Both the position numbers and the translations under genes were made by a program. Below are positions 1 to 64,000 of a DNA stretch of 64,000 nucleotides, in pieces. Source of the DNA: Prochlorococcus sp. AG-402-C09 (lineage in GTDB: Bacteria; Cyanobacteriota; Cyanobacteriia; PCC-6307; Cyanobiaceae); the NCBI GenBank assembly GCA_003279565.1, contig QCHN01000004.1:62001-126000 (forward strand), read 5' to 3'. The stretch's first letter is position 1. Each line of letters opens with the position of its first letter. The notes under the pieces are model-generated. The model was not told where the DNA came from. It ran no database searches and saw only the letters and a program-made list of their open reading frames with translations.

Positions 1-36
1 TGAGCATCTTATATTATTTAATTAGATAAAATAAAT

Positions 37-261
37 TTATGATATTAAGTTGGAAACTACATTTTTCTTTTGTTTATTTAGTTTGGAAAGTATTGTTTTT
101 ATTTGATTAATCTCTGAATGCGAATCGATAATTGAGTTGATTTTCTTTTGAGGCAATTTTAGCTTATTTGAAATAGTTTTCACCTCTTTTTCTAAACGAT
201 TTTTGTACTCTGTTAGTTCCTTAATTGATTCTTCTAACTCTTCTTCTGTAGGACTTTGCAT
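37..261 (-). CDS. hypothetical coiled-coil small protein (74 aa)
   Basis: ORF from track; Glu/Lys-rich heptad-like sequence; upstream of cpeB, divergent. Confidence 0.5.
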   Translation of the reverse strand: MQSPTEEELEESIKELTEYKNRLEKEVKTISNKLKLPQKKINSIIDSHSEINQIKTILSKLNKQKKNVVSNLIS

Positions 262-470
262 TTTTTATCTTAACAATAGCTCAAATTAGTGATATACCAT
301 TTTGCTTATAAGCTTTTTGAGACAACTCTACGAATGATTTTAGTGAGAATTCTTTTGTACAGTTAAGAAGCATTGCGTTCTTAGATCTCTTTCAGTGAAA
401 TTTGACTGTAAGTCTTAAGTTGATTAAGTAATGAGTAATAAGTCATTACTTTTTACTCATTTCTTAATAG

Positions 471-1037
<567 letters not shown>

Positions 1038-1098
1038 ATATTCAACTTAAATTTATTCCTCTTCAAAAGCACTTCAAACTAACTCTTATTAAGTCATT

Positions 1099-1566
1099 AT
1101 GAAATCTGCAGTTACAACCGTTGTTAGCGCAGCTGATGCAGCGGGAAGGTTTCCTAGTATTAGCGATTTTGAGTCTGTGAAAGGTTCTTTTGATAGGGCT
1201 AAAGCTCGTCTAGAGGCTGCAGAAAAACTTGCTTCTTGTCTTGATAAATTCACCAATCTTGCCGTTGATGCTGTGTATCAAAAAGGCTCATATGACCAGG
1301 CTAATAAAGATAAGTGCGTGAGAGATATTCATCATTACTTGCGTCTTATTAATTATTGCTTAGTAACTGGTGGTACTGGCCCTCTAGATGAATGGGGGAT
1401 ATCAGGTATGAGAGAAATTATTCGTATCCAGCTATTACCAACAGCTGCATACATAGAAGCATTTATCTTTATTCGAGATGAAATTGAAATCAATGATGTT
1501 ATGAGTCAGCAAGCAGAAACGGAATTCAAAGGATTATTGGATTATTTAATAAACGCACTTGCATAA
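1099..1566 (+). CDS. cpeA: phycoerythrin alpha subunit (shortened, 155 aa)
   Basis: MKSAVTTVVSAADAAGRFPS..., KCVRDIHHYLRLINYCLVTGGTGPLDEWGI; directly downstream of cpeB. Confidence 0.96.
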   Translation: MKSAVTTVVSAADAAGRFPSISDFESVKGSFDRAKARLEAAEKLASCLDKFTNLAVDAVYQKGSYDQANKDKCVRDIHHYLRLINYCLVTGGTGPLDEWGISGMREIIRIQLLPTAAYIEAFIFIRDEIEINDVMSQQAETEFKGLLDYLINALA

Positions 1567-1610
1567 AAATAAATAAATTAAAATATTTTTTTAAGGGTTT
1601 TAAATAATTA

Positions 1611-2219
1611 TTGTTACTTATAATGATTAATTCTTTAGACTTAAATAAATATATAGAACTTTATCAAGATTTCTTGCATCCTAATCCAAATATTAATGCT
1701 CAAGCATTTTTGATTTTAAGAAAAGAATTTGAGACTAAATTTATGAATAATCTTTTAGCTAATCTCAAGGAAGAAGATTTATTTATAAGAAGGAAATCAA
1801 TTTTAGCTTTGGGACGATTTGGTAAAAAAACTTTAAAGTCAATCGTTCCAATTTATATGGATACTAACAATACGACTGTTAAAGTTAGCTGTCTTAAAAC
1901 GATGATCAAAGTTGTCGTGAATTTTAATTTAGAAGAATTAACTCAGGAGGAGATGTTAGTAGTTGATTTAGCACTTAAAGATGGCGCTCCTGAGATAATA
2001 TTGACAGTTATTTCTCTTTTGAGACAATTAGGGAAAACTGGTAGAAATATTTTGATTAAAACTTGCAGAGATAAAGACTTATTAAGAGCGAAAGCTTCTA
2101 TAAGTGCTCTTTTAGAAATTAAAGATAATACTGTTGATGATTTATTTGATGATTTGTTAAATGATAGATCTATTGATCCAATGATAAAAGAAGATATTTT
2201 AAGAGATAAAATCATTTAA
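1611..2219 (+). CDS. cpeZ: HEAT-repeat phycobiliprotein lyase/chaperone, CpeZ-like
   Basis: About 200-aa HEAT-like repeat protein directly downstream of cpeBA; start may be the internal ATG at 1623. Confidence 0.75.
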   Translation: MLLIMINSLDLNKYIELYQDFLHPNPNINAQAFLILRKEFETKFMNNLLANLKEEDLFIRRKSILALGRFGKKTLKSIVPIYMDTNNTTVKVSCLKTMIKVVVNFNLEELTQEEMLVVDLALKDGAPEIILTVISLLRQLGKTGRNILIKTCRDKDLLRAKASISALLEIKDNTVDDLFDDLLNDRSIDPMIKEDILRDKII

Positions 2220-2223
2220 TATT

Positions 2224-3108
2224 TTAGATTATTTTTGAAATCTTTTTGCTATTGATTTTTTTTATAGCTAATTTAATAATTTCTCTAACATGTGAATTTT
2301 GCTCAAACTTATTAAGGTCTTTGAGTGGATTTATAGCCTCGTTAATATTAAGTTGCATCAAAGACAATATTGAAGCTTTCCGAATGTCTGGGCTTTTGTT
2401 TTTTAATTTTAATATTAAGGTAGGAATTAAAGATTCTATTCTATACAATTTACCAACTAATTTAATAGCTTCAATCTGAACATTTTCAGCCGCATCATTA
2501 ATAGCGCTTTCTACTAATTGAATTGCTTCTTGATCTTGTGATTGCCTGATGTGTTCTTCAAGTGCCGAAATTGCGGCTGATTTAACATTAGTGTTTTTTG
2601 ATTTAGCTGCTTTTTTTATTGCATTAGGGGCTTTAGCTCCAATAAATTCTAAACACCAGGCTGCAAGACCATGTTGAATTTCTGTATACTCTTGATTCTC
2701 TAAGACAATGATTAGATGATTGACTGCAGCCTCTCCAAAAATCGCAATTGCACCAGCGGCGGAGAATTGCACTACAGAATCTGAATCATTGGTAAGTGCT
2801 TTGATTAAATAAGGTAAAGCTGTTGGATCTTCAACTAACTTTAAAGTCTTTGCCGCCGCTCTTCTCTGTATTACGTTTTTACTATTCAGGAGAGCTTTAA
2901 TTAACTCAGGTACAGCTGCTTTACCAACTTGGGCTAATGCTTCTGCATGACTTCTTCTTACCAAACCATTTTCATCACTCAGTCCATTGATTAACAACTC
3001 GATGTCATTTTGAGTTGATTTTTTATTACTCCTGATTTTGTGTTTATCCCCCTTGGTATTTTCTTTTTTTTCTTCAGTTGTTAGTTCACTTCCTAAGTAA
3101 TTATCCAC
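2224..3108 (-). CDS. PBS-lyase HEAT-like repeat protein (MpeU/MpeX/CpeF-like)
   Basis: 294 aa, repeated VRRSHAEALAQVGKAAVPELIKAL units; inside the phycoerythrin cluster but on the opposite strand. Confidence 0.75.
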   Translation of the reverse strand: MDNYLGSELTTEEKKENTKGDKHKIRSNKKSTQNDIELLINGLSDENGLVRRSHAEALAQVGKAAVPELIKALLNSKNVIQRRAAAKTLKLVEDPTALPYLIKALTNDSDSVVQFSAAGAIAIFGEAAVNHLIIVLENQEYTEIQHGLAAWCLEFIGAKAPNAIKKAAKSKNTNVKSAAISALEEHIRQSQDQEAIQLVESAINDAAENVQIEAIKLVGKLYRIESLIPTLILKLKNKSPDIRKASILSLMQLNINEAINPLKDLNKFEQNSHVREIIKLAIKKINSKKISKII

Positions 3109-3273
3109 TTTTTGATCCGCTTAAAAGGCTTATTATATAATCTAGATTAAATTAACCGCTATAATCTTATTACTTATATTTTCATAAGAGATACCTTTTT
3201 ATATTCAGTATAAATTTTATGCTGAATATAAGGATCTCAGATTACCTACTAAACAAAGATCCTTATATACAAA

Positions 3274-4584
3274 GTGCAAGCCAACTCATTTAATAATCTA
3301 CCGAAAATCACTAAAATAGAAGCAATTAATATTCTTAGAAAACCAATTTCTGAGCTTAAGCTTTTAGCAGATTATTATAAAGCTGTATTCCACCTAGCAA
3401 ATTTTCCTTGTGAAGAATCAGAGACGGTACTTCTTGAATTTATTAAATATGACTATGAAAAACTTGAATATAAGATAGCAAAAAGAAAAGCCATAGAGGT
3501 ACTTGCTGTTTTTGATTGTAAAAAAGCCATACCAACTATTGCAGACTTTCTTCAAAATAATAATAATGATGACTATCTTATTGAGACGGCTATTTGGTCA
3601 TTAGGTAAGCTTAAATGTAATGATATTGATATTATTAATAAGATTTGTTCAATTTTATATAAGCAATTTAATAATAAAAGATTAGTAATACAAACGCTAA
3701 CTAATTTAGGTGTTAGAAAAGAAATAGATAAAATTAGGTCATTATCAAGAGATAAGCAATCCTCCAATGGAGTTAAAGGAGCTTCTTTTGCGGCATTAAT
3801 AAAACTTGCAGGAGAAGAAGATAAACTTACTGAATTGAAGGATTACTTGAAACTATCTAATCAAAATGATAGGCATTGTGCAGTTCAAGATATTATAAAT
3901 GCTGGTCATTTATCTGTATTACCTGTTTTAATTAGGGCGCCAATTTCTCCATCATTTAAATTACAGGCTATAGACTCTCTTTGGATTGATGAAGTAGCAT
4001 TGTGGAAAAATATAAACCTAATTAATTGTATAGATTCAGTCATTGTTGATGATCCAAGTAAGATAGATACCTTAGAAATTAATAATTTTAATAATGATTT
4101 GAGCTTTTTTATTGAGCAACTTTTTCATACAGATTTTAATAGATGTTATCAGTCAATCAAAGAATTGCTAAAATTACCTTTAGATAAGGTTTTATATTAT
4201 CTAAATCAAAATTGGGATAGAGCGAAATCAGATTATGGAGCAATATACTTTTTTATGAGTGTATATAAATTATTATTAGATTTGAAATTATATGATGAAT
4301 TGATTTTAGATAAAGTAGATTTTCTATTATCCGATAATTGGCCTAATTATATGAAATTTAAATCTTCAGCAATACAAATTTTGGGTTGCTTGAATGAAAG
4401 TAAATTCTATAATAATATAAATGAGTTTTCAGATGAGAAGCATACACCTTATTGGAAAAATAGATATGCAGCATTGCTTGTATTACAAAGTAAGAAAATT
4501 AATATTAGACAAGACTTCGCTAAATTATTTTTGAATGATCGTCATAGATTTGTGAGATTAAAAGCAAAAGAAATAATTTCTTAG
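3274..4584 (+). CDS. cpeY: bilin lyase subunit CpeY (HEAT-repeat)
   Basis: 436 aa, EAIDALW/AVQDIINAGHLSVLPVLIRA HEAT-like repeats; size and context; GTG start. Confidence 0.8.
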   Translation: MQANSFNNLPKITKIEAINILRKPISELKLLADYYKAVFHLANFPCEESETVLLEFIKYDYEKLEYKIAKRKAIEVLAVFDCKKAIPTIADFLQNNNNDDYLIETAIWSLGKLKCNDIDIINKICSILYKQFNNKRLVIQTLTNLGVRKEIDKIRSLSRDKQSSNGVKGASFAALIKLAGEEDKLTELKDYLKLSNQNDRHCAVQDIINAGHLSVLPVLIRAPISPSFKLQAIDSLWIDEVALWKNINLINCIDSVIVDDPSKIDTLEINNFNNDLSFFIEQLFHTDFNRCYQSIKELLKLPLDKVLYYLNQNWDRAKSDYGAIYFFMSVYKLLLDLKLYDELILDKVDFLLSDNWPNYMKFKSSAIQILGCLNESKFYNNINEFSDEKHTPYWKNRYAALLVLQSKKINIRQDFAKLFLNDRHRFVRLKAKEIIS

Positions 4585-4615
4585 TCCATTTCTATTTGGT
4601 AATAAAATTGAATAT

Positions 4616-5215
4616 CTATTCCCAGTTCTCATCAATAAAGCAATCAAAATTATCTATTTTTTTAAATATTAATGGCCCAAAGTCTGATCCCCAAATCTTT
4701 TTAGTAGTTTCTACTTTATGTCCAGAATCCTCAGAAATAAGAATATTTTTATTAACTTTCACTTTACTTTTTACATAAGTCTTATCTCTTCCGTATTGTA
4801 TATAACATTTACAACCTGATTCTATAGCCCCTGTGAAAGTACCTGGATCTGTTTGTCTGAAATGCATAGAACAGCCAGACTTTTTATATAATTTATTTTT
4901 AGATATGTTGTCTAGAAGAGACATCTCTAAAGCACCACCAGTAAACCTTTCCTTGTTTTCAATCTTGTGATTACTTAAAATAAAAATATCTTGTTCATGG
5001 GATAATTTATTTATAGACTGTCTATATGGATTCCAAATATCGTGTTGATATCTCTGCTCTGAGTAAAACGCGAAACATTTATAAGTTTTAAAAAACAACG
5101 GCCGAATATGTATTTGAATATGTGCAAAGTTTTTTGGATTCTCTAAAGCTTGTTCCTTATTACTAAATATGCCTGAAATTATCTTTGCGAATTCTATTAT
5201 AGATTTGTTTCTCAT
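4616..5215 (-). CDS. cpeT: CpeT-family chromophore lyase
   Basis: HIQIHIRPL...FYSEQRY..DIWNPYRQ; GCSMHFRQTDPGTFTGAIESGCKCYI motif. Confidence 0.9.
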   Translation of the reverse strand: MRNKSIIEFAKIISGIFSNKEQALENPKNFAHIQIHIRPLFFKTYKCFAFYSEQRYQHDIWNPYRQSINKLSHEQDIFILSNHKIENKERFTGGALEMSLLDNISKNKLYKKSGCSMHFRQTDPGTFTGAIESGCKCYIQYGRDKTYVKSKVKVNKNILISEDSGHKVETTKKIWGSDFGPLIFKKIDNFDCFIDENWE

Positions 5216-5229
5216 CTTTTAGATATAAT

Positions 5230-5763
5230 TTATTTTTTTATTGAACGAATTTCTGATGCATAAGATGTTTGCAAGATAGCTAATGAATCTATTGCTCTCG
5301 TAACAGAAGATCTACTCCGTAAATTATTTGATACAAACCATATTCTTTCTTCTGTACAAGTATGACCATAGTCTGAATAAATAATTAGAGTTCCATCATT
5401 AAGAATTTTATATGATGATACTACTTGTACTGCTTCAGTGTATCCAACGCTCCTAACTATCTTTCCTTCTGTTTTAGACATCTCTATCGGAACGACTATA
5501 GTTTCTCCTGAAGAGTTTTCTTTCTGATCCTCCTCACTCCATTCAGTTTTTGCTTCCCAATTAATTAGGAATGCTTTATTTACTGCATTAGTAGTTATTA
5601 AATTGTCTTTTAAAAACTTAATAACTCTAGAATCATTTCTTTCAGAAGGAAATATACTTATTTTACTTCTTATTTCGTCAAACTCTTGAAATGCTAGTGA
5701 ATGTCCGCTTCTCATTGAGTTCCATTCCCCAACGCTTTTCAAGAAAAATTCTTCGATATTCAT
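5230..5763 (-). CDS. cpeS: CpeS-family chromophore lyase
   Basis: MNIEEFFLKSVGEWNSMRSGHSLAFQEFDEI...RIWFVSNNLRSRSSV. Confidence 0.9.
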   Translation of the reverse strand: MNIEEFFLKSVGEWNSMRSGHSLAFQEFDEIRSKISIFPSERNDSRVIKFLKDNLITTNAVNKAFLINWEAKTEWSEEDQKENSSGETIVVPIEMSKTEGKIVRSVGYTEAVQVVSSYKILNDGTLIIYSDYGHTCTEERIWFVSNNLRSRSSVTRAIDSLAILQTSYASEIRSIKK

Positions 5764-5796
5764 CTGCTTTTTTTGAGATTCATTTATTTTTAAAAA

Positions 5797-6588
5797 TTAA
5801 ATAATTTCACATATGTCACTTGTGGCAAAAGCTTTTGTTATGTATGAAGTTTCTAGAAAACTTTTAGTCTTAAAACCAATTGGAGAATTCCAGGACCTCA
5901 TGAATGGAACTATATCTTCACCAAACACGTTATGATATTCATCAGAATCTATTAGTAAATCAATATGAGCCTCAAAACCTAGGTTATTTATAATATTAGA
6001 ACTTTGAGTTAATTCGATTTGACTTTTGATGGGCCTACCAAGAATATGCTTATATCTTAATTTGATTGATTTATATTGGCTAATACTATCAAAGTAGAAA
6101 TTCTTATAAATAGTTGATTTGCAAATTCTTCTTGTAAATTCTCTTACTGTGATATCACCATTCCTTAGTTTCCTTTCAATATCAATTGGACGCTCCGATT
6201 GCATTAAAGATAAGTTTCCAAAGATGTTTTTATATAATGCATTGATTGCTACAAGTAATGCATCATCATCATTAGGAACAAATTCATTTATTTGAAGCAT
6301 ATTTATTCCAGTACTTTCTTTATTTAGTGTTTTGTAGTTATAACTTTCAATCTTATCCCTTCTATAACTGCTCATAACTTGGTTATAAATTAAGTTTTCG
6401 AATTGTTGAGGTTTGGTTTTAGATGTGATTGTGAATTTTTCTTTTTCTCCTGGCATCGATGCTCCTCTTATATGTAATCCATATGTTGTTCTTTTACTTC
6501 CAGATATTCTACTTTTATTATACTTAACTGGATTTTTATTAATAGCTTCTGCTCCTATTTTAAGAGCTTTAAATGGAATACTTGACAT
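5797..6588 (-). CDS. ppeC: phycoerythrin linker polypeptide
   Basis: Phycobilisome linker domain: LMQSERPIDIERKLRNGDITVREFTRRICKSTIYKNFYFDSISQYKSIKLRYKHILGR. Confidence 0.88.
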   Translation of the reverse strand: MSSIPFKALKIGAEAINKNPVKYNKSRISGSKRTTYGLHIRGASMPGEKEKFTITSKTKPQQFENLIYNQVMSSYRRDKIESYNYKTLNKESTGINMLQINEFVPNDDDALLVAINALYKNIFGNLSLMQSERPIDIERKLRNGDITVREFTRRICKSTIYKNFYFDSISQYKSIKLRYKHILGRPIKSQIELTQSSNIINNLGFEAHIDLLIDSDEYHNVFGEDIVPFMRSWNSPIGFKTKSFLETSYITKAFATSDICEII

Positions 6589-6693
6589 ATCAACAAATAG
6601 AATTAAGTAACTTTAACAATATAAATAGAACAAATATAAATTTTTTCTATTTAGTTATCTAAATTATTTGATTTCTTAATACTTGTCTTGCAT

Positions 6694-7353
6694 TCATTGG
6701 TTTTTCTCTTGAGTTTCTGAGATTCTATTTTTATTGAATCCAGCTATGGTTGCTAGTGCAAACATTCCAAGTAAAGCCCCCCCAAGCATTAGTCCAGCGC
6801 CCTGGCTTACACCTGCTCCAACAGCAACAATAATTGAATCACTTATCAATAAACTAATTATTAAAGCAGGAGTAAAAAGTCTCCAACGTGTTCCCCCTAT
6901 TCCTAGTGCATAGCTTAAAAAATCAAAAAGTCCAGTCATAAGGAGTCCAGTCATTAGAAAGAAATTTCCTTCTAGTTGATTTTGATTAAAACCCTCAATT
7001 CTTTTCATGGCTTTTACGCCAACTAATTTTCGAACAGGAGCACGACCGAAATTCCGAGCTATAAAAAATGCTAACTGACAAAAAATTAGGTCAGACATAA
7101 ATATAGTTATGTAGCCTGTTTTAAAACCAAGTAATGATCCAGCTAAAAGTGAATAAACAGAACTAGGCAATGCTGGAAGGATGACACTTATTCCTCGAAG
7201 GATAAGAATTCCTAGAGGTGCCCAAATGCCCATTTCTTTAACGGCACTTCTTAATGGTTCAATTCCATAGGTCTGAATCAAGAAGACAAGTAAAATGAAA
7301 GCACCTGTAAATAATGCAATAAGAAGGGACTTCTTTAATTGTTCTTTTCTCAA
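6694..7353 (-). CDS. TVP38/TMEM64 family membrane protein
   Basis: LRGISVILPALPSSVYSLLAGSLLGFKTGY...multiple TM helices. Confidence 0.85.
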   Translation of the reverse strand: MRKEQLKKSLLIALFTGAFILLVFLIQTYGIEPLRSAVKEMGIWAPLGILILRGISVILPALPSSVYSLLAGSLLGFKTGYITIFMSDLIFCQLAFFIARNFGRAPVRKLVGVKAMKRIEGFNQNQLEGNFFLMTGLLMTGLFDFLSYALGIGGTRWRLFTPALIISLLISDSIIVAVGAGVSQGAGLMLGGALLGMFALATIAGFNKNRISETQEKNQ

Positions 7354-7511
7354 ATTAAACTCCTAGCCATAGAGGATAAGCTCTTAAAAGATTCCTAATT
7401 TAATTATCCTATTTAAAAAGTGTTTATTTAATTTCATCCATAAAGATTTACGTGACGTGTAAGATATCAATTTTATGATTTCTGCGAAATACTAAAATAA
7501 ATTATTAAAAC

Positions 7512-7742
7512 TTAGGAGAGCCCTAATAACTTTATCCTGAAGAGAGCTAAATCTTTTGATTCTATAGGATTTTCAATTAGGAAAGGATGAGTTTTAATCT
7601 TTTCAAAAGTTATTTTTATTTTCTCTTCTATATTTATATCTTTATTTTCTTCTAAACCACAATCTTTCCAAGCTGAATCGAATGCCATTGCAAAACTGTC
7701 AGCATTATTATATAAATTTCCATTAGAAGCTTCTAAATTCAT
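7512..7742 (-). CDS. hypothetical protein (76 aa)
   Basis: ORF from track, plausible upstream AGGAGG RBS. Confidence 0.5.
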   Translation of the reverse strand: MNLEASNGNLYNNADSFAMAFDSAWKDCGLEENKDINIEEKIKITFEKIKTHPFLIENPIESKDLALFRIKLLGLS

Positions 7743-8143
7743 AGGAGGACGATATGAGTTTGGTTGATTTAAATTACTTGATAAGAATATTGAAAATAGC
7801 TATGTTTTTTGATTTATGTAATCATTGTTTAATTTATTTGATAAATTCTATTCTTGCTTGCTTCTCAGATAAATAAGCATATCAAAGAATTTGACGATGA
7901 ATGATTTAAAAATCAGCATAATTTATAATTCTCGTTTAGGATGAAATTTGAGCATCAAATGTTATTTTGCCAGATATAAACGATATTTTAGTTATATTTA
8001 TTGTGATTTTCATTGTGCTTATTAACTGCCTTAGAAGAAATCAAAGTAAATAATCAAAATTTCTTATATAGAAAAAATCTTTGACCCCTCAAAGCATCTA
8101 CTTTGTTCAAGGGTTGTATTTTGATTTTTATTAGTATTTAAAA

Positions 8144-8311
8144 CTAATTATCTCTGAGGGTTGTTCCAAGCCTCAAAGCTAGAACGCCAGCAAACATGAC
8201 CATTAAAAAGGATATTCCAGCAAGATCAGGTGAATTTATACCCAGACCTGATGAGAAATCAACTTTTGATAAATCAAAAGTGCTTTGAACTCCAAGTAAA
8301 AGGTTCATCAT
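8144..8311 (-). CDS. small single-TM protein (55 aa)
   Basis: Hand-translated: MMNLLLGVQSTFDLSKVDFSSGLGINSPDLAGISFLMVMFAGVLALRLGTTLRDN*; below the 60-aa cutoff of the track. Confidence 0.7.
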   Translation of the reverse strand: MMNLLLGVQSTFDLSKVDFSSGLGINSPDLAGISFLMVMFAGVLALRLGTTLRDN

Positions 8312-8905
8312 CTCTTAACTACTGATTTCAATAATGTTAACGCAATATAGAAATGATCTTTTATTTTTTTAGCTTCTAGCCTCAACTCTTATGCAGTTTT
8401 GTAATATTTAGAGGTTTTCTGGAATAGTTTTCAAAGGATTCGAAGAACTTTGACTGGCTTTGATCGATCTAAAATCTGGGGTTCAGGTTTTTTCTTTTAG
8501 TCCATCATTTAATGCCTTTTAAAGTGCTTTAACTTCAACATCTTTCATGACCCATGAGAGTATATGTGAATAGGAGTAGAAATAGGTGTAAAAAATAGAG
8601 TATTTCTTTTTAGGGTATGGAACTTAATTGTCATTTAATAATCGAAATAATGTCACTATAATAATTTTTTCAATTTGGTTTAATTATAATTAAATTAATA
8701 ACAAGAAACCTTTGTGGGCCTTGGTGATTTTGTGTATTCTGAACATTTCAAAGAACATACAAAACTAGACTATATTTACACCTAGGGGTCTATATCAACC
8801 TTGGTATTGATCCGAGTTGGCCCTTTTAAATATTTTTAATAGTACTATTTTTCTTCTTGTAAGCTTAACCCTGCTAGTTGTTAATATCTATGATATTAAC
8901 AATAT

Positions 8906-9181
8906 TTAAGCAGCAGCATGATTAATTTGATGTTCAATTAATTCCCAATCATTAGATATCAGTTCGTTCCAAGTCTCATGGGCACTTTCATAATCTAATT
9001 TCCTTGTGTTTTTCAACTTTGTTGGAATGCCTTCTTCAGTGCAATACCAAAGTTGGGTGAAAACTGTCGAAGCAACCATCACAGATTTCGGGTCACGAAT
9101 AAAGAACAGACAAAAATCTCTAGTAGGCGCAACCAACCATCTTGCTGGCGTTGGTAATGCTTCTCTGATTGGTTTGTTCAT
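8906..9181 (-). CDS. DUF1651-like small protein
   Basis: GWLV/ARWLVAPTRDFCLFFIRDPKS...ESAHETWNELISNDWELIEHQI pattern typical of the picocyanobacterial DUF1651 family. Confidence 0.65.
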   Translation of the reverse strand: MNKPIREALPTPARWLVAPTRDFCLFFIRDPKSVMVASTVFTQLWYCTEEGIPTKLKNTRKLDYESAHETWNELISNDWELIEHQINHAAA

Positions 9182-9330
9182 ATAAGTGATATGCGATAGG
9201 GATTCATTTCTATAAGAAGAGATAAAACAGGTTTACAACCACCTGATCCTTCATCCCCTATAGAGCAGCTTAAGATAATACAAATATACTATTTTCGTCT
9301 GTTTGGTCAACTCGAAAGTTTGATAGGCAC

Positions 9331-9360
9331 AAAAAAACCTGCCCTAAAGCAGGTTTTTTT
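9331..9360 (-). terminator. rho-independent terminator of the Yfr2-like RNA
   Basis: AAAAAAACCTGCCCTAAAGCAGGTTTTTTT hairpin. Confidence 0.85.
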
Positions 9361-9423
9361 GAAGATCAGTCGCAAGTGTTTCCTTGTTTCCACTGCGGAG
9401 GATCTCAACTCCTCACACAATAA
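9331..9423 (-). ncRNA. yfr2-like: Yfr2-family sRNA candidate
   Basis: Minus strand GTGTGAGGAGTTGAGATCCTCCGCAGTGGAAACAAGGAAACACTTGCGACTGATCTT followed by a rho-independent terminator (ACCTGCTTTAGGGCAGGTTTTTTT); tandem GGAAACA motif; second copy at 40935. Confidence 0.75.
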
Positions 9424-9648
9424 ATTTATATGAATAGGCTGAGGAATGAACCCATGACAGGTTAGTTTGAAGATTGGCACACCTATTCGAGGATCTAAAG
9501 CCTAGTGACCAAAAGTAACAGTAGTAGAGAAATATGGTTGAAGAAAGGGAAAAACCCCTTGCCCTCTCCTAACAGGCATTAGATTTCAAGTATTTAAAAA
9601 TTACTCGTAGATATAAAGATGAAAATCATAAAAGTGTTGATATAGAGA

Positions 9649-9676
9649 CTAAAAAAGCACCTTTTGGGTGCTTTTG
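9649..9676 (-). terminator. terminator downstream of tRNA-Phe
   Basis: AAAAGCACCCAAAAGGTGCTTTTTT hairpin on the minus strand. Confidence 0.75.
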
Positions 9677-9703
9677 GAATGTAAAAGTTCCTTTTTTAGA
9701 TGG

Positions 9704-9776
9704 TGCCAGGACCCAGATTTGAACTGGGGACACGGCGATTTTCAGTCGCCTGCTCTACCAACTGAGCTATCCCGGC
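9704..9776 (-). tRNA. tRNA-Phe (GAA)
   Basis: GCCGGGATAGCTCAGTTGGTAGAGCAGGCGACTGAAAATCGCC...GTTCAAATCTGGGTCCTGGCA; CCA encoded at 9701-9703. Confidence 0.97.
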
Positions 9777-9911
9777 TTGATACTCTAATAATCTACCAAT
9801 TCGTTAGTACCTTATTGAAAAACAAATCGAAATGTCCTTAATTTTCTTTGCTCCCTTTTTAAGAGTAGTTTTGAAATCATGATAAATATAAATTTTATTG
9901 GAAAATGGATC

Positions 9912-10205
9912 TCATTTAGCAGGAATGTCTTTAATCATTCTAACCAGTGTTTTATGTGCATCTGAGCAGTCTTGAAGAACATGATCAAAATTGATGTTTA
10001 TGGTTAGATCATCAACTTTAAGCTCGATTGATTGAGAAGAGAGACTTATTATTTTTGCAGATCTAAAAGTTTCTATTTTCCCATAATATTTTGCATATGC
10101 ATTTACGGCGTCTTGATGATCTCTATTCATGTGATTGCATATTCTTGTACTCGAGGATTTAGTGATGGGTTCAGAATGCATAGTTTTTTTGGATAATTGA
10201 CTCAA
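9912..10205 (-). CDS. DUF2470/HugZ-type domain protein
   Basis: ICNHMNRDHQDAVNAYAKYYG...ARM motif typical of heme-oxygenase-like/DUF2470 C-terminal domains. Confidence 0.75.
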   Translation of the reverse strand: MSQLSKKTMHSEPITKSSSTRICNHMNRDHQDAVNAYAKYYGKIETFRSAKIISLSSQSIELKVDDLTININFDHVLQDCSDAHKTLVRMIKDIPAK

Positions 10206-10274
10206 TAATTAATAAAAAGATAGTCCGGTTTTCGTAAAAAGATAATAATAACTCTGTAGAGTTTAATTGCTTGT

Positions 10275-11510
10275 TCAAGATAAAGCTTGTAATGCAATAC
10301 TAGCTACTCCTGCTGCAGGGGGCCTATTGCAAATCTTTATTGGGATACCTATTTCTTTCTCTCTGATTTTTTTCCAAGTAATATTTTTGGCACCTCCTCC
10401 AATAGTAATTATTTGCCTAGGTAGATCAGCACCTAATTCATGGAGTTTTTGCCAACCTCTGGCTTCGATTTTTGCTAATCCCTCTAATAAAGCATGAAGA
10501 TAAAGAGAATCACTTACGGGTCTTGGGCCAAGTTTAGGTTGTAAATTTGGATCATCGATAGGGAATCTCTCTCCTTTTTTTGATAATGGAATAAGATCTA
10601 TTCCTGTGGATTTGTATGGATTAATCTGCTTGCTTAATTCTTTTATATATTCCAGATTAAAAAAATCAAGTAGAATTGCACCACCTGCATTAGATGCTCC
10701 ACCAGATAGCCAATCCCCTAATACTTTATGATTTGATATACCTTTGCCAATAAGGGGTCTTTGAACAAATTTCTTAATAACTATTGTACTTCCGAGTATT
10801 GTAATCCCATCATTTTTTTTTGGGAAAGTTGCTAAAACGCCTGCATTTGAATCTGTAGTTCCTGCTATTATTTTTAGGTTTTTTGGTAAATTTAATTCAC
10901 TTGCTTTTTTATTGCATATATTCCCCATTATTTGACCTGAAGATATTATTTTTGGGAGACATTTTAACCAGTTTAAATTTTCAAATTTTTCTGGCCATGA
11001 ATTATTTTCCACCTCCCAACCCATCCTAATGTTGTTGCCTTCTTCGCCATACTCCCAATTGTTTAGAAGCCATCCACTAATCCAATCTGCTTGGTGTCTC
11101 AAGATGATTTCATTTCCATGTTCTGATAAAAGCCTTAACGCTCGCCCAACACTGCCGCTTATGCTAGAGCCAGCACAATCTTTAAAAAAGAGATTGTTAA
11201 TTTCGTTTTTATATTCTAAACAGGATAAGAAATAAGGCAAAGCCTTCCCCATAGGTACCCCATTATTTCTACATGCTAGAAGTGTTCCAGAGGTTCCTGC
11301 TATCGAGCAAGAAACTAATTTTTCTTTAAGATCTTTTGGAACTTCTTGAATTAGTTTTTTTAGGCAATATATCCAGTCTTCCCATATCTCTAGACCTGTA
11401 GAATATGGCAAAGATGATGTGTATAATATTTGTTTCTTAGTATTAATTATTGCTATTCTTAAGCCCGACGTACCAAGGTCTATGCCAAGTACAAGAGAAC
11501 TAAGTAGCAT
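10275..11510 (-). CDS. FGGY-family carbohydrate kinase
   Basis: LGIDLGTSGLRIAII... AGTTDSNAGVLATF... ITIGGGAKNITWKKIR. Confidence 0.9.
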   Translation of the reverse strand: MLLSSLVLGIDLGTSGLRIAIINTKKQILYTSSLPYSTGLEIWEDWIYCLKKLIQEVPKDLKEKLVSCSIAGTSGTLLACRNNGVPMGKALPYFLSCLEYKNEINNLFFKDCAGSSISGSVGRALRLLSEHGNEIILRHQADWISGWLLNNWEYGEEGNNIRMGWEVENNSWPEKFENLNWLKCLPKIISSGQIMGNICNKKASELNLPKNLKIIAGTTDSNAGVLATFPKKNDGITILGSTIVIKKFVQRPLIGKGISNHKVLGDWLSGGASNAGGAILLDFFNLEYIKELSKQINPYKSTGIDLIPLSKKGERFPIDDPNLQPKLGPRPVSDSLYLHALLEGLAKIEARGWQKLHELGADLPRQIITIGGGAKNITWKKIREKEIGIPIKICNRPPAAGVASIALQALS

Positions 11511-11531
11511 TGCATTTAATTTAAAGTTCTC

Positions 11532-12761
11532 TCATGCATGCTGTCTCAATTCCTTCGCTTTTTGAGACACGTCCTCCCATGGGAGAAGAATATCTGTTCT
11601 GCCAAAATGCCCATAAGCAGCAGTATTTCTATAAAAAAGTCCGCCTCTGATACTTGGTAGGTTTTGAAGATTGAATGTTTTAATAATTGCGCCTGGCCTG
11701 AGATCGAATTGATTTTGTACAAGTTTTGTTAGTTCATCGTCTGATATCTTTCCTGTACCAAATGAATCCACAAGTATTGATATAGGTTTAGCAACTCCTA
11801 TTGCATAACTTAATTGAACTTCAACTTTTTTTGCAAGATTTGCTGCAACTAATGCCTTGGCAACAAATCTTGCTGCATATGCTGCAGATCTATCAACCTT
11901 TGTAGGGTCTTTCCCTGAGAAAGCACCTCCTCCATGTCGAGCATATCCACCATAGGTGTCAACAATTATTTTTCTTCCGGTCAGGCCAGCGTCGCCTTGA
12001 GGACCTCCGATAACGAATTTCCCAGTAGGATTAACAAGGAATCGAGTTGATTCTTTAGAGGGTTTTAGAGGTAGGTCTTCAGTCGCAGGCTCAACAACAA
12101 ATTTCCATAAGTCTTTTGAAATTCTTTGCTGAATTTCTTCTTCAAGAGTTATTCCATCGACCTCTGATTTATGCTGAGTAGAAATCAATATTGTGTCAAT
12201 AGAGGAGGGTACTCCATTTTCATAAGAGACACTCACTTGGGTTTTCCCATCAGGTAAAAGATAATCAATTATTTTTTGATGCCTTACTAATGCAAGCCGC
12301 CTAGCTAACCTATGGGCAAGACTGATTGGTAATGGCATTAGCTCAGGAGTCTCGTCGCAAGCAAATCCAAACATAATTCCTTGATCTCCAGCACCCACTT
12401 GATCTAGTGGATCTGTTGAATGATCTTCTGCTTCATCTACGCCTTGAGCAATGTCCGATGATTGCTGGTCAAGTGCTACTAGGACTGCGCAACTATTCGC
12501 ATCAAATCCACCAGCACTAGAACCTTCGTATCCTATTTGCTTAATTACTTCTCTTACAAGCTTGTTGAAATCGACTTCTGCTTTGGAGGTTATTTCTCCA
12601 GTTATTAAACATAAGCCAGTATTGACAACTGCTTCACATGCAACTCTGCTTGTTGGATCTGCACTTAAGCATGCATCTAAAACTGCGTCACTAACTTGAT
12701 CACAGATTTTATCTGGATGCCCTTCAGTGACAGATTCAGATGTGAAAACGTATCTACTCAT
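11532..12761 (-). CDS. metK: S-adenosylmethionine synthase
   Basis: [54 protein letters not shown]. Confidence 0.98.
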
Positions 12762-12784
12762 TGAAAATATTAATCTTCAATATT

Positions 12785-13573
12785 TTAGTGGGTTGAATGA
12801 ATTTTTAATTCATTCAATTTTTTTATAAGAAATTTTTTTTCAGCCAGAGTGGGGGGGGTTTCCCAGCCACCAGTAAAGCCTATTACTATAGGGATATCAG
12901 CTTTTTTGGCCATTCTTAAATCAGTGTCTGCATCTGAAATAAGAGCACATTCTGAAGGATTTAGGTTCATTGTTTTGCAAAGTTCTATAACTGCTTCTGG
13001 TTTTGGTTTAGCAGGTTGATTCTCTGCACTCCAAAGACAATCAAAGATACCTTCCAATTTATTCATGAAAATAAATTCTTCAATTCCTGCTTGGGTATCA
13101 TTTGTCATTAATGCAATACGCACTCCTTTGTTTTTTAGAGAAAGTAATAGATCAAATGCTCCTGAAATTAAAGTCCTATGCTTTTGCATATTTGGTCTAT
13201 TACTGGAAAGGAAAATATCTACTTCATCAAAAAGTTCTTCACTTATTGAAAGTGATTTAAACCAATCAAAACCAAATAATGTAAATATTGTTGCTGTAGA
13301 TATAATATTTTGCTCTTTCGAAGCAATTGCTAGACTTGCATTGGGAGAAAGAACTTGGTTTTTTAATCCATAAACAGAATGAAGTAATTTTCTTAATAAA
13401 ATAATTTTAAGATTACTTATTTTTAATTTTCTAAACTTAGTAACTGCGAATTCTATTCGAGTTTTTGCTAGCTCTAATAAGCATTTTTCACTATTTGATA
13501 AAGTTCCATCCTTATCAAATATTATTGCATTAATAAAACCAACAGAGCTATTTCTTATTAATAGTTCTGCCAT
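12785..13573 (-). CDS. HAD-superfamily hydrolase (phosphoglycolate-phosphatase-like)
   Basis: IIFDKDGTLSNSE; ALMTNDT; ALISDADTDLRMAKKADI. Confidence 0.88.
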   Translation of the reverse strand: MAELLIRNSSVGFINAIIFDKDGTLSNSEKCLLELAKTRIEFAVTKFRKLKISNLKIILLRKLLHSVYGLKNQVLSPNASLAIASKEQNIISTATIFTLFGFDWFKSLSISEELFDEVDIFLSSNRPNMQKHRTLISGAFDLLLSLKNKGVRIALMTNDTQAGIEEFIFMNKLEGIFDCLWSAENQPAKPKPEAVIELCKTMNLNPSECALISDADTDLRMAKKADIPIVIGFTGGWETPPTLAEKKFLIKKLNELKIHSTH

Positions 13574-13591
13574 CTCAAAAAATGTAAATAA

Positions 13592-14701
13592 TCAAATAGT
13601 CATTACTGCAATAGGATCTTCTCCTTCTTCAGCTTGCTCAAGAAGCATTTGTTTGTATCTTGCTGCCATCTCTTCTGCCTTGTCAAAAACTTTTTGAGGG
13701 TCTGTCAGCATATCTCCTGGTTCTGGCTCAAGTGCCTTTGTGGAAAGGGAAATTCGACCTCTTTCCGCATCTAAATCTATTATCATAACTTTCATTTGGT
13801 CATTAACGTTTAATACTGAGTGAGGAGTTTCAATATGCTCATGACTTATTTCGGAGATGTGAAGAAGTCCACTTACACCTCCAATATCTATAAATGCACC
13901 ATAGGGTTTAATTCCTCTCACTGCCCCTACAACAACTTCTCCAACTTCAAGGCGATTCATTTTTCTTTCAACTAATGCCCTGCGATGACTTAAAACAAGC
14001 CTATTTCTTTCTTCATCAACTTCTAAGAATTTCAAAGGTAGGAAATCAGCAACCAACTCTTCTTTGGCTTTTCTAGTGCTTATATGTGATCCAGGAATAA
14101 AGCCTCTAAGACCTTCAACTCGAACAAGTGCTCCTCCTCTATTTGTAGCAAAAACCTCTGAGTAAATTGTGGCATCTTCTTTTTGTAATTGTCTAACTCT
14201 TTCCCAAGCTCGTTGATATTCAATTCTTCTAATTGATAAAGATAATTGACCATCTTCATTCTCTTCGGTCATTATAAAAAATTCTCTAATTTCTGAAGGC
14301 TGTAAAACATCGCTCAGTCCCTCGACTCTATTTATAGATACTTCTTGCATAGGCATAAAAGCAGCTGTTTTTGCACCAATATCAATCATTGCTCCTTTAG
14401 ATTCAAGAGCAAAAACAGTTCCATTGACTATGTCGCCAGGTTTGAAATTGTAGTCATATTTGCTTAGTAAAGATGCAAATTCATCAAGAGTGAAACCAGC
14501 ACTTTCTAGATCACTTTTATTGATTCTGCTTGAAGAGTCATCAGCAGTTGGAATATCTTTGGGGATATCCTCTTCTTTTATTTCATTAATGGAATTTTCT
14601 TCAAATTCTGCGCTGACTGCAGTTGGGGTGGTTCCTTCAGGTATTGATGTTTCTTTTTCAGGATTTTCTTCTTGAACTTTACCTGCTGGATTTTCAGACA
14701 T
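13592..14701 (-). CDS. rpsA: 30S ribosomal protein S1
   Basis: Three S1 domains: GDIVNGTVFALESKGAMIDIGAKTAAFMP, VGEVVVGAVRGIKPYGAFIDIGGVSGLLHISEIS. Confidence 0.95.
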   Translation of the reverse strand: MSENPAGKVQEENPEKETSIPEGTTPTAVSAEFEENSINEIKEEDIPKDIPTADDSSSRINKSDLESAGFTLDEFASLLSKYDYNFKPGDIVNGTVFALESKGAMIDIGAKTAAFMPMQEVSINRVEGLSDVLQPSEIREFFIMTEENEDGQLSLSIRRIEYQRAWERVRQLQKEDATIYSEVFATNRGGALVRVEGLRGFIPGSHISTRKAKEELVADFLPLKFLEVDEERNRLVLSHRRALVERKMNRLEVGEVVVGAVRGIKPYGAFIDIGGVSGLLHISEISHEHIETPHSVLNVNDQMKVMIIDLDAERGRISLSTKALEPEPGDMLTDPQKVFDKAEEMAARYKQMLLEQAEEGEDPIAVMTI

Positions 14702-14804
14702 GCTTGATTGGCGGTCTGCCTTTTTAGGACAGTGCGATAGAAATACAAAATGGCCCGCCGACCAAATTGAAATTAAATTCTACTTTATTGTTAGGTCTTT
14801 CTAG

Positions 14805-15284
14805 TTAAAGAACTGATGCCAATTGTTCTTTTTTTATTGGTTTTAGTGATTCAAGGGTTTTCATGAAATCATTTATTCCGTCAAATTGTCTATAAACCGA
14901 GGCAAATCTGATGTAAGCAACTTCATTGATATCTTTTAAATGTGTAAGAACCATTTCTCCAATCTCAATTGTTTTAATCTCTTTGCGAACTCCTTGATGG
15001 AGCTCTAGTTCTATTTCGTCGACAATAAATTCAATTTTAGATGCATTTATAAGTGTTTTTTCACATGCTCTGTTTAACCCATTGATTATTTTACTTCGAT
15101 TAAATAATTCTTTTGTCCCGCTTTTTTTTAAAACAGAAATCGGTATTGTTTCTACTCTTTCATAAGTAGTAAAGCGGAAGTCACAATTCAAGCACTCCCT
15201 TCTTCTTCTTACACTCCTTCCAGAATCAGCCGAACGAGATTCAAGAACTCGACTGTCTGTATTTTGACAAGCTGGGCACTGCAT
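14805..15284 (-). CDS. nrdR: transcriptional repressor NrdR
   Basis: [45 protein letters not shown]. Confidence 0.97.
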
Positions 15285-15429
15285 GCAGCCCTTTTAAATA
15301 ATTTAACTAACTTTAAACATTTATTTGGCTTCTGAGAAGGGGCAGATTAAATAAAAATACTTTTCTGGGAAAAAATAATTAACTTAATGATTAAAACAAT
15401 AAAACTTTTTAGTTGTAATTTAGACAATA

Positions 15430-15466
15430 AAAAAGGCCCTGAGATAGTGTCAGGGCCTTTTTTATT
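15430..15466 (-). terminator. bidirectional-type terminator of psbBT
   Basis: AAAAAAGGCCCTGAgatagtgTCAGGGCCTTTTTT hairpin. Confidence 0.9.
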
Positions 15467-15477
15467 GTGTTTTTGTT

Positions 15478-15573
15478 TTACTTGTCGTACTTTGGAGGGT
15501 CGCGAAATGCGACAGCAAAGAACAAGGTTACAAGTGCCAAAGTGAGTATTAGCACGTAGGAGAAAGCTTCCAT
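15478..15573 (-). CDS. psbT: photosystem II protein T (31 aa)
   Basis: Hand-translated: [31 protein letters not shown]; downstream of psbB. Confidence 0.95.
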
Positions 15574-15611
15574 CTAAGTTCTCGGTATAAGGGGGGGTAA
15601 AGAATCCTGAC

Positions 15612-17135
15612 TTAGGCCCGACCAGGGACTCGGCGAGTTGATTCGTCTCCAAGTTTTTTGAAGAGACCAAACTCAACTTGATCGCCTAGCTCTGGATCGA
15701 TACCTGAGAATCTGTCGCCAAAGAGGGTTCTTGCGGCGTGCCACCAGTGACCAAAGAGGAATAACAAGCCAAAGCACAAGTGTGCATAAGTGAACCATGC
15801 TCTAGGTGAGCTTCTGAATACACCGTCTGACTTGTAACGATCTCTGTCAAACTTGAAGGCTTCTCCAAGTTGAGCCTTTCTGGCTAGACGCTTAACTATT
15901 ACTGGATCAGTAAATGTTTGTCCATTTAATTCACCACCGTAAACAGTAGCCGTAACTCCTGTTTGCTCAATGGAATACTTGGCTTCAGCCCTTCGGAAAG
16001 GAATGTCAGCTTTAACGTTTCCATCCTTGTCTTCAAGAATGACAGGGAAGTTTTCAAAGAAATTTGGAATTCTTCTTACTTCTAAGTCATTACCTTCACT
16101 ATCTGTAAATGAGATGTGACCTTGCCACCCACTTGGAACTCCATCGCCATTAACCATTGCTCCAACTCTAAATAGACCGCCTTTGGCAGGACTATTTCCT
16201 ACATAATCATAGAAAGCAAGTTGCTCAGGAATAGACTCGTAAGCTTCAGCTTTTGAAGCACCATCATTCATAGAATCTTGAACTCTTCGATTGATTTCAG
16301 TTTTGAAATATCCAGAGTCCCATTGATACCTAGTAGGACCAAATAATTCAACAGGAGTTGTAGCTGATCCATACCACATGGTTCCAGCTACTACGAAAGA
16401 TACAAAAAGGACAGCTGCAAGGGCACTTGCAAGAACTCCTTCTAGACTTCCAAGTTTTAAAGCTCTATAAAGCCTTTCTCCAGGTCTGTTGGTGATATGG
16501 AATATTCCACCAATTATTCCTAAAAGTCCTGCCCCAATGTGATTAGCGACAATTCCTCCGGCATTGAATGGATTAAATCCTTCTGCACCCCAAACTGGAG
16601 CAACTTTTTCTACATGACCAGTTAATCCATATGGATCAGAAACCCATATGCCAACTGTTGAGCAATGAAATGCACCAAATCCAAAGCAAGTCAAGCCAGC
16701 TAAGAAAAGATGAATTCCAAATATTCTTGGAAGATCTAAAGCGGGCTCACCAGTGCGGGAATCTTCCCATAATTCAAGGTCCCAGTATGTCCAGTGCCAT
16801 ACGGCAGCAAGCATCAAAAGACCACTGAAAACTATATGAGCTGCAGCAACCCCTTCGAAGCTCCAAAAGCCGGGGTCTACTCCGGTTGCACCGGTTATAT
16901 CCCATCCGTTCCAGCTGCCTGTAATTCCTAGGCGGGCCATAAAAGGCATGACATACATGCCTTGGCGCCACATTGGATTAAGTACTGGATCAGAAGGATC
17001 AAAAATGGCCAATTCATATAAGGCCATTGAGCCGGCCCAGCCGGCTAACAAAGCAGTATGCATGAGGTGCACGGCCAAGAGGCGGCCAGGGTCGTTTATA
17101 ACGACTGTGTGCACCCGATACCAGGGCAATCCCAT
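15612..17135 (-). CDS. psbB: photosystem II CP47 chlorophyll protein
   Basis: [60 protein letters not shown]. Confidence 0.99.
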
Positions 17136-17617
17136 GGGTCAGGTTCGTATAACGAAGCTGCTTAATGCAGCAAGACTCGCATGATCGTAAATGGTATTGC
17201 TTGAGTTAATGCACAGGATGTAGATACCTGAAATGACTTTTGACACTCTTGGATGAAATCTTGCTTGTTTTGAGTGCCTTAAATCGGTAAATATCTAGTG
17301 ATAGACTAAAAAAAAGTAAAAAAAAAAGAAAAAAAAGAAATTTTGAAATTTCAATTGATTTTGTAATTTTAAGCCATTTTTGTATGAAACCAATTCAAAA
17401 AAACTGAAATTTTTGGATCAAATTAGTGATGAAAATAATTTTTTAGAAATTTTTTGAGAGCTTTTTAAGCTCAAAAATAATTATGTGGAAGTTTTTAGAA
17501 ACAAAATTTTTCGGCAAATTACAAAATCTAAGTCTCTTTGATTCAAATCTCAGTTTTTTTGCTGAAGGGATATATAGTTTGTTTCAGTAAAAATTGTTCT
17601 GAGTAAAAACCTCGGTT

Positions 17618-17776
17618 ATGGAAACCACTAGTTTTGGATTTGCCGCAAGTCTTTTATTTGTTGGCGTACCCACGATCTTTCTTATTGGTTTATTTGTCTC
17701 TACCAACGATGGTGAGAAATCAAGCTTTTATTCAGATTCTGGTAAAGGTAGATTGAGCCCTCAACCTAAAAAGTAA
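17618..17776 (+). CDS. psbM: photosystem II protein M (extended, 52 aa)
   Basis: Hand-translated: METTSFGFAASLLFVGVPTIFLIGLFVSTNDGEKSSFYSDSGKGRLSPQPKK*. Confidence 0.92.
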   Translation: METTSFGFAASLLFVGVPTIFLIGLFVSTNDGEKSSFYSDSGKGRLSPQPKK

Positions 17777-17903
17777 TTTAGGAGTTTCTTTGAGTAAAAT
17801 GATCTCAGGTATGTGCTTGAGATCTAAAATAACTGTTTAGCTTTACTTATTAGGTATTGCTAGGAAGTTTTTTTATTAAAATATAGGACCAATATAATAG
17901 GGA

Positions 17904-18356
17904 TTGGGTTTGAGTAAGTTCACTAATAAAAAAGAGTGGAATTTAACTAAAACAGTTCTTCCTCAGCACACAGATCATGCAGGAGTTATGTGGCACGGCT
18001 CATATTTTAATTTTTTAGAAGAGGGGAGAATTGATGCTTTAAATAAAATTGGAATAACATATTCAATGTTGTCTGAAAAAGGCTATGAAATACCTGTTAT
18101 TTCAGCTCAAATCAAATATAAAATTTCTTTTTCACATGGTGAAAAAATATTTTTAAAAAGTAAATTTAATCTTGTAAATAAAATAAGACTTAATTGTAAA
18201 ACTTTGTTTTTAAAAGTAAATGGTGATATTGGAGCAGAAGCTTTAATAGAATTGGTTTTGGTGAGAAAAGATAATGATTCAATAAAATTAGTAAGACAAG
18301 TTCCTCCTGAAATTAAGAATGTTTTTTTACGTCTAGTAGAGGGGCCTAAAACTTAA
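17904..18356 (+). CDS. acyl-CoA thioesterase (hot-dog fold, YbgC/DHNA-CoA type)
   Basis: VLPQHTDHAGVMWHGSYFNFLEEGRIDAL; TTG start. Confidence 0.85.
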   Translation: MGLSKFTNKKEWNLTKTVLPQHTDHAGVMWHGSYFNFLEEGRIDALNKIGITYSMLSEKGYEIPVISAQIKYKISFSHGEKIFLKSKFNLVNKIRLNCKTLFLKVNGDIGAEALIELVLVRKDNDSIKLVRQVPPEIKNVFLRLVEGPKT

Positions 18357-19229
18357 ATGGTTGATAATTTCATTTCTGGCAATACTTTTCTTCACTGGAG
18401 AAAAAAGATGATACTAAAAGGAGGTAGAAAAGTAGATTTGGATTGGCTTTTAGATATAGCCGCAGGAGTTTCTTGGAGTCAATTACAAAACATAATTTTG
18501 AATCCTGAGAATTTTATTTCTTTAGAAATTTCAACTAAAGAATTAGAAGTTATTTGGAATTCTCATTTAAAAGATCAAACCCCACTTCAATACTTGATTT
18601 CAAAGTGTCCCTGGAGAGAACTTGAGTTAGAGGTTTCAGCAGATGCCCTGATCCCTAGGCAAGAAACAGAATTTTTGATTGATTTTGCTTTAAAAAAAAT
18701 TAATGATATTAAATTTGGAACGTGGGCTGATCTAGGTACAGGATCCGGACCTCTTGCGGTATCTTTAGCTAAATCTCTTCCTGATTGGAATGGACATGCC
18801 GCTGATATTAGTAAAGATGCATTAGAGCTAGCAGAAAAAAATTTAAAATCTATTGTTCCTAACGCGAATGTGAGATTTTCTTTAGGAGATTGGTGGGAAC
18901 CTTTACAAAGATGGTGGGGAAGTTTTGATTTGGTTTTAAGCAATCCTCCTTATATACCCTCTGACTTAATTAAAGAGTTAGAACCAATTGTAAAAAATCA
19001 TGAGCCAATTATAGCTTTGGATGGTGGAGCAGATGGCATGAATGCGTCTAAAAAAATAATTCTTGGAGCATCACATGGCCTTGCTCGAGGAGGTTGGTTA
19101 ATTATTGAACATCATTATGATCAAAGTGAAAAGATAATTGATCTTATGAAGAATATTGGAATGGAAGAGGTTTCTTTTGAAAGAGATTTAAGTGGTATCA
19201 AGAGATATGCCATTTGTCGTAAAAAATAA
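18357..19229 (+). CDS. prmC: release factor glutamine methyltransferase
   Basis: ALIPRQETEFLIDFAL...ADLGTGSGPLAVSLA...LVLSNPPYIPSDLI. Confidence 0.95.
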   Translation: MVDNFISGNTFLHWRKKMILKGGRKVDLDWLLDIAAGVSWSQLQNIILNPENFISLEISTKELEVIWNSHLKDQTPLQYLISKCPWRELELEVSADALIPRQETEFLIDFALKKINDIKFGTWADLGTGSGPLAVSLAKSLPDWNGHAADISKDALELAEKNLKSIVPNANVRFSLGDWWEPLQRWWGSFDLVLSNPPYIPSDLIKELEPIVKNHEPIIALDGGADGMNASKKIILGASHGLARGGWLIIEHHYDQSEKIIDLMKNIGMEEVSFERDLSGIKRYAICRKK

Positions 19230-19231
19230 AA

Positions 19232-19813
19232 ATGATCACCGATCAATTTGACATTTCTGACATAGCTTCGAAGTTGAAAGAAGGATCTTTAGCTTTATTC
19301 CCTACTGATACTTTGCCAGCACTTTGTTCTTACCCTAAATTCTCAAAGAAAATTTGGACTATTAAGAAAAGGCCTTCAAATAAGCCACTCATATTAATGG
19401 GAGGTTGCTTGGATGATTTGTTTGAGTTTGTTAACCCTTGTGCTATTGAAGACGGCTTGAAATTGGCAAATAATTATTGGCCTGGAGCATTAACAATTGT
19501 TCTACCTACAATAGGAAATATCTCTAAGAATTTGAATTCCAATTCTAATTCTCTAGGTTTCAGAGTTCCAGCACTAAGACTTGCAAGAGATTTGCTAATG
19601 AAAACTGGTCCTTTAGCAACTACAAGCGCAAATATTTCTGGAAAACCTCCTGTCAAAGATGCCTTGGAAGCTTCGCTTCAATTCCCAGGAATTCCAATAC
19701 TTGCTCCTGTCCCTTGGCCAAATTCGTCTGGTATAGCAAGCACAGTTATTGAATGGAAAGAAGGGAAATGGAATTTATTGAGGTCTGGTTCAGTTCTTTT
19801 GAATGAAAAGTAA
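19232..19813 (+). CDS. Sua5/YciO/YrdC (TsaC) threonylcarbamoyl-AMP synthase family
   Basis: GSLALFPTDTLPALC...KKRPSNKPLILM...LATTSANISGKP. Confidence 0.93.
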   Translation: MITDQFDISDIASKLKEGSLALFPTDTLPALCSYPKFSKKIWTIKKRPSNKPLILMGGCLDDLFEFVNPCAIEDGLKLANNYWPGALTIVLPTIGNISKNLNSNSNSLGFRVPALRLARDLLMKTGPLATTSANISGKPPVKDALEASLQFPGIPILAPVPWPNSSGIASTVIEWKEGKWNLLRSGSVLLNEK

Positions 19814-19816
19814 CGA

Positions 19817-19975
19817 ATGCTTTATTTGTTGATAACAGTTTTATTTTTGCAGTCTTTTTTTTGGTGGCTTTTAAGGTTTCCCATAATCAGTTTTGATTGG
19901 ATTATTCAATTAAAATTTTTCAACTTTTTATTTGTTGCTTTTTTCCTTTGGATGATCTCTGGTAAATCCAAATAG
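19817..19975 (+). CDS. small hydrophobic protein (52 aa)
   Basis: Hand-translated: MLYLLITVLFLQSFFWWLLRFPIISFDWIIQLKFFNFLFVAFFLWMISGKSK*; 3 nt after the TsaC-like stop, likely same operon. Confidence 0.6.
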   Translation: MLYLLITVLFLQSFFWWLLRFPIISFDWIIQLKFFNFLFVAFFLWMISGKSK

Positions 19976-19999
19976 ATCTATATAGCTAGAATTTTAAAA

Positions 20000-20071
20000 T
20001 GCCGGCTAACAGATTTGAACTGATGACCTTCGCTTTACAAAAGCGCTGCTCTACCGCTGAGCTAAGCCGGC
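20000..20071 (-). tRNA. tRNA-Thr (TGT)
   Basis: GCCGGCTTAGCTCAGCGGTAGAGCAGCGCTTTTGTAAAGCG...GTTCAAATCTGTTAGCCGGCA. Confidence 0.96.
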
Positions 20072-20190
20072 AACTTAATTATCTTACCTAAGAAAGTAAT
20101 CTAAAAGTTCATCTATAAGGGAAATTTGTTGAAAATACTTTTTTAAATATCTTTTAATCTAATCCAAAAAAAATTTCATCTTTTTATGGA

Positions 20191-20538
20191 TTAAGAATTT
20201 TGATCGGTACCTTCGGCTTCTTGAGGATTTTCTTCTAACTTGTTTTTAGGCTCTTTAAGTTTGATTTGACCATTCATAGTTCTTTTTATGGGTAGGTTTG
20301 CAACTAATGCGGTCATGCGATCTTCTGTCTCAAGACTTACTGCGCCTTCCTCCACATCTATTTCTACATACTTTGCTACGACCTCTAGTATTTCTCTTCT
20401 CATTTGATCTAAAAGTTCTGTACTGAGGTCTGATCGATCATGCGCTAATACAAGCTGCAACCTCTCTCTCGCAGTGCTAGCGCTAGCAGGCTGTCTACGT
20501 AATAACTTGTTGATAATGTCCCTAAGTGTGATTTCCAT
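20191..20538 (-). CDS. minE: cell division topological specificity factor MinE
   Basis: [41 protein letters not shown]. Confidence 0.96.
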
Positions 20539-20542
20539 TGCT

Positions 20543-21379
20543 TTAGAAAATTTTTGTTTGCATTAGTCTTCTAAATTTCGCCCCCAATCCTGTACTCTCT
20601 TCTGCTGGATCAATAAGTGGAATATCTTCCCCTTGTAATCGCTTGGCAATATTGAGATAACATTTAGCTGCTGGGGAATTTACGCTATTTAATGTTAGAG
20701 GCTCTCCTCGATTTGTACTTACGATTACCTGTTCATCCTCCAGAACAAGGCCAAGTAATGGTAAAGCTAAAATATCAGTCACATCATTGATAGAAAGCAT
20801 TTCTTGGTTTGCCATCATCTTTGGCCTAACTCTATTGAGAACTAATTGGACTGGTTTAATAGCATTCGTATTAAGCAAACCAATAACTCTATCAGCATCT
20901 CTTACAGCTGAAACCTCAGGGTTGGTAACTATAATTGCTTCTTTAGAAGCTGCCATAGCATTTTTGAATCCATCTTCGACTCCTGCTGGGCAGTCAATTA
21001 AAACGTAATTGAACTGTTTTTTTAACATATCTACTATTCTCTTCATATCATCAGGTTTTAACCAATCAAGCATTCTTGGATTCCCAGCAGGAAGTAAAGA
21101 TAGATTTGATTCTTGCTTGTGCTTGACTAAGGCCTGATCAAGTCTGCACTCTTCTTCTAGAACTTCTTGTGCTGTATAGACAATTCGATTTTCCAGCCCT
21201 AATAGTAAATCCAAATTTCTCAGGCCAAAGTCTGCGTCTAAGACAGCAGTAGTTAGGCCCTGCCTCGCAAGTGAAATGCCGAGATTTGCTGTGAGGGTTG
21301 TCTTCCCGACCCCACCTTTCCCTGAGCAAATAAGAATGACGCGGGTATCTGTCTCCACGGACCTCCTTGGATTCGACAA
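20543..21379 (-). CDS. minD: septum site-determining ATPase MinD
   Basis: [25 protein letters not shown]. Confidence 0.98.
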
Positions 21380-21524
21380 ACTTTAGTTCGATTTTGATAA
21401 AGAAAAAAGCTTTATTGTAAGATCAGTTGCATTGGGTTTGCTTTTGAAGACATCTCTCGCTTCTTGAGTAGTAATTTCTTCTTGCTTTTTATTAGAAAAC
21501 CCTATTGAGTGTTAACTTCTCGAA

Positions 21525-22172
21525 CTATGTTGTCTGAAGTGGGGAAATTATAATTTCTTCGGAATCTATTTTTGCTTGCTCTGCAAGACCAAGTTGAGGT
21601 TTCTCCTTAGGACCTCTAGCAACTTTTTTGGCGATTCTTAATTGAACAGGACTAAGCTGAAGTGCGGATATGGTCGCTTTAGAATTGCCTTTGCTTCCTG
21701 CATGAGCAATCCCAAGAAGTCTTCCCCAAATAATAATATTTCCCTCTGCACTAACTTTTGCCCCTGGATTAACATCTCCCAGGATTAACAAATCCCCAGG
21801 GCTTTCAAGATATTCTCCCGATCTGACAGTTCCTTGATGAAAGTTTGTTTTTGAAAAAGTTAGATTTTTTTCATTAATATTCAAGGTTTCATTTTGATGA
21901 TTATCAATAATAAATTGAGATTTATAACCTAATGATTGGGCACTTACAATCGTCTTTGAAGATGTTGAACAAAAACCAATTATTTTACAATTATATTGAT
22001 TTGCAATTGCAATTACTTCCGATATATCTGTACATAAGAGATCGAGATTTTTGCAAAAGATTTCTATATTATTCGACTTCAAGGTTTTCAATTTATTTTT
22101 TAAGCATATTTCCCAACTAAGATATTTACTATCTTCAATATTGATAATAATTTTTTGAGGATTAGAATTCAT
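21525..22172 (-). CDS. minC: septum site-determining protein MinC
   Basis: GTVRSGEYLESPGDLLILGDVNPGAKVSAEGNIIIWGRLLGIAHAG. Confidence 0.94.
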   Translation of the reverse strand: MNSNPQKIIINIEDSKYLSWEICLKNKLKTLKSNNIEIFCKNLDLLCTDISEVIAIANQYNCKIIGFCSTSSKTIVSAQSLGYKSQFIIDNHQNETLNINEKNLTFSKTNFHQGTVRSGEYLESPGDLLILGDVNPGAKVSAEGNIIIWGRLLGIAHAGSKGNSKATISALQLSPVQLRIAKKVARGPKEKPQLGLAEQAKIDSEEIIISPLQTT

Positions 22173-22174
22173 TT

Positions 22175-23434
22175 TTAAGTATACTTTATTTTTAGATGTT
22201 CTATCTCTGTTCTTAATTCATTTTCTATTTCTTTTGGATAAATCAACCATGAAGATTGATTAGGCTCTATTAGTCTCTCAACTAATGGTGAGACTTCCTC
22301 TAGAGCCTGTAGGTTTTCCCCATCCCATAAGCGAAGTCCATATTTATAAGGATGATAGCTTTTAACTATTTGCTCTCTTAAACCACAGGAGATATCCGGC
22401 TCAATGCAATATTTTTCTGATAGAATTCTAGCCTTTGCTAGAGCTTCAAGTCTTGTTTCTAGGGAAAAAGAGGATATATTTAATGCTTTTAATAATTTTC
22501 TATTTATAAAACGTCTACAGAGGTTAGATAGATTTTCAGAAACAGAGTCTTGCCATTTATTAATATGATATCCAGTTACTATATCATCATTAGATAAAAA
22601 ACTTTCTAGGCTCATTTCTTCATGATTCCATAGCCATTCAGACATGTTTTTATCAGCCCATAACTTTTTGGGGCCAATCTTTCTTGCTGTTTTTATAATT
22701 TGTTCTAATAGCCAATTACAAACTTCATTTAACCTATGATTATATACGCTTCTGTACATTAGATTCCTAATTACTAAATAATGCTCAACTGCCATTAATC
22801 CTTTAGGGTGTATTGCTAAATCTCCATCAGGTGCAAGTATCATTGCTGATATTATACGATCAATATCTAGCTGACCATATCTTGCTCCTGTGGTATAACT
22901 ATCTCTCATTAGATAATCAAGCCTATCACAATCAAGCTGACTACTAATTAAAGAAATTATTGATTTTTTTGGAGCTTTCCTTGATTGAATTAAATCTGAA
23001 ATTGCTTTTGCATTCCCCTTGCCATATCTATTAAGTATCGTAGCAATCTCTTTGTTTGAATTTATTAATTTTGCTGTCCATACTTCATGCTTGATTTTAA
23101 ATATTTCCTCACTTGTATGGCTTAGTGGACCGTGACCTAGATCATGTAAGAGAGCAGCACCGTAGAGAATGAACTTGTGCTCTTTTAATCTAGAATCTAA
23201 CTCAGATAAATGATTTATTGCTCTTCTTGCAAGATGAAATACACCAAGAGAATGAGTGAATCTGCTTGATTCGGCACCATGAAATGTTAAATATGCAGGA
23301 CCTAATTGTTTGATTCTTCTTAATCTTTGAAATGGAGAGGAATCTATTAATTCCATCACCATTTGTTCTTCAGGGATTGAGCTGTTTAATGAAATTGATT
23401 GATGTAGAGGGTCATAATAGGTTCTTGTGGACAT
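22175..23434 (-). CDS. HD-superfamily phosphohydrolase (dNTPase-like)
   Basis: RFTHSLGVFHLARRA...ALLHDLGHGPLSHTSE. Confidence 0.92.
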   Translation of the reverse strand: MSTRTYYDPLHQSISLNSSIPEEQMVMELIDSSPFQRLRRIKQLGPAYLTFHGAESSRFTHSLGVFHLARRAINHLSELDSRLKEHKFILYGAALLHDLGHGPLSHTSEEIFKIKHEVWTAKLINSNKEIATILNRYGKGNAKAISDLIQSRKAPKKSIISLISSQLDCDRLDYLMRDSYTTGARYGQLDIDRIISAMILAPDGDLAIHPKGLMAVEHYLVIRNLMYRSVYNHRLNEVCNWLLEQIIKTARKIGPKKLWADKNMSEWLWNHEEMSLESFLSNDDIVTGYHINKWQDSVSENLSNLCRRFINRKLLKALNISSFSLETRLEALAKARILSEKYCIEPDISCGLREQIVKSYHPYKYGLRLWDGENLQALEEVSPLVERLIEPNQSSWLIYPKEIENELRTEIEHLKIKYT

Positions 23435-23437
23435 GGC

Positions 23438-24748
23438 TTAGTCGATTTCATCACTAATTAATTGTTTTTCTTCTATTTGACTTGTTTTTGAGAGCTTCTC
23501 TGAAACTTCTTCTTTGTCAAAAGTTGCTTGCATGATTAGCTCTGCATCCAAAAGCCATCTATCTTCATCAGAGCCTGGATTAAGTGGCTCGGGCATCTCT
23601 AATAGTCGATCTGGATCTATTCCAAGATTCTGTATGTCTCTTCCACTTGGAGTTAAATAGCTAGCAACTGTTACTGCTAAACCACTGCCATCACTTAGGT
23701 TGGTCAGAGATTGTATGAGGCCTTTCCCAAAAGTTTTAGTACCTATGAGCTCAGATCTTTTATTGTCTTGTAGGGCACCAGCAAGAATTTCACTAGCGCT
23801 TGCTGTCCCTTCATTGACAAGAGTAACCATAGGTCCGTCATAAAGAGTTTCTATCCCAGAGCTGATCGGATCATTGATGGAATCTCTTTTCTTCGTTTCG
23901 ACAATAGGCATGTTGCTAAGGAAGTCGTCAGCAACGGCAAGTCCAGAACTGACAAGACCTCCAGAGTTATTCCTTAGATCCAAAATCAGTCCATCTATAT
24001 CTTTTTCAGATAGCTCTTCTAATGCTTCCTTAACTTGTACAGGGACTGCCTCACTAAATTGCGTAATTCTTAAGTAACCAAATGTATGAGATTCATTTCT
24101 TATCCTTTTGGTTCTAACTGGTCTTAAATCAACACTTCTTCTTTCTAAAGAAATTTCTTTTATTTCATTATCAGGTAGCTGTAATTCAACAATTACTTGT
24201 GTTCCGGTTTGACCCCTTAATTTTGCTGCTGTTGCCTCAAGTCCTAATTGTTTTGGAGATTGCCCATTAACTTTCTTTAAAATTGTTCCACTAGTAATCC
24301 CTGCATCTGAGGCTGGAGAGCCTTCAAGAGGTGATATTACAACTATTTCTCCATCGTCTTTGCTAGCTCCTAACTGAAGACCAACCCCATTAATTTCACT
24401 GCCAATGTTGCTTTTTTTCATTGCTTCATAGTCAACAGGTCTCAATAAGCGCGTATAAGGATCTCCTAGAGGAAGAAGCATTGCTTCTATGGCTGAATAG
24501 GCTTGTTGAGAATTATTTATTGGCTTTTCGAGGGCTTTTTGACGAAGTTTCTTCCATTGAATTTCATCAAATTTCGTAGGAGCCAGGTAACCCTCATTTA
24601 CTATATTCCAGGCCTCGATCACCAGTAATTGGCCATCGTTGAGGGCCAAAGCGGGTTGAGTTAAAACTTGAAATAAAATCCCTAAGCTAGTTAAAACTGC
24701 AAAAAATCTTTGCAGTAGCTTAGTTAAAGATTTAACAGATGAAAGCAT
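23438..24748 (-). CDS. ctp: carboxyl-terminal processing protease (PDZ, S41)
   Basis: PDZ plus [33 protein letters not shown]; likely start MLSSVKSL at 24748 rather than the ORF start at 24811. Confidence 0.93.
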
Positions 24749-24817
24749 TGGATTGATCTTTTGCGGCGACCAAGGGGCACATCGAGTAAGATATTGGAAA
24801 GTACAGTGCATAAGTGG

Positions 24818-25474
24818 ATGGCGAACTCTTCACCGGTTTATGACTGGTTCCAGGAACGTCTTGAGATACAGGACATAGCTGATGACGTCACTTCAAAATA
24901 CGTTCCTCCACATGTCAACATTTTTTATTGTCTTGGTGGAATAACACTCGTTTGTTTTTTGATTCAATTCGCGACTGGATTCGCGATGACCTTTTATTAC
25001 AAACCTACAGTAACTGAAGCTTATAGCTCAGTTAGTTATCTGATGACAGACGTGAGCTTTGGATGGTTGATTAGATCAGTGCATAGATGGAGTGCCTCAA
25101 TGATGGTACTCATGCTTATTTTGCATGTTTTTCGAGTTTATTTAACTGGAGGATTCAAAAGGCCTAGGGAATTGACATGGATAACTGGAGTGGTTATGGC
25201 AGTTATAACAGTTGCTTTTGGAGTAACAGGTTATTCATTGCCTTGGGATCAAGTTGGTTATTGGGCTGTGAAAATTGTTTCCGGAGTTCCAGCTGCAATT
25301 CCAGTTATTGGTGACTTTATGGTCGAACTACTTAGAGGTGGTGAGAGTGTTGGGCAGACAACTTTAACAAGGTTCTATAGCCTTCATACTTTTGTAATGC
25401 CATGGCTATTAGCTGTTTTCATGCTCATGCATTTTCTGATGATCAGAAAACAAGGAATCTCCGGTCCTCTATAA
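24818..25474 (+). CDS. petB: cytochrome b6
   Basis: [43 protein letters not shown]; start moved from 24761. Confidence 0.97.
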
Positions 25475-25529
25475 TTTTTAATTATTTATTCAATAAAACC
25501 TTAATTACTTTCAAAAACATTCTTAAACC

Positions 25530-26012
25530 ATGTCTACTCTTAAGAAACCAGACTTATCTGATACCAAACTAAGAGCAAAACTAGCTAAAGGAATGGGCCA
25601 TAATTATTATGGAGAACCAGCATGGCCTAATGATCTTTTATATATTTTCCCAGTAGTAATACTTGGCACAATTGCTTGTGTTGTTGGTTTAGCAGTTTTA
25701 GATCCTGCATTTCTTGGAGACAAGGCAAATCCTTTTGCAACTCCATTAGAAATTCTTCCTGAGTGGTATTTATATCCTGTCTTTCAGATTTTACGCGTAG
25801 TACCTAATAAACTTCTTGGGATTGCTCTGCAGACATTAATTCCTTTAGGTTTGATGATTCTTCCTTTTATTGAAAATGTAAATAAATTTGCTAATCCTTT
25901 CAGAAGACCAGTTGCAATGTCATTGTTTTTATTTGGAACAGTTTTGACTATGTATCTTGGTATAGGTGCATGCCTACCTATTGATAAATCTCTAACTTTA
26001 GGTTTTTTCTAA
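25530..26012 (+). CDS. petD: cytochrome b6/f complex subunit IV
   Basis: [41 protein letters not shown]. Confidence 0.98.
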
Positions 26013-27460
26013 AAGTTATCCTCTAAATCCAGCATCAAGACATCATCGGGCTCAGCTCTTAGTAAATGATGTAATAATAAGAATCCAACAATAGTCCAAG
26101 TTTGATAAGTTCTAGATTGTTGTCCTACCCATGTACCAGTTGGTCCGTCAAAATATTCTGCCCATTTTTGTCTTGGAAGCTGATTCAATTGACTCCAATA
26201 ACATTCTTCAACAAGAGCCCTCATTTGTCCCATTAGTAACACATCAGCTTTTGGGTAACGTTTTTCATGAAGCAATATAGAAGCACCAAAAAACCATAAA
26301 AGGCTAGGCCAGTGACCACCATTGTGATAACTCCATGGCCAGTTCTTGGGATCTGAACCTGTTTTGTTTTGCCATTCTTCAATATCCATTGGTGGATGAC
26401 ATATCCTCATTGGCATTTGTGCCATAAGGTGCTCACGATTATGTAGAACCAGACGGAATAATGCTCTCTGCTGAGGTGCTGTTAATACCCCAAACATGCA
26501 TGCTAAGGAATTTCCCAGACTGTAAAAACGAAAATCTGGTCTACCAGTTCTTATATTTCCAATGAGATAACCACCTCTATTCTCGAGCCAATCTTGAAGC
26601 CAAGAAGGAACCACTTGGGGCTGGACATTGAATTCATTTTGATGTTGATCTTCGCCGTATTGCTCAGTAGGCCTTCTCCTAAGTACTTGCATCGTTTTGC
26701 TTGTGACCCAATAGTGCTTCAAAAGAAATTGTCGAAGATCATGCACCCACTGGCGAGTCAAAACAAGTCTCTGATCAAGTAATCGACTTTTTTGATTTTT
26801 TCTGCTTAATTCCATTAGTTGAATGCAGCTTTTTAGGCATGCATGTAACAAAACCTCTACTTCAAGAGGAGCTCCCCAAACATCCATAGGTCGATCGATC
26901 ATGAATGAACAATCTGGTACGAATAAAACTGGATTCCCCTCAAAAGTCGGATGCAAAACTAAATCAAGGAGAAGTTGCACACCTCTTTGAACCTGCTGAC
27001 TTGTCCCAAAACTTTGATCACCACTTTTTTTTACATAAAGCCAACAAAGTACAGGCCACCAAAGGCTTGCATCAGCAGAGGTGATTCTTCCAATAGATCT
27101 CTGACCATAATCTGCTATTAGTTTTCCTTTCTCTTCAACAAAACTTGTTGGAAAAACCCCTCTAGTTTGATAGGTAGTACTTTGCAAATTCAGACTTACT
27201 GTCAAGAATTTCTTGACTATGTCAAATCGTTTTTGAGTTAGTAGATAAATCATTACTGGGACGTTGTCCCTTAAAAAAATCTCTCCATAATTGAGAGCAT
27301 CATTTTTTGTTGGATGCTCTAAGGCCGCGACACTTCCTGCTATATCTCCAGAAATTTCAATCAGAGTTTTTTCAAAATGTTCCTTAGCTCTTGCAACAAC
27401 TTTGTCTTCATTCGAGTTGGGACGAACCCTTTGGTGCTGTTGGCTAAAACGTGCGGGCAT
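26009..27460 (-). CDS. neutral/alkaline invertase (GH100)
   Basis: [18 protein letters not shown]...[16 protein letters not shown]...[16 protein letters not shown]. Confidence 0.93.
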
Positions 27461-28105
27461 TAAGATAATCCGTTGCCATCGCTAAAAGCTAGTTATGGCT
27501 TGCTCCTTTGATATTAATAGTAAGAGGTAAAACATTTCATTTGCAACTTTGTTGCAAGTAAGTACTTCGAGGGTCTACAATATTTTTCTGCGCAAAAGTG
27601 AATCTGGAGCGTACTCAGTTAGCGAAAATCACGAAAGTTTTTTAGTTAAGTGGGAGTTTTACAACATTCGAAGACTAAACCCTTTGGTGCTGTAAGCTGA
27701 AAAACGGTCGAAAGATCGAAAAATGTTCTTGGCTTTTTAAGTCAAAAACATCGCACCTAGACAACTTAAAAGTTTAGGAACTGACGCTTTTATCGCGTCT
27801 GGTTCATATTTGAATCGGATGTATTGCGATAAAGGTGTGAGGTCCCGTCAAAAAGAAATTAGTTGCATGATTTTGTCACTATTTCGAATTGGAGTTTCAC
27901 GGCTCTAGTTCGGTTTTTGGTGTTTCAGAGTTAGAGCAACGACGGATCTGAGATCCGGGAAAGTCACGAAGATAAAACTAAGTGCACTCTTTAGAACCCT
28001 TGTGAAAACAAGGTGGCAACAATCACAATCAGTACGCCAGTGCTGTTATTAGTGGGAGAAGCAAATCAGACTGAGTAGAATTAATTTTTACAATAGGGCC
28101 TGACT

Positions 28106-29589
<1,484 letters not shown>

Positions 29590-29756
29590 ACAGGGAGACA
29601 ATTAATTGATTGTGATGTCTAAGTCATTTATTCTTAGGCCGCAATCCTGTCACCTTAAGGTCGATCGGTACCTCAGATTTTTGAATTAATTTTATAATTA
29701 ATCCTTTAATTTCAGTTCCTAAACTTGTCTAGGTCACACCCAACAAGGTTTCTCCT

Positions 29757-29830
<74 letters not shown>

Positions 29831-29839
29831 TTCGTTGTT

Positions 29840-29912
29840 GGGGGTATAGCTCAGTTGGTAGAGCGCCTGCTTTGCAAGCAGGATGTCAGCGGTTCGAGTC
29901 CGCTTACCTCCA
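29840..29912 (+). tRNA. tRNA-Ala (TGC), in rRNA spacer
   Basis: GGGGGTATAGCTCAGTTGGTAGAGCGCCTGCTTTGCAAGCAGGATG... Confidence 0.98.
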
Positions 29913-30219
29913 CTGAAATCCACCCTGGTAACTAAATTCCGGAGAAAATTTTGTAGATGTGACTTAGAATTGTCTATTGAAAAGACCCTAGCTTCTTATC
30001 ATCTTTTTGGAGTTGATAATATGCTGGGCTCGCATGGATTTATCCATGAGAATTCAGTAGAACCTTGAAAACTGCATAGATTAGAAAGAATAAAGCATCT
30101 CATGGATGCATAATTCTTGTTTGATTTTTTAGCTTAAAAACTAACTGGTCAAATATAAGAATTCATGTTTAATTCTTGAGTAAAAGCCGAGCACAATTGA
30201 TTTTGTGATTGTATTTAAG

Positions 30220-33093
<2,874 letters not shown>

Positions 33094-33182
33094 TCTTTTG
33101 CTTTTATTCAAATTATTGCTTTATTCTTTCAAATTATTTTTATAATATCTATGCAGTTTTCAGGGTTCCATATACAAAACTA

Positions 33183-33299
33183 TCCTGGTGTTCATGGCGA
33201 TGTGGAACCACTCCGATCCATCTCGAACTCGGTTGTGAAACGCATCAGCGGCGACGATATTTGGGGGGTAGCCCCCTGAGAAAATAGCTCAATGCCAGG
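33183..33299 (+). rRNA. rrf: 5S ribosomal RNA
   Basis: TCCTGGTGTTCATGGCGATGTGGAACCACTCCGATCCATCTCGAACTCGG. Confidence 0.95.
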
Positions 33300-33307
33300 T
33301 AAAATTT

Positions 33308-33337
33308 TTAAAAGGGGTCCTTAGGGACCCCTTTTTT
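33308..33337 (+). terminator. rRNA operon terminator (shared with convergent mutM)
   Basis: AAAAGGGGTCCTTAGGGACCCCTTTTTT. Confidence 0.9.
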
Positions 33338-33346
33338 GATGCTTGA

Positions 33347-34195
33347 TTATCTTTGGCAATTGGGACACCAGTGTGTGCTCCTACCACAAATTTTTTCTCG
33401 CAATATCTTCTCTCCACATCTTTTACAACTTTTACCGCCTCTTCTATACACCCAAGCTTGTCCACCATAATTTCCATTAATTCCCTCCAAATCTCTAAAA
33501 TCACTAAAAGTAGTTCCTCCTTCTCCGATACTTATATTTAATATTTTGACAAGACTATTGCAAAGCTTTTTTAATTCATAGCTGTTTAAATTTCTACTTT
33601 CAGTTTTTGGATTAATACCTGCATCAAATAATGTTTCATCTGCATATATATTCCCAACACCAGCAACAGTCGCTTGATCTAATAATGCAGATTTGATTGA
33701 ACGAGTTTTTTTCTTCAAATATTCTTCTAAATAACAACTATTAAAATCAGCACTAAATGGCTCTGGGCCTAATCTTTTAATTCCAGATACAACCTCTTCT
33801 ACTGATTGCGTCGATGGTACGTGCCACATTTGTCCGAAATTTCTAATATCTACAAAACGAAGTTCTCTACCGCTCTTTTCTAAAAACCTCACTCTTGTAT
33901 GGGAGCATGGTTCTATTTTTTTTTCAACTAATTTGAATTGCCCTGTCATTCTCAGATGAACAACTAAATAACCATTTCTAATCTTGTTATTTGAAATTAG
34001 AGATCCTATTAAATATTTCCCTCTTCTTTCCCAACCACCAAAATAATTATTTTTAATATTAAAAATAAAACTTCTCGACCCACCAATACTTGCAATTGAG
34101 CGATCTTTTAATACTTCTATCTTTTCGATATAAAAATTATTTAGAAGCTTTTCAAGTCCCTTTCTAACTGTCTCAACTTCGGGTAATTCTGGCAA
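33347..34195 (-). CDS. mutM: formamidopyrimidine-DNA glycosylase
   Basis: MPELPEVETVRKGLEKLL...VAGVGNIYADETLF; C-terminal zinc finger CKRCGEKI...CPNCQR. Confidence 0.98.
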   Translation of the reverse strand: MPELPEVETVRKGLEKLLNNFYIEKIEVLKDRSIASIGGSRSFIFNIKNNYFGGWERRGKYLIGSLISNNKIRNGYLVVHLRMTGQFKLVEKKIEPCSHTRVRFLEKSGRELRFVDIRNFGQMWHVPSTQSVEEVVSGIKRLGPEPFSADFNSCYLEEYLKKKTRSIKSALLDQATVAGVGNIYADETLFDAGINPKTESRNLNSYELKKLCNSLVKILNISIGEGGTTFSDFRDLEGINGNYGGQAWVYRRGGKSCKRCGEKILREKICGRSTHWCPNCQR

Positions 34196-34209
34196 AAGTA
34201 ATAATACTG

Positions 34210-34428
34210 CTAACTTGCAGCAGCTTCCAATTCCTTCGCTGAAAATTGGCTGGTATTGGCACCACCATCAACTCCGCTAAAAGCTTTGAAATCACATTTT
34301 TCGAATTTGACTGTTACTGGGTACCTCATCGCTGGAGATTTATCTATAGAGACAATTTCTCCAATTTGATTAAACCAGTATGATTCTTGACGCAAGATGC
34401 GAACCTTGTCTTTTCGTGCAAAGCTCAT
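34210..34428 (-). CDS. psaE: photosystem I subunit IV
   Basis: KVRILRQESYWFNQIGEIVSIDKSPAMRYPVTVKFEKCDF. Confidence 0.96.
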   Translation of the reverse strand: MSFARKDKVRILRQESYWFNQIGEIVSIDKSPAMRYPVTVKFEKCDFKAFSGVDGGANTSQFSAKELEAAAS

Positions 34429-34631
34429 CTGACTTCCCTAAATAATTTTAATATTACTATTATCTATCAGAACAGGAGAAATTTGTATATGTGTCACAGA
34501 CTGTCGCTGGTATTTTGAAAGAGTTGATCCCTTTTGAAAATTTTTTACTGCAGATAAATATAATTCAGATTGATTTTCGGACGAATTTTCAATTAACTTT
34601 GAAATATTGAACTTTTAACGATTTTTTTTTT

Positions 34632-35681
34632 GTGATATCACAGCCATCTTTAGACCCCACTTCTCTTACTTTTGATTTACCTGATCCTGAGCAAGATGAT
34701 TTAAGTAATATTGATTTCATTGAGAGATTAGAGAATGCATGGTCAATATGCGAAAAGTTTGATTTGCAAACCGAAATTTGGCGAGGAAGGATTTTACGTG
34801 TTGTTAGAGATAGAGAAAAGAGAGGAGGGGATGGAAGAGGTACAGGTTTTTTGCAGTGGTTAAGGGAGATGGAAATTAGTAAAAGCAAAGCATATTCCCT
34901 TATTCAATTAGCTGATTCCTCGGATAATCTTTTGGCTGATGGGATTCTTGAAGAATCAAGTGTAAACAATTTTTCAAAGAGAGCTTTTATTGAAACGGCG
35001 CAAGCTGAGCCTGAAATTCAACATATGATTTCTGAAGCTGCGAATGAAGGGAAGGACATAACTAGAAGACAAGTAAAGAGCTTGACTGACGAATTTGTGG
35101 CTGCAACCAGCTCTCTTTTGCCTGTTGAAATCAGAGAAAAAACACAATCAAATTTATTACCAGCCAAGTTTGTTGCTCCATTGGTAAGAGAATTATCTAA
35201 GTTATCGCCTATCCAGCAAGAAGAGATATGCGAAACATTAAGAGAAAATCCTGAAATTGATTCAGTAAAAGATATGACGAATACTGCTAAATGGATCGGA
35301 AAGTCTTTAGATGCTTCTCTAGCATTAAGAGCTTTTCAGAATAAGGATTTAAATTTAGATAAAGCCACTCAAGAAGCTCTTAGGTTGGATTCTTTAGGAT
35401 TGCTTTCAGATGCTTTTGGACAGGCTAAAACTATAGAGAGTTCCATTCTAAAGTTTCATTCTGCTTGGAAAAGATTAGAGAGTTTGCAAGAGAGACTATG
35501 GGTGGAGTCCGGCAGTAGCACGCCTTATCTAAGGGAGCTTTTAGACACCCTTCAAACCCTCACTGGTTCAACTATAAGAGTTTCTCTTGGAGAACTTTCC
35601 GGTGGAAAAAGGTTGAGATTGCAACTTGTTGAGGAAGATGCTGAAAGATTGGAACCTCCATCTCTTGAGATGACTAAATAA
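34632..35681 (+). CDS. conserved hypothetical, possible DNA-binding (HTH-like central region)
   Basis: 349-aa ORF; FLQWLREMEISKSKAYSLIQLADSSD resembles DUF3102/ParB-type HTH. Confidence 0.75.
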   Translation: MISQPSLDPTSLTFDLPDPEQDDLSNIDFIERLENAWSICEKFDLQTEIWRGRILRVVRDREKRGGDGRGTGFLQWLREMEISKSKAYSLIQLADSSDNLLADGILEESSVNNFSKRAFIETAQAEPEIQHMISEAANEGKDITRRQVKSLTDEFVAATSSLLPVEIREKTQSNLLPAKFVAPLVRELSKLSPIQQEEICETLRENPEIDSVKDMTNTAKWIGKSLDASLALRAFQNKDLNLDKATQEALRLDSLGLLSDAFGQAKTIESSILKFHSAWKRLESLQERLWVESGSSTPYLRELLDTLQTLTGSTIRVSLGELSGGKRLRLQLVEEDAERLEPPSLEMTK

Positions 35682-35683
35682 TT

Positions 35684-36544
35684 TTAAATTTTCAAATCCT
35701 GATCACAGAAATCATTGACTATTTTAAATTCAAAATCGGTTTCAGGAAAATACCAGCTTGTCCAGTAAGAATTATTTAATGTGTTATTTAGCACTCTATT
35801 TTTGCAGTTAAGAGCTAAGTGGAAAGATTTATTTTTTTTTGTTTTTGATTGAGCAATATAATTTCCATCAAGATATGTCCAGTCTGCCCAGTTGATCATT
35901 AATGAGCCATATTTCAACCATTTTGAAGATTTAGTTTCTCTTAATTTTAATCTTACATTAGGATTGATTTTTACAATATTATTTAAATTGTTCAAAACAC
36001 TAATTTCCTCTATTGAAATTTTGTGTATCTCTGCAATCGTTAAAAGATCTTCTGTTTTAGAAGTTTGATGATAAAAAACTTTTTTACTTGCTAATTTAAT
36101 GTCTTTTTTACTAATTGCTTTTTTATAGATTGCACCCTTTGGAAGCACAATGATTTGTTCAAGCTCAAGAAAAGAATTATTACCTAGATTATTAATTGCA
36201 ATAATGTCTTTTAAATTTACGTTGTAAGTTCTTGCGATTTTATAGAGAGTATCTCCCACAACAACTTTATGAGTAAGATTACCAACCTTAATATCTTTAT
36301 CATTATTTTCTAGAGGTATTAATATGACTTTCCCTTCTATTATTTTCGTTGCATCATTAAAATTATTTTTATACATTAATTCTTTTAAAGAAACTCCATA
36401 TTGCTTGGATATCTTTAAAAGCGTATCACCACTCTTTGCTATGATCTTTGTTTCTGCATTGACGTGTAAAGTAAATATAGATAAGAAAAAAATAATACTA
36501 TTAAGATAAAATAGGTTGATATTTATTTTTATCTTTTTTATCAT
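35684..36544 (-). CDS. LysM-domain secreted/peptidoglycan-associated protein
   Basis: Signal peptide-like N-terminus; repeated SGDTLLKISKQYGVSLKELMYKNN / VGDTLYKIARTYNVNLKDIIAINNL. Confidence 0.9.
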   Translation of the reverse strand: MIKKIKININLFYLNSIIFFLSIFTLHVNAETKIIAKSGDTLLKISKQYGVSLKELMYKNNFNDATKIIEGKVILIPLENNDKDIKVGNLTHKVVVGDTLYKIARTYNVNLKDIIAINNLGNNSFLELEQIIVLPKGAIYKKAISKKDIKLASKKVFYHQTSKTEDLLTIAEIHKISIEEISVLNNLNNIVKINPNVRLKLRETKSSKWLKYGSLMINWADWTYLDGNYIAQSKTKKNKSFHLALNCKNRVLNNTLNNSYWTSWYFPETDFEFKIVNDFCDQDLKI

Positions 36545-36585
36545 CTTTTGTCTTAATAATTTATCTCATGAATATTGTGCTTATG

Positions 36586-37995
36586 TTAACCTATTAATTT
36601 TTTAAGTAAAGATAAATCTAAGTTATAAGGAGGGTATCTGAAATTTAGATCTAGCCAAAAAGGTCTTTTTAGGACTGATTTGTAATGGGTAAAATTATCA
36701 AATCCTGCTTTGCCATGGTATTTCCCCATGCCACTTGATCCGACGCCTCCAAATGGTAGTTCTGGTATACCTGCTTGTAAAACGACATCATTAAAGCAGA
36801 CACCTCCAGAAGAGGTCATTGCAAGTATTTCCCCTTGCTCATTATTTCCCCCTCCAAAAAGATATAGGGCAAGGGGTTTAGGTAAAAACTTGAACTCGGA
36901 AATTGCCTCGTCGAGATTCTTAATAGGCAAAATAGGTAGCAATGGGCCAAAAAGCTCTTCCTTCATTAGTGGATCATTTCTATTCTCAACTTTTATAAGA
37001 GTTGGACTAATCCGTCTTTCTTTTTCATTGCTATCTCCCCCATAGATTATCTGGCCATTATTTTTAGCCTCTTTTAGTAAATTATTAAGTCTATTAAATT
37101 GATTTTGATTAATAATTTTCCCTAGATGCTGTGAATCTAGTGGCGTATTTCCGTAAAAAGCATTAATCGAATTTTTTAAATTAGAAATTAAAGAATCAAG
37201 AATTCTATGCTCAACTAGTAAATGATCTGGTGCGATACATGTTTGACCAGCATTTAGACTTTTCCCCCATATAATTCTCTTTGCAGTTACTTCAAGATTT
37301 GCACCATCTACAACAATAGCTGGGCTTTTGCCTCCAAGTTCTAAAGTTACCGGGGTAAGGTTTTTTGATGCGGCCTCCATTACTTTTTTGCCTACATTCT
37401 CTCCACCTGTAAAAAAGACATGATCAAATTTCTGAGTCATTAAATCAGCAGCAGTATTTCCATCTCCTTCGACAACTTGAGCGATCTCTTCTGGGAAATA
37501 CTTTTCTATGAGTTTTTTTATTAGATTTGATACATTTGGTGCATGTTCTGAGGGCTTTAAAACTGCTGTGTTCCCAGCGGCTAAAGCTCCTACTAGTGGT
37601 TGTAGAGTAAGAGAAAAAGGATAATTCCATGGACCAATTATCAGAATGCAGCCCAAGGGATCTGGCTGAACAAATGCTTGAGCTGGTCGAAGAGAGACAG
37701 GAACATTTATTTTTTTTGCCATCATCCAACTGGATAAATTTTTCTGCACCAATTTTATTTCTTGTTTGACAGCAATAATTTCAAAAAATGCTTCAGTAGG
37801 AGGCTTTCCTAAATCTTGATGTAAGGCATTTAATATTTCTTCCTGATGATTTTCTAATAAATTTGATAATGCGTGAAGCTGTTCCCTTCTCCATTTTTCA
37901 GATCTTGTTTTACCAGACAAAACTAGATCTTGTAATTGATTAAGTAAGGAATTTTTTAATGACATTGATCTGTACAATTTTATTCCTTCTAACAA
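36586..37995 (-). CDS. aldehyde dehydrogenase
   Basis: IIGPWNYPFSLTLQPLVGALAAGNTAVLKPSE; TLELGGKSPAIV; GQTCIAPDHLLV. Confidence 0.95.
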   Translation of the reverse strand: MLEGIKLYRSMSLKNSLLNQLQDLVLSGKTRSEKWRREQLHALSNLLENHQEEILNALHQDLGKPPTEAFFEIIAVKQEIKLVQKNLSSWMMAKKINVPVSLRPAQAFVQPDPLGCILIIGPWNYPFSLTLQPLVGALAAGNTAVLKPSEHAPNVSNLIKKLIEKYFPEEIAQVVEGDGNTAADLMTQKFDHVFFTGGENVGKKVMEAASKNLTPVTLELGGKSPAIVVDGANLEVTAKRIIWGKSLNAGQTCIAPDHLLVEHRILDSLISNLKNSINAFYGNTPLDSQHLGKIINQNQFNRLNNLLKEAKNNGQIIYGGDSNEKERRISPTLIKVENRNDPLMKEELFGPLLPILPIKNLDEAISEFKFLPKPLALYLFGGGNNEQGEILAMTSSGGVCFNDVVLQAGIPELPFGGVGSSGMGKYHGKAGFDNFTHYKSVLKRPFWLDLNFRYPPYNLDLSLLKKLIG

Positions 37996-38218
37996 AATAA
38001 ATCATTAATTGAGGTTAAGGTCATATGAAGATAGTCCTCTAAGTATTTTGACTCGGTTTGTGAAAGCTGCATTTCAGGAGCAGTGGCGTTTTTCTGATGA
38101 TTAACAAGATTATTGTTGAAAACTATCAAAGACAAGAATCACTATTTTTTAGTAAGAAAGAAGGAAAAGGGTTTTGAGTATTATTTACGAGTTACTTTTG
38201 TAGGATGTTGATCATAAA

Positions 38219-38497
38219 ATGTTAGTCCTTAGTAGTGAAAGATTGATTAATCATTTGTTTGTTATTGTTGTTTTCTCTTTGGCTTTTATTGGTGTTGCCG
38301 AAGTGATGTACTGGTCATACAAGAAAGATTACCTACGAGCGAAAGCTAAATATCTCCGAGAGTTAATAGATCAAAAAAATGATTTAAGCAGCATAAATGA
38401 ACCTTTTTATACATGTGTATATGAGAAATGGAACTCTGGAGAAATGCCTTTAACAGAGGCTAATACACTGTGTGGCCTTAAGTTTGAGCAGAATTAG
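38219..38497 (+). CDS. hypothetical membrane-anchored protein (92 aa)
   Basis: ORF with N-terminal TM; YTCVYEKWNSGEMPLTEANTLCGLK. Confidence 0.55.
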   Translation: MLVLSSERLINHLFVIVVFSLAFIGVAEVMYWSYKKDYLRAKAKYLRELIDQKNDLSSINEPFYTCVYEKWNSGEMPLTEANTLCGLKFEQN

Positions 38498-38572
38498 TGA
38501 TTTTTATACCATTTTCAAATAATTTCATACTATAATTTTAAGATATTTTAGATTGTATTTGAGAATATATTT

Positions 38573-39322
38573 ATGGATAGTAAGTTAAGAAGTAGTAAAT
38601 ACTATAGATATGCAATAGTAATTTGTTTTGTTGTCACCTTAATCATTTCTCTCTCCCTATTTGATATTAATATCATTAGTGATTTTTTTTATAATGTTGT
38701 TAGTGATATAAAGTTAAATAGCTTTTTTAGCTTAACATTAATATTCTTATTATTTATATTAAGATCCATTAGTATTGTAATACCAGTTTTGCCTGGGACA
38801 ATATTTTCTGTCGCTGCAGGCTTTCAGTTTGGATTTGTTCAGGGTTTAATTATTATATTTTTCGCAGACTTTATCTCTTGTTCGGTTTCGTTTTTATTGG
38901 CTAGAAAATTAGGAAGGAATTTTATTAGTAGATTGCTTGGCTCTGGGCAAATGCGAAGAGTTGAAAGTATTAGTAAAGATTATCTGGAAAATAATTATTT
39001 CCTTATGACAGCTCTATTAATGTCTGGTTTTTTTGATTTTGTTTGTTATGCAATAGGACTAACAAAAATAACATGGAAGCGGTTTATGCCTGCTCTTATT
39101 TTTAGTATAATAATTTCAGATTCACCTTTTGTTGCTAGTGGTTTTGCCGCAAGAAGAATTAAGGATATTGGATTGCAAAAATTCTTACAAAAAATATTGA
39201 ATGGTGAAATAGGTATGATTTCAGGAAACTATCTTTTACTGTTCATAGTATCTTTTTTAATTATATTTACCTTGGCAATGATAAACATATATGTAAACAA
39301 AAGATCCAATATTATTAAGTAA
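38573..39322 (+). CDS. TVP38/TMEM64 family membrane protein (second paralog)
   Basis: RSISIVIPVLPGTIFSVAAGFQFGFVQGLIIIFFADFISCSVSFLLARKLGR; similar to the product at 6694. Confidence 0.85.
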   Translation: MDSKLRSSKYYRYAIVICFVVTLIISLSLFDINIISDFFYNVVSDIKLNSFFSLTLIFLLFILRSISIVIPVLPGTIFSVAAGFQFGFVQGLIIIFFADFISCSVSFLLARKLGRNFISRLLGSGQMRRVESISKDYLENNYFLMTALLMSGFFDFVCYAIGLTKITWKRFMPALIFSIIISDSPFVASGFAARRIKDIGLQKFLQKILNGEIGMISGNYLLLFIVSFLIIFTLAMINIYVNKRSNIIK

Positions 39323-39337
39323 ACTTATTTCTTTGCA

Positions 39338-39366
39338 AAAAAAAAGCCCTTAAATTTAAGGACTTT
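39338..39366 (+). terminator. terminator-like hairpin
   Basis: AAAAAGCCCTTAAATTTAAGGACTTT. Confidence 0.6.
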
Positions 39367-39386
39367 AGTATGTAGAATAATTGTTA

Positions 39387-39488
39387 CTAGCTTTGGTAAG
39401 ACTTGCCACGATAAGTAAGTTTTACATGTAGCTTTTCTGCAACTGATTTTTGCTGGTGGTACTTTAGACCTCTATAGGTTAAAGACAT
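39387..39488 (-). CDS. DUF4278-like micro-protein (33 aa)
   Basis: Hand-translated: MSLTYRGLKYHQQKSVAEKLHVKLTYRGKSYQS*; paired YRG..Y motifs. Confidence 0.75.
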   Translation of the reverse strand: MSLTYRGLKYHQQKSVAEKLHVKLTYRGKSYQS

Positions 39489-40009
39489 TTTTTTTTTTTC
39501 TCCGAAATATGCTCAAGTCCCCGTTCCTTGGCTTGAGTCAAACTGCGGCTCATCTTTTGATGAGTTGAACGTTTTTTGTAGTTTTCACTACAAATTTATT
39601 ATAAGCAAAATTTTCTCTTCATGGAGTTCAGCTTGTTACATAGAGCTCACTGTCTTTCCTTGCTAAGGAATTTTTAGTTTTGTGTTCTTTAAAAATCTAT
39701 TCTTGCAGATCAAAAAAAATTTTTATTTTGAATCAATATTTTTAATTGAAAGTACTAAGGCACTAGATGAGGAAGTGTTCCTAAGGAAATCAACAGCATA
39801 AATTCCCTTGAGCATTCTTGCGGCTTTTAACTGAGTAATTTTTTTGTTCAAGTCTTTATCGGTTGGTTTGAGGTTCTTTTTTTTAGTCGGACTTGGCTTA
39901 ACAAGAAGATTGAAAGTAGCGAAAGACTTTCTAAATGAATAGTTGAAGTGTTGAAGCGGTTTGAATAAGATCTCGCTTAGAATTTGAATATGTTTACAAG
40001 GAATAATGT

Positions 40010-40180
40010 ATGACTAGGAAAAGAGACAAAATTTGGACTGCAATTATTGCAACTAAGCAATGGTTCGCAAAGCTGTTCACCAGTCAAGCAGATGCTTTAC
40101 TTGATGACTTTAAAAATAATCCACCTCCTCAGATAGGAACTCAATCTTATTCAGGCAATATTTATGACAAAGGAGACTGA
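40010..40180 (+). CDS. hypothetical small protein (56 aa)
   Basis: Hand-translated: MTRKRDKIWTAIIATKQWFAKLFTSQADALLDDFKNNPPPQIGTQSYSGNIYDKGD*. Confidence 0.5.
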   Translation: MTRKRDKIWTAIIATKQWFAKLFTSQADALLDDFKNNPPPQIGTQSYSGNIYDKGD

Positions 40181-40784
40181 TTTTTAAAGCAAGTATTTGC
40201 CCAGAGAAGTGGGAGGGAGTTTACTTTTTTAATTTGCGTTCAGGACTTCTAAATTCAATTGAACCTTCATTCAATGGAAGCAAGTTTGATCTGATTGAAC
40301 GCAAGTAATAGAAATCTTTATGTATTTTAGGAGAAAGCATATGATTAAAAAGAAAGAGAATTTTAACGTTACACAGGGAATGAGTCTCTTGCTGCTTGAA
40401 AAACTTTCATTGCCTCCTAACCTCAGTTTTCAAATGATTCTCTATCTCACTAATCCAGTGAATAGTGTTGGGTATGAGGATTGAAAAATTGTCTAAAAAA
40501 ATTAGATAAGAAAATGGATGCCTAGTTTTAAAGATTAGAGATTCAAGTGCCAAATATTGATTACTATTCTGAATCTTGTGATGATGACCTCGTAGGTGCT
40601 GAATTGTTAGTGAAAGAATAGTTTTTGATATCTTTTTAAGGGTGTTAATTTGAATCCATAATGACTTTTTGGGAAGTTTGTAAGGAATTTGGACCTTTTT
40701 TTTAATTGTATTATCGATGCTTTACCAATCTTTAAGAGAATATTTCTGTTCCCAGCAATTTGGTACAAGATGGATTAGAAAGGA

Positions 40785-40856
40785 ATAACAGAACAACTCC
40801 TCACACATAGTTCTGTGCCAAAAGAGCATCCACTCAGTGAGCAGGGTGCTTTTTTA
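40785..40856 (+). ncRNA. Yfr1-like sRNA candidate
   Basis: CAGAAC-AACTCCTCACACATA-GTTCTG hairpin exposing ACTCCTCACAC, then terminator AGCATCC...GGGTGCTTTTTT; 5' end uncertain. Confidence 0.55.
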
Positions 40857-40934
40857 GTGACTTTATCTATGTGCCAATTCCTAAACTCTCCTGCTAAGGT
40901 GTTATTCTGAGTTCTATTCCGATAGTTTTATAAA

Positions 40935-41024
40935 GTGAGGAGTTGAGATCCTCCGCAGTGGAAACAAGGAAACACTTGCGATTGATCTTAAAAAAACCGT
41001 CATGTTAAATATGGCGGTTTTTTT
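40935..41024 (+). ncRNA. yfr2-like: Yfr2-family sRNA
   Basis: GTGAGGAGTTGAGATCCTCCGCAGTGGAAACAAGGAAACACTTGCGATTGATCTT plus terminator ACCGTCATGTTAAATATGGCGGTTTTTTT; 54/55 identical to the 9362-9416 copy. Confidence 0.75.
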
Positions 41025-41049
41025 GTGATTATTTCTAACTACATCTTTT

Positions 41050-41331
41050 TTAATTCTTGAATTCTACAAACTGTTTGAGAACTGCTTTGGCACTAGATAT
41101 CCATCTTCCTATTCGTGATGAAGAGGTAAGTGATCTAGTTAGGAGTTCTATTTGTTCTTGCCTCTCTTTGTATTTGAGTACCAGTTCGTTTTTCGCTATG
41201 TTAAGTCTCTGGAGTTGATGAGAGCAATCAGTCTTTTCTTCCCAGAGGTCGATATTTGCTTTTAATTCTTCAATATCCATATTCCTGTACTGGCTGACAA
41301 GCATATTAAGATCGTCAGGTTCAGAACGCAT
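41050..41331 (-). CDS. hypothetical protein (93 aa)
   Basis: ORF from track, coiled-coil-like. Confidence 0.5.
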   Translation of the reverse strand: MRSEPDDLNMLVSQYRNMDIEELKANIDLWEEKTDCSHQLQRLNIAKNELVLKYKERQEQIELLTRSLTSSSRIGRWISSAKAVLKQFVEFKN

Positions 41332-41533
41332 GAAAAATGATTTATTTACAAACTAATTTAGCTTGTGAATGCAATATTCAGGATGGGTAAACTCACCCCA
41401 ACTACCTTAAGTGAATTAGTAATTCTGTTGATATGAATAAATTTTTCTTATTTGATATGTTAACCCAACTAATAATTTAATAATAAAGTCAAAATTTTTT
41501 CTCTAAAGCCTTTCGAGATGATTTATTTCACCT

Positions 41534-41746
41534 TTGATGTATGAATTATCTTTATTTAATTTTTTATTCTTTCTATTATTTGGAACAATTTTTCAAGCTT
41601 GTAGACCGAAAAAACAAGCCCAAATGCTATTAGTCATTTCTACTCGGCTGCATTTGTGCCCAGAAAGTAGTCATATAAGCAAGAAAACCAATAGAAACGA
41701 AAATCTAGGAAGTAATCGTAAAACGTACAAACTTATCTATTCCTGA
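41534..41746 (+). CDS. hypothetical protein (70 aa)
   Basis: ORF from track with N-terminal hydrophobic segment. Confidence 0.3.
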   Translation: MMYELSLFNFLFFLLFGTIFQACRPKKQAQMLLVISTRLHLCPESSHISKKTNRNENLGSNRKTYKLIYS

Positions 41747-42093
41747 ATCACTTGGATAATCAGCGAAATGCTTTGTGTTGTTCGACTGTGCTCAATTCTT
41801 TGGAATTTTATTACGTGATTGGTTTTTTTCGGCAGTCATCAACTAAGCCATACCAGACTGGATTATTCCAGGAATTGTTTAGTTCTAATTCTCAAATCTA
41901 ATAATAAAAAGCCACTTTACTGTCGTTATTGAAGAGGGCATTTTCATTGCTTGTTTATAGATTTATCATAAAAATATTTGAAATAAAATCACAGAGATCT
42001 CGTGGAAAAGATTATCACCATACCCCATTATTTTGATGACTATATTGAAGTAGGCGTTACCAAAAAAACTGGTTCTCTCAAAAAATGTCAAAA

Positions 42094-42129
42094 AAAAGTT
42101 CTTAACCAGACCGTTAAGAACTTTTACTA
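42094..42129. terminator. strong symmetric terminator-like hairpin
   Basis: AAAAAAGTTCTTAACcagaccGTTAAGAACTTTT. Confidence 0.7.
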
Positions 42130-42188
42130 GATCTTTTCAATAGATTTTGAAAAAATTGTTGATAAGGCTTGAATGGATTGAGCTCCAT

Positions 42189-42296
42189 TTAGAAAATTCC
42201 AGGAATAATTTGTCCTGTTGTTGCGTACGCACCAAATGCGGCAACGAAACCAAGCATTGCTGCCCAACCGTTAAACTTTTCTGCTTCAGGAGTCAT
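42189..42296 (-). CDS. hli: high-light-inducible (Hlip) protein, 35 aa
   Basis: Hand-translated: MTPEAEKFNGWAAMLGFVAAFGAYATTGQIIPGIF*; chlorophyll-binding-type helix and TGQIIPGIF C-terminus. Confidence 0.93.
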   Translation of the reverse strand: MTPEAEKFNGWAAMLGFVAAFGAYATTGQIIPGIF

Positions 42297-42400
42297 GGCA
42301 AAAATGAAATCTGAAGTAAATATAAAGAAGAACTAGCTGTACTGTGAGTTTTTGCTTACGGCTTTTGATTATGAGATTTGATGCTTCTTATAAGAAAAGT

Positions 42401-42682
42401 TTATTTAGTCATCGAGATGATTTGTGCCGAGTGCAATCTTTTTTCTTGCTCTTTTTTTCTGGCTAAGTGGCTATTCAGTCTGGAGGAGCTAGCGCTGCAT
42501 TTAGAGGCAAGATTCAATTCGGATTGATGTATTGCTTTTCTTTTTGCCTTTTGCTTGAGCAACCGAATATTTAATTCAGTTGAGTTTGAATGACTTGGTC
42601 TGGAAGATAGAAACAATTCAGCGTTGTGGAGTGAGGTTCTCTTGCAAAGGCTTTTTCTGATTAAAGGAAGGTGATTCATCAC
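42401..42682 (-). CDS. hypothetical protein (93 aa)
   Basis: ORF from track; basic, low similarity to known families. Confidence 0.3.
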   Translation of the reverse strand: MMNHLPLIRKSLCKRTSLHNAELFLSSRPSHSNSTELNIRLLKQKAKRKAIHQSELNLASKCSASSSRLNSHLARKKEQEKRLHSAQIISMTK

Positions 42683-42992
42683 GTTTCTCGGTAGAGGTAA
42701 CCCCGTTCCCTGTTACCTGAACATGCATTTCCCTGAGGAAATCGAACGTACTAAAAGTGTAGTGGTTGATACCGTTTTATGCGATCAAGTGAAATACTCA
42801 ATTCTGATTGCTATGAAAAAATCACCTTCTGCTTCTACGAATGGTTGCCATTTTTTAAGGTTGCATCAGGTCAGATGCATCAAGTAAAAATGGTCTAAAA
42901 ACAACAAAAGTGGACGCGAAATTGGACGTCCACTTTCAAAGATTTGTGATCCTAGTGCCTCAGATCACTTGCCCTGGTTAAGCTTCCGACGA

Positions 42993-43064
<72 letters not shown>

Positions 43065-43075
43065 TTGTGGAAAGA

Positions 43076-43157
43076 TGGGCCGGGTTGGATTTGAACCAAC
43101 GTAGGCGTAGCCAGCGGATTTACAGTCCGCCCCCATTAACCACTCGGGCACCGACCC
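43076..43157 (-). tRNA. tRNA-Tyr (GTA), copy 1
   Basis: GGGTCGGTGCCCGAGTGGTTAATGGGGGCGGACTGTAAATCCGC...GGTTCAAATCCAACCCGGCCCA. Confidence 0.96.
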
Positions 43158-43338
43158 GATTTCTTTCCACGCGGCGAAGCATCTTTGCTTGACGCTTATT
43201 GAATATATAACTGCTTCAACTGATTGCCAAATTTATTTTAGGGAGTGCTGTGATCTGTGTTTAGTCCACTTTTAAGGGGGGGTGTGATCCATTGGAAGAT
43301 ACGTTACATTTTATACAAATAGATTGAATTAAATCATT

Positions 43339-43503
43339 TTGGCCGTAAAACAAAAGGCTTCAAAAAAGGACTATTCGAAAGTCACGATTAACCTGCCTAA
43401 TAACTTGATTGACTTTGTTGATGAACTCAAAATTGAATGGGGATTGAAGAGTCGAGAAAGTGTTTTTACAAGACTCCTTGAAACGATTTCAGAAAACGAC
43501 TAA
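43339..43503 (+). CDS. ribbon-helix-helix (CopG/Arc-like) mini-protein (54 aa, TTG start)
   Basis: Hand-translated: MAVKQKASKKDYSKVTINLPNNLIDFVDELKIEWGLKSRESVFTRLLETISEND*; beta-strand KVTINLP + two helices. Confidence 0.7.
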   Translation: MAVKQKASKKDYSKVTINLPNNLIDFVDELKIEWGLKSRESVFTRLLETISEND

Positions 43504-43560
43504 GAAAAAAATAGATTTAAAAGATGTAGTCAGTCCATTTTTTAATGATTTTCATCCGAT

Positions 43561-43913
43561 TTAAAGTGAAACGAGATTAGCTATCGTCTCGTCAGAGAGC
43601 AAAATGTCTGATGGAAAGTTCCTCTAGAAGAATTCCTCCCATCCAGCTGTTGGCCAAAACTTTTAAAGGGTATTGTTCGTTAAAACCGCTGCGGTGATCT
43701 TGAAGTGGTCCTTGGATATATAGATCAATTGCTTCTCGGAAGATTTGTGGTGGTTTTAGATCAAGTTTTGCTGGCGTTTTAAGAGAACTTTCAACAGCAT
43801 TTGCCCACAGTTTTTAGCTGCCATAGAGCTAAAAGTTTTGGACGTTTGGCCTTGATATTCTTCTTCCGAATTAGTGCTTGCCAGCCACTTCTGCTTCTAC
43901 GAATGGTTGCCAT
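43561..43913 (-). pseudogene. decayed tyrosine recombinase (integrase), N-terminal arm-binding region
   Basis: Three-frame mosaic: MATIRRSRSGWQALIRKKNIK / EEEYQGQTSKTFSSMAAK / KLWANAVESSLKTPAKLDLKPPQIFREAIDLYIQGPLQ...NSWMGGILLEELSIRHFAL* / DETIANLVSL*; matches the pattern MATIRxRxxxWQAxIRxKG...SKTFxSxxxAxxWAxxVES. Confidence 0.75.
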
Positions 43914-44054
43914 TTTTTAAGGTTGCATCAGGTCAGATGCATCAAGTAAAAATGGTCTAAAAACAACAAAAGTGGACGCGAAATTGGACGTCCACTTTCA
44001 AAGATTTGTGATCCTAGTGCCTCAGATCACTTGCCCTGGTTAAGCTTCCGACGA

Positions 44055-44126
<72 letters not shown>

Positions 44127-44137
44127 TTGTGGAAAGA

Positions 44138-44219
44138 TGGGCCGGGTTGGATTTGAACCAACGTAGGCGTAGCCAGCGGATTTACAGTCCGCCCCCATTA
44201 ACCACTCGGGCACCGACCC
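44138..44219 (-). tRNA. tRNA-Tyr (GTA), copy 2
   Basis: Identical to 43076-43157. Confidence 0.96.
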
Positions 44220-44318
44220 GATCCACTTAATGAGATTAACAGTAAACGGTGCCACTTTTCTCGAATTTGTTGGTCCTTTGAGGTTGGAATCGATACGATC
44301 ATTAAAGATGTTTGATTT

Positions 44319-44765
44319 GTGATGAATATGGATCTTTTATTCATTAATGGACCGAATTTGAATCTTGTTGGAAAACGGGAGCCAACTATATATGGCTCAC
44401 AAACGTTAGAGGATATTCAAGAAGAGCTATTGACTTTAGCGAGTGAGCTTGACGCCAAGCTTGAATTTTTTCAGAGTAATTCAGAAGGCGAGATGATTGA
44501 TTGCATTCAAAATAGTGCTGGTTCTATTGACGGAATATTAATTAATGCAGGTGCTTATACACATACATCCATAGCTCTTAGAGATGCTTTATTGGGAGTT
44601 GCTATCCCTTATGTGGAAGTTCATTTAAGTAACATTTATTCTAGGGAAGAATTTCGCCATAAATCATTTCTTTCAGACAAAGCATTGGGTTTGGTTTGCG
44701 GCTTTGGAGCAAATAGTTATCAACTGGCCTTGCAAGGAATAGTTTCTCATTTAAAGATAGTTTAA
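44319..44765 (+). CDS. aroQ: 3-dehydroquinate dehydratase, type II
   Basis: [28 protein letters not shown]...[16 protein letters not shown]. Confidence 0.97.
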
Positions 44766-44772
44766 ATGATTT

Positions 44773-45387
44773 ATGGATAATTCGAAATCTCAAGTTGTTG
44801 GGCAATCAAAGATTTCCTGGCTAATAAATAAAACTAATGAAGATTGGATAAATCTTGCAATTTCTAATCCAATGGAAATACTTTTAGATCATGCACATTG
44901 TGAGCGAAAGGCCGCTGGCGTCGCACTACAACTTATGTTTCGCTATGTAAGTGAACCTGGGCTGTCAGAGGTGCTAAGCCCATTAGCAAGAGAGGAGCTT
45001 GAACATTTTGAGAGAGTTTTATCTATTTTGAATGCGCGAGGGGAAAAACTTAAAAAATTAGCATCACCTCCATATGGTGCAATTTTGGCAAAAAACATTC
45101 GCAAAGATGAACCGTTACGAATGTTGGATAGCTTTCTAGTTGCCGGTCTTATTGAGGCAAGGAGTCATGAAAGAATGCAATTGTTGTCTATACATTCTCC
45201 TGATATTGAACTTAGCAATTTATACGCCGACTTACTAAAAAGCGAAGCTAGGCATTTTGGAATTTATTGGAAGTTGGCGGATGAACGTTTTGAAAGGAAT
45301 GATCTTACTTCTAGGTTGCAGGAATTAGCTAGGGTTGAATCTGATGCTTTAGTGAATATGCATGATAAGCCAAGAATGCATAGTTAA
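44773..45387 (+). CDS. miaE: tRNA-(ms2io6A)-hydroxylase-like protein
   Basis: LLDHAHCERKAAGVALQLMFRY...EELEHFERV...EARSHERMQLL. Confidence 0.9.
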   Translation: MDNSKSQVVGQSKISWLINKTNEDWINLAISNPMEILLDHAHCERKAAGVALQLMFRYVSEPGLSEVLSPLAREELEHFERVLSILNARGEKLKKLASPPYGAILAKNIRKDEPLRMLDSFLVAGLIEARSHERMQLLSIHSPDIELSNLYADLLKSEARHFGIYWKLADERFERNDLTSRLQELARVESDALVNMHDKPRMHS

Positions 45388-45423
45388 CTATTCCTTTTTA
45401 GGAGACAGAATATCCCCAATCAA

Positions 45424-46152
45424 ATGAATTTTTTGACTATTGCGGGCGTAGGCCCAGGAGATCCCTCTTTGTTAACTCTTGCGGCAGTTGATGCAATTCG
45501 AGAGTCAACAGTTGTTTCTTATCCTGTCTCTACGAGAGGAGGAAAAAGTCTTGCTCAAAAAATTGCTTCCAAATGGATAACCAAAGATAAAAAAACAATT
45601 CCTTTACATTTTCCAATGGTTGACGACCAGAGCTCTTTAAAAAGTGCATGGAGATTTGCTGGGAATGAATTAATGAGGATGGTGGAGCAAGGCGAAAGAG
45701 TTGTTTTCCTTGCTCAAGGAGATATCTCGCTTTTCTCGACAGGCTCTTATCTTTTAAAGGTGTTTGAAAAATATCATCCAGATTGTCTCATTAAATTAAT
45801 TCCAGGAGTTACATCTTTTTCTGCAGCTGCCGCGAAAATCAAACTGCCACTTACTTATCAGGAGGAACAATTGCTCGTTGTACCTGTTCCAGATTCGAAA
45901 AACGAGTTAAAGATTATTTTGACCGATGCAGCTTTGATGAAAAGGATAGTTGTATTGCTCAAACTTGGAAAAAAATGGGAATGGGTCAAACCTTTGCTTG
46001 AAGAACTCGATCTAATAGAAAGCTCTATTTTTGCTGAAAAAATAGGATTTTCAGATCAACAAATTGTTAGGGCATCTGAAATGGACTCAGGTACTAGGCC
46101 ATATTTTTCTTTGCTATTGATTCGACAAAGTTGGCCTTTGACAATGCCCTAA
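45424..46152 (+). CDS. cobI: precorrin-2 C20-methyltransferase
   Basis: IAGVGPGDPSLLTLAAVDAIRES...LAQGDISLFSTGSYLL...LIPGVTSFSAAAA. Confidence 0.92.
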   Translation: MNFLTIAGVGPGDPSLLTLAAVDAIRESTVVSYPVSTRGGKSLAQKIASKWITKDKKTIPLHFPMVDDQSSLKSAWRFAGNELMRMVEQGERVVFLAQGDISLFSTGSYLLKVFEKYHPDCLIKLIPGVTSFSAAAAKIKLPLTYQEEQLLVVPVPDSKNELKIILTDAALMKRIVVLLKLGKKWEWVKPLLEELDLIESSIFAEKIGFSDQQIVRASEMDSGTRPYFSLLLIRQSWPLTMP

Positions 46153-46158
46153 AACTTT

Positions 46159-47151
46159 TTAGTTGAATTTAAGAAGTTCGTCTTCGAGGAGTTTTATTGC
46201 TTCATTTGGAGTGCTTGCTCTAACTAATTTTTGCCGAAGAGCAGCGGCGCCTTGAAAACCTCTACAAGTCCAATTCATATGTTTCCTAGCAATCAAAAGT
46301 CCATGATTGCCTTTCTTTAAAACAAGTAATTTGAGATGTTCTAAACATAAGCTGACTTTCATCTTTGCATCGGGTGGTCTAAAAGCTTTTTGATTTTTAA
46401 TTTCTGCATCAATTTGCCCAACCAGCCACGGAGCTCCCATGCTTGCCCTCCCTATCATTACTCCGTCGGCATTGGTAATTTTCAAGCATTCAATGGCATC
46501 TCGAGAGCTTTTAATATCACCATTAGCTATGACAGGTATATCTAATGATTTTTTGATTTTCGAAATAGCTTCCCAATTTGCATTCCCAGAGAAGCCTTGC
46601 TTTCTCGTGCGCCCATGAACAGTTATTAGTTGTGCCCCAGAGTCCTGCAGCCCTAAAGCAAAAGTTACTGGATCACTAGTGGTTTCATCCCAACCTAATC
46701 TTATTTTTACGGTTAATGGAATTGATATGGCCTTTGAAACCTCCTTGACGATTAATTGAGCAAGTTCTGGTTCTTTCAATAGAGCACTTCCTCCTCCTTT
46801 TCTGGCAATTTTTTTTACTGGGCAACCCATATTTATATCTATAAGAAATGCACCAGATGATTCGGCTTTGATGGCAGCATCTATCATTGAATCTGGCCGA
46901 TGGTCAAATAGTTGAACACCAACAGGTCCACTCTCCTCTGAAAGCTCAATTACTTTCTCTTCCCCATGACCTAGTTCAAGACTTTTAGCATTCACCATTT
47001 CTGTGAAAAGTAAAGCTTTTGGAGACCATCTACGAACAAAATTTCTAAAAATTTGATCGCTTACACCTGCAAGTGGGGATTGAAGAACTGGACAGTTTAA
47101 TAATCTAGAAGTCCCATTCCCTGATAAGAAAATTGGAGATAAAACTTTCAT
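46159..47151 (-). CDS. dus: tRNA-dihydrouridine synthase
   Basis: QSPLAGVSDQIFRNFVRRW...DINMGCPVKKIARKGGGSALL...GVMIGRASMGAPW. Confidence 0.95.
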   Translation of the reverse strand: MKVLSPIFLSGNGTSRLLNCPVLQSPLAGVSDQIFRNFVRRWSPKALLFTEMVNAKSLELGHGEEKVIELSEESGPVGVQLFDHRPDSMIDAAIKAESSGAFLIDINMGCPVKKIARKGGGSALLKEPELAQLIVKEVSKAISIPLTVKIRLGWDETTSDPVTFALGLQDSGAQLITVHGRTRKQGFSGNANWEAISKIKKSLDIPVIANGDIKSSRDAIECLKITNADGVMIGRASMGAPWLVGQIDAEIKNQKAFRPPDAKMKVSLCLEHLKLLVLKKGNHGLLIARKHMNWTCRGFQGAAALRQKLVRASTPNEAIKLLEDELLKFN

Positions 47152-47475
47152 TTTTAAAGTAGTATTGGATTTTTCTCAGTCATTACAAAAAAACAAAGTG
47201 TGATTTGTTTCGCTGTTTTCAGAAAATAAACACAAAATACTTAATGAGGCTTGTAAGGAAATTGGGACTTGCAGAGAAACTATCAAAACCAGAAAGATTG
47301 TTATTAAAGATGGTTTGGTAGTTAATGAATCCTTTTTTTTTGTTAATCTTTTTAGGGAAGTTTGATTTCTAAATTTCATTTTGGAATCGAACTCTTTGCT
47401 TATACTTGCAGTATGAAGAATTAATCTTGATTTTGACCTATAAAGGTTAAATAATCTTATGAAAGGTAGAGAATT

Positions 47476-48840
47476 TTGCCGCTACCAATAGTCGCAATAA
47501 TTGGACGCCCAAATGTTGGGAAATCTACATTGGTGAATCGCTTATGTCAGAGCAGAGAAGCCATTGTTCATGATGAGCCAGGTGTAACTAGAGATCGAAC
47601 TTATCAAGATGGATTTTGGAGAGATAGAGATTTTAAAGTTGTAGATACAGGTGGTTTGGTCTTTGATGACGATACTGAGTTCCTCCCTGAGATAAGAGAG
47701 CAAGCCAATCTTGCGCTTGAAGAAGCCGTCGTTGCATTAGTAATTGTTGATGGGCAGGAGGGGGTTACTACAGCTGATGAATCGATTGCTGAATTTTTGA
47801 GATCTCATTCTTGTAAAACACTCGTTGTGGTTAACAAATGTGAATCTCCCGAACAAGGGTTAGCAATGGCCGCTGAATTTTGGAAGCTTGGGCTAGGTGA
47901 GCCCTATCCAGTTTCTGCCATACATGGTGTGGGAACTGGTGATCTACTTGATCATGTGGTTACGTTGTTCCCTTCTAAAGATTTAGATGAAGTAAGTGAT
48001 TCTCCTATTCAATTGGCAATTATTGGTCGACCAAATGTAGGCAAGTCAAGCCTTCTTAATTCTATTTGTGGAGAGACAAGAGCGATTGTTAGTTCGATTA
48101 GAGGCACGACTCGAGATACGATTGATACTCGAATCACTCATCAGGGTAAGCAATGGAAATTAGTTGATACAGCGGGAATACGTAGACGTAGAAGTGTTAA
48201 TTATGGTCCAGAGTTCTTTGGGATTAATCGGAGTTTTAAGGCGATAGAAAGAAGTGATGTTTGTGTATTGGTTATAGATGCTTTGGATGGCGTCACAGAA
48301 CAAGATCAAAGGCTCGCAGGTAGAATTGAGCAGGAAGGAAGGGCTTGTTTGATTGTCGTAAATAAATGGGATGCTGTCGAAAAAGATAGTCATACAATGT
48401 CAGCAATGGAAAAAGAGATTCGCTCAAAACTATATTTTCTCGATTGGGCCGAGATGATTTTTACATCTGCGCTTACGGGGCAGAGAGTTGAGGGCATTTT
48501 TGCCTTAGCTACTTTGGCAGTTGATCAGAATCGAAGAAGGGTTAGTACATCAGTTGTTAATGAGGTTCTAACTGAGGCTTTGAAATGGAGAAGTCCTCCC
48601 ACCACGAGAGGCGGAAAACAGGGGCGTCTTTATTACGGTACTCAAGTAGCCATTAATCCTCCAAGCTTTACTCTTTTTGTGAATGAAGCTAAATTGTTTG
48701 GGGAAACTTATCGAAGATATATTGAGAGACAAGTTAGAGAGGGTCTTGGGTTTGAAGGGACTCCTATAAAATTATTTTGGAGAGGTAAGCAGCAACGTGA
48801 TGTCGAAAAAGACTTGGCACGCCAACAGAAAGGGGGCTGA
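47476..48840 (+). CDS. der: ribosome-associated GTPase Der
   Basis: Two GTPase domains: [16 protein letters not shown] and [19 protein letters not shown] start. Confidence 0.98.
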
Positions 48841-48855
48841 AATTAGTAATTATTT

Positions 48856-49740
48856 ATGGATTGGCTAAAAAAGATTCCAATTGGTCAATATGTCTCGGGC
48901 AATTCTAGTTGGCTTCGTTGTATTGATCCTCGAATCAAACTCTCTTGGATCTTTTTGTTTGTGTTATCTCCAATTTTAGCTAACTCTATCTGGAGGATTT
49001 CAATTGCTTGTTCTCTTTTACTAATTACATTTCTGAGTTTGCTACCTCCACGTATTTGGTGGAGGTCTCTAGTTTTTTTATTGGCTATCTCTTTTATTAT
49101 CGGATTATTGTCGATTGGTTTACCTGCGAGTGAAACATCGAGTGAATTGACCATAAGAGCACCTAATGAAATACCAGGAACAATTGTTTTGACTCGATCA
49201 TGGGAGATTTTCAGACTTGGACCATTAATCGTCGATCGGCGCTCTGCAGAATTAGGTATTAAAACTTCGACTCTTATTTTTACTGTTATTCACAGTGTGA
49301 ATTTGATGTTAATTACTACACCTCCTGAAGATCTTGTATGGGCAATAAAGTGGTTTTTTGCACCTTTAACTTTATTAGGAGTTCCTATGGAGAAATTGTC
49401 ATTTCAACTCCTTTTGGCTTTACGATTTTTACCTTTAGTTCAAGAAGAACTCCAAAACCTTTTTCGTTCAATTGGTGTGAGAGCAATTGAATTTAGAAAA
49501 TTGGGGTTTAAAAGTTCATTAGGTTTGTTTGTGACTCTGGGCGAAAGACTTTTGTCAAATATTTTGATCAGAGCAGAACAAGGAGCTGGTTCTCTAATGT
49601 TACGAGACGGGCTTTGGCTATCATCTCAACAATTACGACCTGGCATTGTTGTTAATCCTAGATATTTGTGGATTAATTTAGGTTCGATTTTTTTGCTTTT
49701 GATAGCCATTGTCTTGCGTTGTCTGTATGGTAAATCTTAA
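48856..49740 (+). CDS. energy-coupling factor transporter transmembrane protein (CbiQ/EcfT)
   Basis: GQYVSGNSSWLRCIDPRIKLSWIFLFV...ALRFLPLVQEE...IRAEQGAGSLMLRDG. Confidence 0.92.
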   Translation: MDWLKKIPIGQYVSGNSSWLRCIDPRIKLSWIFLFVLSPILANSIWRISIACSLLLITFLSLLPPRIWWRSLVFLLAISFIIGLLSIGLPASETSSELTIRAPNEIPGTIVLTRSWEIFRLGPLIVDRRSAELGIKTSTLIFTVIHSVNLMLITTPPEDLVWAIKWFFAPLTLLGVPMEKLSFQLLLALRFLPLVQEELQNLFRSIGVRAIEFRKLGFKSSLGLFVTLGERLLSNILIRAEQGAGSLMLRDGLWLSSQQLRPGIVVNPRYLWINLGSIFLLLIAIVLRCLYGKS

Positions 49741-49758
49741 TTAAAAAAGAATTGAAAT

Positions 49759-50025
49759 TTGAACGCTGAACGCTATCTAAATCATCCAACTTTTGGAATG
49801 CTATATCTAGTGTCACCAGCCAGTAATGGTAGAGATGTATATGCAACTTTGTATGCACAGAAAATATTTTTTTTAGTTACTTTGCAACCACGGGGAGCAG
49901 CTTTTGAGGTGATTCCATATATGGATGCTCGTCATTATTCAGAAATGCATTTGTCTAAATGTAAGAGAGAAAAATCCTCCGATATAGACCTTTGGCAGGA
50001 ATTATTTAATCAGACTTTTATGTAA
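49759..50025 (+). CDS. pipX: NtcA coactivator PipX
   Basis: NAERYLNHPTFGMLYLVSPAS...GRDVYATLYAQKIFFLVT; followed by the YggS gene. Confidence 0.93.
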   Translation: MNAERYLNHPTFGMLYLVSPASNGRDVYATLYAQKIFFLVTLQPRGAAFEVIPYMDARHYSEMHLSKCKREKSSDIDLWQELFNQTFM

Positions 50026-50027
50026 CT

Positions 50028-50684
50028 TTGGTTGATTTGATGTTAATCGGCTCTTCTGAATTTAAGTTAATAAAAGATTCCTTACCTTTAGGGGTTCGCT
50101 TACTTGCTGTAAGCAAGGGACATTCTCAAGAATCCATTCGTAAACTTTCTGGTTTTGGACAGTTGGATTTTGGAGAAAGTCGTTTACAAGAGGCTGTTCC
50201 AAAAAAAAATGACCTGAATGATTTGAAGCAACTCCGATGGCATTTCGTCGGTTCATTGCAAAAAAATAAAGTTAGAGGAGTTGTTAAAGAATTTGACTTC
50301 ATTCATTCTGCTGATTCTTTGCCGTTGCTTGAAAGAATTTCTAGAATTTCACAAGAAGAGCAAAAAACTCCGAATATATTTTTACAAGTAAAGTTTAGGG
50401 ATGATCCGAAAAAGGGTGGGTTTTTAAAACAAGATCTGTTGAACAGTTGGCCCAACATTATTTCTTTGAAAAATATTAATTTGATTGGTTTAATGACAAT
50501 TCCACCAATTGCTTTTAATGCCCGTCAAAGAAAAGATTTATTTTGTGAATGTAGAAATCTTGCAAATCATTTGGAGTTAAAGGAGTGCTCAATGGGGATG
50601 AGCAACGATTGGCAAGAGGCAATTGAGGTTGGAGCTACTTGGATTCGTTTAGGATCTCTTTTGTTTGGTAAACGTCAGACTTAG
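50028..50684 (+). CDS. YggS/PLPBP family PLP-binding protein (PipY)
   Basis: LLAVSKGHSQESIRKL...FGESRLQEAVPK...WHFVGSLQKNKV...SMGMSNDWQEAIEVGATWIRLGS. Confidence 0.94.
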   Translation: MVDLMLIGSSEFKLIKDSLPLGVRLLAVSKGHSQESIRKLSGFGQLDFGESRLQEAVPKKNDLNDLKQLRWHFVGSLQKNKVRGVVKEFDFIHSADSLPLLERISRISQEEQKTPNIFLQVKFRDDPKKGGFLKQDLLNSWPNIISLKNINLIGLMTIPPIAFNARQRKDLFCECRNLANHLELKECSMGMSNDWQEAIEVGATWIRLGSLLFGKRQT

Positions 50685-50840
50685 AGAAATTGTTGAAGAT
50701 ATGAAAAAACTAATAAAAAAGCTTGCCCCATAAGATAAGGAACGTTATTTAAGTATATGGTTCATCTTTCATGTTTTTGAAGATGTATCGAATGTTGGCT
50801 TATCCAACTTTTTAACAAATCATCCCGAGAGGATTAACTG

Positions 50841-51419
50841 GTGTCGCTTATTTCCCGTCTTCGTGCTGTCGTCGCTGGTGATGACTTTTTAGATAGTGAT
50901 TTTGATGAGCTCGATTACGAAACAAGTGAAGACTTTGAGAATTTCAATAGAGGTAACAAAGGAGGAAGTGGGGAGATGACAACCATCTCAAAGACCAACC
51001 CTTTTGATGGAAGGAGTGGTTTTACTTCTTCGAATGTCATTGGCATGCCTGGGATTTCGTCAAATGATTCTGAAGTTAGTTTAATGGAGCCTCGTAGTTT
51101 TGATGAAATGCCGAGAGTGATCCAAGCTTTGCGGGAGCGTAAAACAGTTATTTTAAATCTCACAATGATGGAGCCTGATCAGGCTCAAAGAGCAGTTGAT
51201 TTTGTTGCAGGTGGAACGTTTGCTATTGATGGGCATCAAGAAAGAGTGGGAGAAAGTATTTTCCTTTTTGCACCTTCTTGCGTAACGGTCACTAATTCAT
51301 TCCAAGAGGAAGCCTCCCCTTCAAGTATGAGTAATAAAGGTAATGAATTGATTTCGAAGGAAACCTCTCCTGCCCCAGAGCCTGCTTGGGGGGATACAAC
51401 TGTAGCGACAGCTCTTTGA
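50841..51419 (+). CDS. sepF: cell division protein SepF
   Basis: [64 protein letters not shown]. Confidence 0.96.
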
Positions 51420-51432
51420 ATGATTAAATAGA

Positions 51433-52275
51433 TTGGAAATTTCTATTGGTATAATTGGCCTTGGCAGTATGGCTAAAGCTATCGTTTCACCTCTTTTGGA
51501 AAGAGGTGAATACCAACCTCAACATGTTTTAGGAATTGTTGGTAGTAGCTCAAGTATTGCACCCGCATTGAATGATCTTCCAAAGGAAGTAAAAGTCGTA
51601 TCCAGTGAAGATTCTTTGTCTAGAGAAGTATGGAAGGCACCTTTGAAAATATTGGCTGTAAAACCTCAACAATTCAGTAAAATCAGAGAATCTGTCTCGT
51701 CAATACAATCGACAGATCACTTTTCTAAACCATTATTAATTTCAGTTTTAGCTGGAATAACATTGAAAAGTCTTAAGAAAGCTTTCCCTGGGCACACATG
51801 TGTAAGAGCAGTCCCAAACACCCCTTCTCTCGTCGGTCAAGGGCTTACTGGTCTAGCCTGGGAGGATGATATAACTATGGATCAAAAGAAAGTAGTTAGA
51901 AAGATTTTTGAACCTATTAGTGAAATTTACGAGTTAGAGGAACAAAAGCTTGATTCCTTTTTGGCTTTAACTTCTTCGGGGCCTGCATATATAGCTTTAG
52001 TGGTTGAAGCAATGGCTGATGGGGCTGTAGCTGCAGGATTACCACGACACTTATCCAATAAATTAGCTCACAAAACCCTTTCAGGCACTGCATCTCTATT
52101 AAGAGAAAAGAGCTTGCATCCTGCTGAACTTAAAGATATGGTTGCCTCTCCCGCAGGCACTACAATCAGTGCTCTTCGGCACCTTGAACTTGCGGGCTTG
52201 AGATCCGCCTTAATTGAAGCAGTTGTTTTGGCAGCTCAGAAGAGTCGTCAATTGGCTGAAGAGGTTTCGAGTTAG
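51433..52275 (+). CDS. proC: pyrroline-5-carboxylate reductase
   Basis: IGIIGLGSMAKAIVSPLLERG...VRAVPNTPSLVGQG...GSGPAYIALVVEAMADGAVAAGLPR; gene is TTG-started. Confidence 0.95.
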   Translation: MEISIGIIGLGSMAKAIVSPLLERGEYQPQHVLGIVGSSSSIAPALNDLPKEVKVVSSEDSLSREVWKAPLKILAVKPQQFSKIRESVSSIQSTDHFSKPLLISVLAGITLKSLKKAFPGHTCVRAVPNTPSLVGQGLTGLAWEDDITMDQKKVVRKIFEPISEIYELEEQKLDSFLALTSSGPAYIALVVEAMADGAVAAGLPRHLSNKLAHKTLSGTASLLREKSLHPAELKDMVASPAGTTISALRHLELAGLRSALIEAVVLAAQKSRQLAEEVSS

Positions 52276-53440
52276 ATGACCTAAGAACGCTTGCATAAAG
52301 ATTTTCAAGTGAGTCAATATTTTGTTGAAGTGTATATTTTTCTTCTACTCTCAAGCGAGCACGTCTACCTAATTCGTGGGTCAGTACTGGTTGATCGCGC
52401 AAAACAGGTAAAAGTGTCCTTAATTGAGAAGTAACCCCCTCAGTGTTAAGTATTATTCCTGCTCCATTTTTAAGCACTTCTCCGTCTGCCCCAGCATCTG
52501 TGGCGACGCATGCTGTTCCAGTTGCCATGGCCTCGAGCAAGGCGATAGATAGTCCCTCTACAAGACTTGGAAGCAAAAAAACCTCAGCTATTTGAAGAAG
52601 AGCGACTCTTTTATTTTGATCGGCTTCGTATCCCCACCAAACCACATTATCTTCTTTATTGAAGATTGAATGATTTTCGAGTGTTGGTCTTAGTGGCCCA
52701 TCACCTACTATTACTAGTCGACATCCTTTTGGCTGGATAAATCGCCATGCTCGAAGTAAAGCTTCAACATTTTTTTCAGAAGCTATTCTACCCATGTATA
52801 TAAATATTCTCTCAGAACCGAGCTTCTCTCTTATTTCAAGTTGAAGCTGATTTTGTGAATTACTTGGTTTAAGGGGATTCCATTTCTTTATATCAATGCC
52901 ATTAGGGATTACTTCGAGTCGCTTCTCTTTTACTCCTAGTTTTGCGAGAACTTCTGCTTGCAGATCTGAAAAAACAATTACTTTGTCATACTTAGCTAAT
53001 GATGGAGCATAAAGTTGGTAGGTAAGTTGCTGTGTATTGGCAGTAAGATTTCTGAGTTTTGAATCGAAAGCTGGGTGAAAAGTTGCGATTAAGGGTAAAT
53101 CAAGTTGATGACAAAGCTCAGGTAGTCGAAAATCTAATGGAGAAAGAGTCAGACTTGCATGGACTAAATCAGGTTTAAGTCTTGAGAGAGATTCTCTAAG
53201 CTCTCTTTGAGCATTTAAAGAAGGGATTGTGTAAACCTGAGATTTAATTAAATAAGGAAGACTTACATCAGGATCATTTGCTAGTAGGGAAGTTTTGTTA
53301 TTCCCATCTCTCATTGGGTTATCAAAGTGAATAAAACTTGTTTGATGTCCTCTTTCTCTAAGCTCTTCAGTTGTGGTAAGCCCGTAACAGACGTTCCCGC
53401 AAAAAGGTGTTTTTTTGCCTAGCCAGGCGATATGGGTCAA
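52166..53440 (-). CDS. glycosyltransferase, GT4 family
   Basis: FSDLQAEVLAKLGVKEKRLEVIPNGIDIKKWNP...FIYMGRIASEKNVEALLRAW...LLPSLVEGLSIALLEAMATGTACVATDAG. Confidence 0.9.
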   Translation of the reverse strand: MTHIAWLGKKTPFCGNVCYGLTTTEELRERGHQTSFIHFDNPMRDGNNKTSLLANDPDVSLPYLIKSQVYTIPSLNAQRELRESLSRLKPDLVHASLTLSPLDFRLPELCHQLDLPLIATFHPAFDSKLRNLTANTQQLTYQLYAPSLAKYDKVIVFSDLQAEVLAKLGVKEKRLEVIPNGIDIKKWNPLKPSNSQNQLQLEIREKLGSERIFIYMGRIASEKNVEALLRAWRFIQPKGCRLVIVGDGPLRPTLENHSIFNKEDNVVWWGYEADQNKRVALLQIAEVFLLPSLVEGLSIALLEAMATGTACVATDAGADGEVLKNGAGIILNTEGVTSQLRTLLPVLRDQPVLTHELGRRARLRVEEKYTLQQNIDSLENLYASVLRSSNSKPLQPIDDSSELPKQLLQLRRISSPQVQGAEEH

Positions 53441-53565
53441 ACTCTAAAAAAAACCGGTATTTCAAACTAGCAGCTATCCTAGAATTCTTCTCAAAACTAT
53501 TCTAATAGTTAAATAATTTATAAATAAAATTTTTTTAATTAATAACTCTTTTTAAATATACTTCC

Positions 53566-54366
53566 CTAATTAGTAATTATATCGTTACTAATTATTACCT
53601 CTCTCATCATTTGAAGAGATGTAATTCTTCTTTGTAAATGAGTTTCAATCCAGATTTCAACAATTTTTAGTAGTTTTAACCAGACATGTTTAGGGCCTAA
53701 TAATTTTCCGTCACTTTTAAAAGGTACTTTTTCTAGTAATAGTCTTTGTAGTAAAGCAAGTTCAGATGGATTAAGCTCAGTGCTAGCATTAGGCATTGTT
53801 CCAATAGCAAAACCTTCTTCAGGAATAAAGCTACACTTCCAGCTCCATTCTCCAATAGGAGGTGTCAGTTTGGATCCAGAATGACAGCAGTTTTGAAGTG
53901 GTAAGCAATATCCCCCTAGAGCTAATAAATGAATACAGGATTGAACGCTTATTGCTAAAGCCTCTAATGAATTAAATTGTGTTTTATGTAATTCATTTAA
54001 TCTATTTAAATGGATTAAAACTTGTTTAAGTAAATCTTTTTGAGGATCTTCATTGCCAACCATAATCATAATTAGCTCTGAAATCGCTTGCGCTGCTGAA
54101 AGTGTCTCGATGTTTTTCCCAAGGTTCCCATAACTTTTAATTATCTTTATTTGTGTAACTCGTCTAAGATCTTTTTTTCCGACTATGTGTAAATCTAAAA
54201 AATTAAAAGGTGATGTTGCTCCCAGCCTGCTTTTGGGTTTTCTTGCCCCTGGTATTGCAAGACGAGATATTCCATTTTCTTCGCTAAGTAGGGTTAAAAG
54301 CCTGTCATTTTCACCAAGAGGTCCAACTTTTAAAGACAGTCCTTTTATTCTTTGATTTAGATTCAT
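53566..54366 (-). CDS. recO: DNA repair protein RecO
   Basis: IKGLSLKVGPLGENDRLLTLLSEENGISRLAIPGARKPKSRLGATSPFNFLDL. Confidence 0.93.
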   Translation of the reverse strand: MNLNQRIKGLSLKVGPLGENDRLLTLLSEENGISRLAIPGARKPKSRLGATSPFNFLDLHIVGKKDLRRVTQIKIIKSYGNLGKNIETLSAAQAISELIMIMVGNEDPQKDLLKQVLIHLNRLNELHKTQFNSLEALAISVQSCIHLLALGGYCLPLQNCCHSGSKLTPPIGEWSWKCSFIPEEGFAIGTMPNASTELNPSELALLQRLLLEKVPFKSDGKLLGPKHVWLKLLKIVEIWIETHLQRRITSLQMMREVIISNDIITN

Positions 54367-55049
54367 TACTCCTTTTTCTTTTGTTCTTGGGAAATTTTAA
54401 ATCCAAAACTTGTTCCTATATATGTTGAACCTGCTTCAATAATTTCTATTGCTTGATCAAAAGTCTTAATACCTCCAACAGTTTTAATTGAGCAGCGATT
54501 TTTAACAATTTTAGAGACATTTTTAGTTTGATCCTTTGAGACAGATGGACCAAAACCATTACCTATTTGAATCCCAATTGCTCCCGCATCAATTAAAGCA
54601 TCTATTGCTATAGAAAGTTGTGATAAGTTTAAAAGTGTATTTGAATCAATTATTATTCTTACTGGAATACCAAGTTCACTTATTTGATTTATTTCCTCAG
54701 CAAATAGTTCTATCTTTCCTTCTTTTAATGCAAAATAGTTTGGAACTAGATCTAACTCTTCTGCTCCTTTCTCTATTGCATATTCGGCTTCTTTGAGTTT
54801 GTTAAAAGTTGGGATGAATCCAAAAGGGAATGCAATTACTGAGATTAATTTTGTAGTACTTTTACTACCTAAGCTTTCACGAGCAATTGGTAAATTGTAA
54901 AGACTCGTGCATAAACCTGCAAAGCCATTTTGCTTGGATGCATCACAAGCCTGAATAATCATTTCTTTGTTAAAATGAGGATTTAGGACTGCTTGATAAA
55001 TCACATTAGAAATATTGGCATGAGCTTCTTCAAAACTGTTTTTACTCAT
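54366..55049 (-). CDS. deoC: deoxyribose-phosphate aldolase
   Basis: VIAFPFGFIPTFNKLKEAEYAIEKGAEELDLVPN...KTVGGIKTFDQAIEIIEAGSTYIGTSFG. Confidence 0.93.
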   Translation of the reverse strand: MSKNSFEEAHANISNVIYQAVLNPHFNKEMIIQACDASKQNGFAGLCTSLYNLPIARESLGSKSTTKLISVIAFPFGFIPTFNKLKEAEYAIEKGAEELDLVPNYFALKEGKIELFAEEINQISELGIPVRIIIDSNTLLNLSQLSIAIDALIDAGAIGIQIGNGFGPSVSKDQTKNVSKIVKNRCSIKTVGGIKTFDQAIEIIEAGSTYIGTSFGFKISQEQKKKE

Positions 55050-55063
55050 TTGACTAGTCGTGT

Positions 55064-55648
55064 TTAAATTTTTTCTTGAATTACGCCATATCCTCCATGA
55101 TTTCTCTTGTATATGACTCGCAAAGCTGACCCTTCTTCCTCTCTAAATAAAAAGAAGTCATGATCAATTAAGTCTAATTGGACTCTTGCTTGCTCAATAG
55201 TCATAGGATCCATTTTAAAATATTTGCGTCTTACTCCTGGGCTAGGTAGATGCGGCTCTTTGCCTTCAATGAGAGAATTATCTGAGGAAGAAAAATTTTG
55301 AGTTTCTTCGATTTGGACTGATTTTGTTGATTGGTTATTATGAACATTATGACTGTTATGTCGCTCTTTATACTTACGTAATTGTCGTGCAAGTTTATTC
55401 GCTACGAGGTCAATGCTTGCATACAGATTTTCACTTCTTTCTTGGGCTCTTATCACTGTTCCGTTCGCAAAAACAGTTACCTCAGCTGTCTGTTGTGGTA
55501 CGCGAGGGTTTCGAGCAACTGATAGATGGACATCAGCTTCTTGCACCATTTCTTGGAAATTGTGAGTTGCTTTATCAATTTTTGTTTTGGTGTAATCACG
55601 AAGTGATGGAGTTAATTCAAGATTGCGTCCATGAATAAGAAGCTTCAT
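55064..55648 (-). CDS. lrtA: ribosome hibernation-promoting factor (LrtA/HPF)
   Basis: MKLLIHGRNLELTPSLRDYTKTKIDKATHNF...RRKYFKMDPMTIEQARVQLDLIDHDFFLFREEE. Confidence 0.95.
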   Translation of the reverse strand: MKLLIHGRNLELTPSLRDYTKTKIDKATHNFQEMVQEADVHLSVARNPRVPQQTAEVTVFANGTVIRAQERSENLYASIDLVANKLARQLRKYKERHNSHNVHNNQSTKSVQIEETQNFSSSDNSLIEGKEPHLPSPGVRRKYFKMDPMTIEQARVQLDLIDHDFFLFREEEGSALRVIYKRNHGGYGVIQEKI

Positions 55649-56353
55649 TCTGTTTCGCCTGAATCAGGGCCTAATATCAACTTAGAGGTAACCCCTCAAC
55701 TTGCACAATCTTCTTCCGCTTTTCTTTTTGAACCTAAAAATATTGTGCCATTTGAGACCGCTTTAGGTTGGCAGAAGATTTTTCAGAAAAGCCTTATTGA
55801 GGAACCGTTCTCACCACAAGCAGTATGGTTGCTTGAACATTTTTCTTGTTTCACAATAGGTCGAGGTAGCGACAAAAAAAATTTGTTATTCGAAGAAAAT
55901 AAATCTCCTTTACCCGTTTTTAGTATTGAGAGAGGAGGTGAAGTCACGCATCATATGCCTGGGCAAGTTGTTGGATACCTGGCTTTAAATCTAAGTCTTC
56001 ACAAAAAAGATTTATCTTGGTATTTGAGAGAACTGGAACAAGTTCTTATTGATGTTCTTTATTTGTTGGGAATAGAGGGGAAGAGAATAGATGGCTTAAC
56101 AGGAGTTTGGTGTGAAGATAAAAAGGTTGGTTCAATAGGAATTGGATGCAAGAGATGGGTGACTCAGCATGGTTTCTCACTAAATGTAGATTGTGATCTT
56201 ATTGGTTTTGAGAACATAGTCCCCTGTGGACTGGATAAAGTCAAATTAGGTAGATTAAGTGATTGGATACCTGGCATCAAAGTCTGTGACGTTAAGCCTC
56301 TTTTAAGGGAATCTGTGAAAAGACGTTTTAAATTGAACTGGAGAAACAGATAA
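55631..56353 (+). CDS. lipB: lipoyl(octanoyl) transferase
   Basis: VWLLEHFSCFTIGRGSD...IERGGEVTHHMPGQVVGYLALNL...VGSIGIGCKRWVTQHGFSLNVDCDL; true start may lie downstream. Confidence 0.93.
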   Translation: MNKKLHSVSPESGPNINLEVTPQLAQSSSAFLFEPKNIVPFETALGWQKIFQKSLIEEPFSPQAVWLLEHFSCFTIGRGSDKKNLLFEENKSPLPVFSIERGGEVTHHMPGQVVGYLALNLSLHKKDLSWYLRELEQVLIDVLYLLGIEGKRIDGLTGVWCEDKKVGSIGIGCKRWVTQHGFSLNVDCDLIGFENIVPCGLDKVKLGRLSDWIPGIKVCDVKPLLRESVKRRFKLNWRNR

Positions 56354-56394
56354 ATTGAACTTTAAGGAATAAAAAAATAAAAATTATTTTTTCT

Positions 56395-58368
56395 ATGACC
56401 AAAACTAACTCACCAAAAAAAATATTTTCTTCTAGAGATGCTTTGGCTTTTTGGACCCCCAACAGAAAAGAGGAACAAGCAATTAATAGAAGACATCAAC
56501 TTGCGAAGATCACTCAAGTTGATGAGATTTGGGAACTATTAAAAGCACAGTTGGGTGATGTATTAGCGGTTGATTCTCCGCATACTTTCCACCCAGAAAG
56601 CTTTACATATGAAGAACTTGCAGAAAAGATTTCTAAAGCAGCATTGGCCTTTTCTCAGATGGGAGTAGAGCCTGATGATGTGGTCGCTCTTTTCTCTGAA
56701 AATAGTCCTAGATGGCTTATTGCAGATCAAGGTCTCATGCGCATAGGAGCAACAGACTCAGTTAGAGGTGCGACTGCTCCGCCAAGTGAGCTTAGATATA
56801 TTCTTAAGGATTCAAACGCGGTTGGATTAATTGTTCAAAACTCAGATGTCTTGGAGAGACTTTCGCTTAGTGATGATCAAAAAAATAATTTGAAATTTGT
56901 TCTTCAACTTGAGGGTAAAGCTTGCGAGGGCGTTTTTGAATGGGAGAGCTTTCTGAAGAAAGGATTGAATACAGAAAATGTAAGAAAACGAGAGGAAAAA
57001 ATTGAGAAGCAATCAAAAAGAATAGCAACTATTTTATATACATCGGGAACTACAGGTAAACCAAAAGGCGTTCCATTAACACACTCTAATTTATTACATC
57101 AAATCAGGTCTCTTGCTTGCGTAGCAAACCCTTATCCAGGAGCACCAGTGTTGAGTGTTTTGCCAATTTGGCATTCATATGAACGTAGTGCTGAATATTA
57201 TTTTTTTTCTTGTGGTTGTACTCAAACCTATACATCAATTAGGCATCTAAAGGAAGATCTGCCAAGGGTTATGCCAATAGTAATGGCAACAGTTCCAAGA
57301 CTTTGGGAGTCAATAAAATTAGGGTTTGAGGACGCTGTTGATAAAATGCCAAGGATTAGAAAGAGATTGATTAAAAGCGCAATTTCCAATAGTAAGGCAT
57401 ATAAATTGGCACGAAGAAAACTTTGTTTTTTAACAATTGATAGTGTTTCTAGTTTAGAACAAGCTATCTCTTTTATAGAGATTCTTTTACGGTACCCAAT
57501 TCATAGAATTTCCTCTATTTACTTATGGCCAAAAATCCTTACGAAGATTTGTGGGGGAAGATTGAGATTCCCAATTAGTGGTGGGGGTGCAATCGCTCCG
57601 CATGTTGATTCTTTCTTTGAAGCTTTAGGTGTTGAATTATTAGTTGGTTATGGATTGACGGAGACTAGTCCAGTCCTCACATGTAGAAGACCTTGGAGAA
57701 ATATTCGTGGGGGTGCAGGTCAACCTTTACCCGAGACAGAGATAAAGATTGTAGATCCAGAAACATTCCAAATAAAAAAGTTGCGTCAGAAAGGCTTGGT
57801 TCTTGCTCGTGGTCCTCAAATAATGTCTGGTTATTTAGGAAAACGATCTGAATCGAAAAAGGTTTTAGATGCTAGTGGCTGGTTTAATACTGGGGATTTA
57901 GGGATGTTGCTTCCTGATGGATCCTTAATACTGACTGGAAGAGCCAAAGATACGATTGTGCTGAGTAGTGGAGAAAATATTGAGCCTGGTCCTTTAGAGG
58001 AATGCTTGATTGCAAGTCCATTGATTGAGCAGGCGTTGCTATTGGGGCAAGATCAAAAACAACTTGCTGCTTTGATTGTTCCAAGAATTGATCAAGTCAA
58101 AGCATGGCTAGCAGAAATGGGTGTAAATTCACAAGCTGTTTTTGGGCTGTCCCCTGAAAATTATGAATTAAGACAAGCTTTAAGATTGGAAATGAATAAA
58201 GTTTTAGCAAATCGTCTCGCATCTAGAAGAGAAGAGAGATTGTTTTCAATTGCTTTAGTAGAGCCTTTTACAATAGAAAATGGCTTGTTGACGCAAACTC
58301 TTAAGCAAAAACGTGAAAAAATCATTCAACGTGATTTGAAACTTATAAATAAAATATATGGTTTGTAA
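56395..58368 (+). CDS. long-chain acyl-CoA/acyl-ACP synthetase
   Basis: ILYTSGTTGKPKGVPLTHSNLLHQI...VGYGLTETSPVLTCRRP...GWFNTGDLGML. Confidence 0.95.
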   Translation: MTKTNSPKKIFSSRDALAFWTPNRKEEQAINRRHQLAKITQVDEIWELLKAQLGDVLAVDSPHTFHPESFTYEELAEKISKAALAFSQMGVEPDDVVALFSENSPRWLIADQGLMRIGATDSVRGATAPPSELRYILKDSNAVGLIVQNSDVLERLSLSDDQKNNLKFVLQLEGKACEGVFEWESFLKKGLNTENVRKREEKIEKQSKRIATILYTSGTTGKPKGVPLTHSNLLHQIRSLACVANPYPGAPVLSVLPIWHSYERSAEYYFFSCGCTQTYTSIRHLKEDLPRVMPIVMATVPRLWESIKLGFEDAVDKMPRIRKRLIKSAISNSKAYKLARRKLCFLTIDSVSSLEQAISFIEILLRYPIHRISSIYLWPKILTKICGGRLRFPISGGGAIAPHVDSFFEALGVELLVGYGLTETSPVLTCRRPWRNIRGGAGQPLPETEIKIVDPETFQIKKLRQKGLVLARGPQIMSGYLGKRSESKKVLDASGWFNTGDLGMLLPDGSLILTGRAKDTIVLSSGENIEPGPLEECLIASPLIEQALLLGQDQKQLAALIVPRIDQVKAWLAEMGVNSQAVFGLSPENYELRQALRLEMNKVLANRLASRREERLFSIALVEPFTIENGLLTQTLKQKREKIIQRDLKLINKIYGL

Positions 58369-58448
58369 TTTGTTTGTTTGGCCAATTAAATTGACCAATA
58401 CTATCTTTTGCTGAGAGCCTATGAATCAAATCATTATTTATTGCTCAG

Positions 58449-58883
58449 GTGGACTCAATTTCTATAAAACGTTCAATAACGGTCAGAGCAGTTGTAACAC
58501 CTTCATGGAAAGAAGAAGCTGAGCGTGAATTAAGTAATGCAATATCAGCAATAGATCAGCAACTTGGTGAATTAGAAAAAGAAGGTCAACAAATTGTTGA
58601 TGGTATTAGAAGGCAGAGCTCTAATCCTCTTGATCCAAGAGTTCAAGAACAAGTCGAGCAAGTTCAGAGCCAAGTTGCTTCCAAGAGATCAGAATTTGAA
58701 GAACAAAAAAGGAATCTTCTGTTACAGCAATCTCAAGTTCGTGAGTTGGATATGGAACAAATCGTTGAGCAAGGACAAATTGACAGTTTTTGCGATTTAA
58801 AAGTTGGCGATAACTTAGTCAGTAAAATGGGTGTGAGTATTTTGGTTAGAGATGGTTTAGTAGAGGCAATTGATCAAGATTGA
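58449..58883 (+). CDS. YlqD-family protein
   Basis: SISIKRSITVRAVVTPSWKEEAERELSNAISAIDQQLGELE...MGVSILVRDGLVEAI. Confidence 0.75.
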   Translation: MDSISIKRSITVRAVVTPSWKEEAERELSNAISAIDQQLGELEKEGQQIVDGIRRQSSNPLDPRVQEQVEQVQSQVASKRSEFEEQKRNLLLQQSQVRELDMEQIVEQGQIDSFCDLKVGDNLVSKMGVSILVRDGLVEAIDQD

Positions 58884-59074
58884 AATTCGGTCGAACTACA
58901 ATTTATCCAATAGGGAATTTTTGATATTAAGAAGAAATCCACATAAAAAAAACTATCGTTGTAAGGACAGTCATGTAGAACTAACATTGGTATGTATTGA
59001 TACTTCCAAAGCTTCTAGATAGAAAATTTTGAAGCCTTGCCACAAACTCTCCATAAAGGAAATAGGAACAAATT

Positions 59075-60448
59075 ATGGCCACTCATGACATCTTTATGCC
59101 TGCTTTAAGTTCAACAATGACTGAGGGTAAAATAGTTGAATGGCTAAAAAAACCTGGAGATAAAGTTGAAAGAGGTGAGTCAGTGTTAGTGGTTGAGTCG
59201 GATAAAGCTGATATGGATGTTGAGTCTTTTCAAGACGGCTTTCTTGCTTCGATTGTGATGCCTGCTGGCAGCTCTGCACCTGTCGGAGAGACAATTGGAT
59301 TGATTGTTGAAACAGCAGATGAGATCGCTGCGGCCCAAGCCAATGCACCTTCCACAGCATCTCAATCAACAAGTCAACTCAAAGCGAGTTCATCTACTCA
59401 AGTCCAAGAAAAAGAAGCCTCCGTTGATTCTCCTAAAGCAACAGAAGTAAAAAAGGAACCTTCTGTACCTCTTGTCCCTGATTCCTCTACAAGCCAGCCT
59501 GAGTTTTTAAATGATGGTCGAATTGTCGCTTCTCCAAGGGCCAAAAAGCTTGCATCTCAAATGGGGGTTAATTTAGCCAATGTAAGGGGTTCAGGACCTC
59601 ATGGACGGATACAAGCTGAGGATGTTCAAAGTGCAAAAGGCCAGCCTATAAGCGTTCCTTGGATTGCTGAAAGCAATGCTCCAGCCAATATTGTTTCTGA
59701 CATACTTCCTCGCGTAGAAAAAAAATCTGTTGACTCTGATAAACCTCCTGCCGCAGGAAAAAGTTTTGGATCTAGAGGGGAAACAATTGCATTTAATACT
59801 CTTCAACAAGCTGTAAACAGAAATATGGAGGAAAGCTTAAATACTCCTTGTTTCAGAGTCGGATATTCAATACTTACTGATGAATTGGATTCTTTTTATA
59901 AACAAGTAAAGCCTAATGGTGTAACCATGACAGCTTTGCTTGTTAAAGCGGTTGGCTTGACTCTTGCTAGGCATCCGCAGGTGAATGCTGCTTTTAGTTC
60001 TGAAGGGATTGCCTATCCTTCACAAATAAATGTAGCCGTTGCCGTTGCAATGGAGGATGGAGGGTTGATAACTCCTGTGCTGCAAAATGCTGACGAGACC
60101 AGTCTTGCTGATTTATCCCTACAATGGGCAGATCTTGTTAGGCGTGCGAGGAATAAGCAATTAGAACCTCAAGAATATAGCAGCGGTACGTTTACACTCT
60201 CTAATCTAGGTATGTTTGGTGTGGATCGTTTTGATGCAATTCTGCCTCCAGGGACAGGAGCAATTTTAGCTGTAGGAGCTTCCTTGCCTAAGGTCGTTGC
60301 TTCTAAAGATGGTTCAATTTCAATCAAAAAGCAGATGCAAGTAAATCTTACCGCTGATCATAGAGTGATCTATGGGGCTGATGGAGCACTATTCCTGAAG
60401 GATTTGTCTTATTTAATCGAAAAAAATCCTCATAGCCTCTCATCTTGA
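59075..60448 (+). CDS. pdhC: pyruvate dehydrogenase E2 (dihydrolipoamide acetyltransferase)
   Basis: Lipoyl domain EWLKKPGDKVERGESVLVVESDKADMDVESF; catalytic NLTADHRVIYGADGALFL. Confidence 0.96.
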   Translation: MATHDIFMPALSSTMTEGKIVEWLKKPGDKVERGESVLVVESDKADMDVESFQDGFLASIVMPAGSSAPVGETIGLIVETADEIAAAQANAPSTASQSTSQLKASSSTQVQEKEASVDSPKATEVKKEPSVPLVPDSSTSQPEFLNDGRIVASPRAKKLASQMGVNLANVRGSGPHGRIQAEDVQSAKGQPISVPWIAESNAPANIVSDILPRVEKKSVDSDKPPAAGKSFGSRGETIAFNTLQQAVNRNMEESLNTPCFRVGYSILTDELDSFYKQVKPNGVTMTALLVKAVGLTLARHPQVNAAFSSEGIAYPSQINVAVAVAMEDGGLITPVLQNADETSLADLSLQWADLVRRARNKQLEPQEYSSGTFTLSNLGMFGVDRFDAILPPGTGAILAVGASLPKVVASKDGSISIKKQMQVNLTADHRVIYGADGALFLKDLSYLIEKNPHSLSS

Positions 60449-60500
60449 GATTTAATAAGTCGAACTACAAGTGATTTTTTTATTTTTAAACTGATTTGAT

Positions 60501-61598
60501 GTGTTAGATCAAAAAGATAATCTTTTAAGTTCATATAGCTATGAATTGCCAAATAATTTAATTGCTCAATCACCTACTGAGAGTAGGCATGATGCAAAAT
60601 TGATGATTGTTAAAGATGAATTGGATGAGTCTTTAAATCTTATTCATGCAAAGATATGGGACTTGAAGGATGTTTTGAAGGCTGGTGACCTTTTGGTTGT
60701 TAATAATACGCGAGTTATTAAGGCAAGATTAAAAATTCGATTGTCTGGAGGAGGCTTAGGTGAATTATTGTTAATGGAACCAATGGGAAATGGCCAATGG
60801 CTTTGTTTAGGTCGTCCTGCTAGACGTATGAGAATAGGTGATCAATTATGGTTGGATAAGTCTCCAAATGATTCTTTATGTTTACAGGTTATTGATAAAG
60901 ATGAGAGTACAGGCGGAAGAATTATTCGATTTCCTAATGAGTTTACTAGTAGGATGGAAATGGAAAATTTACTTGATTTATGTGGCGAAGTCCCATTACC
61001 TCCATATATTGATAAGGACAACTCTAGTGGGCACGAGGAAAGATATCAGACTAGATTTGCGTCGAAACCAGGAGCTATAGCTGCTCCCACGGCGGGCTTA
61101 CATTTAAGTGATGAACTTATAGAAATTTTAAAAATCAGAGGTGTGAAAATTGCACAAATTACTTTGCATGTAGGCTTAGGAACTTTTAGACCCTTAGAAA
61201 AAGAAGACCTTTCTCAGCTGCATTTACATAATGAGTGGATAGAAGTTACTGAGGAGACCATAAGAACGATAAATAATTGTAAGGAAGACGGGGGAAAAGT
61301 CTTTGCTGTGGGTACTACAAGTGTGAGAGCCCTTGAGGCAGCTTCTCTTTCAGGAGGAGGCATTTTGAAACCATTTCAGGGCAAAGTGAATTTGGTAATT
61401 AAACCAGGATTTGAATTTTCCGTAATCGATGGATTGCTCACTAATTTCCACCTCCCTAAAAGCTCCCTATTACTTTTAGTTAGCGCTCTAATTGGTAGGG
61501 GACGAATGTTAAAGCTTTATCAAAATGCTATTTCTAACAAATATCGATTTTTCTCTTATGGAGATGCGATGTTGATAACACCGGAGTCAGTTATATAA
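60501..61598 (+). CDS. queA: S-adenosylmethionine:tRNA ribosyltransferase-isomerase
   Basis: [26 protein letters not shown]...[38 protein letters not shown]. Confidence 0.97.
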
Positions 61599-61607
61599 AA
61601 TAAAAAG

Positions 61608-62594
61608 TTAAGCTAGTGATGGTTCTTTAATAACGCCTGTAGGAACATTCTCAAACATTACTGATGAGATATATCTTTCGGCAAGGTCAGGCAAGACTAC
61701 AACGATTGTCTTCCCTGAGAACTCTTCTTTCTCGGCCAGCCTTAAAGCCACAGCTGCAGCGGCACCACATGAGATGCCAACTAGTAGACCTTCTTCTTGC
61801 GCTAAGCGCAATGCCATCTCTATAGATTCGTCGTTAGAGACTTGCTCAACTTGATCGACTACCGATAAGTCAAGATTTTTAGGAATAAACCCAGCTCCAA
61901 TACCTTGGATTTTGTGAGGGCCGGGCTTTACTTCTTCTCCGTTGAGAGTTTGTGTTATTACTGGGCTATGACTGGGCTCTACAGCAACAGATAATAACGA
62001 ATGATTTTTTTCTTGCTTTATATAACGAGAAACACCTGTTATTGTTCCACCTGTCCCGACTCCAGAGACTAAAACATCAATTTGGCCATCGGTATCATCC
62101 CAAATCTCGGGCCCCGTTGTTTTGAAATGTATTTCTGGATTAGCTGGATTATCAAATTGGCCTGGCATGAAGTATTTTTGAGGGTCGCTGTCTGCTATTT
62201 CCTTTGCTTTTGCAATAGCACCTGGCATTCCTTTCGCTGCTTCTGTAAGTATCAATTCAGCACCAAGAATAGCCATCATTCTCCGACGTTCAATTGACAT
62301 GGACTCAGGCATCGTGAGGATTAACTTATAACCTCGAGCAGCAGCTGTATAAGCAAGGGCTATTCCAGTATTTCCAGATGTTGGTTCAATAATGACTTTA
62401 TCTTTATTGAGTAAACCCTTCTTCTCAGCATCCCAGATCATATTTGCTCCAATTCTGCATTTGACGCTGTAGGCAGGGTTACGGCCTTCTATTTTTGCTA
62501 GTACGGTTGCTTTTGCGTTTTTTGTAATCGAATTAAGCTTGACCAATGGAGTATGACCAATAGCAAAACTATTGTCTTCAAAGATTCTGGACAT
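61608..62594 (-). CDS. cysK: cysteine synthase A
   Basis: [12 protein letters not shown]...[22 protein letters not shown]...[31 protein letters not shown]. Confidence 0.97.
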
Positions 62595-62682
62595 TTTTTA
62601 AATGACTTAATTAACTAATACACTAAATCTAGATAAAAATCTCAGTAATTGGTTATTTAGATAATCTTTATTAGTGATTTTT

Positions 62683-64000
62683 TTATATTGCTGAATTAAA
62701 TCTTGACCATAATTCTTCCTCATCTTCCAGCCCTACAGACACTCTTAATAAGTGTCTCGAGACTCCACAACTTTCAGCCCATTTCAATTCTTTAAAGTGA
62801 GCCAACTGAACATATGGACAAACCAATGTAAAATTTGTACCCAAGCTTGGTCCTTTATTTACTCTTAATGAATCATAAACTCTTTTTGACTCTTCAATAC
62901 CCCCTTTAAGTTCAAACGATAATAGACATCCATAACCTCCTCCTTTCTTTAAAAGCGAATTAAAATTTTTACAATGTTGAGGATGTAAAACCTTTGAAAT
63001 TTCTTTTTTTGTTTCTAATTTTTCTTTCAGCTTTAAGCAAGATATATTTAACCTTTTTATACGATAATCAACGTCTCGACTAGTTTTTTCCAACTCGATA
63101 GCATCTGAATTGGATAGGGTTGATAATGCAACTTTAGGAATTATCTCGGCTAATTCTTTTTTCCATTTGGAGTAAGGACTTATGACAGTACTCCCGGCAA
63201 GAATATCTCCTCTTCCGGCAAAACTTTTTGTAAGTGAACTAAAAATGATATCTGCATAAGGAGTTAGATGGACATTTAGAGATGAACCAATGGTGTCGTC
63301 AACGATGATTGGGATATTTTTAGCCTTAGCTAATTTCGAAATAGATATGAGGTCAACACATTGTAATAAAGGATTACTAGGTATTTCTATGATTAATGCA
63401 GCTGGATTTTTATTATCCAGTTCTTCTTTTATATGACTTAATTTTGTTTTAACAATGAGATCACTACCTTGGAAAATAATCTGAGGGAGTTTAAGCACGT
63501 CAACATATGGGAAGCCTATTTGAAGTGTCGAATTATTTCCTTTAATACATTTTATAGCTGTAAGAATAGTCGTTAAGGCAGCCATCCCTGAGCGGTGTAG
63601 TCGTACTAAGCTGTAATCACAATTGTATATATTTGCTAAACGATTAAGAAGTTCATCTCGAGCGCAATGACCATCTGAAGTAGAGGGCTCTTTCTCTTTC
63701 CCAAGTGCAATTGCCGCTTCACGCGAGGACAATCCAAGACCAGTATGTTGCCAGAAGGCTTTTGCTGAAGGAGTACTCCCTTGGTCAACAATTAGACAGG
63801 AAATACCAAGAAAATCTTTTATTTTCGGAGAACAATCAGGATGTTTTCGATGACAATATTTTTGAGCACTCAAGGCAGAAGCTCTATTGGGATAGGGCCA
63901 ACTACTTTGCTGTGATTCACCATGAAATTGAAGTGATTTACGAGCTAATTCTGCAACAAAAGGATTAAACCCGAATCTGGGATAAATTGCTTTTAATGAA
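62683..64000 (-). CDS. cystathionine gamma-synthase-like Cys/Met metabolism PLP enzyme (5' end runs off the window)
   Basis: GSTVISPYSKWKKEL PLP-enzyme context; in-frame upstream ...SLKAIYPRFGFNPFVAELARKSLQFHGESQQSSWPYPNRASALSAQKYC with no stop to the window edge. Confidence 0.85.
   Translation of the reverse strand, partial: SLKAIYPRFGFNPFVAELARKSLQFHGESQQSSWPYPNRASALSAQKYCHRKHPDCSPKIKDFLGISCLIVDQGSTPSAKAFWQHTGLGLSSREAAIALGKEKEPSTSDGHCARDELLNRLANIYNCDYSLVRLHRSGMAALTTILTAIKCIKGNNSTLQIGFPYVDVLKLPQIIFQGSDLIVKTKLSHIKEELDNKNPAALIIEIPSNPLLQCVDLISISKLAKAKNIPIIVDDTIGSSLNVHLTPYADIIFSSLTKSFAGRGDILAGSTVISPYSKWKKELAEIIPKVALSTLSNSDAIELEKTSRDVDYRIKRLNISCLKLKEKLETKKEISKVLHPQHCKNFNSLLKKGGGYGCLLSFELKGGIEESKRVYDSLRVNKGPSLGTNFTLVCPYVQLAHFKELKWAESCGVSRHLLRVSVGLEDEEELWSRFNSAI

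Follow-up and report, generated by a model that had tools for sequence, protein, structure and literature searches.

A broken reading on the minus strand beside the tRNA-Thr(GGU)/tRNA-Tyr(GUA) genes of Prochlorococcus sp. AG-402-C09 raises the question of what once occupied this locus and what has become of it. We examined a window of 64,000 nucleotides, the whole stretch of DNA analysed, which covers positions 62001-126000 of contig C4 in a 34-contig draft genome (1.63 Mb, 88.7% complete). An earlier note on this DNA had read the N-terminus of an integrase across several frames at 43561-43913 and interpreted it as the scar of a dead element. An ORF check bore out that no intact ORF covers the stretch, and the frame-joined reading matches the open integrase ORFs of two related genomes, G006 (92%, E 1e-60) and G036 (89%, E 2e-60); at the DNA level, several relatives share 82-95% identity with 43584-43887. 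Compared with the intact copies, the fragment carries a 1-bp deletion near codon 18 and another near codon 33, and a TGG>TGA change places a stop at about codon 108. The ATG lies at 43913 and the 3′ end of tRNA-Thr at 44055, in agreement with the spacing of about 140 bp given before. The proposed span holds in part: 43584-43913 is integrase, whereas 43561-43583 is not. Its last piece (DETIANLVSL), reached by a further frameshift, is not homologous, as the frame continues with a stop and RDD opposite WRDE and homology then ends; this join was dropped after alignment to the intact copies.

What remains on the minus strand at 43584-43913 is the N-terminal third of the integrase, about 110 of 326 codons. 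Homology to the G006 integrase ends past about codon 110, and the tyrosine recombinase catalytic domain is gone, as had been claimed: the intact copies extend to 326 aa, and homology in the window stops near 43584. Because a Pfam search with the joined fragment gave no match and a PHROGs search returned a weak one (phrog_22184, E 5e-4), proof of its identity rests on the intact orthologues.

The locus comparison suggested earlier recovered such 326-aa orthologues at the tRNA-Thr/aroQ site of G006, of G036 (AG-311-J23) and of three more distant picocyanobacteria (L077, L078, L080). The intact protein matches Phage_integrase (PF00589, E 3e-26) and the integrase family phrog_1 (E 3e-54), and R197, H282xxR285, H308 and Y317 are invariant in four intact copies, so that these relatives possess the catalytic residues that lie beyond the third kept in the window. 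Phage integrases match it over 96-98% of its length at about 28-30% identity, and a search of viral contigs with the intact integrase found no relative; most of the named records that carry this integrase are single-cell genomes of Prochlorococcus. When an intact copy was sought in the window's own genome, the sole Phage_integrase match was an unrelated 387-aa integrase-like gene on another contig, of a kind that most genomes of the genus encode at about this length. The element copy in the window cannot be active by its own integrase.

The related elements measure about 4-9 kb, and cargo differs between intact elements at the same site. G036 carries an imelysin and a di-haem oxidoreductase, and L077 an alpha-amylase/sucrose-phosphorylase-like operon (10623-15516), which looks like a compatible-solute operon of the glucosylglycerate type, with a sucrose-phosphorylase-like enzyme, a glycosyltransferase, a phosphatase and a kinase. 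Cargo that varies between copies, a trait of tycheposons (which may carry nutrient-acquisition genes), was found in the relatives only.

The fragment in the window lies between two direct repeats of 335 bp, identical to each other and 1062 bp apart (42826-43160 and 43888-44222). Each comprises the first 8 integrase codons, an arm (about 140 bp) and the two tRNA genes, all on the minus strand: tRNA-Thr(GGU) at 42993-43064 and tRNA-Tyr(GUA) at 43076-43157 in the distal copy, which holds the attachment site, and at 44055-44126 and 44138-44219 in the proximal, aroQ-side copy. The integrase fragment, itself adjoining a tRNA gene, is thus enclosed by direct tRNA repeats. The identity runs to natural limits, namely a deletion on one side and the passage from element to aroQ sequence on the other. 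Taken with the same-site orthologues bearing PF00589 and the empty sites in sister genomes, the duplicated tRNA pair around the fragment supports reading this stretch as the decayed gene of a tyrosine recombinase next to a tRNA, and as what a dead element has left behind. The earlier account recognized this scar and missed the second tRNA pair (42993-43157 besides 44055-44219), as well as the left end, the tandem remnant and the small gene described below.

Since both repeats contain the integrase start, the window holds two element remnants in tandem, which we call A and B. To the left of the first repeat, 42029-42833 is 87-90% identical to DNA in the same-site islands of G014, G017, G009 and G025 and represents a cargo remnant that includes a 35-aa hli-like ORF (42189-42296, minus strand). 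It is joined to the first 8 integrase codons (42826-42851, minus strand) at an 8-bp microhomology, CTTCTGCT, present on both sides of the junction. From this cargo match and join it follows that the first repeat ends element A, its integrase cut to 8 codons, and that element B comes next. A search to the left of element A for a third tRNA-Thr 3′ remnant, the mark of its outer attachment site, found none. A segment at 40484-40551 resembles the arm region (70% similarity, E 0.014) and was left as a possible chance match.

In G006, G036 and G014 the order from left to right is tRNA pair, left end, cargo, integrase, arm, tRNA pair and aroQ. The last, of the 3-dehydroquinate dehydratase type (44319-44765, plus strand), is the conserved chromosomal flank and was found in 35 of the 41 genomes of the genus. 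In the window, 43161-43521 aligns with the far ends of the elements in G006 (90% identity) and G036 (93%), about 7 kb away from the integrases there. As this segment is the left end of element B, the window copy has lost its cargo and two-thirds of its integrase between about 43522 and 43584. An alignment of 11 left ends delimits a conserved block (43241-43257) and an arm motif (43264-43272); the block occurs in 8 of the 41 genomes, at most once in each and always beside a tRNA copy. Comparison of empty, occupied and decayed sites gives an anatomy of native terminator, tRNA, left end (with promoter-like site, arm motif and a ribbon-helix-helix gene), cargo and integrase, followed by the element terminator with its arm motifs, tRNA and aroQ.

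In G036, G014 and G007 the distal copies have a left flank resembling the one at empty sites, and on the aroQ side the copies retain the native right flank. In L077, L078 and L080 the intact integrase lies at the aroQ-adjacent tRNA-Thr and the distal copy is tRNA-Thr alone, as it is in G027 and G029. Distal copies of this kind place the attachment site, at gene-level resolution, in tRNA-Thr. Traces of the integrase were found at the aroQ-side site in 13 sister genomes (tblastn), in the window and in G001 (DNA match); within the genus, it is fully open at this site in G006 and G036 alone. Empty sites, with neither integrase nor arm and with the native flank kept, were found in G002-G005, G008, G013, G023 and G030, two of which, G002 and G005, carry short remnants of other events. 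These are 3′ pieces of tRNA-Thr lying upstream, 23 bp in G002 and 22 bp in G005, the latter with another type of integrase about 0.4 kb away; in G037 a piece of 57 bp lies about 0.15 kb from a third. At least three types of integrase seem to have used the tRNA-Thr site.

Several further observations concern these islands. Other integrases of 426 and 451 aa lie by short tRNA-Thr 3′ remnants (L102 2917-4646 and 14004-14648; L103 2379-3942), and the G005 island also contains a small serine recombinase. Isolated C-terminal remnants of the integrase, away from its N-terminus in same-site islands (L064 510-620; L039 7326-7421), point to nested or composite elements. Distal tRNA-Thr copies have drifted in two genomes (L043 4448-4519; L044 4611-4688), where ARAGORN assigns the anticodon CGU in G027 and tRNA-Leu(GAG) in G007. 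A Glutamine-II riboswitch and two Cyano-1 RNAs were located in the window at 39512-39574 (minus), 40929-40993 (plus) and 9358-9422 (minus), and the RNA at 40929 falls within the flank that is conserved to the left of the island.

Occupied and empty sites also differ in the hairpin that follows tRNA-Thr. At empty sites a native hairpin with a T-run (AAGAGACC..GGTCTCTT type) lies no more than about 60 nt downstream of the gene, and one of this type also follows the distal tRNA-Thr in G036 and G014. In genomes with the integrase or its remnants, the aroQ-side copies have a AAAGTGGAC..GTCCACTTT hairpin with a T-rich tail at about +50 (13 of the 14 folded, the exception being G029, where the scan chose another hairpin), and it is present even in G001, G015 and G017, where the integrase is a stub. 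Both window repeats contain this element-borne, terminator-like hairpin with its AAAGTGGAC arm motifs (42905-42938 and 43967-44000, minus strand). Such a swap is what integration at the 3′ end of a tRNA would do, and may be why the arm outlives the integrase gene. Five copies of the motif AAAGTGGAC are present in the window, always at element ends, against a mean of 0.45 in shuffled sequences, none of 100 of which reached five. That the left end has it as well is in keeping with integrase arm sites and makes it a putative arm-binding motif, and its paired form is confined in this genome to the two repeats. GTGATCTG likewise recurs at both element ends and is not significant alone. A promoter-like site (TTGGCA-17-TATATT, 43202-43230, minus strand) faces the distal tRNA pair; it was found by consensus match, and shuffled sequences yield as many such matches.

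The stretch is very probably a dead tRNA-targeting, cargo-carrying integrative element, present as A and B in tandem and decayed in both. In its living relatives a 326-aa tyrosine recombinase is encoded beside tRNA-Thr(GGU), with the element seated in that gene. Integration would leave the aroQ-side tRNA pair with the promoter of the chromosome and the terminator of the element, and the distal tRNA copy with the left end of the element upstream and the native terminator downstream. Element A lost its integrase down to 8 codons by deletion at the 8-bp microhomology. From element B the cargo has gone, as have the two-thirds of the integrase that held the catalytic domain, and two frameshifts and a stop have been gained. 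Integrase homology and its breaks, the duplicated tRNAs, both element ends, the three states of the site and the exchange of terminators can be read from the aligned sequences; the integrase presumably catalyses a crossover within tRNA-Thr, and the distal tRNAs are probably transcribed.

Apart from the integrase fragment, the sole gene that remains of element B in the window encodes a 54-aa ribbon-helix-helix-like (RHH) protein with a TTG start (43339-43503, plus strand). Over seven genomes it shows a mean dN of 0.018 and a mean dS of 0.276 (dN/dS about 0.06) and is under purifying selection; the window protein is identical to the G006 copy at a dS of 0.25. It resembles the N-terminal domain of a protein of roughly 350 aa that is widespread in the family, and the same genome encodes elsewhere a 345-aa protein whose N-terminus it resembles. 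AlphaFold, run without an alignment, predicted two helices at low confidence (pLDDT 73, pTM 0.47), and a search of viral contigs with the protein found no relative. Lying next to the left attachment site, the gene may encode a directionality factor or a regulator.

These features raise the question of partial domestication, in which the host has come to use the element terminator and the RHH gene, and selection preserves them. Consistent with it are the hairpin, which holds its position some 50 nt past tRNA-Thr at almost every decayed site, stubs included, and the constraint across seven RHH copies, several of which have no working integrase beside them. However, much of the RHH divergence may date from when the elements were alive, and among the 11 left ends aligned the gene was not recovered in G014, G007 or the distant genomes, so that we regard domestication as a serious possibility and no firmer than that. 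We think it unlikely that the elements carry a complete tRNA-Tyr and tRNA-Thr operon with promoter and terminator of their own, such that integration duplicates working, essential tRNA genes and swaps the terminator, and dead copies are kept as the host uses the terminator and the RHH regulator.

How the dead element came to stand in tandem is a separate matter. A recent tandem duplication via the tRNA repeats would explain why the 335-bp repeats are identical, and so would two integrations followed by gene conversion; one of these presumably brought it about. Two independent integrations, equalised later by gene conversion, would account for the different parts that A and B now keep (cargo in one, RHH gene and integrase in the other), and such accretion does occur: in G006 a much older integrase N-terminal remnant (residues 4-53, 48% identity) lies left of the distal pair. 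Against it, the 160 bp of arm and integrase start contain no mismatch between the repeats, although elements differ there by several per cent across genomes, and accretion appears rather doubtful. It is very improbable that the arrangement is an artefact of assembly or whole-genome amplification. The 34-contig state of the draft, the single-cell origin of the named relatives and the 8-bp microhomology at the left junction could raise that suspicion, and, should the DNA derive from an amplified single cell, an amplification chimera at the 42826 junction is conceivable; yet other assemblies show the same layout, among them the single-contig G006 and G007, and in G017 an integrase stub lies by the same cargo with a different junction. 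Least probable, and largely refuted, is an ordinary chromosomal tandem duplication of the tRNAs unrelated to any element, with the integrase fragment inserted separately between them: identical repeats are what a recent duplication would leave, but the same duplication surrounds full elements in G006, G036 and G014, the repeats hold element-specific arm and integrase-start sequence, and sites without the integrase have one tRNA pair.

The preferred reading, a dead tRNA-targeting integrative element, has evident counterparts. Hackl et al. reportedly described in 2023 the tycheposons of Prochlorococcus. These are summarised in two papers (PMC10872708, PMC10654061), with a size quoted as 4-200 kb (PMC10872708). 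The present elements share with them a tyrosine recombinase next to a tRNA, cargo that varies, the remodelling of islands at tRNA genes and a picocyanobacterial host, and at about 4-9 kb the relatives fall within or near that range (PMC10872708). They differ in that a dead copy, reduced to about 1 kb, is what the window has, and in that a whole tRNA-Thr/tRNA-Tyr pair is duplicated in the lineage studied; the element behaves like a tycheposon and is a candidate member of that family. Classical tRNA-integrating islands and phages have their attachment site in the 3′ end of a tRNA gene and usually duplicate only that 3′ part. Attachment within a tRNA, an adjoining integrase and direct repeats at both ends are common to them and to this element, whereas a whole tRNA gene or pair is repeated here in place of 3′ remnants such as those of 22-57 bp in G002, G005 and G037. 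A picocyanobacterial integrase family at tRNA-Phe/tRNA-Cys (cluster158946), kept apart from tycheposon integrases, is likewise tied to specific tRNAs and variable islands in Prochlorococcus and Synechococcus (PMC10187409). It targets other tRNAs and is invisible to PHROGs models (PMC10187409), unlike the tRNA-Thr integrase (phrog_1, E 3e-54), which does not look like a member of that family.

We file the element as a known kind, a tRNA-targeting integrative element, dead in this genome. One tRNA-Thr site shows every stage among sister genomes, from empty to full element, decaying, reduced to a stub and in tandem, and how cargo elements live and die in streamlined cyanobacteria of the ocean can be read there base by base. 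Such elements can leave behind duplicated tRNA genes that later diverge, as in G027 (CGU) and G007 (tRNA-Leu).
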